Shown: piece after piece, positions 1-64,000 of the stretch
Numbering within the stretch: the stretch's first letter is position 1
Layout: every line of letters starts with the position of its first letter
DNA from: Apus apus
Taxonomy: Eukaryota > Chordata > Aves > Apodiformes > Apodidae
Direction: 5' to 3'
DNA: 64,000 nucleotides
NCBI RefSeq assembly: GCF_020740795.1
Contig: NC_067299.1
Coordinates: 6,494,001 to 6,558,000, forward strand
Translations under genes and position numbers: made by a program
Notes under the pieces: generated by a model
The model's input: the letters and a program-made list of their open reading frames with translations, nothing else
What the model was told of the DNA's origin: nothing
Databases searched by the model: none

Positions 1-1478
1 CATCACTGATTTTATCTGCCAGGATGAAGGTAGCTTTCCAGGGAGGGGATTAGTATCTATGAGATCTGGATAAACACTGAGAAGCTTGTCCCTGTAACTT
101 ATCTATCACCACCCAGCACATACATGGATTGATCACAAGATTTTCTGTGTAGAGTTTTCAGTTTAAACTGGGATTTTCTGGATTAGTTTGGAAAAAAATG
201 GTCAAATCATAAGTAAATGAAAACTAGAGAACACACTAACTTCAGCCCAGCAGTAGGATTATAGTGACTGTCTTCTCAAAGCTCTATTATTTTCACAGGG
301 ACACAGCTCTCCTGGGCAAAGTAAGTAGGATTTTCATTCTTAAAAGGAAGTGCTGAGCAATTTCTTTGTCAGGGAAACCACCTCTAAAATTCTTTAGCTT
401 GATAACAGAGAATGAAGTCAAAACACTAGGAAATATTTATCCCAGCACAGACAAAAATTGTTTTGTTGGCTTACAGATAGAATGAAAATAGCTTGCACTG
501 TCTGAGAGTTTTCACATTTTCAACAAGATGAAAGATCAAGGGCAAGCATGTAAGATAGTGTAAATCAATGTGATCAAATAGCCATGAGCAGAAGCACAGA
601 GATGTGCAAATGTAATATGCTGTCAAGTGAGCACAGCCTGCATGTAAGACAGGGACTCTCAGAAAGGTTCAGATGGAAGAGAGCTTTGTAGAAGACTTCA
701 AAGTGCCTGAAGAAGTAGCCATTATGTGGCTGAGTCCCTTTGAAAGTCTGATAACGTTCTGCAGGGGGATGAGCAAACACTGAATTGTCACTTGAAAGCT
801 TGTCATGTGAAAACTTTGTCACTGCAAACTCTTGGATCTCAATCAGGTGTTCCAGCTTTTCCTGCAACAAGATGTCCCTGCACCATGTCCATTTGTGTGA
901 AAACAAAACCTCTTTTCTAAAGCTAGATCATCCCTCTTAGTGTGCTCAGTGAGCTGATGTTGATTGTATCACAGAGCAAGGTTGAGAAGCAAGAGACCAG
1001 CCTTCCAATCCTTGGCTAAAGCCTTGAGAGTCAAAACAGAACGAAAAGAGCACAGAGAAAAGATCCTTGGAACAGCACAAACAAAAACCATCATCCACAT
1101 TATTCACATCTAAGATTGATCTGAATAGGAGCTAATCCCATTAACAGCCAATGTTAAGAAGGTAACATTCTGAAAGAGAGTCCTAATCAAGCTGTTTACA
1201 CACTTTAATTTAACAAACTCTGAAGGGATGGGGGTGAGGAGTACACTGTACAGGGTCCATTTTAGTATTCCCAGACCTGGGATTGGCAGATATAGCACAT
1301 AAAGTGCAGTAACAGTGTTATTTACCTTTCCTAACAGTCTTTAGCTAGTTTTTGAATGCACACTATGTAACAGGTTAGTTGCCAATAGCTGTGAAGAAAA
1401 CAAACACTCGTGTAGTCTCATGAACAGGTAGGCAGGTAGAGGCTGTATATACAAAAAAAGAAGGTAAAGTTGGCTTAC
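1..1478 (-). other. NOS2: NOS2 intron 5 (partial)
   Basis: This stretch follows the donor site of NOS2 exon 5 and runs to the left edge. I looked for the next NOS exon, which in the family encodes the haem-proximal segment with the TTGTYQLTG-like motif, and did not find it, so it lies outside the window. The 110-codon open frame at 574-906 has no NOS or other recognisable similarity and reads as chance intronic sequence. Confidence 0.75.
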
Positions 1479-1627
1479 TCTTTAAATGAATCATAGTACT
1501 GCTTGATAAAGTCTATTGCCTGAGGTAAAAGTTCTGCTGGTGGAACTGGCCCATCTCTAGGACCTTTCACAAGGCTCTTTGGGGTCATGAGTGCCCCTTG
1601 GCAGGCTTTGGTCCTGCAGTTGATAAT
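1479..1627 (-). CDS. NOS2: NOS2 coding exon 5 (inducible nitric oxide synthase)
   Basis: Inducible nitric oxide synthase makes NO and citrulline from arginine, NADPH and O2. It is a cytosolic haem/BH4/flavin homodimer of about 1,150 residues, of which only the N-terminus is in this window. This exon encodes residues about 110-159 and begins at a clean acceptor (tattgtttttcag). The peptide contains CRTKAC, the CxxxxC pair (about C113 and C118) that in the NOS family supplies the dimer-interface zinc tetrathiolate. It then has [27 protein letters not shown] and QYYDSFKE, all matching the start of the NOS2 oxygenase domain. The donor is AAAGA|gtaagcc, so the exon ends two bases into the Glu codon. 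Length is 149 bases, with phase 0 in and phase 2 out. Identity is very secure; downstream exons are outside the window. Confidence 0.97.
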
Positions 1628-1717
1628 CTGAAAAACAATAAAATATCAAAACCCAGTGTTGCACTCTGTATCTTTTCCAAGTTATGAACAATCACTATTC
1701 AGGTTTCCATATCTTAC

Positions 1718-1840
1718 CTCCTTTGCTGACAGGTGTAGTGTGTCAAGAAAGCTGGATCCATTTTCCAAGTTTCTTACTTTTACATGTCTTGGACATCTTG
1801 ATATTTGGTTTGAAGCTTTAATATCATTTTGGGGAGGGTT
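1718..1840 (-). CDS. NOS2: NOS2 coding exon 4
   Basis: The exon is 123 bases (41 codons, phase 0 at both ends), residues about 69-109. It is bounded by acceptor ctttctctgtccag-type sequence and donor GAG|gtaaga. It encodes CPRHVKVRNLENGSSFLDTL followed by HLSAKE, which aligns with the mammalian [26 protein letters not shown] segment just before the zinc-binding cysteines. This is the N-terminal hook region that contributes to dimerisation and pterin binding in NOS2. The first ten residues (NPPQNDIKAS) belong to the poorly conserved N-terminal linker. Confidence 0.96.
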
Positions 1841-2400
1841 CTGGACAGAGAAAAGATAAAAATACACACTCTCTTCACACGTATTAAATATCTAAAGCTT
1901 CATTTTATATTTTGACCACTAAAATGCTACAAATTATGTTCAAGAAACTAGGTATAAATGTGATCTTCTGCAATGTATTTACTAATTTGAGTACAAAACT
2001 ATTAACCACAGTTTGATATGAAATGGGAAACAAGTATTCTTGTACTTATGAAACAGTATCTGACACTGCAAACACCTTTTAAGTGCCAAGAAAGTCTCTT
2101 AACATAGTAGTTAACTGTCTCAGGAAAACAGTGAACCAGACAATTTTAGAGAAAGGCCTCATGTGTTATTAAAGGCTGGGTTTTCAAAGGTGAATGAAGG
2201 CATCGGGCACTCCGGTCCCATCAGGTCACCTCTTTCTTTCCCTTGTCATACCAAGCTCCTTTTAGTTCAGAAAAGATCTTTCATCCAAAGATCTCCCATG
2301 TAACCACAGTTAGTCCTCACATGAGGACTTGGAGAAGTTCTGAGCAGTAAGTACAACTCCTGTGAACTGTTAGTATCAAGCAATGATGCCAGGAACAGAC

Positions 2401-2497
2401 CTCACTCCCATCGCTGGCCTTGGCTGGAGTTCTGGCAGGTGCCGTCTCTACCCACTTCTTGCTCAGATCATATAATTTGGCATCCTTATTTTCTAAG
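2401..2497 (-). CDS. NOS2: NOS2 coding exon 3
   Basis: The exon is 97 bases. Its first base (C) completes the Gly codon begun by the GG at the end of exon 2, and 32 codons follow, ending in phase 0. The peptide LENKDAKLYDLSKKWVETAP and onward to SE corresponds to the variable mammalian linker around HNLSKQQNESPQPLVETGKK. Acceptor is ttctctctcttaaag|C. The donor is GAG|gtctgt, a weaker than average site, chosen because it is the only one that keeps phase with exon 4. The reading frame fits both neighbours exactly, which is the main evidence that the weak donor is right. Confidence 0.9.
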
Positions 2498-3602
2498 CTT
2501 TAAGAGAGAGAAAGACAATTCAGTATAACACAACATGCTTGGTTTTTGCTAGTTTTACCTGCAGCATCAATAGGGAGTTGCTCAGAGCTGTCCCTGAAAG
2601 ATGCACTGAGTCAAGAAGCCAACTGTTCACAGCAGCATGAGGGGTGGAGTAGAAGTCAATAGTGAAGCAACCATCACCCTGTCCAGACCACTAGGTGGGA
2701 GAGAAAACAACCAATATGGCCTGGGATGGTAAAGGCTGAGTATCATTGCAGGAAGCTAAAAAAGGGCACCTCTACAATTATGATCTGCCTAGAGAATACT
2801 CAGAGGAATTAAACAAAGAGGTTGAAATCTTAAGATATGAAAACTTCAGCTCGGTCCAGCCTCCAGCTTATGAAGCAAATAGCATACTTTTGTATTAATT
2901 TCCTTTGTTTTATGCATTAAGTCTACTTTTTGATTTGGATATCAGGTTTCAGATTATGTTCAAAAACACCTGAGAGGCATCCAGACCAGAAACTCCCAAC
3001 GAAGCCCTTAGTTTGGAGGGGGCAGTGATGTGTTTTAGCTAGCAGAGCATGTGTGACCACCCACTTCCAATAGTCAGCTTCACGTATCTTCACAATTTAA
3101 TATAAATTACTTTGATCAATGAAAGGGTAGGGAATGGTCAGAGAAAGAAATGGTATGCAATAGAAAGCTTAAATAAGCCTAAACCTAGAGAAATTTAATA
3201 TGCATGTGCCATTATTTTATACAGTGTCTTGTATAAATTGTATCACGGAAATACTTTACCAACTTAATTACAGCTAATAATAATCACTTTGCTAATATTT
3301 ATAGCATACACATGCCCCCTAAGTCCTAGCATCCATGCAACCATTAGAACACACCAAATAAACTTAAGACTGTGAAAGAGAAAACAAAATTATTTCTTTC
3401 CTCAATGATTGTGTAAGTTAGATGCAAAAGTTAAAATGCACCTTACAAGGCAACACCACCCAGTGACCCCCAGGGCCAACTGTTCTTTGGTTAATATTGC
3501 TTTGGAAATGCATTACAGGTTTCTCCAGACCCCAAGTCACCAAATGTCCTTCCTTTTCCAATTAAGAGAAACTATGAAAGCATTCAAAGACAAAGATCTT
3601 AC

Positions 3603-3709
3603 CCATGGATCTTCCTATTTTTCTCCAGGTTATTATTGATATCCTTCTCTCCAGGGGAGTGGTTCTTAGCAGCACGAGGCTTGAACACGAACTGCCACGG
3701 GCACAACAT
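3603..3709 (-). CDS. NOS2: NOS2 coding exon 2 with start codon
   Basis: This is the first coding part of NOS2: 35 codons plus two bases. The start codon at 3709-3707 is preceded by aaa, giving A at -3, and no upstream ATG lies in the exon's leader. The protein begins MLCPWQFVFKPRAAK, the NOS2-type N-terminus (MACPWKFLFK in human). DINNN falls at residues 23-27, exactly where the human enzyme has it. In mammals this motif is the docking site for the SPSB1/2/4 adaptors that send iNOS to the proteasome. The donor is CATGG|gtaaga. The exon itself starts at 3778 after acceptor ttttccatcctcag, leaving 69 bases of 5' UTR in it. Confidence 0.96.
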
Positions 3710-3778
3710 TTTATGTGCTTTGGTTATGACTTCAGTTCACAGAGCTGAAATCTTGTCTTGTGTGATGTGGGAACACTT
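3710..3778 (-). other. NOS2: NOS2 exon 2, 5' UTR part
   Basis: These are the transcribed leader bases between the exon 2 acceptor (pyrimidine-rich tract then cctcag|AAGTG) and the NOS2 start codon. The segment has no upstream ATG. A separate 5' exon is therefore required and is proposed at 5440-5525. Confidence 0.8.
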
Positions 3779-4316
3779 CTGAGGATGGAAAAAAAACAAG
3801 GTCAGTTTTTAACCAAGAAGGTAACTCCCTTTAAAAGGGCTCAGAAACTCACCAGACTGATTTCATCTAATCAGCTTCCTGTTCTAAGAAGGAAAACTGC
3901 TTGAGTCTAAATTGATACCAAAACTAACAGTTACCTTTTTCAGTCTCATGCTGCCTTATTTTAAAACACTGGCAAGAGAATTTCAAATGTTGCACAAAAC
4001 CCAGTTGCATAAACCAGCAAATACCAGTAGCTAAGTAAAACACATTCATGCTCTCCTTCTATGAAAAGCACTCCTTGACACTTGTGGTTTCCCAAGTTTG
4101 GTGCTTTTCAAGTTTGTTAAGTGTTATTAAATCTTCTGTTAAATCACATGACTGTATGTTAGCTAGGAAAAGGGATGTAAAATGTTGCTGTGTATTAACA
4201 TAACAATAATTAAAAAAAAAAAACTTGGTCTGTAAATTAGCCAAAACATTTTGCAATGTATTCATCTGGCAGAGACAAATGGAATCTGAGATTCTGACTC
4301 CTATATTTTGTAAGAG

Positions 4317-4355
4317 ATATATATATATACATATACATACACACACAGCATATAT
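4317..4355. repeat. AT/CA dinucleotide repeat
   Basis: An (AT)n run passes into mixed TATACA and CACA units. It is an interrupted microsatellite inside NOS2 intron 1 and likely to vary in length between individuals. Confidence 0.7.
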
Positions 4356-4861
4356 TTGAATGAAACATAAATATAAGAATGTACAAAGTTTCATGCCTTT
4401 TGTTTGAACATACATTTTCTGCTAGATTCTTACCTTAAAATGGATTTTGTGTGACAGGAGAAAAAGAGCAAACTAGGAAATTGGTAGGGAAAGCAGAAGC
4501 AGCAGCTGAATCTGGTTCATAACATCAATAAAACCCAGATGTTTTTCAAAAAAACTCAAAGATAAATAAATAAAATACACATTGCCACATATTCTTGATG
4601 TAAATTATGCATGATTTTGTTATTTGTATTGCTTTTTCAGTAAAATTTATACTGCTGGGCTCCCAAGATGCTGTCTGCTGTAAAATCCCACAAGAAGTGC
4701 ATACAATTCACTGTGCAGAAACTGTAAGGACTTGTCTGCTACTCCAAGTAACAGAAACTGTGTAAGAAGCATTTCTCTACAGTTACAAAATAGGAACAAA
4801 TCTAAATTACTATTTTGCAATAAAAAAAAATGCTGCAGTGTCCTCTACATTTTTGTAAAAC

Positions 4862-5150
4862 AGAGGGGGAAAAGAGGGAGAGAGAGAGAAAAAAGGAAAA
4901 AAAACCCTCAGCACAACAGAAAAAAAAAATACACAAAAAAAAGAGAAAAGAAGGAGACAAAATAAATTAAAAAAAAAACAACAAAAAGGGGAAAAATAAA
5001 AACAATGACATTAAAAATAATAAAAATAAGAAAAGCTAAAAAAGAAGGGGAAAAAATTTTAAAAGAAGGAAAAACAGGAAAATAAAGAAGGAAAAAATAG
5101 AAAAATAAAGAAGGAAAAATAGAAAAAGAAAAAACCAATATAGAAGAGAG
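4862..5150. repeat. A-rich polypurine tract
   Basis: About 290 bases are almost entirely A with scattered G on the + strand (units such as GGAAAAA and GAAGGAAAAA) and few pyrimidines. On the NOS2 sense strand it is therefore an oligo-pyrimidine, T-rich tract in intron 1, about 300 bases downstream of exon 1. It looks like a degenerate GGAAAAAT-type simple repeat expansion. Confidence 0.8.
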
Positions 5151-5439
5151 AACACACATTTTCTATTTGCTGGCATTCAGAGTAAGGACTTGCTTGCATT
5201 TTGCCTGCTCCACAACAGGGCTCTTGAAATAAAATCGACCACCAAACCTGTCAGAAGCACAAACTTTTACACGAGCAGAAAGGAGAATCAAGTCGTCAGC
5301 AGGAAAGCTTGGAAACACAGCAGGAGACCAGTTCCAACACTTTGCTCCTGACGTGGGAAAAAAAAGCCCCCCACTTTGCCATAGTTATTCCCCTTGCTGG
5401 GAGCAAAGGGATGGGCAGGGAACCCCGGGCACAGCTTAC

Positions 5440-5525
5440 CCTGCTCCTGGGAGAGACCGTCCTGCCCCGCAAGGAGATGCTGCTCTCTCTCTCCAAGTTC
5501 CTCTCCTTGAATCTCTCCTGCTCTC
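5440..5525 (-). other. NOS2: NOS2 exon 1 (non-coding, inferred)
   Basis: The 3' boundary is a good donor, GAGCAGG|gtaagctg, at 5440/5439. The 5' boundary is inferred by placing transcription start about 25-30 bases downstream of the TATA box at 5556-5550. The resulting exon is roughly 85 bases of GA-rich leader. Mammalian NOS2 also has a short non-coding exon 1 before the ATG-bearing exon 2. The TSS is an estimate, accurate to about ten bases. Confidence 0.7.
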
Positions 5526-5549
5526 TTGCCCTCCTGGGAGGCAAAAGCA

Positions 5550-5614
5550 TTTTATACTGCAGGCTCGTGTATGCAAAAGAGCAGAGCCAGGCTGAGCAGG
5601 GAAGGGGGAATCCC
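5550..5614 (-). promoter_or_regulatory. NOS2: NOS2 core promoter: TATA box, octamer-like element, NF-kB site
   Basis: Reading on the minus strand there is a TATAAAA box at 5556-5550. An octamer-type element (ATGCAAAA on +, TTTTGCAT on -) lies at 5571-5578. A perfect GGGRNWYYCC match (GGGGAATCCC on +) lies at 5605-5614. With a start near 5525 these sit at about -30, -50 and -85. The order and approximate spacing resemble the LPS-responsive proximal promoter of mammalian NOS2, where NF-kB and octamer elements drive induction. The sequence motifs are seen directly; inducibility is inferred from the family. Confidence 0.75.
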
Positions 5615-5880
5615 GGAGGGTCCGGTGCTCCCGCCCCGATGGGTGTGCGGGAGGAGCGCGGGCAGTTCCTGCTGGGCTGAGCATCCCCCGCCCGCAGCCT
5701 GCCCTCACCCCGATTGCTACACCCGCTGCTGGTAAGGGCAGGGTATCACCCGGAGCAGGTTTTTTTTCATGGCAGGCAATGTTAAAAATCTAAAAATAAA
5801 CCCGACTCCTGAAAGAACAGTTGCAGATGTTCTCGCTGGATGCAGCTGCCCTCTACATCGAACCAGCAGCTGCAGAAAAA

Positions 5881-6219
5881 GTCGATGACTTATATGAACT
5901 TCTACAGAGTAAGTCTATGACTTTTATAAACAACTTCTACAGAGTAAGTCTATGACTTCTATGAACAACTTCTGCAGAATAAGTCTATGACTTTCATAAA
6001 CAAATTCTACAGAATAAGTCTATTACTTTTATAAACAAATTCTACAAAATAAGTCTGACTTTTACAGACAAATACTACAGAAGTCTATGACTTTCATAAA
6101 CAACTTCAACAGAATAATTCTATAACTTTCATTAAAAATACTACAGAATAATTCCATAACTTTCATAAACAAATACTACAGAAGAAGTCTATGACTTTCA
6201 TAAACAACTTCTACAGAAC
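5881..6219. repeat. ~35-bp minisatellite, about ten copies
   Basis: Ten imperfect head-to-tail copies of a unit close to GTCTATGACTTTCATAAACA followed by AACTTCTACAGAATAA. Some units are shortened to about 30 bases and two begin TTCTATAACT or TTCCATAACT. The unit is not a multiple of three and stop codons occur, so it is not coding. It lies about 360-700 bases upstream of the inferred NOS2 start. Confidence 0.93.
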
Positions 6220-6510
6220 CACAGAGCTTTAAAGCCTAAGCACTTCACCAGGCAATCACAACTAAGGACAGGTATTTTTTGGTTAACAAAATACACTATT
6301 TCCTTAATTTTGATCAAGTTTTGAAGGACCTTTTTCAATAGAGTATTTGTGGAATTTCTTCCCCTCCAGGGCTCTCTGTTCTGTCTATGAGGTTTGTACC
6401 TTTGTGCTTTTCCAACACACTAGAAAAACTGGAAGGAAACTGCAACTCCCTGAAGTATAAACTATTCCCACAGTGTTGCATGAATGCCAGCAGGACAGCC
6501 AGATTATGAA
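6220..6510. other. NOS2 5' flank, unassigned
   Basis: Unique AT-rich sequence between the minisatellite and the first CR1 copy. No gene, further NF-kB-type site or repeat was recognised by eye. Confidence 0.4.
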
Positions 6511-6511
6511 G

Positions 6512-6850
6512 ATCATAGAATTATAGACTGGTTTGAGTTGGAAGGGACCTTAAAGATCATCCAGATCCAACCCCCTGCATGGGCAGGGACACCTCCCACC
6601 AGCCCAGGCTGCTCCAAGCCCCATCCAACCTGCCCTTCAACACTGCCAGGGATGGGGCAGCCACAGCTTCCCTGGGCAACCTGGGCCAGTGTCTCACCAC
6701 CCTCATAGTGAAGAACTTCTTCATAATGTTGAAACTAAATCTCCCCTCTTCCAGCTTAAAACCATTACCCCTCATCCAGTCACTCCATGCCCTTATAAAA
6801 AGTCCCTCCCCAGCTTTCCTGTAGACCCCCTTCAGGTAGGAGAAGGCCCA
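6512..6850 (-). mobile_element. CR1 LINE 3' end
   Basis: On the + strand it begins with a copy of the CR1 tail read backwards (gatcatagaattatagactg, then gtttgagttggaagggacc). It continues through ggatggggcagccacagc and the conserved 3' untranslated segment, so the element runs on the minus strand. Only the 5'-truncated 3' end is present, as is usual for avian CR1. It carries no intact reverse transcriptase. Confidence 0.92.
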
Positions 6851-9602
6851 AAGATGGAATTACTGAGCTGATTTTCAATTTTAGGCAACACGTGGACATT
6901 CAGATATTACAAAATTAGGTTTCTACCTGTGGTCTGAAAGCCAAAGTGGTCCTGGAGCCAAGGGTGGCACTCAGGCAGGCAGCTGCAGCCTCAGGAATGC
7001 TGCAAGATTCCAGCAGACACACAGATTTTGGCCTCACTTATCTGCTCATTGATACTATGTAGAATTATCTGAAGGAAACTGTTTAGAACTCTTTTCACAT
7101 TAAAGGCCATTCTTAAATCTGCTGACTAATCCAAGGTCAACATAGTTGCAATGATAACTAGAGAAATATTTACAGGTGCTAATTAAACATCTGCTAAATA
7201 AGGGATAAGGCTGCAAGAGAAACCAGGAAACATTCTTTTCATCTGTCACATTTTTCCTGGACAAGCTCAGGCAAGGCATTTTCATCTTTCTGTGTCTAGT
7301 TTCTCTATTTAAAAATGACCATTAGGTAACAGTGTAAAGCACCCCTAGAGGTAAACTGAGTTATGTGTACATGTGTTCATGCATCAATACACCTGTATAT
7401 GTCCCATCCAGGGTTGCTAGAGAAAAACAGACTTTGAAAACTAGATCTGTGTTTTCTGTAGTCTGAGCACTCATCTCCTTGACTGTATCAAGCACAAGCT
7501 TCTTTGCATCCACTGCTCACAAAGGTTCACACTCAGAATTTTATTTTTTTTACAGGATGCCCTTCCTCTCACCAGAATTATCACTTGACACCACTTTGCT
7601 TAAAGTATTCCAGACAAGGAATCAGCAGGCAGAAAGAAAGTGTGAGCTGTGTGAGCCAATGCCATGCCACAAATTTCTACCTTGCTTCTGATCCATGACA
7701 GCTCTTCCCAAACCATATAGACAGTTTTAATTGCTGGAGTGTGAATACAACTTTATGTATCTTAAGGGTCAAAGTGAAGGTGCTTGAACTGAAAGGAAAC
7801 TTCAGAGGTCAAAGAAAAAGGTTACAACTCTTCTTCACATTTGCTCTTTTAGCAGGGTTTTAAAATTCTATTTGAATCCTTCTCTTTCTTATTAAATCTG
7901 ACCTCTCTTTTCTACAGAACATGGGGAATCTTAATGTCTTGTACTGTAAAAAAACCCATATGTTAGTAGAAATTTAAGTGAATTCTATGATGTCCAATGG
8001 TTCCTAAGCTTTTCTTACTCAGCCTCCTTATTTCTCTGTGCTTGGAGACTGCTGAAATCAAGGAAAGGCTATGTAGAGATTAGATATGAAAATTCAGATT
8101 TGGAATAACCAGAAAAGAAACATCTTTCCTCATGAGAATTGTTTAAAGCATTGGCTGAGGTACAGCCATTCAGGGAACCCCTTAATCACTCCAGTTTTTC
8201 AAACAGGACCTGCTTTTTTACTCACCAAAGTTGATAATAAAACTCCTTCTGTATAATAAGAGAGCACCATTCATTTCTTAGGTGGAGTCAGAGATTAACT
8301 AAATGAGCTCACTGTGCACTCCTACAAATATTCTACACTGCTTGGAAAGTTCTTCCTTCAGAAAACCAATTCCACACATATTTCCTATTTTTGCACAGTG
8401 ACTTGTGTCTCTGCCATATCAAAATGCAAGAACTAGTTGCTTTTCTTGCATTAACCTTGATGAAAGAGGTGCCCTTTCAGAGCAGAATAGCTGACCTATT
8501 CCATGGCATTCGAACCATCCTGTCATTTTGTGTACAATTTTGTTTTGTTTCTGAAAATGTGATGACCTGTAGCCTCAACAATCAGCTTTCTGCAATTTCT
8601 TTCCAATCAAGTCACATTCCTTGTCTGACTACAATAGTCTGCGTCAGATCAAACAGCTATATTCTTAAAAACATTTAAAGAACAAGCTCTGTTTGTGTGA
8701 TTGCTCTGAGATCAGGACACCTTGAGTCTTCAAAGAACTATTACACTGAGGCAAAGCTGATGATGACAAGGGCTGATTTTCCTAATGTTGTGTAACCCTA
8801 GAGAGATGATGTTCAACTCTCCCAACTTTTCATAAATTACTAATGATTTTTTTTTCTAACTCCCTTTTCCTATTTTCTAACCATTTGAGATGTCTCCACC
8901 ACAGTCTTTCAGAAACGTTGCCTACGACATCACGAATCTGAAACACAACATTGCAGGCATCTCTAAACACTTGGCACCTCAGAAGATGTGTTAAGATTTC
9001 ACATGCTCCTCCTGTGATGAGGATGCAGGAATCTATCTGCATTTGCAAACTGATGGCTCTGTTCTTTATGCATTTCCTTTTCCTGAGGAAATGTATTCTG
9101 CTTCCTGCTTTACTCCATTTGATTAACTTCACTGACTGACCAGGAAATGTTCACCCCAAGGTGAGACACCAAAGGGTATAACATCAGTCAAAATGCAGTC
9201 AGATCACAAAAGACCATTTACATCATGGAAACTGACTCGTGCCTTTTAGTAAAATACTCACTACTTCTTTCACACATCAGTGCCTTGTGGTACAAATAAC
9301 TCCAGTAATTTGGTCCATCAAGAACATTCATTCACTTTCTGTTCCTCTTCTGGGCTGAAGGGCTGTTTTTTCTACTGGTGATGAGACTTCATTCACATTT
9401 TCCAGCTTGCTTTTCCTTAACAGTAGAATAGACATAATTTCCCTGGCAACAGTTCAGTGTGTATTAGATACTTTGAAAGTTATTTTAAGACAAGTATTGT
9501 CACTATGTTTGGGCAGTGTCCAACGCCTGCTATGATGGAGCAATGAGCCACAGGAAAGCCTCTCTGTACTTATTCAACTCAGAGGTAAATAAATACATAA
9601 AT
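6851..9602. other. Intergenic, nothing recognised
   Basis: AT-rich single-copy sequence between two CR1 copies. Open frames are all under 105 codons, lack similarity to families I know, and show no splice-bounded conserved peptide. A minus-strand acceptor-like site near 7949 (tttttttacag|TACAAGACA) was considered as a LYRM9 terminal exon and rejected in favour of the exon at 24,828. Confidence 0.45.
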
Positions 9603-9880
9603 AATCATAGATTCATAAAATGGTTTGAGTTGGAAGGGACTTTAAAGATCATCCAGATCCAACCCCCCTGCATGGGCAGGGACACCTCCCACCAGCCCAG
9701 GTTGCTCCAAGCCCCATCCAACCTGCCCTTCAACACTGCCAGGGATGGGGCAGCCACAGCTTCCCTGGGCAACCTGGGCCAGTGTCTCACCACCCTCACA
9801 GTGAAGAATTTCCCCCTAATGTCTAATCTAATTCTCCCTTCTTTCAGTTTTAATCCATTACCCTTTGTCCCCTCAACTAT
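9603..9880 (-). mobile_element. CR1 LINE 3' end
   Basis: It is very similar to the copy at 6.5-6.85 kb (same ctgcatgggcagggacacct and ggatggggcagccacagctt segments). It runs in the same orientation, starting at aatcatagattcataaaatg. The near identity of these copies suggests one relatively young CR1 subfamily. Confidence 0.92.
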
Positions 9881-10806
9881 GTTGAGGGTTTGGGTCAGAC
9901 TGGGAGCTAGACCACCCTGGGATAGTATCTAGAAGTCTCAGTTTGCTAGAAACTTTGCACTTCTCATCCAAAAATGTCCTTGAGTGAAGATTTACACAAT
10001 GAAACAAAACAACTTCTGACCAGTTCTTCCTCCCTTTATGCTGTGGAACCTCAAGAGATTCACTGTTTTTATTGGAAGCTTCTAGTGGTTGCTGACAAAG
10101 AAACTACAATTAGTAATAACTACTGTTAAAATTAGTGTTCCCAAATACCTCCCCATATTGACTAGTGGTAATCATCATCTTGTACACTGGTTTGGTTTTT
10201 CATTTCCCAAAGAAAATGTGTTTGGTTTTAATATTGCCTCAGATTTTGCAAGATGACAAACCTGGCTCTTTGGTTAGTGATTTTAACGTATTTACCATTA
10301 ACTGTAGCATCTTCTTCACTGGCTTCTTCATTATTTTGAAATCTTCTTTATAAAGTGGGCATAACAACTTTGTATCAAAAGCAAAATAAAAGACTCAGGT
10401 CTAGGCACTTTGAAATATACAAATACAAGTCGGATTCCAAATCTACCATCTGGACTCCTTTTTAGTTTCTGCAGGTTTACGGTATATTAAAACCAGCCAT
10501 TTAGGGCAAAAAGTGTCATGTTACATTTGCTATCTCCTGATCAAGGCAGCATCAGATGGCAGGTTAAAGGATGACAGGGCAGAATGGAAAATTTCACTAT
10601 TTGAACATCTGATGGTGAAAATGAAAGCTAAGGAGAGTGTTAAACTTACAGTCTGTACCAGTAAACCCTTCCCTTCCTGTCTGCAAGTTTAAGAGTTAGG
10701 CCAAAATATGAAATGCAGTAGTAGCAAAATCCCCTATTCAGCCACCCTTTTCAAAATTCCCACATGTTCACATTACAAACATGCAGAAGGAAGTGAAAGA
10801 AGGACA

Positions 10807-11000
10807 AAGCAATCAGAAAACCAATAACCAGATTTCTGTGTGCCTGGATGCACGTTGTCTCCCACAGAAACAACCTCTGAGACACTGACTCACCTCCAGA
10901 GGGACTAAGCAATCGAGACAACCAATAACCAGATATCTGTGTGCCTGGGTGCACGTTGTCTCAAGCAGAAATGACCTCTGAGACATATTGACTCACCAGC
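10807..11000. repeat. 100-bp tandem duplication
   Basis: Two head-to-tail copies begin at 10,807 (aagcaatcagaaaaccaata) and 10,907 (aagcaatcgagacaaccaat). They share ataaccagat, tctgtgtgcctgg, tgcacgttgtctc, acctctgagaca and gactcacc. The offset is exactly 100 bases and the copies differ by scattered substitutions and small indels. Function is unknown; no gene overlaps it. Confidence 0.88.
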
Positions 11001-11423
11001 AGGATCCTCAGCCCCAGCAGTCAAGCCCAGATGAAAGCAAAAAAGGTAACACAGCATTTGGCAGCTGAGTGGGCATAAACCCCTGTGTCCTGTGCATGGC
11101 TGGCTGCAGGGCTGCATGCCCTGTGCTCCTTGACTTCACTTTTATTGAAGATGTCACTGTGTGGAGCACAAGGAAAAGCTGGAGATGGATAGAGAAAGAA
11201 GTATGGACCAGTGCTGGTTATCTCAATTCCTGTGCATCACAGCTGACTGCAAAGAAAGATTCCATTCAGATTATCACATGCCAGAAGATCCTTTTTCCTT
11301 GGGAAAAAACAGTGAACTACAGAACTGCAAATTTGTCCCTCTGTAAAAGCATGGGCTGAGGAGGAAATTCCAGCTTGAGTGACTGATTATCAGAAGGATT
11401 CAGAATTTCTAAGCAACAACCTG
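11001..11423. other. Intergenic, nothing recognised
   Basis: Single-copy sequence between the 100-bp duplication and a CR1 element. A 96-codon open frame at 11,069-11,359 has no recognisable similarity and no supporting signals. Confidence 0.4.
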
Positions 11424-11689
11424 AACAACCTGATTGAGTGGGAGGTGTCCCTGCCCATGCAGGTGAGACATTAGGAAGAAATTCTTCACTATGAGGGTGG
11501 TGAGACACTGGAGCAGGTTGCCCAGAGAAGCTGTGGCTGCCCCATCCCTGGCAGTGTTGAAGGGCAGCTTGGATGGGGCTCTGAGCAACCTGGGCTGGTG
11601 GGAGGTGTCCCTGCCCATGCAGGGGGGTTGGAACTAGAACATCTTGAAGGTCCCTTCCAACCCAAACCAGTCTGTGATTCTATGATTCC
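11424..11689 (+). mobile_element. CR1 LINE 3' end with internal rearrangement
   Basis: The main part runs forward from gtgagacattaggaagaaat through gaagctgtggctgccccatc and ends in the CR1 tail (tctgtgattctatgattc). A ~40-base block at 11,424-11,463 (caacctgattgagtgggagg, then tgtccctgcccatgcag) duplicates the later segment at 11,587-11,626. It sits upstream of where it belongs, so this copy is rearranged or nested. Confidence 0.88.
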
Positions 11690-14220
11690 AATCAAAGTCA
11701 GGTAACACAAGAGATTTAAATACTGATTTTCAAAAAACAATCCATACATTTCTGGGTTGAGATGAAGAACAGAATACTGAGATATAAAATAAAATTAAGC
11801 TCTGAAAGTTAAAAATACCTTAAACAAAAGAGAACAGAAGCTAAAATTCAGTCTAAGAAATAATGAGGACTATTTTTATAAGGTATATCTGCATTCTGCA
11901 TTTCTGTGCTGCTTTTCATCCAAAGAAATATTGCTAAAACATACACAAAATTTTGATCTCACAGCACAGTTCCTAACCACAATGTGAAGGAACATACAGC
12001 CAATCATATTATTTCCCATGGGATCATTAAAACAATTCACTTCCACAGACACTGCTCCAGAAACCATGAGGTTGAGTAGATAATGCTTTAGTTCTAGAGG
12101 CCGATTTGGCCACTCTATGAAATCCTTGAGTAGGGATATAAGCCTCTGCTATGATGGAGGATGGATGATGTCCTTCATCTTAATAGAACTTCAAAACTTA
12201 CTTGCAGTTGACACCAAATATGTCTCTCAAGTCAGTCTGGGCAATGATAAGGGCTCTTATTCCAGGATGTCATCACAAATTGCTGAAATGGAGGAGCTGT
12301 TGTTTCTTACCTTTTACATAACTTTCTCCTAAATGACTGATTCCACGTGCTTACATCAGAGTAATTACAAAATACAGCCCCTGCTTTGCATGAAATATGA
12401 ACAGAGACGGTGTCTTCAGAGTTTAAAGAGCTGTGAAAAAGGTTATTACTAAGCCTATTGGGAAGTCCACCAAAATCCTCAGGTCCTGAAGTTTGCCCAT
12501 AATGCAGTGCATTTCTGCCACATTCAGTTTTGGAAGCACACAGACTCAACATTAAAAGAATTAAAATCACATTTTTGCTTAATACTAAAACAGACAACGC
12601 ATGCTCAGGAGAACTTTAGATGCAAACAGAAGCAACAGTGCTCCATCCTGGATGAAGGAAGTTAAATCATTGGAAGATTCAGTATCTTACCTGTACCAGG
12701 AAATAATCAGAAAACATACTTTGAAATGCCTTTCCCCCCCCCCCCCCCATAGCGTGATCTTTTTCTGATAATTCTCTAGGTTACTGTAAACTTACTGTGA
12801 CAACAGGCAATGACAACATTCACAGCAATTTCTCTTTCTCTTCCTTTTGAGGACTGTGCTGAGGTCTTTACCTCTGGAGCTCTGAGCAACTGGAAAGCCT
12901 GTCCTCTCTGCTGAAGCATCACTAACCTTCCCATCAGCCTTTCCCACAAAACCTCTGATGTGTACAACTGTAGCATTTTCCTTGTCCTCCTGTACTGGAC
13001 CCAGAGACTGTGTTTTTCATTCTTTTAAATTTTTCTCACCCTACTTATCTCCACATTTGAGTGCCTTCCTGACTGGCATGTTCATACTGTCTCCTGTTGT
13101 GCACATGTTGAAAAGATACTATCTTTCCCTTGACTTGGGTCAATAGAAATTGGTCTTAGGCACAAGTTCAGACATTGGTTTTGGTTGAATCTCATTCCCA
13201 AAGCAAGTGTTTACATTCACTGTGGTACTGCATCCCAGACAGAAAAGTCTAGCTCTAAAGAACATGGACCAGTTGTGATGTCCTGAGAAGGATGGTTCCT
13301 GCTCCACTTCTGTATTTCCTCACTGAGGGACAATCAATGAAACTAAATTTGAGGGGGACAAGAGCACACTTATGAAAAATTTTGTCTCCTGAAAGTGCAC
13401 TGCTTCCTTATTTATGCCACTAAATCATGTGCTTTCTTTATGAAGCAATTGTGAGACATTTTTTAAATAGACTGTGAGGTTGGGTGCTCAAAAAGGCCAA
13501 AAGGAATTCACAAGACATTACTAACTCCTGACCAGAAGAGAAGACACCCTCCTGTTCAACTCTGTACAACATTTGCTCCAGTTGCAACCGCTGGAGCAGC
13601 TGATGGGCTTGACATCGAGAAGGAATCATTTGACATCTTGGTCATTTGCTCCAAGAACCTTAAAATGGCTCCACTGAACAGTCCACAACAAAAAAAAAGC
13701 AGTTATTTCAAGGTCCCTGATTTGCCTATTTACCATATCTTTCTTTCTGTCAAGTACCCAGATCTCTGGCACTTCTATCTCTGTAATTTATTTCTTCAAA
13801 ATGACCAGCTGGGAACTTTTCTCCAAAACTGCCTAATAATTCTATGTCAATACCATCCCAGCCTGCTTATCAATTTGATAAGAAAAGGGATTAAATGCAT
13901 GGGTATCAAGAAGGAAACAGCCACAGGAACATTTATCACATCTAGAAATGCTAAATCTCATTCTGTTGACCACGTTGCCTTTAGCACCCACCCTGACTGT
14001 GGTTTGGCACTATCACTAAGCCCACAAAGAAATCTTCTTCAAGAAGCCATATTCTGGAAAACACCAGATCTGGAAATAGATGTCTGGGACCAGCTTTGAC
14101 AGCCTCATTTATTAGTAGTCAACAATTCATCCTCACAGATTTGCCTGTGCATTGGAAAGCACTCCTGTTTGTACCTATCCATATTTCTCTGGGTCAACCT
14201 GGCTGGACAGACTTAAATTT
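11690..14220. other. Intergenic, one poly-C run
   Basis: Single-copy sequence apart from a 15-base C homopolymer at 12,734-12,748. The 153-codon open frame beginning at 13,638 is the longest here but has no recognisable domain, no splice context and an ordinary AT-rich composition. It is treated as non-coding. Confidence 0.45.
12734..12748. repeat. Poly-C run (15 C)
   Basis: Uninterrupted cytosine homopolymer. It is prone to slippage and sequencing error, so its exact length should not be trusted. Confidence 0.9.
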
Positions 14221-14224
14221 ATCA

Positions 14225-14395
14225 TTGAAACACAGAATGTGCTCAGTTGGAAGGGACCCATCAGGATCATCCAGTCCAACTCCTGTCCCTGTGTGGGGCA
14301 CCCCAAGATTCACACCATGTGCCTGAGAGTATCATCCAAACACTTCTTAAACTCAGGCAGGCTTGGTGCTGTGACCACAGTCCAACACAAAACCA
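14225..14395 (-). mobile_element. CR1 LINE 3' end (diverged)
   Basis: It begins with the CR1 end in reverse (cagttggaagggacccatca, then ggatcatccagtccaact) and continues with the CCTGTGTGGGGCACCCCAAG and ctgagagtatcatccaaaca variant typical of another CR1 subfamily. It is shorter and more diverged than the copies at 6.5 and 9.6 kb. Confidence 0.8.
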
Positions 14396-15869
14396 TGACA
14401 TAACCTCCATGTAAGTCCTGGCAGAGAGAGACATTAATTACACCAACATCTCATATATGTCAGTTGTATGACACAAAAAATAAAAAGAAGAAAAGCCCCC
14501 CATCTGTTCCACCACTTTCTGGAACAGAAGATTTTCTCTGATTCTCTGGATCCAAATATTTACTACCACTAAGAGCCAGTGTGAAAAATCTGCCAGAAAT
14601 GGGTGTATTTGATTTTGGAAAAGAAGTTTTAGATGACTTCTATATTTAAATGTTTTAGTCCACGTGGAATCTGTCCCTTTTTTCCTAATTAGAATTAGTA
14701 GTGAAACCTGCCTGCCTAAGTCCCTCAGGAAAGAAAGTGTTGCCTCCCACTACCACCTGTACCAGAAGTACACCCAGTAATGAGTCCACCTCCCCTCACA
14801 CCTGAAGACAGCACACCAGTTCTCTCTGCTGGAAAAGGAAACTCATTTGCAAGATTAACTAGCTACAAGATTTCTCTGTGCATTTTCACTGCAACATTTA
14901 GCACCATTGAAACCATTTCAATCCAACTCACGTGCTTCTCTTTACTGCTGATCTACAAGTCTCTAACTTTCCCTTTATACCACCTTTTTCCTAATCATTT
15001 CCTTTTTTTCTACATGTTCAAGCATCAAACTCTGGTCAGCACAGCTTGGCCTGCACAAAATCAGTGTGTTCAGCTGCTATTCTTCTCCCTGGAAGAAGAC
15101 AGGGCTTTTCTCAGGAAATTTTATGGCTCTGTTTTATCTTTATGAGCCTTTTCACTCCTTAAGTTGTTTTTAATGACATCTTGCAAAGCACTCCAGTTAG
15201 GGCAGTTTTGCCTCAGCCTGCACAGCTTTCAACATGTGAATATTACATCACGTGTGAGTGTAATTACTTTCCCTCTCAGAGTTAGGGAAAAAAGCTAATG
15301 CTTGAGGGTTTGTGGTAATGAGTTTACAACTCCTTTACTAGCAACTATCTACCTTCCCCTACCAAAAAGGACAATTTACATGGCACATTCTTTAGCATCT
15401 TCAGGGTATTTTTAGTTAGTTTTCATTGATTTTAAGGTGAGAGCCTAGCAGACACTTATACATTGAAATACAGACAATTTACCCTGTTTGTCTCTGTTGA
15501 GTACACCAGAAAGCAAGTTTCTGTCCATCTGCTGCCAGTTCCAGTTCATGGAGTAAATCTTTGGACTAATGTAGGGAATTTTGTCTCTTATCACAAATCT
15601 AAATAAAGACTTCAGTCTGAAGATATCTTCTCACTATTTCTTCTACATATTTTTTCATTTGCTCATTATTTTCATTTCATTATTCAGTGGTGTACACCAC
15701 TGACTAAAGCAACTGTTTCCTCATTCAGAACTGTCTAGCAAGCAAAACTAACATGTAAATGAACTTTAGACAGTTTCTGAAACAGGGTACACTGAATAGT
15801 GCTGGAATTCATGGAATATTCCTCAAAACATAACTGAAATAAAGTCAGTAAAGAAACCTATGTCATACA

Positions 15870-16345
15870 CAGGATTATAGAAGAATGCAGGTTGAAAGGG
15901 ACCTCAGCATTTTATCTAGTCCAGCCTCCTGCTCAAAGCAGGGTCAGCTATCAGGTCAGACCAGGTTGCTCCAGGGCTTGATCCGGTCTGGTCTTGAAGA
16001 CTTCCAAGAAAGGAGATTGCACAAGATATCTGTGCAACCTACTCTACTGCTAGACCATCCTTGTAGGGAAAAGGTTTCTCTCTATAGCCACTTTGGACTT
16101 CACATTTCAACTTCTGCATGTTGCTTCTCATCTTCCCACCATGCCCCACTGTGAAGAGCCTGACTCCATCTCCTTAGCAACCTCCTCAAAGTCACTGGAA
16201 GGCTGCAATTATATCCCCTGGGTCTTCTCCTCTCCAGGCTGAACAAGCTCAGTTCTTTCAGCCTCTTCTCATGAGGCACATGCCCCAACTCCAATCCCCC
16301 TGGTGCCTTCTACTGAACTCACTCTTCTTGCCCAAACTGGACACA
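15870..16345 (-). mobile_element. CR1 LINE 3' end (older, ~475 bp)
   Basis: It begins caggattatagaagaatgca then ggttgaaagggacctcagca. It continues into gtctagaccatccttgtagg-like, tctcctctccaggctgaaca and gcctcttctcatgaggcaca segments, which are hallmarks of CR1 upstream of the 3' end read in reverse. The element runs on the minus strand and is the longest and one of the most diverged CR1 copies in the window. Confidence 0.85.
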
Positions 16346-18540
16346 ATATTCTAGCAGCAAAAGATGCTGCTTTTCCTACCCCACTCTCTTTCTATAAGAA
16401 TTCAAGGCTAGAGACATACCATTTAGCTTGTTTTTCATTCCACAAGCAAACACACTGCTTATTTCCACAATTCTTGACCACGCTGACAGAGAGGACACCC
16501 TTTGAAGCTGAATTTGGCAGGGGCAACATCACTTGGGAGTTTGAAAAGTCACTTATTAAAAATAAAATATAATAGACACGGGAGAATGTCTGTTGATACA
16601 GAGTAAGGTCAGATTCTAGAAAGTGATGGATGGTTTCATGAGGTGGGTTAAGTCACAGGGTTTAATGGATAATAAGCAGTCTTAGTACAAACATCAAAGG
16701 CTTGTTACAGATTAATTAGCAGGTGCTATTATTATCCATAACAACTTTTGTCTCAATTCCCAAAAGGATAAGATGTGAAATAATCAGTTCATGCAGTCTA
16801 AATGCTTCATCTAACTATTGCAGTAAGGGGGATTTGGATCACAGCCACCAAAGCCAAAGGAGCTGATGGAGACTCTGTACTTCACTGGTGACAGAAACAG
16901 TAAGATTTCTGGTTAAAAGCATGTTCTTGCCTCATCTTGTTCTATGATTAGTTTTGACTTAGTCATCTGAGACTTGACAGAAAGGAAGGTAATAGGGAAT
17001 TTTCTGTGACTTTACAACACTGTCTGCAAGCTTAAAGCAGCTCAAAGTAGCTGTCTGACCAAGCACAACCACTGTGTTATTTCCTGCTCTCTTCTCATGT
17101 ACCAGCTTCTAAGACTTCATTGCAATCAGAGAAATCTCCAAAAGAACATGTTGCTCATCTTCCTAGTAGAACTTTCTGGGATCAGTATTTCTTGCATTTT
17201 CACAAAGTTTCAAAATCACCATTCCACATTTCTGATCTCAATTTCCTCCCATATCTTTGCTTTTGAAATCCCATTTCTTTTAAATGGGAGAGCAAATCTG
17301 CATGTCTGACAGACAGATGACTGGCGTCCTGAAGTGACTTCCCAGTGATAAGAGAAATCCTTAATGTCTTGATTTGGTAGAATGACCATATCAGGAAAGA
17401 TGATTTCTCAAGTACATAATGATACGCCCACAGTTCCTGCCCACACAATCTCTGATTGCTCTAGGGTAAGGAACTAAGAAACAACAGCTCACACATGCAG
17501 GTTTTTGTAACAAGTTCTTCATTTCAGATCAGTTTCTACCCAGTCAGATGAACCCATTTTGAAAAAAACAAACCCCAAAAACCAACAACACAAACAACAA
17601 CAACAAACCCAAATAACGCCTCACACAACAAACAAAAAAAACAAGCCAAAACCCCCCAACCCACCACCTTATCTCTGATGAATTAGTAAAAGCAAACACA
17701 TCACAGAGATTGAGTGATCATTTCCAGAGAGGCATTCCAGGTCAGTGTTGAAACACACTAAGGAGCAAAGTATAAACTAATGATCAGCAAACCCATTGAG
17801 TTGTTTTTAAATAGACTGCAGGGCTTAATACTGGTAGAGTTGAAAATGAGAAAGAGGCAATGTAGTTCTTCAGCAAAGAAGCCAGCAGCATGACTTTTAA
17901 AGTTTCTTTTTTCAAAAAAAAGCATATAAGCATGGGAAAGGAAAGCAACTAATAAGTGGTCAAAGAAACTTCAGTGCTTTGTGCACTGAAACCATCAGGC
18001 TCAAGGAAGATGGTGAAGACAACATGGGGAGTGGGAGCGAATGAGTAAGTGAGATTATCAGGAAGGTTATGAGCTCTTATTGGTTCTTAAAAAACCCCAC
18101 AGTATTGAGATCCACTCTAAGTTGCTGTTTACTCTTGTCTTGCCCATGACAACCCAAGTGTTAATTGTAGCTACAAGGATGCATCATGATGTAGATAGTG
18201 AACCAAAGACATGTAATCCAAACAGACAAGACACAATATGAAATAGCAGACCAGAGAGGTAGCCTTGTTATCCTGAGCAACACCCTGAAATGTGTAAGAT
18301 GATCACCAAATATAATTTTTAAGGTCTCCCAAGTTAAGCACCTAAAAAGCAATTTGAGAATTACTTTAGAAAACCTTGGCTGTAAAGCTGCAACCTGCTC
18401 TGCCAGATATTTCCAGCTAAGAGAGTATAAATTCTACTGAGTTCTTTGGGGAGAGAAGGCTCCAAGACCCAACAGGTGTCTCTGCATTCTGTACTGTGAA
18501 CTGATTAAACACATTTGGTGACCTCTAAAAATAAGGAGGG
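16346..18540. other. Intergenic, one A/C-rich simple tract
   Basis: No gene recognised. An A/C-rich low-complexity stretch (CAAACAACAACAAC-type) occupies about 17,561-17,666. The remaining sequence is AT-rich and unique by eye. Confidence 0.45.
17561..17666. repeat. A/C-rich low-complexity tract
   Basis: About 105 bases composed almost only of A and C on the + strand, with CAA, CAAA and CCCCAAAAAC units. It has very little T or G. Confidence 0.8.
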
Positions 18541-18549
18541 AAAAAAAAA

Positions 18550-18660
18550 GGACAGGACAGGACAGGACAGGACAGGACAGGACAGGACAGAAAAGAAAAG
18601 AAAAGAAAAGAAAAGAAAAGAAAAGAAAAGAAAAGAAAAGAAAAGAAAAGAAAAGAAAAA
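18550..18660. repeat. Compound pentanucleotide microsatellite
   Basis: Eight perfect GACAG units (18,551-18,590) pass directly into thirteen AAAAG units (18,591-18,655), which then decay into A-rich sequence. Both units are purine-biased and differ at two positions. Long open frames on both strands here are artefacts of the five-base repeat. Confidence 0.97.
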
Positions 18661-21600
18661 GAGAAAGCAGCCGTTGCAGTTACACAATTGTGGAAACAAA
18701 ATACTCTACTTTTAGGCATGAAAAATGAGTCCTCAGATTGGTGAGTATCAGGGTGGTGACACTCCAGCAAATACAGCCTTGGCCTGAGTCTACCATCATG
18801 ACATAATATTTTCCAAACTGCTAACTTCTGTTTGACATGTGTTTTGAAACACAATTTTCCTTGTTCCTTGTTTTGTGCCATCTGAAGCACAGCTGACTGG
18901 CTATGGATGAAATAACGACTGAGAAAATGAAAGTAAGACTGAGAAAATTCCACATCCTGTGTGATGTTACCTAAGAGAACATGAGTCAGCCTCATCAGCT
19001 GCAAAAATTTATTGTCAATTTGCTATATTTTAAAATCCATTCTGTAGAATGGCAGGGAATAGTAATCAAAACACCACCATTTTTAAACTTCTTCCAAGCA
19101 GGATACCAAAGACTGTGCAAAAAAATAAGCTGCCATAATAAAAGGACATAGAGTGCACTCATTTTTAAACAGCTGAAGCTGAACCCCAGCAGAGGGAAGC
19201 ACAGGTAATGAGGTGGTTCAACTTAATGCAGCTGAAAGAGAATATTTGATTTGAGGTGGTTAAGCACCCAATGATGTCTCTGAAGTTACTGATTTTAAAA
19301 AATCAAGTTAAACCTTTTAAAAACAGATTAATCTGGACTATGAAGGCAGATTATTCTGGGGGGGAAAGACACCCAGACTGAGAGTTATAATAAACAGCAG
19401 TTCCAGAATTGTCCTCTTCATAATCTATGAGCTTACTTAGGTGTGCAGGATTACTCTCTCAAGTCTGCAGTGTCAGGGACCTCTCTGACAAAGGATCAAC
19501 ACTCACACTGTTAAGCTCTTAGCTGCACATGACAGATGCCTCCATCTGGTTCTAAACTTTAAAAAAATTATTTTAAATATCAAACACAATGATGAGGAAA
19601 ACAGAAAACATTCTTCAAAGGCCAGGGTTGTGGGTTGTTTTTTTTTTAAGTTACTGTGTCTGCCCTGATTAATCACAAGCTGAAAGGAGTACTTGATGAC
19701 TAGTGTATACTTCAGTTAGCACTATTTCATAAAACCTGGCTTGACAGAAGTATAAGATAAATTAATCAAATAATACAAAAGCTGAAAGATGTGCCAGCTG
19801 GCTTATGCTCAGGAAGAAATACAGCAGGAAAGCCTGCAGGAAAGCAACTGACCAAGCAGGCAGTGCACTCCCTGTCAAGCCATTCTCATGTGTTACTGCC
19901 TTGCTTTAGAACACAGCTCCTGAGAAAAAGATCACTCACACATTGCAAAATACACATTATTTTGAATTACACTGAGGGACACTCCCTGGTGGAGCACAAA
20001 GCTCTAGAGACTCTTACAGTTTAAGGCCAAGGACTCTCATAATGAGTATTATGATATGGAATGTCTTAAGATTCACAGCCACTGTGCTGCCTGTTCAGTT
20101 TGCATCTAATCAGAGCTTTATATGAAGACAAAATTTGTAATGTGAAGTGAAAAGCTATTCACAAATAATCACCATTTCCCTTAAAAAAAAAAACAAACAA
20201 CACAGTAAAAATTGTTTCTCTCAGAAGTAGTGTGTATATTTGTCCTTTACAGTATCACAACCAAGATCACTTCCTTATGACATTTGAAAAGGAGCCAAAC
20301 ACCACAGAAGAGATGCTTTTGTTCAGCATCAAATTCTTAAGCTCATGTGTATCTAAATAAAAAGCAACGTGTGTGTCATAATGAACCAGGTGAAAAAGAG
20401 TTTACAAATTGACAAAGCTCAAGAACAATTTAAAGAATATTCCATTACTGACAAATGATGCTAAGCAAAATCTGGCTTTGGATGGAAGTATTCTATTCAT
20501 TGCCCACAGGGCTCAAGTGTGAATTGAAATCAGGAACACCTCTGAGAGAAGAATGCAATCAGAAATGCATACATCTCTTTCACCATGTGAAGTGTAGAAT
20601 ATTCTCCTGTATTTTATACAAACCACAGATGTACAGTCTTTTCCATACCAAAACCTGATCTCAATGAATTATTAAAAAAAAGAAAAGAAAGATTTTCACT
20701 ACACAGAAAGCTTCTAAATGACACTCCAAGGCTGGTAGTAAAAAATGCAAACACTTTAATATTTGCCTGTAGGTTTAAGAACAAGACCCTATACACTAAA
20801 GAAACACACCAGCTACCCCATCAATAAATTGCCATTGTTCCAGTTCTCCTAGCCATGCCAGTTCCATGTTTCCAATGTAAAGATTAATTCCACACCATTT
20901 CAGCTTTAGGTTCCTAATGTTATATTTACATAGAAAAGAAAGTAAAGCACCAAATTTGGTTCTCTCAAATTGAAGGTTGATAAGTCTATAAGCAGGGGCT
21001 AATGACTATGGACATTTTACCTCATTTTCCTTAGCTAAAATGTGATCTCAACAGTCTGCTTCTCCATACTTCAAGAATTAAAAGCATGATCCCAACCTAC
21101 TAAACACGAGTCCCAAAACTGCCTTTTCCTTGTTCTAATGTTTACCTTGCATAACAAGCTTCCTGCAAAGCCCTCTCTCCAGCTTAACTGACAGAGCTGT
21201 CTGTACACAACCTTTAAACAGTTAATTCCACTCAACTCCTCTAATTGTAGGAGTACTTAAGAGAAGTTACTGACCCCAAGTCTTGCAGTAACCAGCTATA
21301 AAATGGTTGTTTACTGACTGTAGTTATTACATTTGTGCAAACACAAAGAAACCCTCAGGCTAGTGAATGGCCAGGTGATACTATTACACAGTGAAAGTGA
21401 TGCTGGGAACTGAATGCTTATTATAGTAGTGATTATCAGTGGAGCCAACAAAAACTGGGCCTTTGACATGGCCTTCTGATGGGCCCTTAATCATCCAATT
21501 ATTGCACATATTTATCAACAGTCCATTACTTACCAGAACTGGCATGATGTACAAGAACAGAAATAGGTTCCTCATTTCAGTAAAAGGAAACTAAACCCTA

Positions 21601-24523
21601 TGAATAAACTTGTCCCTTTTTACTGACATCCTTTATGGCATCAACAGTTTAATGAGCACTGTGAGCTTTTTTCCTTAATTTGCACCCTACATCTTTATTT
21701 TTAGAGATTCCAGACGACTGACTATGGAAACACAGATGCACCAATCCATTTGGTGGTGTTATTTTCTTTGCAACTGCCAGAGAACCATGGAGGAGACTGA
21801 CCAATTAAGTGTTCCCCTGTGAGCAGCAGGAACAAAGTTATCCCTGCAACTGGGTAAGTCTTTCCCACAGTGGGCCCTGTTGGAGCCACAGGCAGCTAGT
21901 AATTAGCACAGTGGCATTAACACCAAATGAAGACATCGGTGAAACAGAGAACAGTTCTTCAGTCTCAGCAAGGCTGGGTGGCAGGGAGTTGCTCAAACAA
22001 AGGTGACCCTGGATACTATTGGAGAGAACTCAATCTACAATATAAACTCTCAGTTCAAACAGGTTAGTAAACTGTAAATTAGAGCAATTCCAGGATTAAA
22101 CGACTTCCGAGTATAAGTTCTCTGCATAATAATTTTGGTTGAGAATATTGGAGCTCTGCCCAAATTCTTTTTCAGAGTTCAGCTTCTCATCTACATCTAG
22201 GCTAATAAAACATCTTTGGTCTTAAACTATGTTGCTGAAGAGCAGAATTTGTATCATGTCTTGAAAGGAAAAGCCTCAGCTATGCAGCTGAATGACTCTT
22301 CAGCCCAGTCACTAGACAAACATGCCTGTCTTGGACACTGGGATTGCTCTCACTATAACAAGGAAGTAAATAGTTCTTTCCATCATGCCTCCCCACAACC
22401 AGGAATTTTGCTTATTTCATAACAGAGTAAATAAAGTTACCTTCATGTTACATTTTCATTCTATTATAAGGCTTGTTATTTTGAAAACCAGATTATGTTT
22501 GTATGGGAAAAAAAACAAACAACAAAAGAATCAAACATCTCATCATGTCCTACAAAGGAATCACTATTGTCAATATATTTAGTCAGGAGGTCTCCTGTCT
22601 CAGGAACCATGTTGCCCCTCTGCACCCTACTAAGAACTGTTTCCAAAATTTAAAATTAACAGATCCTGGTCCTACCATATCAGTTACATCTATCATACCT
22701 TTGGTCTGATGTTCCCATATCTCAGCTGGCACCTCAGCCACGTGGAGCTGCAGACACGTCACGGCTCTACCTTCCAGCTCCTTGGTGCTTTCCCTCTTCA
22801 ACTATCCATAAATTAAATAACAGGTATGTAAGAATTATTTAGAGACATGCAATTATCCTATTTAGTAACTGAACAAAATATTGTGTCTCACACTACAAAA
22901 ACCCTCTGTTGCTTTAGTTGTCTGGGTTGTTGAGGACACTACATTTAGCTACTGTGTTTCCATACACTGCTGAGCTCATTGAGTCTCACAGTCCTCACTA
23001 TGGCACTGAAATCAAGTTCAGTGCATCTCCATGCTACATATTATAAGTACATCTAAGAGAAGTGGAGTACAGCATGGATCATCTGGTTGCTGTTCTTGAT
23101 TAAAAGTAGCACATTAAGGTGTTTACTATCAAACCTGCTTGTCAACTGCCAAGTTTGAAGCTTTCTGAGCTCTACCTTGCATCAAATTATTTTGAAATTT
23201 TCAACCAGAATGGTTGCACTTTCAAAAAATGTCTTCAAGTAGAAAGACAAGTGACTTTCCTCACCTGAAGAACAAAAGCTTACACCTACTGTGTAGAGAC
23301 ACTATTACCTTCATGCTTTATCTGAAATTAAGAAGGATGGCCCCAGCACAACACCTGAGTATCTTCTGATACACCTGTCAGGAAAGGATTTGAAGAGAAA
23401 GAAGTGGGGTAGAGAGACAAGAGAGAACAGAATCAAGGATTATGTAGAAGAACAACACAAGTTGAAGGTGTATAAGGTGATGTGAAAGATGTAGGACTAG
23501 AGAGAGGAACAACAGTGGCAGCGGGAGAGGAAAGCATAAGAGAGGGCAGGAATTCTTGAAGAGGAGAGCTGAGGGTTAGCAGAGGCAAAAGAAGTTTCCT
23601 GACAATACTTCATGGCATAACTGTTCACTTCCAGCCCCCATTTCTTTTCTAGTGCTTGACTGCTTTGAGCTGGGATTTTCTTTTTGTTTCTCTCACGGCT
23701 GAAACCCGTCTTAGCACTCGAGTTCTGTTTTGACAAGTGAGGAAGCTCAACAACTCGCCAACAGCAAAAATAAATCCAACCCCCAAACACTCCGGGCGTC
23801 GGCAGCGCACCGCAGCATGCACTGCCACCTGGGGACAGAGAGCTCCAAGTACAGCTGAAAGCAAAGGTCATGGCTCACGAGGAAACTCTTCTACCCCGAA
23901 ATTAATTTTATTAAAAGACAGCTAGCATTTCCAGTGAGTGTTCCATGACGAAAATCTATGAGGGCACTGAAAAGGCTGTGGTTTTAATAAGGACATGGAC
24001 TCCCATTTCTGAAGGACGTTTATTATATGTTGCAAAACAGTTGTAAATGCCTCTGTATTTGTACAGCACTGCATGTTTCTGTGATCATGCCATTCAGTGC
24101 ACAAACCCCACCTGAATATTGTCCCTTTTCATGCAAGTTTAGAGATTAGGATGACAGGCACCTATCTTGAAATAAGAAAAGACAACCATGAGTTTCCATA
24201 GCATGGACAGGCAAGTGGAAAATACTGTGCTTCAAGTTTCAGGTGGGCTTGAAGTTCTTGTGGCTGTGCTCTCCACTCAGTAGCCCATGCTTTTGTGTCT
24301 GCTACTAAGTTAAAACCAGATCTGTGCTCATACCTCTGCTTCACCCTGAAAGCATTTATGGTCCTGTCAGAGGATGATCTGAGCATCTCTCAGGCTCCCA
24401 GCATAAACATTTATGCTCAGATACCAGTTAAGTTCTTTTAGCTGAGACAGTGGAATTCATCAGATATGAATGACAGAGAGAGCACTAGTTATTATTTGTT
24501 ACTAATTTGCACTGCACTACATT
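18661..24523. other. Intergenic flank downstream of LYRM9
   Basis: No gene or transposon recognised by eye. A small patch of elevated CpG (about 23,690-23,880) stands out against an otherwise CpG-poor, AT-rich background. It contains several CG dinucleotides and an ORF shadow but no conserved peptide. Confidence 0.4.
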
Positions 24524-24529
24524 TTTATT
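24524..24529 (-). terminator. LYRM9: Candidate LYRM9 polyadenylation signal
   Basis: AATAAA on the minus strand, about 300 bases after the LYRM9 stop codon. This is a possible 3' end, but other AATAAA hexamers occur further on (for example near 23,907) and no cDNA is available, so the true site is open. Confidence 0.35.
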
Positions 24530-24827
24530 CACAGTAAGTTTTCCTGAGAAGCTCTCTGTGTTACTCAAAACTTAGATGAGTTTCAGCTTTAAGTTTGTGG
24601 TTATACAACCTATTACTTTGAACCTAGACTGTGCCTTTTAATTTACAGACTCAAATAGCTTCAGAAATAGTAATTTAGCTTCATGACATCCCACTGAGAT
24701 AAAAATTATTGCATTCTATATTATCTAAGAGAAAACTCCAGGCAATAACTATAATATAGTAGTGGGCTTGACTGCAAGTCCTCTAAGGATGTTTACCAAT
24801 GACATTCTTCTCTTCATCATTCCTCTT

Positions 24828-24845
24828 CTACTTCTGTTTTCTATA
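24828..24845 (-). CDS. LYRM9: LYRM9 terminal coding exon (five codons and stop)
   Basis: Only 18 coding bases: TAT AGA AAA CAG AAG TAG, giving YRKQK and a stop. The acceptor is exceptionally good, a long T-rich tract (ctttttctatttttag) directly before TAT. The phase is 0, as the exon 2 donor requires. The human protein ends YKKQN after the same Asn-Lys, so sequence and length agree and the total becomes 78 residues as in human LYRM9. The exon continues as 3' UTR to the left. It is too short for gene finders and was located by matching phase, acceptor and peptide. Confidence 0.88.
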   Translation of the reverse strand, partial: YRKQK

Positions 24846-30986
<6,141 letters not shown>

Positions 30987-31130
30987 AATCATAGAATGGT
31001 TTGGGTTGGAAGGGACCTTTGAAGATCATCCAGTCCAAGCCCCTTGTCATCAACAGGGACATCTTTCAATAGAACAGGTTGCTCAAACACCATCCAACCT
31101 GATTGGACTTTGAACACTTCCAATGATGGG
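30987..31130 (-). mobile_element. CR1 LINE 3' end fragment
   Basis: It starts aatcatagaatggtttgggt then tggaagggacctttgaagat, the CR1 terminus in reverse, and fades after ccaatgatggggca. A short, 5'-truncated copy. Confidence 0.88.
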
Positions 31131-34100
31131 GCAAAAATAAGTAATATATCATCAAATAACATCTAAGAGTTTGTTTCAGACTGGCTCTCAGGATATGTAG
31201 ATGTTACCAGTGGTATCTCTGTCTACCTATCATGCCACCCACTCTTAAGTTCTAGGTTACTGGGGCACTGCATGAGCCTAACTCAGTGACTAGATCCTGC
31301 AAACAGGTAAAGCTAAACTCTGCACTTGTGCACCCCATGACACTGGAGAATTTGCATAATTACTGCTGTACTTTGCCTCTTTCTTAGCATAACAAGGACA
31401 ATGAAGCATAGTAAGGATCTGCACTATTGCCTTTTGTTCTGAAAACATCCCCCCTTGAATCCTACAAACGTTGCCATTTTTATCTGCCAAGAAAACACCC
31501 TCGACCTCAAAAAATCTGGCCATAATCCTGACAAATAATGTAAATCTCCTTCTGATAACTTAAATATCATGCATAGCACAACAAACAAACTATCTAAACC
31601 AAGAACTGTTGAGTCAGAAATAAAATAATCCACTAATTGTGCTTTTCTGGAATGGATGACTGTATAATGTCCTAATCAGAAGGCTGAAATCACATTTGCA
31701 TTTAGATAAAGCCCTGTTTAAAAAGAGTCAAGTATAAAAGGAGACACTGAGACTATTGTGGCATTTCTCTGCATTGCATAATCATTTAAATTCCTGATAA
31801 TGATATTCAGATAGTGAAGCAAGGGCTGACCAAAGCCAATTAATCTTGCACTCTGCATTAGCAAGCTTGTCAATTGACCCAGTGTACAGCTGAACCCATG
31901 ATGATACTGATAGGACACTGTCACTGCTCTCAGATGAGGTTTTTTATGCTCCTGTGACTGTTTTTCAAGCAAATCTCTACGGTTCAACAGTTAGAATCTC
32001 AGTCCCTCTGGCCTAGTTAAATGGCCACCAAAGCTGAAATTCAGAGACTGGAAGTGTTAATTAAAGAACTGCAAGGGTTACCTGAGCTGTTGCTGTTTAC
32101 AGGTTGGCTCCCCCATCCCTTTCTTCCCCCCGTACACAGCCTGGAGATGTGTTTTCTTATCCTAGTCAAACCTGATGATCTTTAAGGTATTGATTTTACA
32201 GCATCCTAGCAAAGTAGCACAGCAGCCTTGTGCCCATTTTTAACACTGGGGAACCAAGACAGGCTTAGATTTCACTCACTTTATTTAGCCAACTAACTGA
32301 TATAAAACTAGCCTGGAACACTGCCTCACCAGCTCACCACAGTCAGGTGAGACACAACAGGGCAACAATGATCCAAAGGTGTGGAATACCAACCACTGAG
32401 CAGCATTTAGCACAAGGGAGCTGGGTTCCCACAGACTGTCTCAGCATTCTGACCTCTGAATAATAAACTTATCTTTACACCACAGGACCCTCTGCTGGGG
32501 AAAGCGTTGCCATTGACCACTGCCATCCTGCACAGAGCCAAGTACACAAACCAGGAGCTGGAGGGAAAAGAAACTAGAAACAGAGAGATAGTAAAAATAG
32601 TGAGATAGAACCATTTGATACTCTTTTTTTTTTTACTGTTCACTCTGTGTCACCTAGGATACCTGTGGGATCCAAAACTTGGTACCAGTGACTGCAGCTG
32701 GCTCCAGGCTCTTGTTCCAGATTGCCTGTTATGAGTTCATCACACTGCATGTTCAAGAGCAAATGCCTCATAAAAACCAAAAAACAACCCAAAACCAAAC
32801 CCCATACCATATCCCTGGGTCTCAGTAGCCTGTGCTTAGACTAAATCATAGACATCACTGAGAAGTAGTAAGCAAACAAACTGAAAAAAATTAATAGAAG
32901 AAAAACAAATGCAAATTATCTATTGAGTAGCATTAGTCTAGTTTTAATTAGGAAGATGTTTAAGAATATTCCCAGCAGTATTAGTTCTCATAACATAGCA
33001 GTGAAACAGGCTGTATTTCAAACCTATGCATGATTTTAGGTATCTTGGGAATTCACTGTTGAATTTGGAACATCTTACACAGTTATCTAAGGTGCCAAAA
33101 TTATTTGTCCTCCTTGAAGTGTCTAATAACAGACCCTGCAAGAAAAAAAATTCACTAGTCAACTTAGTATTAAAAATTCCTTGCCAAGTTCTGTAACCTG
33201 AGTCATTATGCCTTCACTAAATCTGCTTCTATTATGATTACAGATTTCAAAAGTGGTATTTGTGCAAAATGAGATGGTAAGATTTTCTACATGGGAAACT
33301 AATAATCAAACTGCCAAAATAAGAACCAAACTGGAAGCCTCTTGAAACCCCTTTAATCACAAATCATCTCGGTTCATGTTTTGACATGAGTCCAGGAAGA
33401 CACCCAAGTGGGCTGCTGCTGCTGCTGCTCAGGATTCCTACTGTCTTTTGTGTTTGGCTACACCAGTCCTCCCAGGTTGCAGAGGTTCCCAGCTGGTAAA
33501 TACAGGAAAAGCCTATGACTCCAGGCTCTGAGTTCTTAAATACACTTACACCTCATTGCAGCAGAGTGGCAGACCTTACCAGTTCCAGGGAACTAACTAA
33601 CTGCCTTCTCTGGTTACTACACTGTAGTGTCATTTCTTTATTCCCCAGTAGGTCACAGGAGAGTGACTGTGTTCAAGGCCAGCTCTGCAGGCTCTGCTGC
33701 CCTAGGCAAACCAGCAAACGTCCTTCTCTCCCAAGTCACATTCACTCAGAGAGCTACTGAATGTTCTGCAGCCCTGGGCAATAGTCTGCCCTGTAGAGAT
33801 GCCCCTCCTCGTGTCTGGGTGAGCATGTACAAAGCTGAAGTCACTTTCTCATAAACACATCTCTCCAGCACACTGGGCTTTTATTAAGATCTGCTGGTTT
33901 GATGTGATCACTTCTGACGAGCTGTGGCCTGTCATTGTTGTGGATTCTGTCCTTTCTAAATATGATCTGTAAAGCCCTATTGCACGAAGGATGATATCCA
34001 GTCTTGTTCTGCTCACTTCTATTGCTGTTCTTCTGTTTTATGCTTTGCTTGATGCATGGGGCAGAGAAGCAGTGTCAAATGACAGTGCAAGAGCAGCACA

Positions 34101-37100
34101 TTTTGGGGGCAGAGCCCTGCAGTGTGAAGTCAGCTTTACACAGCACTAGCAGAGCATGCAGGGGTTTAAGAACTGGCTACATGACAGATCTCCAAGACCT
34201 CTTTGCTGACAAGGAATCCCCATTGGCTGGACTCCCTTCACGCAGTTCTGTAGCCCCAGTATTAGGCCAAATGCTATTCAGAACTATCAGCAGTTGCCTC
34301 CCTGCAAATACAAAATGATAATTGCTAAAATTTGACAAAGATGTACACAATGACAATGTGGCAATCTGAGAAAATGTGCTAAACTTCTGGATGAGCTGGG
34401 TCCCAGGCTGTGCTTCAATACACCTGATACAAACAACTCCAAGTGCAAGTTATACCCACACAACAGGGAACCATAACCCTGAAAGAAAAGTTCTACAAAA
34501 AGAACTAGACAGTTGTACTGATCAGCTCCTTGTGAGCTGCTGTGCAAAAAAATAAATTATAATGATCCCTGAATGTATAAACAAGGAAACTATGAATCAA
34601 AGGAAAAAAAGTAACTTTCAGAGGGAAAACTGGAATAGAGCTCCATTTTATTTTTTATATCCACATAAAAAAAAAAAAAAATATATATGAATAGGCTGCC
34701 ACTATCCTAGCAATTCTCCAGACCTCAACCAGCTACTGCAAGTCCATTGTAAAGGACAAAAGGGAAAGAGCTTCACACAGTTGAACTGCCCTGGCAAGCA
34801 GCATGCAGCCTGGGAGCTGTAAGGCACAGATGTGCTGGTCCAGCATGAGCTGCCTGACTTCATGCAGTTTCCTGGGTCAGATTTTAATACCACATCAGAC
34901 AGAGTCAAACTGTATCATCTAGTTGTCCTTCTGGTCTCAAACCCTGAAAATTTAAGGTGCTGAACAAAGAGATCTGAGCACACCTGGTAGCCTAGCATGC
35001 TCAGCACAAGAGATCCGTATTTTCAGGCCCCGAGAAACACGAGTTCTCTTGCAGATCAAGTGTAGATGATATTGTTTCTTGGCACTCACTTTATGATCCC
35101 TTTACTGCTGATACAGTGTAAAGTAATTTTAATGCAACGGGAAATCAGATCTATAATACATTTTTTCTTAGGGTATGACTAAAAGCTTAGAAGACCTGTA
35201 TGGTAAAAGAAAACTGAATACAGACATAAATCAACATGTCTATAAAAAGGTACAAAAGCCCTGGGGCTGGGCCATAAAAAGACAAATTCTTGTCATGATG
35301 AAGACCACTTCTATAAATTAATCAAAGCCACAAGGCAAATGTTTTACCTCACAGTCTTGTTTGGTACCACAAAGCAGAGACCTGCAGTACATCAAACACA
35401 AGCAAGCAAAACATTCAGGCTTTTGCAATCTAACACCAGTGAGGAAACACGTTGCCCACACTGAGGCCAGATTACCCTGTTCTGGATAATTAATAAGCAT
35501 GCTCAGACTAGTTAGAGTAATATTCTTTGGAGCATGCTCACTAAATGTCAAGTTCAGGCAGCAAAGGGAGGAGATGAATCTCCCTGGTTTAGGTGCAACT
35601 CAAACTTTTCTGCTTACTCTTCTCTCCTGACAATGACTTCTCCTGGCTTAAAGAAAATTCTGAAAGGCAGAGTCTCAAGGGAAACTGCTCAGTTCACCTG
35701 CTGCTAACATAAATTTGTTCTCAGTGGCCAAATCTGTAAGTATTTACCTTTGAGATCACACCTGAATATGAACTGAGTTGTATCTTGATGCCATGAGATT
35801 TAAAGCAAAACTGCCTGTTCATTCCTTCCTTGTAAAGATTGTATTTTGAAGTCTTCTTGTGCTTAGTTGCAGATTAGCAATCCTGGTTCTTCCTACTACT
35901 TCATTATAGTTAGTAAACAACTTTCAGGCTGCACTTATACCCCCTTCTAATACTTTTCAAATCTTCAGATTTTTTTTACAAGCTTCCAATTGGGCACAAT
36001 ACAAGCTACCACAAATTCTGTTAAAGCACTGATACCCAGGTGGCCGCACAAGCTATAAAAGTTCTTTGGAAGGGTGCAAACATGCTGGCTTTGATGAATG
36101 AAAACATGAATTGTATGAACGGATCATATAAGCATGAGAAGAATACAAAGGGCTTAAGTTTTTGTCATGATTCCTAACTTGACTCAGGAAGGACAAACTG
36201 GTTCAAGTTTCTTTTACCTTTGTGTTTTAAGATAGGTCCATTTTGCTTGTGCATTCCAAATTTATTGGAAAAAAGAGGGTAAAAGCACATAATTCAAGCA
36301 GCTATCACTTAGTGCAGAAAGGGCTCTGCTTAAGAAAGAAAAAGTACAAGAGTTGAATGGGAAAGTCATGGAAAGGTAAGAGTCAGAATTTTAAAAAGCA
36401 AGAGAAGTCACTGTGACCCAACACTATTGACTAAAGATTAATAAAAAACCGCTGCTTGTTTTTTTTGAGCCAAGAATTCCCAACATACACCTCATAACAT
36501 TCCTTTAGTGCAAATATCATATGCAGCCTACAAGGAAACAAAACCCACAGTATAGCAGGGCTTTCCAGTGTGACCTCTCATCCTACCAATCTACCACAGC
36601 ACGTCCTTTCCAGTCCTGACCACACACACATAATCCCTAGACTAATGACAGTGGCACTTGTACAATTCTCTGGGATCTGCAGTTCATCCTGTAATCATCC
36701 TTCCCAATGTACATTATCCTTTACAGCAGCATCAAGAACAACTTGCTGCCTCATTATTTCAAATCCACACCTGCTGAGATTTCGCATCTTCCGATTCTTT
36801 GCTCTCAATCCAAGTAATAATCTGAGCCAAAACCTTCCCTGCCATAAACCCTGTCTGTGGTGGAATGATACCATGGATGAATTTGGCCCATCACATCTTG
36901 CTCAAGATACATTAAGAAGTGCTTAGAGCAGCAGTATTAGAGAACATTTAAGTGCAGGAGTCTTTAGCCTCTTAAGAGGGATTTTAACTTGTACAGTTCA
37001 CTAATCAGGGATTGTTACCATACCAACAGCTAATCATGTGGGCAGATGCCACCATAGCTTCTGAGGTCTTAAAGCCATATCTCTAATTTTCCCCACAACT

Positions 37101-38198
37101 TGACTGTCACTCTCCATGGCTTAGCTCAAAGAGAATCTCCTTCATAAGACAAAAAAACAGAAAAGTCTGGCTAGCAACAACCTTATGGCAAAGAAAGAGG
37201 TCCCAGTCCAGCAAGTGTTTTTTGAGAAAGGTCTCTTATCCCTGAAAATCCTCCACTGGCTGCAGCAGGATGTCACAAGGGAGAGCTCTTCACAAAGCCA
37301 GCTGCAGGATGAGATTTGTATATTCTCCTTGCTTTGGATGGTGAAAGAGCTCTATGCACCACCACCCCCTTCCTGCAGGGACCCTCGTCCTCCACGGGTT
37401 ATAAGATACTGTTCTTTTTAAAAGTTATGAAGATATTCTTCTGAGATTAAAAGTGTTGAAGGAACTCCATCACTCAGGAAATCAGTACCTGGCTCCAGAA
37501 AGGGCTACTTAAAAATTTATTCCAGTGCTTCATTATTTGACCTTATTAAAAGAAGGAAGTAATTAAAACTGCATCTGAGCAGTGATGGCAGATGTTACTT
37601 AGTGTCATGAATTAAAGTTGCAGCTGTACCCACTGCTTGAGCCCAGGACTAAATGTTTTTCTCCCTACATTAGCTCAGTCCTTGTTGTTTCTCTCCTATT
37701 CTGATTTAGCACAGGCTTCCAAAGGGAAAACAGAAGCTTTATGCTGAAAGAAAACACTTTTGTAATTCTAAATAGTTTTGCAAACTCTACCTATAGATCA
37801 GACTCCTAACAATACCAACAGGCCAGCCCAGCTCCACTGACCTTAACAGACCTGCAGTCATTTATAGTACAGGATCTGTCCCCCCAGGAGCATCATTCTC
37901 CCTGCAGAGCTAAAAGGGCACCTGTGCAGCCCAGCACAACTCATGTGGAAGAAAGCTGCTTATCACCTATTCTCATGGCAAAGTCATGGACATGCTTTAC
38001 ATGGGAATAGAAAGCAAATGCTGAGAACTTGTATCTTAGTAACACAGCTTCCCTCCTCCTCCATCACCACTGAGATTTAAATTACCATCAGTTATAGTAG
38101 TAAGATGAAAAAAAATATATATAGAAAAAATCTTACAAATCTAGGAACTGCAGAGGTATCTCCAATTTAAAGCTACTGTTGCATTTTGCTTACACTTC
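31131..38198. other. Gene-free stretch
   Basis: No conserved coding exon was recognised. A short GCT/TGC run lies at about 33,414-33,430, and a poly-A run followed by (AT)n at about 34,667-34,688. Open frames such as 34,004-34,318 and 36,570-36,926 lack similarity and splice logic. Confidence 0.4.
34667..34688. repeat. Poly-A and AT simple repeat
   Basis: A run of about 15 A followed by four AT units, with no detectable retroelement body immediately upstream. Confidence 0.75.
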
Positions 38199-38355
38199 TA
38201 GGGAGGTTGTGGCTGCCCCATCCCTGGCAGTGTTGAAGGGCAGGATGGATGGGGCTTGGAGCAACCTGGGCTGGTGGGAGGTGTCCCTGCCCATGCAGGG
38301 GGGTTGGAACTGGATCATCTTTAAGGTCCCTTCCAATCCAAACCATTCTATGATA
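38199..38355 (+). mobile_element. CR1 LINE 3' end fragment
   Basis: It enters at gggaggttgtggctgcccca, continues atccctggcagtgttgaagg and gatggggcttggagcaacct, and ends ccaaaccattctatgatac, the forward CR1 terminus. It is closely related to the copies at 6.5, 9.6 and 11.5 kb but shorter. Confidence 0.9.
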
Positions 38356-41300
38356 CAATTAGTAACACTGCATTACACAGTGTTACACACTATATTATTA
38401 GCAATATTATATTGCACCTTTTCTGAACAAAAGGTAATCTTATTTCTTCCCAATCCTATACCAACAGAACCCAAGATCAGGCTCCCTTTCACTTCGTTCT
38501 AGAATCCTCTAAGCAGTTTTCAAGCAAGATGGGATTTTATCCATCTTCTGCATTCTGTCCCAGAAAATTCATCCACTGTTAAACAATCCTCACCATATAC
38601 AGAGCTCACAGAACTCAAATACAAATGCACACCAAATATCTTCAGCTCTAGTTTCCCCAAAAAGACACACTGAAAGAAACTAAACAATCTTCACATGACA
38701 AAACAATAGCAGAACCTAAAATAGATCCTGCATATCCTGTTAGACAGGTAAATAATTTACAACTGGGACATGATTTCTTCAAATTTTCACTTCCTCCCCT
38801 GCCTTTTGGATATTTTTTTCATTGAGCCAGAATAATATACCAGAAACCACTCTACAGAACCCTACAGGCCATTTGTTTTCAGAGGAATAGAGCTTCCTTT
38901 AATTGATCAAATGCAACATAACTCTATTGAGTGACTAATATATAGCTCTGGCTGAGATGAAGCTAGGGGAAAAAACATTTATATTTTATTGTCTATAGAG
39001 TTGAGTTCAGGCCAAAAGTCTTGATCTGAGTGTCCAGCTGATAGTTCTGGCTACAATAGATTAAAACAAACATACTGCACTTTGCATAAAGAAAGCTGGA
39101 TCTCACTTTTGGCCCTTGATGCTGAAGGTAAAATCTTGCTTTTACCCCTGGCAAAGGCAGAGCTCTTAGCACCCCAGTGCAGAGATCCAATACATTACAC
39201 ACTGACACCAGGGATTCAATTACCCTGTTGTACTATGCCTGGACCACAGGTGCACAAGCAGAAAGAGCCAATCCTCTTGGATCTCTAAGAGGGAAAGTAT
39301 CTGAGAAAAGAAACTGTGCTCCAGAAAATTACATGGCTTGTGCAAAGCCAGATGAGTCAATAGCAGATCTGGGAACAGAAGCTGTATCTTCTGATCCTCA
39401 AACCACCACCTTATACAAAGAATTGTGCTGTTTGCTGCCTTACACTGTGATTCACAATAGCATCCCTAATTCCAAAAGCTATCTTCTGACTCTTTGGAAC
39501 CTATGTCTTAATTCTTTTTTATGTCTGTCAGCTAAACTAGGTTCAATATCCTCTCTACGTCTGAATTTTTAAAGTTATTATTCAATCTTTCTGAATGGCT
39601 CTGGGGTGATTAAAATATTTCCTTTATCCTTAAGTATTTGCATGTTGATACAGAATGCCACAATATTATTTTCCCTTAGCAGCAGACAGCACATTTAACA
39701 ACACCTGTCTGAATGACTGAATGTGGCAGGACAGCTCTTCTAACTGGCAAAAGCCCTTGATGGAAATGGAGCTGCCTTAGGTTTTCATCCATGATTCAGA
39801 TTTGTTTACATTTTGTGAAACCTCAGGAAAAGGAAGAATAAAAGCTTTAGTTCAATTGAAGTCATGTTGTTAACCTCCAGTGCTAATAATTAACTAAATT
39901 ATGCTGAATTAATTTGATGTAATTATTGGTGATGGCACAAAGAGTGGCCTAGAGAAAGTTTGAGAGACAGGAGGAACAGAAGTCTTAACAATACAAAATA
40001 CCCCATAAATAGCATCTTTTTTATTATTATTTTTTTTTTGCCAGAGTCAAAGACACAAAATGAGTTCATTACAATCATCTGGCTTCACTCGACCCTCCAA
40101 ATTACCCCAATACCCAGACAAATAGCTGTGAAATCCAGCAAGTGAACTAGAATTAAAATATGCCTTGACGAATTTGACACAGCACTCGGCACCAAGTGTC
40201 TTTCCCATCCTATTATCTAAACAATACAGATTTAATCATATATTTAAGAAAGCCACGATGCTTTTCCTTTAACTGAAGACATTAATTAAGAACATTTTCT
40301 AGTTGTAGTGTTGTCAGTTGGGTGTTTCTGATGAACAAAACGGAGAATGCTTACGGTATCTTCTCATTTGATCTGCAGTTTTTATCTAGAGTTTTCAGAC
40401 TTATTCAGTTCAAAACCAACAAACCCAATTATAAAACCAAACATCTGTCTTTCTCCTTCCCAATTTATTATTTCTGTGATTTGCTTTGAAAAAGTATAAC
40501 AGAAATGCATTCTTTGCCATGAAAATACATGTATTTTACTCAGGCCTTTTTAAATTCTCATGTACTAAACAAGTGATCAGATGAAAAAATCAGATGTGAT
40601 TCTCTTAAGTCTTGGGAAGCAGATTAAACTGAAAATTAAAAATATGAAATTCTATGCAAATAAATGTTTTAAGTACCTCTACAGGAATCCCCCACCACCT
40701 CCCTCCACTCCTGGAGGAAGCACACCTAGTCTCTATGACACTTCCATTTACAGCCTAGTCAGATGCCACAGACAAGGGATGCATTTACCAAACAAAAATA
40801 ACAAAAGGCAGAACACCAAATACTGCAGCCAAACCAAAGTCACAAACCTTTTACTACAGCTAGAAGCTGTCAGCAAGTGGCCTGTCTTCCCATTTGTGGA
40901 CTGGGGACTGCAGACTCCCACCCACCACAGCTGTGTATAAACCCTGAGGAAAGTCCTTCACTCCCTTGTTTCCACCAGGCTTCGTTGTGTTTATGGATTT
41001 AGAACCCTGGGTTATTTTTCTGTTGTAAAGAATTTAAAAATCAAGAGTTCAAATTCCAGCATTACTACATTTAATATTTTACAGTCCTGGAGGACTGGTA
41101 ACATCTAACCATGAAGTTACACCATCTGGGTGCCTTTGCCTGTTCAGCTTGAGCCTGAAATACTCCTTGACTTACATTTGTCCTAATGCTGTAAATATAC
41201 AAGCTTCTGCTGCATTTTTATTATCCTCGGTGACAAGAATAAAAATATTACCTCTAACATCACCAATGACATCTGAGGAGAGAATCCTAATGCTCAGCTG

Positions 41301-41773
41301 TAAGAAATTAACAGTATTTTTCTAATTTGCTAAGTAGGTGCTGCAAGCACCCCCACAGCTTCCACCCACACCCAAGAGTTCTGATGATGCTCCAACACAG
41401 CTGATCTATCAGAGCTCAGTTTAATTGCCAGCACGCTCTGATCAGACTCACCATTTCCAAGCAAGTTATATTACCTATATAATTTATGCATTTGATTTCA
41501 ATAGATCCTTCACACCCAGTTCTCAGAGGGCAAAAAGTGTTTTCCACGGGGAAGCTGCTAACATTTTCAAAAGAACCAAATTGACTTTCCCCAAGATCAA
41601 TTTATGTAAAATATTATTTGTGAAGAGACACGACAACTTAAAAATAAACTTAGTTTGATGGCTTGTTTGAAGTCTCCTGGTAGTTGAAAGAAATAATCTG
41701 AAATAGTGTATAAATTAATGTCCAACATAAGAATCTGGAATAGTGGTATCATATCTGTATTGGAACTCGATTT
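38356..41773. other. Gene-free stretch with a MIR-like remnant
   Basis: No gene was recognised. A probable ancient SINE lies at about 39,295-39,425. The rest is AT-rich single-copy DNA by eye. Confidence 0.4.
39295..39425 (+). mobile_element. Ancient MIR/CORE-SINE-like remnant
   Basis: The order of words follows the MIR consensus: gaaactgtgctccagaaaat, tacatggcttgtgcaaagcc, then gcagatctgggaacagaagc, and tcttctgatcctcaaaccac near the end with ttatac. These parallel the MIR path of GAAACTGAGG, TGACTTGCCCAAGG, GCAGAGCTGGGATT and TCTTCTGACTCC. The match is by eye and diverged. Confidence 0.5.
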
Positions 41774-42003
41774 AATCATAGAATGGGTTGGGTTGGAAGG
41801 GACCTTAAGGATCATCTAGTTCCTCCCCTGCAACCTCCCACCAGCCCAGGTTGCTCCAAGCCCCATCCAACCTGCCCTTCAACACTGTCAGGGATGGGGC
41901 AGCCACAGTTTCTCCGGGCAGCCTGTTCAGTGTCTCATCACCCTCACAGGGAAGACTTTCCTCCTCATGTCTCACCTCAATCTCCCCTCTTCCAGTTTTA
42001 AGC
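41774..42003 (-). mobile_element. CR1 LINE 3' end
   Basis: It begins aatcatagaatgggttgggt then tggaagggaccttaaggatc. It contains a small deletion near 41,830 (the cctgcatgggcagggacacc block is missing) and ends after cctcttccagttttaagcca. Minus-strand orientation. Confidence 0.9.
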
Positions 42004-45000
42004 CATATTAATGTCTCCTGTTTTATTCAATACAGATTAGAAACATTTAAAAACCTTTTTTGCCCTTTTACTACCATGTCCTGGTTTGAGAACATCAGGT
42101 TAAATAAATAACCTACAACCATGCTAACTGGATTTGGAGGACTTCATTTTTTCTACCACAGTTTCTCCAGGCAAATGCCACAGAAGACAGCATTAAAGTC
42201 AGTAGTCTAAATTCCTGGCTGGTGTAAAAAAGCACAATTCTATTAATTTCTGTTGAACCACAAAAACTTAGGTTTGCTGGCAACCCCTGGGCTTGAGTTT
42301 TATGGCTGTAGTTTCTCCACAGTGATAAAGGAGTTATGGAGTTGTTCAGCTGTTACAGATGGGCAACACTCCTGCAGTGCAAGAGCCTTTTGAGGGTTAA
42401 TTAATGTTTAAAGATATTTTGAGTATATAAGTAATGTATATTAGAACTCTGAAGGCCTACTAGGCTACTATAATAGAACACACTATACAAAGCACCTGAA
42501 AAACAATTTTTCCTATAGAATCACCAAGGAAAGTGCAGGCATGTCCTGAGCCAAGCTGAAGGGAAACATGGTAAGTCTTTTAGCCAGCACAGAAGGCACA
42601 AGAGGAGACACAGGAGGTCTCACATATTCTAAAACCATTTCACACCAACCTGACAATGCAAAGGGTGTTGGCGTAAATGAGTTCACCAGCTTCTCCCTGA
42701 CACCAGCCCACACCTCCATCTCCAACTGCCTCTTCTCACACCCCCCAGCCTTGCTCTTCATTTCTGTCGTCACAGACTTGATTTTCCCTTTCATGGATTT
42801 TTGCTTGGAAAAGCAGCACTGCCTCAATTGTCTATTTTCAGCCTGTATTTCAGAAAACCCTTTGGTTCCATTTGTAGTCACATCCTGTCTCAGCCTCCCC
42901 CTCTTTTTGTTCCTAAATATAAGGCTGATGCAATTTGATGTGACATGACAAAATAGCACATTTGCATCGGCAGAAACTTTCTCTCAACAGCAGTAATTAA
43001 AGGGAGCAGATGAGACACTGCTGAAACTGATGTTTATTTAGCCTGGAAATAAAAGGCTTAAAGAGGACTTGAGAGGGATGTTCAAGTGTGTCATGAAAAT
43101 GAAATTAATCGATGAGTGCCTTCTTTTACATGCCTCCTTACTGCAAAAGCAAATGGTCATTCAAACCATGTAATCCATTTAAATAGATTTTTAAAAAACC
43201 CAAATAAATCAAGATTTTTGTAGACCATATTCCTAACCATTGAAAATCATTTAATATGTTCCTTTGGATGATAAATAATACCAAGACACTTGTGGTTACA
43301 CATCAGGTCACTGAATCTCTAACTTCAGAGCACAGGGCCTCTCAAATTGAGTAGGACAGAACTGAGATCTCATGGACTACTGTGAAAATTAGGTGCTTAT
43401 ATATCTTAAGTTTTGAGCTGAGATGCAGCAGCAGAGAAGTGCTCAGCTTCACCTACAACACAGATTTTTGTCAATGGTCAAAGGCAGGAATTCAGAAACA
43501 GCAGCCCACTGATCTGAATGCAATGACTTCAGCAGGATTCAAACAGCAGACTAAAAAGACACCTAAAACCAACATAATTTACTGTGATTGGTTTTGCTGA
43601 ATGGATACACTGCAAACACTTGACAGGATCAGATCCTGTCAGCTTCCTGCACTGCATTCCATGATGAATGACAGCAATAGAAGGCAGTGGTGGGAGGGAA
43701 AGCAACATTTGGAAGCTGAAGGTTTTTTCTTCATTTCTAAAAAGCATGTTTAGTTTACATAACTGAAGAATTCATGGAAAGGTCTGAGGGATGTTCCATA
43801 GACCACAGAATTTAAGCAGACAATATATTTTCAAGTGGAACTTCCTGCTCTCAGGAGAACCTTCCTTCTTTTCTTACTCACATGAGGCTATTCTTTTAAA
43901 TCCATCTGTGATTGGCACTACCACTCTGCTTAAAACTGGCAGACCACATTCTGAGCAGGCTCATTTCCATCCTAACACAGATGGCATCAAGAACAGGGCA
44001 GGCCAGAAAAAAAATGAGTTTGAATATTATGCATCAGTTTTATGGGTCAGATTACCATTCAAAGCCATCAAAATGGCAACCCATATGTGATGTGTCTGCC
44101 ATTGGAACTGAAGTGATACACCATCATCATCTTCACATGGCTGGCTAGGAAGAAGTTTGGTTTCCCATTAAGCTCTGATATTTACAAGTAAAGTTTTTTT
44201 CCCCTCCTAACAAAATTTTTAGTTTGACAAATCAAGAAAACAGCTTTGGTGAACCAAAAAGCAAAAGACATTATCACTTCTTCATTCCTGAACAACTGTA
44301 CCAACAAGCTCTCTTGGCAGAAGGCAGTTCAGCATCTATGCCAAATATTTGCTTAATAAGTGAGCCAGGTGCAGATGTTGGCTATGCAATTTGTTCTAAC
44401 TTCTTTGTTCTACAAGCCACAAAATGGGTCCCACAGCTTTGAGAGAAAAAACAGGGGTATGAAGAGCTCTTTGCATGTTTTCATTAGTGCAAGAATATCA
44501 ACTGTTCTAAAGATACTCTTGTAGAAATAAGCAATGTGTCTGTCATTAGCAACATACATAACTATTCATTATAGAGTCAGCAGAGAGCTGTGTCCTAAGG
44601 ATACCAAAGGGATGCTGAAACAAGGTCAGAAATATGGCATTCTGTTGCAAGCCTCCTACCCACATTCTGCTTCCCTGCAGTAGCCCACCAGAGACAACTG
44701 CAGAATTCCATGAACTTGGGGGGTATCACCCCAGATGCTCCAGAAGCCAATCTTCTACATGTACAGGTTTAAAAGCAGGAAAGTCTCCTCCTAGGAGAAG
44801 TCTATTAAACACTAAACCCCTATTTTAAGTCTACTACATTATCACAGCACCTGAAATTCAAACCATGACCACCCAGTGACGTTAACAATGAGAAAATCTT
44901 CCATTCACAGGTTTTTATCACCCCTTCAACTTGTCTTCATCATATTCAGGTTAAGATACTATACTGATACTTCAGGTATTTGTTTCTTCTCAAACCAAAT

Positions 45001-45584
45001 ACAATACACAGCAACAGCAGGTTCCCTCCACCATGCTGAGATGACTAACCTAGTGGTAGCTCTGACAGAAGCATGAAAATATTGTTTCCTTTGGTACCTT
45101 TACCAGCAATTTGCAATTAGGGTTCTGCTCCTGCATTTCTCAGCATGGCTGGAATGGGGACAGGGGTGCTCCTGAATACAACATGCTGTTTAGAAATATC
45201 TCCTGAAAACATGTAGAGTCACAAAACAAATCTGTACCAACTTCATTTCTACCATTTGTTTGCGATTTGGTGTTTTCACCTTTCCCCCCCCCTACATGAG
45301 GCAAAGAAGCTCCTAACAATTTCCCTAAAACCAACAAAAAAAAATCACTTACAGGATTCAGAGCAAAGGAACTTTAATTATCTTCACAGATCTGGTCTGT
45401 CGAAGTCCAACAGAGCAAGAGACCTGCAGGGAAAATCAATTTTCATTATCTGTTTCTCCTCAACTCGCTACTTAAAGTGCCATCAATAAAGAGGTGCAGA
45501 GAAGCCCATCTACAGCCCAGTTTGTCAGGATGTAATATTTCACTTCTAGTTACATGAAACATGAATTCATGGCCTCTACATCTA
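42004..45584. other. Gene-free stretch
   Basis: No recognisable gene, mobile element or long simple repeat. Overlapping open frames on opposite strands near 42,513-42,959 are mutual shadows without similarity to known proteins. Confidence 0.4.
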
Positions 45585-45893
45585 CCTGAAAGGAGGCTGC
45601 AGGTGTTGGCCTCTGATCCCTAGTGACCAGCAACAGGACCAGAGGAATTGGGGTCAAGTTGCACCAGGGAGGTTCAGATTGGATAGCAGGACAAACTTCT
45701 TCACAAAGAGTGGTGAGACATTGGAACAGGCTGCCCAGGGAGGTGGTGGAGGCACCATCCCTGGAGGTGTTAAAAAAATGGTGGATGTGGTGTTTCAGGA
45801 GATGGTTTAGTGGTCAGGGGTTGTAGAGTGGATGGCTGGACTTGATCGTCTTGAAGGTCTTTTCCAACCTTGATGATTCTGTGATTCCATGAT
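45585..45893 (+). mobile_element. CR1 LINE 3' end (different subfamily)
   Basis: It reads forward through gaaaggaggctgcaggtgtt, aggttcagattggatagcag, acattggaacaggctgccca and ggaggtgttaaaaaaatggt. It ends in the repeated tail gattctgtgattccatgatg. The interior differs from the GATGGGGCAGCC-type copies elsewhere in the window, so it belongs to another CR1 branch. Confidence 0.9.
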
Positions 45894-48800
45894 GTTACTA
45901 GATTATTGCTTCAGTAAACTACTCAAAAACCACTTTGTAATAAACACACACTACACAAACATAAAAGTAGGGGTAAATTCCAAAGCACTCAGAGGAAATG
46001 AACCTTCAGTCTCTCCGGTTCAGAGTTTCTGAAGGTAAGAAGGCCTTTACCTATTAGCAAGAGCCATTGTTTCCAGTATTCAGAACTATGTACAATGACA
46101 TAATAACTTCACAGAGATTTACTTATTTGTCAGAGAGCAGAACATTGCTTTGGAAAAAGCATTTATCAATATTGGGACAGCCAGTAAGCTCCTCAGTAAA
46201 AGGTAAGTAGCATTAGGCCTGGATGGTTATTTGGCTTTCCATTGCCACTGCTGCCATTTAAAGCAGAGATTACTTCTCTAATTCACTTAGCAGAGCATCA
46301 GGCACCTTTGCTCAGCAAGCCTTCCAGATCTGCTCAAAACACACCCAGCTTTGAGAACACAATCAAATAGTATCAGTCATTACATTTCAATGTTTAATGA
46401 TAAACATTGCTTAATGTCTAACTCGAATTTCCACTTTGGAAACAGACGAGTCTTTAAAAGAACAGTCAGTTCACGTCAAACATGAGGCTCCTTTACACTG
46501 CCAGAAGTGTGTAAGTGTAAAGGTGAATTACATTCCCAACACCTTTACTAGCTAGTGTAAGTTAAAGGAATTAATCTCCAACTTGCTGTGCTATTTTTAC
46601 CAACTAAAAGCCCAGTGTCTTCTCTTGCTCTCAGAATACAAAGCTGATCTGCACTCCAATACTTTTATGCATCATATTAATGATTCCTGGATGTTTGAAC
46701 ACCACCACCAAACAGCTGCAGCCTGGAATAATGTTTGTGTGGTACTCTTTAATTCAGAACATAACCTTTTTTATAAAAAAAAATAAAATTGTAGTGTGCC
46801 CCTAAAACATTTTTGAGAAAACATTAACTTGCTTTCCATTTGGAAGTGCAGAAACACTTGCAAGCAAAACTTAAGAGTAACAAAACCAAAATACTGCTGT
46901 TCAATTTCTTTTTTGTCACCTACCAGACACACTTGCCACATCAAAAGGAATAGAAAAGTGCTCTATGTCAAGTCTTTACGCCTTCATAAACAGTGATTAA
47001 GTATAATTTACTAAATGTAAGCAGGTATAAATCTGCCATTTCTAACACACCAAAAATTATTTATCAGAAAGTTAAAATAAAAAGCAGGAGAGAAGAGCAG
47101 GATTATCCACACATCTCTCCAACAGCATAACAAGAAGTTATGATCCAAAGGCCAAAGAAATCAATGAAAAATGGCAGGAACAGCTGAGAAATCTGAAATG
47201 AAATGGGATTTAGGTACCTTCACCTTTATACTTTGAGTTTCCAAGAACAAAATAATTCTTATTATTTTGTTCCTCATTTTTTGTGTTTGTCTTGATGTAA
47301 ATTCACCTCAGTGCACAGACTAAAGCTGAAGCCATGTACACATTGTTTTTACAAGGGCTGCCAGTCTTTATTAGCCCAATGAAGAATCCCACCTACTTGA
47401 AGCATACTGTCCCTGTATATCACAGCTCTCCTTCCCACTGCTGTCAGAACAGGGTCAGAACCAGAATCAACTGACATTCTTATTTCTTCCTTCCCCAGTG
47501 TGCACTGGTCAGCTGGTACTGAGAAATGTTTCCATAGGAATCTGACACAGCTTCTCCCTCATTTGTTTGCAGTGAAAGAGTTAATATATGTGACCCAAAT
47601 ATGGAGACCCATTTTAAACTTGCTGAAAATTGCTTTTTAATCCTAGCTCTCGAGGATTTCCTTTGAAACCATCTGCTGTGCACACTGGGTACTCTTTCTC
47701 TGTATATATGCAGGATTACTATCATAAAGATTCTTTTGTGTAACTTCATACATTTCAGCATATTAAACAATTAGTTGGAATTTCCATTCTTTTCTGATTT
47801 CAACTGTATATCGTAACAGTGACTGTAAAAGACAAAATCAGTGATAAGTTCACAGCAAAACCAACACCCATATGTATCTTATTTCTAATTGATTTAGTCA
47901 GTCAAACACTAGACAGGTTTAGGCAAATAGTTAAGAGTCATTTAACTAATATAACTTATGCACGTACTTAAAAATAAGCTCAAGCATCTTCCTGTCCAGG
48001 AATTAATTTAAGCATGTGCTTTCCCAACTACAGCATAGTTTGAAGAGTGGAAGACACAATTAACAATGATAATTAGAGATGAGAAAAGATTTCTAAATAT
48101 TATTTCAAGTCTGTTTTTCAGCTTTATCCATTTCCTTGCTATGAACATTTATGCCATTGTATTTTTATAGTACAAATACTGAGGGGAAGTAATAGTCACA
48201 TTCATAAATAAACTGTATCTTAGAATTGGCACACACAACCATACATATTTTAGCAGTCATCCAAAGCATAAAACAAAGAAAAATATATCTTCTTACCAGA
48301 ATAGTCAGAGCTAGAGCGAATGAAATAGCAAACATTCAGCAAGGCAGATTTACAATCAATTTATTGGATCAACCCATAAAGTAAAGCGATCAAAATCCTA
48401 ACACAATTATTGAGCATTTGCAACGTGGAATATTTTTTTTAAATGGTGGTTTGCCTGCAAACATTGTAAGAACAGAATGAAAATTATTTGCATAGTTTTA
48501 ATCATGGAAGGGGGCACTAACATTTCAGAAGACAGGCCACAGCCTGTGAACTTGTGTGTCACATAAACACAGGTGAGAGCAACATAGGTGAGCATGGCTC
48601 CATGCTAGCAGCCCTCAGCCTTCATTCCCATTAGTCCATTCCACAGCCAGTCACTCAGTATCTCAGAGAAGTAAATGACCAGACAAGACCCCCCCACCAT
48701 AATATTCCCTTCCCAACTACAGATGGAATTTCATACCTTTTGATGCATTATCCCTTAAAAGGAGCAGTGTTACATACAATTAATAAACAGGACAGATCTA

Positions 48801-51800
48801 CATGTTGGAAGAATGTGGAGAGAGGAAAAAATCAAGGAAATATTTTTGTTTCAGCAATAATAGCTGTTGGAGCATCATCCTGCAGATGTTACTTTTTAAT
48901 ATAAAACTACTCAATATGAGTGAGGGGGTGAGGACAGAATCAATGCCCAACTACCCAGTTATTTCAGTGTTTCCATTTTAATGAGCTCCCTGCACGATTT
49001 TGTCCTTTTAATTTTCCTTCTCTAATCATCACATGAAATTAGTTTTGTCTTAAACATCAATGAAAAGAAATTCAGCTGTCAAAAAGAAAATCATAAGATG
49101 GTTGGTAGCAGGTTCTTAAAAATGACATGTTGTACTGTCATTCCTTTCTGTATAAACCCAGAGCAACTCACAAGATCTTATGGCACTACTTGGGATTAGA
49201 CTTGAGTGACTAAAAACAGCTTCATGTCCTGTTACATCTGCTGATGTGCTAAATGGATAGTAAAGGGCTGTAACAGTGCTCTGCCATTTGCAGATATATC
49301 AGTGCTGAAAAAAAACCCCAACCAAATGCAAGATAAATAGATTAAAACCACCTTTCTCTGGCTAAAGAGAGGATTAATTGAAGCCTTGTCTGCATTCCAG
49401 CTGGGGAATAACCTGCTTTCCTGCTAGATTGCATTTTCGACTGACATTATCAATGTAGTTTCTTTCCAACTCCTTAAACTTGGTCGGTGATTCTGAGGAG
49501 CTGGAGAGACACCAGAGATGTACGTGGTGCCAGTGTTGTGGCTACACAGCATAAAATACAACTGATACATCCTGAGCTCTCATCAAGTCTGTCTCTTCAC
49601 ATACAGCACACAAAAAAAAACCCCAAAAGCACAGAAATAAGTACATTCATAAATCTATATAGTGAAACACACTGACAAGGCTTCCAGGCAAGGGCAGCAG
49701 AAAGCACAGTATGGGGAGGCTACACTGGTAACATCCAAGTCCTCTGCTAAACAACAGGAGCCTCAGTAACGCATCATAGAATAGCAGAGTCATCCCTCCA
49801 TCCTACACGTGGAGATGCAAGGGGGCATCAGTGGCTTCTGGATTGGACTGTCCTCTGGATACAGCTTCTCTTTAGACTGCATTCCCTTCTTCATGCCAGA
49901 CTGCTACTATGCCACCCCAGAGTCTCATTTACAGAACATTTACATCCCACTTGCCTTTACAGTGAATTAAATTGAATATCCCGAAGACCAGGAGGCAAAA
50001 GAAAAGTTACCAGCAGCCTTAGGATGGCTAGAATTCCGAGTGCCACCACAGGGGCAGCAGGAACACAGGCACCCATAGACACAAGACATTTATGCAACAG
50101 CTACAAACAACTGTTGTACTTTTTAAGAGCCTTGATCTCCTGGATGACATTCTCCATATTAAGTATTTCCAGAAGAAATTTGCTTAGCTGTGCATAACAG
50201 GCACCCTCATTAGTACTATGTGAAATCCATAAGCAATTAACATCCCAGAGCAGCTGCCTAAAGCCACCCCCTATTTCCTCATGCATTGCAGGTTTGCAGT
50301 AGCTGCCATAGAAAAGATCTATTTCAAAACAAACAAAAATCCTCAAACAACAAAAAAAGAAAACCAAGACAAACCCTCAACCGCCACAACTGTTTACAAA
50401 ACAGCTTTCTTGTAACTGACTGGTTCACCAATACCACAGAAATTAGTGATGCATGACTAATTGATACAAATCTCCTGAGGGGAGTATTGCTGCTGGTTAT
50501 CTTGATATGAGAAATTTAGTCCAGAAGGATAAATTGGATGGACAGCTGAAAAGCTTTAGTTCTCCTAGTAGGAAAGGAATTGATCTGGTAAAGAAAGCTC
50601 TTAAAGAGGTACTATCATGTCAAAAAGCAGGCTTAGGAAAAACATTAATAGTCTTAAAACAAGAGAAAGAACATAGAAAACTTTGTTTCTATCAGTAATG
50701 CGAATTATTTCCATCAATTACTTCCACCTTCACACAGAAGATGAAAAAAATTTAAGGTGTCAAATTTTCTCCTATTTAAACTTAAAATTCTGAAACTGTT
50801 TGCCATCAGAAGTCTGTTTCCTTCAACTAGTTATTTCATTTTTGCACCTAGTACTTTTACTTCTCCATTCCTCTTCTGCTTAGTATTCAGATATTCACAG
50901 ACCTGCAGAAGATTGTCCTCATCTTTCTGGCAAAATGTTGTACTGTACTTTTTCTGATTGCTTTTACTGCCTGCTTCTCTACAGATTATACAAGTCTATA
51001 AGCAAGACAGGTGCTCCACTCATTACAATCATTTTTTTATATACAAAAGAACAGCTAATATGTTAAATGTAAGGTGGTGGTGTGGGTTTTTTTTTTGCTC
51101 CAAAGTACACACAATTCAAGATTTATTTTCTTCAGGAACATTTGATTTTAAGTACAGGATTATGTGAAGCAACAGCAAACAAATTAGCAAAATGTACCTC
51201 ACATGGAATATTGCTTCATCTGCACGATGTGTGTAAAACACATTAAAGTTTCTTCGACTTGAGAGAGACAACACTGCCATATATTCAGAGAAAAGGCAAC
51301 AGGTATTACAGCCAAGACAGCTCGTGCTGTCCCTGCTTCAATCCTCTGCTGCTGAGACTGACTATTGAGAGGGGCTCTCCTGAGGAAATCAGGAAATCAA
51401 ACACCCCAAGCTAGCTGATCATTTGGGTGGAAAAATATCACCAAGAGCTCCACAACTAACAAAATTCTCCATGTACAACGTACTCATTGTTGTCTGTCTA
51501 ACCAAACACAGACTTCCCAGTCATCGGAACCAGTAAACTCCAGGTTACACATAAATGAAGAGTATTTCCACTAATATTAGAGGAATGTTGCAGAAAACAA
51601 GTCAATTGAAAGCACCTAGCAGCAGGAGCAGTCCAAAGAATGGATCCAAACTGTAACACTGTATAGAGCTGGAACCACACAGGTTTTATCACACATTAAC
51701 CAGCTTTTTTGAGGGCGTTGCCTATACGAAGTATTTTCCATTTCACTAGCTGAGAACCCCTGCTATCCACAGAGGCCACGGTTGCCTAGATCTTCAGCCA

Positions 51801-54800
51801 GGATAACTTAAAGCAATTCCACTCAACTTCTGGCTTGGTATTATTTTTAGCCAGAAACAGTGGGTCACATAAAAGAACAAGGTCACTAAACACGTGACAT
51901 GTTTAAACAAGCAACAAATGGTGATGCAACTCGTGGAGAATATATACCTGTACTGTCACACACAGATTAAAATCATGCAGTGTTTTTTTTTGCCTGAAGA
52001 AACTGGTTTCTGTTATTTCATTAACAATACTGTGTGAAAAAAAAACCTGTAAAGGTAAAAAGTTATTTAGTGTTGATTACATGAGATCAGTTATTTGAAA
52101 TTCCACTGAAGAGATCCTTTAATAACAACATAATGTTTGATGTAACTTTAGTATCTCTACATTTGAAATACTTTCCTGCAACAGACATGAGCCCAAAGCA
52201 CCAAAATGTAAATCCATGGTAAAAATCACAAAACCAAGCTACTAACTTGAGCAGGTGGTTCACCAGCTCCAGCACAAACACTACAGGCTCAGACAGGCAG
52301 CATTAGTACAAACACCCATTGAACAACCCAACAGAAGTTAAATAAAACACAAGGAAAACAAAGCACTGAATGGCTCTGTGAGCCACACTGGACAAAAACC
52401 TGATCTTCAAACTATTTCCATCATAACTCAGTTGGAGAACCTTGCTTCTAAAAAAAGATCCAAACCAAAGAACAGCCTGGAGGTCAGTTTGAAAGAAACC
52501 ATGCTGACTTGCATGAAATGAGGCTTGTGCTTCACACAGTCCATTTCAAATAAACATCACCAAAGTGTACTAGCAGGTATACAGATATTAATCTGGAGTC
52601 ATTACGAAATTTGCTTTTCATATCTGTGACTACCTAATAAAGCACAAGCTGCACTAACTCTTAACAAATCTTCTACATCAACTCAAGCCTAATTAGAATT
52701 CTATGATCCTATTTTACCTAGAACACACTCTGAAGACAACGCTGGAGTGAAACACTGTCATGAACCAGGCTGCAAGTTTGTTGTTTATTATTAGTTTCCA
52801 GAAGTCTCAGTCCTGTATGTATTTCTATCTTAACTATGTGTGTGACAGAAATACAGCAATATTGGCAAGACCACAGGGTATAATTACTACTCTGTACCCC
52901 AGAGAAAACCTGTTTAAGTTGCATTCTTGATATCACCCTGCTATAATGGATAGGTGTCCTGCTGCTAAGACCACAATTTAAAAATTACTGTTTAAGTGTT
53001 TCCATAATGCATTGTTCCTTTTTTTGATACTGAATGCATATGGTCTATTACAGCACTCAAGGAAATCTGACAGGGTGATGGATTTATAAGCCACTATGCC
53101 AGACAAAATTAGTCATTATATGAACAAGCACCAAGAAGCTATCCAAACTGGAAATAAAGGCAGGGGAGGAGAAGAATCAGGCTGGACTTTGTGCTACATT
53201 ATAAAGCTAAAACAAACAAAACTAACTGGTATTTAAAGACACATCATCATCTGCAAGAACTTAACAACCTAAAGGTTTCATCTCCTACCAGGACTTCACT
53301 GAATCATACCTAGAGAATATTGGGTCAAAATACAACTAATCTGACACAGCAAATTGCTGCAAGCACTTTGTTTCAGTAGAGTTGAATGCAGGACAAGAAA
53401 TAATCATGACCATGAGCCATGATGTTGCAAACAAAACTCCCAGCAAGGGGCACAATCAGAGATGCATACAATCAATTCAGATCAACTCAAACTGCTTTGT
53501 TCAATTTGTTGTCATTGGACTCAATGACAGAACAAAAAGCCAACTGTGGGACAACCAGAGCAGGACGTCAGGTCTCTGAAAGATGGTGTTTCCAAAAATA
53601 CCATCACAGCAACAGGATTTTCTATTCTGATTAAATCTACAATCCAGAAAATTCAGGTTATCATACATAGTGGTGTCTCAACCTCCTTCCTCCCTCTCCC
53701 ATCGCTGAATAAGAGACAGCAGATAAAAAGTGCTTGGATCTTGTTGTACCTATTTTGATTTGGAGGAAAAATACACAACCTGCTTCTCTCCCCACCCCAA
53801 ACCCCATGATTTAGGGATCCTGCTCACACAGAAACAAGTGGCTTGTGGTGGCGTTTTCAATCCTCCTCCTTCTAGGGAAGATAACAAGCTGTGGAGCTAT
53901 TTTAAGAACATCTCATTCACAAAGGTCTCCAAATTCAGTCTTCAGAGACAGAGATGATTTTCTTGCTGCTTCGACGTCTTTACTGGCATGACATTTGCTT
54001 CAGAGGGAGTTGATTTGCTTTTCCAACATCAAAATGGAGAAAGAGCAGCTGCCAGGAGAGGGATAAAAGGAAACACTGGTAACAAAGAGCAGCAGGGTTA
54101 CTTCTGGTGCAAAGAAATGTGGAACAGAGAGAACTGCAGAACTGTCTCTTTCTCCAAAAAGCCGCAGGGAATAAAGACCTCTCCTCTACCTCCTGCAACT
54201 GGTGTTTAGCAGCAAGAAGGAAAAATGAGACAGAAAGATCTAAACAATCAGGCTGAAGTCTTCACATGGCAAATTATAAAACAACTTCAGGCACCTGGGC
54301 ACTTCTAGTTAAAACCAAGCTTGCGTTCAAGCTCTGCAGCAAGCCAAGAATTCAGCAACTCCTTCAGAAAATGAAAAATAAACCCCTTTTGGCTAGAAAG
54401 CACTACAGGGTATGGAGTTCAGTGTTTTGGAGGCAAGTCTTGAGGATTAATTCAAGCCCCAGTGTTAATCATGATCCTTGTATTTGTATATAGAGCACAC
54501 AACTGCAACACGACCACGGAAAACCAACACTGCACGAGCCCCAAATGGGGCTGACAGGCCTGTGAAGCAACCTAAGTGCCTGTAGAATCTCATCTCCAAC
54601 ATCACAGACACGCAGTATCTTAGATGACACCATCTGTCATTTACACCAGCTGGCCCCTGCCCTGTATCTTGGACACATCTGTGCAGCTCTACTGAAGTAT
54701 CATTCCATCATTTCAGTTGTTTTCCAAAGAAGCAGCCAGGTTCCCACACTGCTGCTTTAAAGACAAAGATGAAGCTCATCTTGGTCAACATGCCTGTTTT

Positions 54801-56964
54801 ATAGATTACTGAGCTTCCACTTTTCCCCCCCCCATCTTCTCATTAATACATTGCCCAGAGTAGGAGAGGGATTTGTCCCTTGTTCAACAAGACCAGCAGA
54901 ATCCTGCTCTCCTCTGAAACAAAGGGATATTGCCATCCTTGCAACCTTTACACATCAAAATTCAAACAAAATATTTTTTTCCCCCTGCCTCTCACTGCAT
55001 TTTATTAGGAGATTAATTTCTTCTTTTGCAGTTTTGAAGAAAAAAGATTTTCAAGATGAAAACTCTGGAAAATTATTCTTTGCAAAGAAAAGGACTAATA
55101 CATGCCAACAATATTTTAATCCTATGATACTTTGTGTATATGAATGTTTATTCTGTTTTATGTTAGGTCAATAGTTTATTGAGAGCATAGTATTTATCTC
55201 ATTAACCAAACCCCCTCAAATTCACAGGCACTGGCACCATGTTTGTGACACCTTAAGGGCTTCAGGATGAGGATTTATGAAGGAAATATTATCAGGGTGT
55301 TAGAGAATCCTGAGGACTGTACCTGCAGAGTTGTATATCAAGGTACATGTGGGCTTGTCAAGCACCCAACATGATGAACTACCACTAGTGCAGCTCAGAG
55401 TATCCCTTTTGTGGATCAGAGACAAATCTGTGCAAGCATTTTACTATGTTTCCTTCCTATTAATGTTACTTTTCCTCCAATAAAGGGTCACAAAAACCCT
55501 ACATGCATCAGGCTGAAGGACATTTATGCACAATACTCAGCCACAACTTCAAAAGACTTGCATTCAGAGTCCTGTTCTCACAGCTAGTTCTTGTGGTACT
55601 AGAAAAAAAACACCACAAAGCCTATCTTAGGAACCAGACCATAACATCTTATACTCTGCAATAAGATACAATCTTTTGTGGAGAATCTTAAGGTTAAAAC
55701 ACTGCTGAGAAGCATCAAAGAAATAGAAGTGGCTCATTACAAATTGTCTTCTATCTCTTGCCTTTATGCAGACTGCTGTCAAAAAGATTATACCCCTGCA
55801 ATGCAAGTGGCAAATCCAAGGGGAAAATAAATCTCTCAGGAGTCAGAAAGGACTAAACTTAACACAGCAGATTTTCTAAAAGGGACAAGTCTGTGCCCTG
55901 TATTTCTAACATACAGTATTTACTTGTATGTGTAGATTTAAAATTAGTTTAGCAAAGAGTGCCTGACAAATCTAGATATACTAATATCCAGTGTCTGATA
56001 CTCAAACAGCAAAGTTGCTACTGCTTTACAGCACTCTCACTGTGAATAAAATAGTAAGAGACAGATGCATGTCCCCATGAATAACTGTCTTCACCACTAA
56101 GAGATTAGAATTGATCTGTCATGTTTCATCAGCAGTAGTCACCAATCACATATCTCCATGCACCACTGGGGATGACAAATTAGTTGCAATCAAACTGGGC
56201 TTGGGCAGCATCTTGAGCAGTGTCTCTACCTGCCCAGTTCAAATTACTGCAGTTACATTCTGCCAAGTCACTCATCAAGCAGCTCAAGCTCATTGAACTT
56301 CTCACAAAACACTCTTGCTCTAAGTTGTATGAGCCAGCTCTGTAATGAGCTCCCCTCAGCAGACTTCTGCTTCTTACAGGGGCATTAGGTAACCAGGAAG
56401 CACCAACTTACAATGGTGCACAATTAATTCATTCTGCAGCCTGTTCTAGGTAGGAATGATTCATGTAACTAATAGGTGACACTTTCAAGTAACAGACCTG
56501 CACTGAGGAAACAAAAGATCTATGAAAAGTTGAGCACTTTGTCTGCTAGTTTCATGTTGCCTTACTATTTTTTTTTTAAAGCTTTTTTTCCTTAAACATA
56601 CCTCCATATGAATCAACTGGATCTTGTTCCCCTTAAGTTTCACAGCATGAAGTGCCTAAAAAGCAGCTGAACTGCCAGTCTTAGGCTTCACAGCATGACA
56701 GAGGCCAGAGACACCAATTAAAAGTGTTTATAAACCTAGTGTGGAAGGAAGATACACTTGTGAGGGTGGGTCATTCAACACTGGCATCTGACTTAACTCC
56801 ATATGGACACTTCAGATAAGTGTATCCCTTCAGCTGCCATCTCACCAGTCTCTCACCTCAGTGAAAAGAGCTGGTTCAACTTCAAACAGGCAAAGAAAAT
56901 ATGGGTAACGTGGTTGCAGCCTTTAGCAAGACTAATATTAAAATAAAAAAAGTGGTTCCCAGAT
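45894..56964. other. Gene-free stretch
   Basis: Eleven kilobases without a recognisable exon or transposon. A few homopolymers occur (for example poly-T around 51,089). The sequence near 54,780-54,910 hints at another old SINE but too weakly to call. This may be intron of an undetected LYRM9 5' exon, or intergenic DNA. Confidence 0.35.
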
Positions 56965-57080
56965 TTTACTTTACACTTTACAGACATGGAAATTGGAAAA
57001 GCATGGTTTGTAGTAGACCAGGCAAGAGCTGCTGGGAAAACGGGTGACAGTGCCAGGACTGCAACCCAGTTCACTACTTT
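56965..57080 (+). mobile_element. Possible MIR-like SINE remnant
   Basis: Words in MIR order: actttacagacatggaaatt, then much later gtgacagtgccaggactgca and acccagttcacta. These resemble TTTACAGATGGGGAAACTGA and GGCAGAGCCAGGACTAGAACCCAG. Heavily diverged; low certainty. Confidence 0.35.
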
Positions 57081-59880
57081 TAATCTGCTGAAAATTCATC
57101 TACATGACACTCTCTAATGATACTTTTGGAGCATTTCTAAGACAAGACACTTATTTCTTCAAATACAGGCAAACCCAAAGTCACTATGGTTTTGATTCAC
57201 TACAACTAATACAAAAATGTTGTATGATATATCAATAGGAAGTCAGCAAGTTTTGAAAAAGTGTGTGGGAAGAAACTGTCTATACTGGATGTAGAGTTCT
57301 GCTTTGGGCAATTAACCTGATTATCAAAGGGTGGACTTAGGAGTGTCCCCAGATCCCACAGTGGCAACACATAAGCAAACAGTGAGGCTGAGCAGAGGGA
57401 ACTGGTTACTTTTCCTTTTGAGATTTCCTAAAGATAACCTCTATCCAAAAGCTTGAGATGGCTGCTGTGTGGTGATACCCATAAAGAAAAAGCACACTGA
57501 TAACACAAAACCTTTCCAGCAGTTCACCTGTGGTATTACTTGCTAAAGAAGTCTGGTTTTCATAAACACACAGGCAACATCCAAGATCTTGTAAAGCAGG
57601 ATGTGATACTTGCAATGAAAGCTGCACAAAGGGAACGTCCTCAGTTATAGCAAAGATGCTGAGAACAATCCCCATTGTGTTGATCCTTCCCTAAAGTCAT
57701 GTGGATAAAGAGACAGCATGAGCTTCAGCTGTACTTCCCTCAGGTTAATTGGCACCTGGTTTGCTCATGAGGAAGTGTAAACAGATGCTTTACACACTAA
57801 CCAGAAGTGGATCCAATTCCCATATTTTCATGAGCACAATATTTGAAAGAGCAAGTTCTCAGAGACACAAGCTGTTAAAATCAACCAGATAACTAAGTCT
57901 GAATTATCCCCTATCCACTGCAAAAATTGAGGTAAAATGCTTAAAATATTAAGCATTGCTGCTCAGAAGCTTCTCTCTGAAGGCTCCATCTAGTCAATGG
58001 GGAAAGAAACACTGAGGTGATGTCCAGACAGACCTAAATCAGGTTCCTTCAGACAGCACCACAGTGGACATTGTCACCCTTTAATGACAAGGAGCTTATG
58101 GAGATTAGGCTCCTAAATCAGTCACCAAAATCAACCATGTGTATGAACACTTCTTAATAAGCAGCTATTACAAGATCTTCAGTTCAAACCACAAAAAGTT
58201 GACTTTTTCCATATTGCTGACCAGTTTGCTTACATCCATAAATTCAGCTATGGTCCAGTGGCACTAACAAGAGAGTTTCTTCTCTCTCTTTTCTTCCCAA
58301 CATGCAGTAGAAAATGATGGACAAATACACCACTAAAAAAAAAAAATTAAACTATATTGAAAATCAATCGTTTAAAGAGAAACAATCCAATTAATTCAGT
58401 CATGCACCTAACCTGAACAAAATATTAAGGTGACACTCTATATTTGAACTAGAATGATGCCACCAAGACATTAATCTGCAGATGCAGAGCCCAAGCTTCC
58501 ATACAACAATTATTAGGCAATTGCTCAGTTTTATTACTTGGAAAAATTGTGAAATAACAGAGAAAGAAGAAAAAGTCCATAACGACGATGTGGCAGAGTT
58601 TTAAAAGCCTCCTGGTCCCCAGAGCACTTCCCCATGGCCAGGCCAACACAACCTCCTTTGTATCCACTTTCTCCGTTGTCCCAGACTCCCCATCAAACCT
58701 CTCCAGAGCTTCAGGGGAAGCAGAGACCAAAAGAACCCTTGGTGTGTGCCATGTTCGTATTAACAGTTTGTTATCAACTTCCATAAAAGCTTCACACAGA
58801 CTGTTAGACATACAACTTCTAAACAAATATTCTGTCTCTTCTTTCAACATGTATCATTATAAAATGGCTGTAAACCAAATCTCTCCTTTGCTTTTTTCCC
58901 TTAATTAATGCAGTAAAGTTTCAGTTTTTAAAATTGTGGCACGTTAGCAAAACTTGACTGTAATTCCAGACTGGAATGTTAGCTAAAAACATTTCAAAAT
59001 GCAAAAGAAACAGTTTTAACAAAATAACTTGTCTTCATTCCTGCAAGATTTTTCTGGTTTACATCCTCAAAGAGCAGAAAAAAAAGCATCCAAAACTCAT
59101 GAGAAGATTTTGCACTGCAGTTTCAGGAACTGCAACAGGCTTTCACATTTATAACCTCTTTTCCCTGCACAGAAGCCCAACGATGTTCAGTTTTAAGAGA
59201 TATACAGAAAAGACAGATCACAGCACTGGATGTTGCACCATCAGGGATTTGTTGGTACAATTTCAGCAATGCAGTTGTACTGTTATATTTCTGCCAGGCT
59301 TTTTTTCTCCCCCCTGTTCAGACAGAAACCAGATGCAGGGAAGGAAAGGCTGTCAGCTCACCCAGAACAGGACAAATTCACCATCAGTCATTTATTTATT
59401 CCCTTTGGAACTGCTCGCCCAGTTTGATGCTATGAAGGAACCTTTTCAGCACTATCACCATTAATTTAACTTTACTACCATAATGGGTAAGGCTCCAATA
59501 ATTAGTTTTTATGAAGCAAACCTGTTAACCAGGTCTGATTAATATTCCCACAAGGAAGTGGAAAGTGTTAAAACTAACACATTTTTATTCATCTCTATGC
59601 TTTAGGGAACACCCATGCTCTGAAGAACCACACTGCACTCTCCAAACATGCAGGTTTAGTGGCATAAAAGAACTAAAACAACAAACCAGCACAAAATACT
59701 TCGGTCCTAGAGTCAACACATACTTCACATTTGTCACTTCTGAGCACAGGAATGACCAAGCCTCAGGACAACAGACTTGTAGGAGAGTTGGCTACAGTAC
59801 CTGCTACTAGCTCGCTGCTGAAAAGGTCTAAAAACCTCAGGTTTTGGTGCCTGTTCCCCTGCTGAGCTGAGGGGAGAGGG
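57081..59880. other. Gene-free stretch before the CpG island
   Basis: AT-rich sequence that turns GC-rich from about 59,830. The 162-codon frame at 58,976-59,464 has no recognisable similarity. Several minus-strand donor-like sites begin to appear at the right end (for example CTCTGG|gtgagctg near 59,889). Confidence 0.4.
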
Positions 59881-60406
59881 CAGCTCACCCAGAGGCTGCC
59901 TCTGCTCTGGAGCCCACAAAGGCCCTCAGTGCTCGGCCCAGCCTCACTTGCTTCAAGCCTTTCAGGCAAAGCCTTCAAGCTTTGCCTTCTGGTCTTCATA
60001 AGAACCACCCCCCCAAAAAAACAAACGAACAACAAACTAAGCTCCAAACAGCCAAAAAAAAACCACCCCAAGTATCTCGAGGCCAGTCCCCGCCCCTCCG
60101 CTGGGCAGGCTCCTTGTTGGGACAGGGGGCTTCAGGCATCACCTTCCTCGGGAGAGCGGGGCTGAGGGGGAAACATCCACCTCAGGAAAACAGCTCCTCT
60201 TCCCCCGCCGGGCCCCGGCTGTGCGTGTGTGGGGTGAGGCCTCACCCTGGAGCCAGCACAGCCCCGGGAGGGCAACGGGAGGGCCCTCCCGGCGGGCATA
60301 GGGCCCCCCAGGCCCGGCCGCCCCGGTTCCCGCCCCGCTCCCCTCAGCGCCCGCCGCGACCCCCGCGCCCCGCCGCGTCCTCATCTCACCCCGCCCCGGC
60401 AGCGCC

Positions 60407-61002
60407 ATTGGCTCCTTCCGCCGCCCATCAACCGCTCCCCCGCCTCCCATTGGCCAGCTGCTCACCGGCGGGCGGGCGCATCAGCCACTTCCGGCGCCCT
60501 CACCCGGCCCCCCCCCTCCACGCCCATCGCCGCTAATCACTGGCGCGGAGAGCTGTCAATCAAGCTGCGGCCCCGCCTCCCAGCACTATTGGCCCAGTAA
60601 CCTCTTTTCGGGCTTTGCTTTCTTCCCATTGGCTCATGGGACAGGATCGGGGGCTGCGATTGGGCCAAAAGCAGGTCTCGGGGGCGGGACTCGGCTGAGG
60701 GGGCTAGTCAATTGGCCAGTGGGCTTGGAGCGGCGGCGTGTGATTGGCAGGCAAGGCGAAGGGGGCGGGGCCGCCCCGAGGTGAGGGTTGTGTGAGGTGA
60801 GGGAATCTCGCGGGGTCTCGCCGGCGCTGGGCGCGGAGCCGCGCGCTGATTGGTCGCCGGGGCTCAAGGGGGCGGGGCCGAGCCGGGGTTGGGGGGGGGG
60901 TCTCACCAGCGGCCGGGCCCGATGGGGGCGGGCGGGTTGTATCCCGCGCGCTGATTGGCTGGGAGCGGCTCTCGCGGCGCTTGGTAGGCCGGCTGCGATT
61001 GG
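60407..61002 (+). promoter_or_regulatory. NLK: Ten-fold CCAAT-box (NF-Y) array
   Basis: ATTGG (inverted CCAAT) starts at 60,407, 60,449, 60,588, 60,628, 60,659, 60,711, 60,743, 60,849, 60,954 and 60,998. All ten are in the same orientation and I found no CCAAT on the + strand in this interval. Nine of the ten are followed by C or T, as NF-Y prefers. NF-Y binds CCAAT and opens chromatin at CpG-island promoters; occupancy here is inferred. Confidence 0.8.
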
Positions 61003-61077
61003 CTGTCGGGCGGTTGGTCGGACGCGCGCTCCCCGCATGGGGGCGGGCGGGGAGGGGGAAGGGGGGAGGGACGGGGC

Positions 61078-61095
61078 GGGGGGGGGGGGGGGGGG
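61078..61095. repeat. Poly-G run (18 G)
   Basis: Uninterrupted G homopolymer inside the CpG island, in a wider G-rich stretch (61,038-61,132) with many GGG runs. Its true length is uncertain because such runs are hard to sequence. Confidence 0.9.
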
Positions 61096-61141
61096 AGGCC
61101 CGGCGAAGGGGGGGGGGAGGGAGGGAGGGAGGGCAGGCCGG

Positions 61142-61189
61142 GTGCGCGTGCCCGCCCGTGCGCGTGCCCGCCCGTGCGCGTGCCCGCTG
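61142..61189. repeat. 16-bp CpG-rich tandem repeat, three copies
   Basis: Three head-to-tail copies of GTGCGCGTGCCCGCCC, the third differing in its last two bases. It lies close to the presumed NLK start region. Alternating purine-pyrimidine GTGCGCGTG could favour Z-DNA. Confidence 0.93.
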
Positions 61190-61211
61190 TGCGCCGGGGC
61201 TCCGGGAGGAG

Positions 61212-61785
61212 GTGAGTGCGGCGGCGGCGGCGGCGGCCGGGGGGGCGGAGCGGAGCTGCGCGGCGGGGGCCTGAGGACCCGCCGCCCCCCACCTCTGCCC
61301 GCCGCACCTTCAGGCAGCGGAGACCCCCCCCCCTCCTCAACACCGCCCTTCCTCCTCCTCCTCCTCCTCCTCCTCCCCCCGGCCCGGCCCGCGCCCTCCC
61401 GCCCCGCCGATCAAGGAGAGGGGGGGATCCCCCCCCCGCCGCCGCCGCCGCCGCCGCCCCCCCCCGCCGCCCGGTCAGCCTGTCAAGGCGCCGCCGCCCC
61501 CATCGCATCCTCCCCTCGCCCCCTTTCCTCCCGTCCCTGTCATTCATTTGTCACTTTCCCCGCTCCCATTTTCCCCCCCCCGTCTCTCCCCCCCCCCCCT
61601 CCCCGTTCCTCCCTTGTTTTCTTTTCCGCCCCGTCCCTTTTTTTCTCTCCCTCCCATCTGTTTTGATCTTCTTTTTCACCCCTTCTCGCCCTCCCCCGCC
61701 GGATCCTCGCCCTCCTCCCCTCGCCCCTTCCGTCCCTTCTTCACTTTTCCTGGGTGCTCGTGTGTGTGTGTGTGTGTGTTTTCAG
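61212..61785 (+). other. NLK: Candidate NLK 5' UTR intron
   Basis: A near-consensus donor, GGGAGGAG|gtgagtgcg, lies at 61,211/61,212. A strong acceptor, tgtgtttttcag-like, lies at 61,785/61,786 after a (TG)n run. Between them is nearly 500 bases of strongly pyrimidine-rich (C/T) + strand sequence, including (TCC)n and (CCG)n runs. If real, exon 1 is non-coding and the ATG lies in exon 2. The sites are seen in the sequence; splicing is inferred. The alternative is one long, unspliced 5' UTR exon. Confidence 0.45.
61758..61780. repeat. TG dinucleotide repeat
   Basis: About ten TG units immediately before the candidate acceptor at 61,785. Confidence 0.85.
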
Positions 61786-62408
61786 GCCTTCCAGGAAAAG
61801 TTGCAAACTCCCCGAGTTTGGCTTTTTTTTTTTTTTTTTTTTTTTGCTGTATCTGAGGGAGCAGGTGCCTGAGAGGAGGGAGCCATGTAGGAGGTGCCTG
61901 GGTGCTCAGGGAGGTTTCCAGGAGATAAAACGATGTGGGAATGGAAGGGGTAGACTTGTCAGTCCTCTCAGGGTGTTCCAGGGGAGAGACTTCAGATCCC
62001 CCCTCTGGGAAGAAGGGGGATTAAGCGCTGTATTTCTTTTTTTTTTTATATATTAGAAAAGATAAGGAAAAAAAAACAAACCACAAACCAAACCCAACCC
62101 AGTTGCCCAAGGATGGAGTTTCAGTAGCCAACCACAGCTGGACTGTTGGGGGACAAGGGTTCGTGCCCTCTGGCTCACGCACACATGAAGAGAGAGTCTC
62201 CAAATTGTTTGGCTTCGCGAGGAGATAAGGCCAGTTGAGCTGGATGTTTTTAAAGGTGGGCCGTGCGTGATGAAACCCAACTTCTTTTAAACTCTAGCGG
62301 ATTTCATGATTATTATTTTTTATTATTATTTTTCTGTTATGGCCAAATGACAGCTTGACCCAGTTGTTATCCAATCAAAAGGGCATTTTTTGTTTTGTTT
62401 TGTTTTGA
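61786..62408 (+). other. NLK: NLK 5' UTR (proximal part)
   Basis: Leader upstream of the NLK start codon. It changes from GC-rich to AT-rich after about 62,000 and contains a T-rich patch (62,035-62,055), an A/C-rich patch and TTATTATT sequence. Tiny upstream reading frames occur, such as ATG GCC AAA TGA at 62,339-62,350 and the overlapping ATG ACA GCT TGA at 62,347-62,358. Its 5' limit is unknown. Confidence 0.6.
61823..61845. repeat. Poly-T run (23 T)
   Basis: A long T homopolymer within the probable NLK 5' UTR; length is uncertain. Confidence 0.9.
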
Positions 62409-62863
62409 ATGTCTCTCTGTGGCGCGACAGCCAACGCAAAAATGATGGCGGCTTACAATGGCGGTACGTCTGCAGCAGCAGCAGGTCACCACCACCACCA
62501 TCACCACCACCTTCCTCACCTCCCTCCTCCTCACCTCCATCACCACCACCACCCTCAACATCACTTGCACCCAGGCTCTGCAGCTGCCGTACACCCCGTA
62601 CAGCAACATGCCTCTTCGGCGGCTGCGGCGGCGGCGGCGGCGGCGGCGGCCGCGATGCTCAACCCAGGGCAGCAACAGCCATATTTCCCATCACCGGCAC
62701 CGGGTCAGGCCCCCGGACCAGCTGCAGCAGCCCCAGCTCAGGTACAAGCTGCAGCAGCTGCTGCAGTTAAAGCGCACCATCATCAGCACTCACAACATCC
62801 ACAGCAGCAACTGGACATTGAGCCGGACAGACCTATTGGATATGGAGCCTTTGGTGTTGTCTG
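62409..62863 (+). CDS. NLK: NLK coding exon 1 (Nemo-like kinase)
   Basis: Nemo-like kinase is a proline-directed, MAPK-like Ser/Thr kinase that phosphorylates TCF/LEF, FOXO, Notch and other regulators in nucleus and cytoplasm. The exon encodes residues 1-151 plus two bases of the next codon. In order it carries MSLCGATANAKMMAAYNGG, an Ala run (22-25), eight His (27-34), a His/Pro-rich stretch to about residue 54, a 12-Ala run, a Pro/Ala/Gln-rich linker, and then DIEPDRPIGYGAFGVVW. The GYGAFG glycine-rich loop in that last segment starts the kinase domain. It is almost identical to human NLK, a 527-residue protein; the remaining exons lie right of the window. The donor TG|gtgagtaac splits the Trp codon. 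Met1 has a weak Kozak context (T at -3), whereas Met13 has A at -3 and G at +4. Confidence 0.98.
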
Positions 62864-64000
62864 GTGAGTAACCAAAAAAAACCCCCCAAAAACCTGAACC
62901 GGTTTTTCCTTTTCATATATATATATATATTTTTTACCAGATCAGAATTTGTTCTTGGTTCCTACAACTTGGCTGCTTCCTACAACTTTTATCTCTTTTT
63001 ACTGGTTCTTCTCTGTTCTTAGAGAGTTGGCTTCACTGGTGTTTGTTGGCAGAACAAGGTTTAGAGTGGTGGAAGAGCAACCTCTGACTAACAGGCCACG
63101 CAATCTCTTGAGACAGATGCAACGTATTTATATACCTTCCATACATTTTGTTAGAATATGTATTCCATGTAGGTAAGCCGTGCTTCCTAAAGTTTCAGGT
63201 TACCAAATGAGCATTAGAATATATGTTTTGACCTGAGTTAAGACTTAGACATTAAAAGCATATGAAAATGTCTTCCTTCTTCAGTCACCTGTCAAGATCT
63301 TTGTCTAGGAGGCTGTTTGACCTCCAGCAGTGTGCTCTGTGCTACCTGAAACAGAGGATCTGAACTTTGCTCTCCTCTCATAAATGGAGATGGGATTTTC
63401 TGTCTCACTGTAGCACTGCCCACAGTCCTGTCATTCCCACCAGCTGCTATTTCAGAGGATTCCGTCAGGGGAACGTAATCTCTTCCAATATATTTTGTGA
63501 CCACCTTCATATAATGTCTGTAATTATTGCTCTTCGGAATCACTGATGTAAAACTGGCATGTTTTGTTGTTTTTTTTTTTTTTTGTGTTGGTTTTTTTTT
63601 GTGGTTTGCTTTTTTGTTTTGTTTTTAAATAACCCGTTGTCAGTTTAACAAGTTCTGAGCTGTGCATTAGGAACATGAAGGATGCTTCCGTGGTGTTTTT
63701 GAGAGCGAGCGCGTTGCAGCACACTTCCTGTCTCACAGAAACAAAGTTTGAAGTGTGCAACTGCCTTCTGTCCCTGCAGAACTTTCTATACAACCTTCAG
63801 TCGACAAGGCTTTCTGTGGTGCTTGAGGAGCTTTGCTTTAGGTACTGCTTTAATTTTACTGAGAGAGAAGAGTTCTGGGCCTGGGGTTGCAGCCTGTACC
63901 CACACATGGTAGCGAAGCACCGTGCAGGACGGGCCTCAGAAGAGCAAGACATGTTATTCCTTCATCCCAGCCCTTAAAGTTGGTCACTCATAACCAGGCT
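62864..64000 (+). other. NLK: NLK intron 1 (start)
   Basis: Begins with the strong donor gtgagtaac. It contains a short (TA)n run at 62,916-62,931 and a T-rich low-complexity patch at about 63,560-63,627. No exon or other gene was recognised up to the window edge. Confidence 0.9.
63560..63627. repeat. T-rich low-complexity tract
   Basis: T homopolymers separated by single G or GTG, on the + (NLK sense) strand. It resembles a degenerate TTTTG simple repeat. Confidence 0.8.

Follow-up and report, generated by a model that had tools for sequence, protein, structure and literature searches.

Ten CCAAT boxes of one orientation in the CpG island upstream of NLK in Apus apus: a likely NF-Y array with a helical register shared by a wider class

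In human promoters, direct CCAAT repeats are far commoner than inverted repeats in every set with a single exception, with spacing peaks at 31, 41, 52 and 63 bp, as described in PMC4982600, which also cites a value of about 80 degrees for the DNA bend made by NF-Y. Upstream of start sites in human, NF-Y sites are reported to favour 10.5-bp positions (PMC11269187), and the NFY motif to be 5.3-fold enriched in human bidirectional promoters (PMC3121118). In the mouse, Sp2 is described as joining NF-Y at tandem boxes (PMC4368557), and NF-Y as keeping promoters nucleosome-depleted and the start site in place in embryonic stem cells (Oldfield 2019, PMC6624317). A CCAAT-driven NFYB bidirectional promoter has been reported for chicken GHR-AS-I6/CCDC152 (PMC5663575), while the ERV9/LTR12 U3 enhancer is said to carry 5-17 tandem NF-Y units of about 41 bp each, in thousands of copies (PMC11853044).

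We analysed a window of 64,000 nucleotides from the Apus apus genome (contig NC_067299.1, positions 6,494,001 to 6,558,000, forward strand). An array of ten CCAAT boxes lies inside a CpG island of this window, 1.4-2.0 kb upstream of the ATG of a gene that we take to be NLK from its protein, a name that the synteny with LYRM9 supports. The features are:

60001..61900, unstranded: CpG island with the array
60407..60411, plus strand: CCAAT box 1 (ATTGG), phase 0
60449..60453, plus strand: CCAAT box 2, phase 0
60588..60592, plus strand: CCAAT box 3, 2.5 bp off the face
60628..60632, plus strand: CCAAT box 4, phase 0.5
60659..60663, plus strand: CCAAT box 5, phase 0, 31 bp from box 4
60711..60715, plus strand: CCAAT box 6, phase -0.5
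60743..60747, plus strand: CCAAT box 7, phase 0, 32 bp from box 6
60849..60853, plus strand: CCAAT box 8, phase 1, within the 15-nt repeat CCGCGCGCTGATTGG
60954..60958, plus strand: CCAAT box 9, phase 1, in the second copy of that repeat, 105 bp on
60998..61002, plus strand: CCAAT box 10, 3 bp off the face
62409..62864, plus strand: first NLK coding exon, with an acceptor-like site ending at 62056

The NLK exon gave no informative match in Pfam, NCBIfam or PDB. We found no report of a CCAAT array at NLK in the literature searched, which covered few subscription journals, and in the portions of that literature available the term 'NLK promoter' appeared only in the context of HOTAIR/EZH2.

A word search re-located every start, and the ten boxes on the plus strand lay exactly at the offsets given in an earlier note on this sequence. 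That note had put the chance expectation at about 0.6. Dinucleotide-preserving shuffles of 60300-61049 (750 bp) agreed, with a mean of 0.77 and a maximum of 5, and none of 5000 shuffles reached ten. An origin of the array by chance or composition was thus rejected. ATTGG ranked first by Poisson tail among the pentamers present in this region, and CCAAT was absent from the plus strand in 60000-61500. The common strand of all ten boxes has a two-sided P of 0.002, given independent orientations. In the window as a whole ATTGG is rarer than shuffling predicts (100 occurrences on both strands, shuffle mean 185), so the cluster at the NLK island is local. The P values for the array flatter it, because both word and region had been picked for the earlier note after viewing the sequence.

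We also compared the island with others, drawn from the window, 10 kb past it and 27 sampled 10-kb stretches of the same contig. This gave 18 islands. The NLK island had 10 boxes per 596 bp, one other had 5, and the remaining 16, which include the second island of the NLK window, had 0-3. The view that ten is unusual therefore held in this small sample: among the 16 islands outside the window, one had 5 boxes per 596 bp and the others 0-3. Ten boxes are the extreme of the sampled islands. The island with 5 boxes per 596 bp, at 7866-8651 of stretch L021 on the same contig, carries six CCAAT boxes altogether, all on one strand, with two 31-bp gaps.

The flanks of the boxes were examined next to the core. 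C directly follows ATTGG at 8/10 array boxes, as against 14 of the 90 other ATTGG words in the window; GG steps of the island are followed by C in 48/126 cases. G or C is expected before the box at NF-Y sites, and stands there at 8/10 boxes, which is no excess over composition (the island has G or C before 16 of its 22 AT steps, counting those in the boxes). The same letters might serve another reader, since TTGGC is an NF1-type half site and CTGATTGG a Y-box protein motif; the former is present at 8/10 boxes and the latter at 2/10 (60849 and 60954). However, the AT of CCAAT, dispensable in an NF1 half site, is kept in all ten, and the spacing of the array matches NF-Y arrays. We consider NF1 or Y-box proteins very unlikely as the readers of these words. 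The predicted NF-Y sites in a promoter island are well supported by the core, the 3' flank, the spacing and the same-genome class described below, and NF-Y is the likely reading of the array. The genome has genes for members of the NF-YB/NF-YC histone-fold family (PF00808).

With a helical turn of 10.5 bp, eight of the ten boxes fall within 1.05 bp of one face, and those at offsets 181 and 591 (60588 and 60998) are off by 2.5 and 3 bp, as had been claimed. The phase offsets of boxes 1-10 are 0, 0, 2.5, 0.5, 0, -0.5, 0, 1, 1 and 3 (R = 0.80). For ten sites placed at random, P was 0.0006 with the period fixed at 10.5 and 0.0026 with a scan of 10-11; eight of ten boxes on the best face gave P = 0.0034, or P = 0.0012 when anchored on the first box. 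Omitting the box at 60954, in the second repeat copy, left P = 0.0016, and random sites at least 24 bp apart matched the phase in 0/3000 draws. The nine adjacent gaps are 42, 139, 40, 31, 52, 32, 106, 105 and 44 bp, of which six differ from a whole number of turns by no more than 1.05 bp (P = 0.007), and the orientation is the same for 10/10 boxes, as in the direct-repeat class of NF-Y promoters. NF-Y footprints taken as -7 to +17 (PMC4982600) overlap at none of the ten boxes. The gaps of 139, 106 and 105 bp, longer than short-range pair spacing, count against an NF-Y array, and so do the two off-face boxes. These two boxes also stand against a simple same-face rule, together with the report that GAL4-VP16 and ZEBRA act better on opposite faces and that same-face synergy is not universal (PMC3267773).

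A spacing near 10.5 bp would also be expected if these AT-bearing words were not protein sites but served the rotational positioning of nucleosomes on GC-rich DNA. The AT-type dinucleotides outside the boxes, however, were not significantly phased (n = 46, R = 0.22, P about 0.11), and the excess is limited to one pentamer, mostly followed by C; we hold this explanation to be extremely unlikely.

We then asked how same-strand triples of boxes are spaced elsewhere in the genome, a test independent of the NLK sequence. Counts of triples were as follows. The G/C-flanked triple gave 322 + 223 matches and was outnumbered by its backward-read control (1549 + 2439), and the unrestricted ATTGG triple gave 1246 + 1282 and was likewise outnumbered (4720 + 5748). 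Read backwards, the core becomes GGTTA, which is similar to the telomere repeat, and this similarity may account for the excess. As the controls outnumber the triples, raw counts against them carry no weight. Genome-wide, with satellites included, there were 545 G/C-flanked same-strand triples against 31 in one mixed-orientation class. Among the matches listed for contigs C1-C7, 30 CpG-type non-tandem same-strand arrays stood against 15 mixed arrays in any context, and the bias to one orientation is therefore at least about twofold. Among the 100 matches listed for the unrestricted triple, most belonged to a single dispersed repeat that begins with ATTGGACACAAGAGG or a similar sequence (e.g. 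C1:50255-50343) and is perhaps a LINE piece.

For the phase test we used 56 of the 100 listed matches of the 545 triples, running from C1 into C8. The other 44 comprised satellites and simple repeats, a pair of overlapping copies of C7:19603990, and nine matches listed with no letters, eight of these inside a C8 satellite. Removal of 12 triples that were not CpG-type and 12 that looked tandem (unit identity at least 0.6) left 32 triples, or 30 independent arrays, as two pairs share boxes; NLK is not among them. Among these listed matches the gaps pile up at 31-32, 41-43 and 51-53 bp, and none of the 64 gaps is of 36-39 bp. In the 32 listed triples, 38/64 gaps come to within 1.05 bp of one of the values 31.5, 42 and 52.5, against 14.5 expected under a null uniform over the allowed gap range, and 0/20000 draws did as well. 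The 30 listed independent arrays gave a mean cos of 0.57 over 60 gaps (0/20000). The gaps fix the period loosely: when the phase is allowed to vary, a period of about 11.4 (R 0.61) has a small advantage over 10.5. Outer distances gave R 0.44 (P 0.001) for the 32 same-strand triples and R 0.16 (P 0.46) for 30 of 31 mixed-orientation triples, the latter unfiltered for CpG type, unlike the former.

Spacing by whole turns is thus a property of the class of CCAAT arrays with one orientation, as far as the listed matches cover this genome. The register seen at NLK is real, and the earlier note is partly supported, with likely NF-Y sites and a count that is unusual in the small sample. The register is not special to NLK: other same-strand arrays here have it too, and arrays of this class are known from human promoters, while the ten-box extent is the sampled extreme.

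The genome also contains CCAAT minisatellites, at C5:14800226 (30 bp unit), C7:19603990 (30), C7:34513328 (32), C1:22536454 (31), C3:57352238 (52), C6:1125506 (35) and C5:84610701 (16). Several of their units are near whole helical turns, and those with 30-35 or 52 bp units show one way in which CCAAT arrays can arise. Within the window, a 35-bp tandem repeat (x 9.3, 5900-6218) adjoins a small CpG-rich patch (5451-5950), and pentanucleotide arrays of AGGAC and AGAAA adjoin each other at 18549-18659.

The NLK array might likewise have come from local duplication of a box-bearing unit, with phase and orientation as by-products of little function. Its 15-nt repeats, CCGCGCGCTGATTGG with copies 105 bp apart and AAGGGGGCGGGGCCG with copies 107 bp apart, a 12-nt word GGCTGCGATTGG present twice, and the minisatellites with units of 30, 31, 32, 35 and 52 bp speak for this, as do the segments 60738-60848 and 60844-60953, which align above mononucleotide shuffles (P 0.004; next pair P 0.016). 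However, two other segment pairs fail to align (P 0.46 and 0.51), the flanks of the 45 box pairs are on average identical at 16.1/50 positions against 15.1 for random pairs, and the phase persists in the 32 listed non-tandem triples elsewhere. A duplication origin in this sense is unlikely, though it deserves some weight; full tandem duplication was rejected, the short repeats and some segment pairs being partial traces. When the island was searched against its own 1.1 Gb genome (skipping very common words), the one match was itself, which disfavours an origin from an LTR or other dispersed repeat. A retroviral LTR remnant suggests itself because the long series of NF-Y sites in LTR12 is well known (PMC11853044). 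With this single match, and no tandem unit of about 41 bp found in the array, we give such an origin next to no credence.

GC boxes stand between and beside the CCAAT boxes:

60681..61079, plus strand: six GC boxes GGGGCGG, starting at 60681, 60762, 60869, 60925, 61040 and 61073
60324, 60336, 60397 and 60777, minus strand: GC boxes

Their phase showed nothing clear (R = 0.24, nine GGGCGG). Just 3' of the last CCAAT box, 61039-61130 is very G-rich, with a unit of about 29 bp (x 2.9) and long G runs; G-quadruplexes or R-loops could form here. A 16-bp perfect repeat, GTGCGCGTGCCCGCCC (x 2.9), follows at 61142-61187.

The earlier note had also suggested that the island might be a bidirectional promoter. 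It had not brought in LYRM9, which we observed on the minus strand, head to head with NLK on the plus strand, as genes sharing a bidirectional promoter would be:

26835..26960, minus strand: LYRM9 exon with the ATG (Pfam Complex1_LYR, 2e-08), with a splice acceptor upstream
26038..26130, minus strand: next LYRM9 coding exon (Pfam Complex1_LYR, 0.00059, under the cut-off)
61212..61217, plus strand: possible 5' splice site GAG/GTGAGT of a candidate noncoding first NLK exon, as a lead

A good splice acceptor lies 15 bases upstream of the LYRM9 ATG exon, so a noncoding exon is probably present further upstream. Bidirectional promoters are marked by start sites within about 1 kb of each other; the LYRM9 ATG exon itself is 33 kb from the NLK island, and no CpG island lies between them (at most 6 CpG per 300-bp window tested). 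The only CpG-rich stretches upstream of LYRM9 within the window are the NLK island and the NLK coding exon (62351-62900), and the island with the array is the nearest CpG island upstream of LYRM9. The head-to-head arrangement, the acceptor and this position together make a shared LYRM9/NLK promoter at the array island plausible. LYRM9 and NLK are far apart in mammals, and sharing would therefore not look ancestral. In the portions of the searched literature available, no shared promoter was reported for the two genes.

The GC skew of the island changes sign near 60.6 kb, where C-rich gives way to G-rich, and is negative again after about 61.25 kb. Bidirectional activity is made more plausible by the head-to-head LYRM9 and by this flip within the array. 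Donor-like GGTGAG words occur on the minus strand at 60246, 60390, 60466 and 60504, among others, and on the plus strand at 60780, 60796 and 61211, among others. As a lead, flip and donor-like words fit divergent transcription from mid-array, with LYRM9 the candidate minus-strand product. Against this, the CCAAT boxes point one way though the skew is mirror-like; the array thus lacks the symmetry that a divergent promoter might have.

Taken as a whole, we consider it probable that this is an NF-Y array in the CpG-island promoter of NLK, with in-phase trimers, an open island and a probable start on the minus strand. With one-way boxes at mostly whole turns, several NF-Y trimers could bind next to one another with no clash, and in-phase trimers would bend the DNA in the same direction. 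Together with Sp-family factors on the interleaved GC boxes, they may hold a stretch of about 600 bp open ahead of the NLK start, and this platform would guide initiation to its downstream side. Transcription on the minus strand probably begins in the island too, and may include a noncoding first exon of LYRM9. The suggestion that the array keeps the island nucleosome-free is consistent with the mouse stem cell work (Oldfield 2019, PMC6624317). A bolder proposal is that the bends of eight in-phase trimers add up to a continuous nucleosome-like histone-fold curl, standing in for some three nucleosomes at a promoter that LYRM9 and NLK would share; same-strand, whole-turn arrays would then form one architecture general in birds and mammals instead of a set of independent sites. 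We regard this as a long shot.

With its eight in-phase and two off-phase boxes, the NLK island offers an extreme natural test case for CCAAT orientation and register. The human spacing peaks shared by the bird triples suggest a constraint older than both lineages, and if LYRM9 shares the island, this would explain where LYRM9 starts in birds.

In comparison with the systems described so far, the ERV9/LTR12 enhancer (PMC11853044) is also a long array of NF-Y sites, predicted ones at NLK, but the NLK array is non-tandem and has one match in its own genome. The chicken GHR-AS-I6/CCDC152 promoter (PMC5663575) is similar in being avian, with head-to-head transcripts and CCAAT; it has a 102-bp core defined by reporter assay, whereas NLK has a long array and a putative sharing with LYRM9. 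At the mouse Sp2/NF-Y promoters (PMC4368557) the boxes are likewise often 30-50 bp apart and the strongest Sp2 peaks have several CCAAT pairs, while NLK has more boxes, as predicted sites. The human NF-Y/c-Fos promoters, as described in PMC4982600, resemble the NLK array in the single orientation, the gaps of about 31, 41-42 and 52 bp and the promoter-type DNA. That class was defined on neighbouring pairs, whereas NLK has ten boxes in 596 bp, in a bird, as predicted sites. Together, these comparisons and the same-genome triples suggest that the NLK array is an extreme form of a promoter layout found repeatedly in this genome and also described in human.
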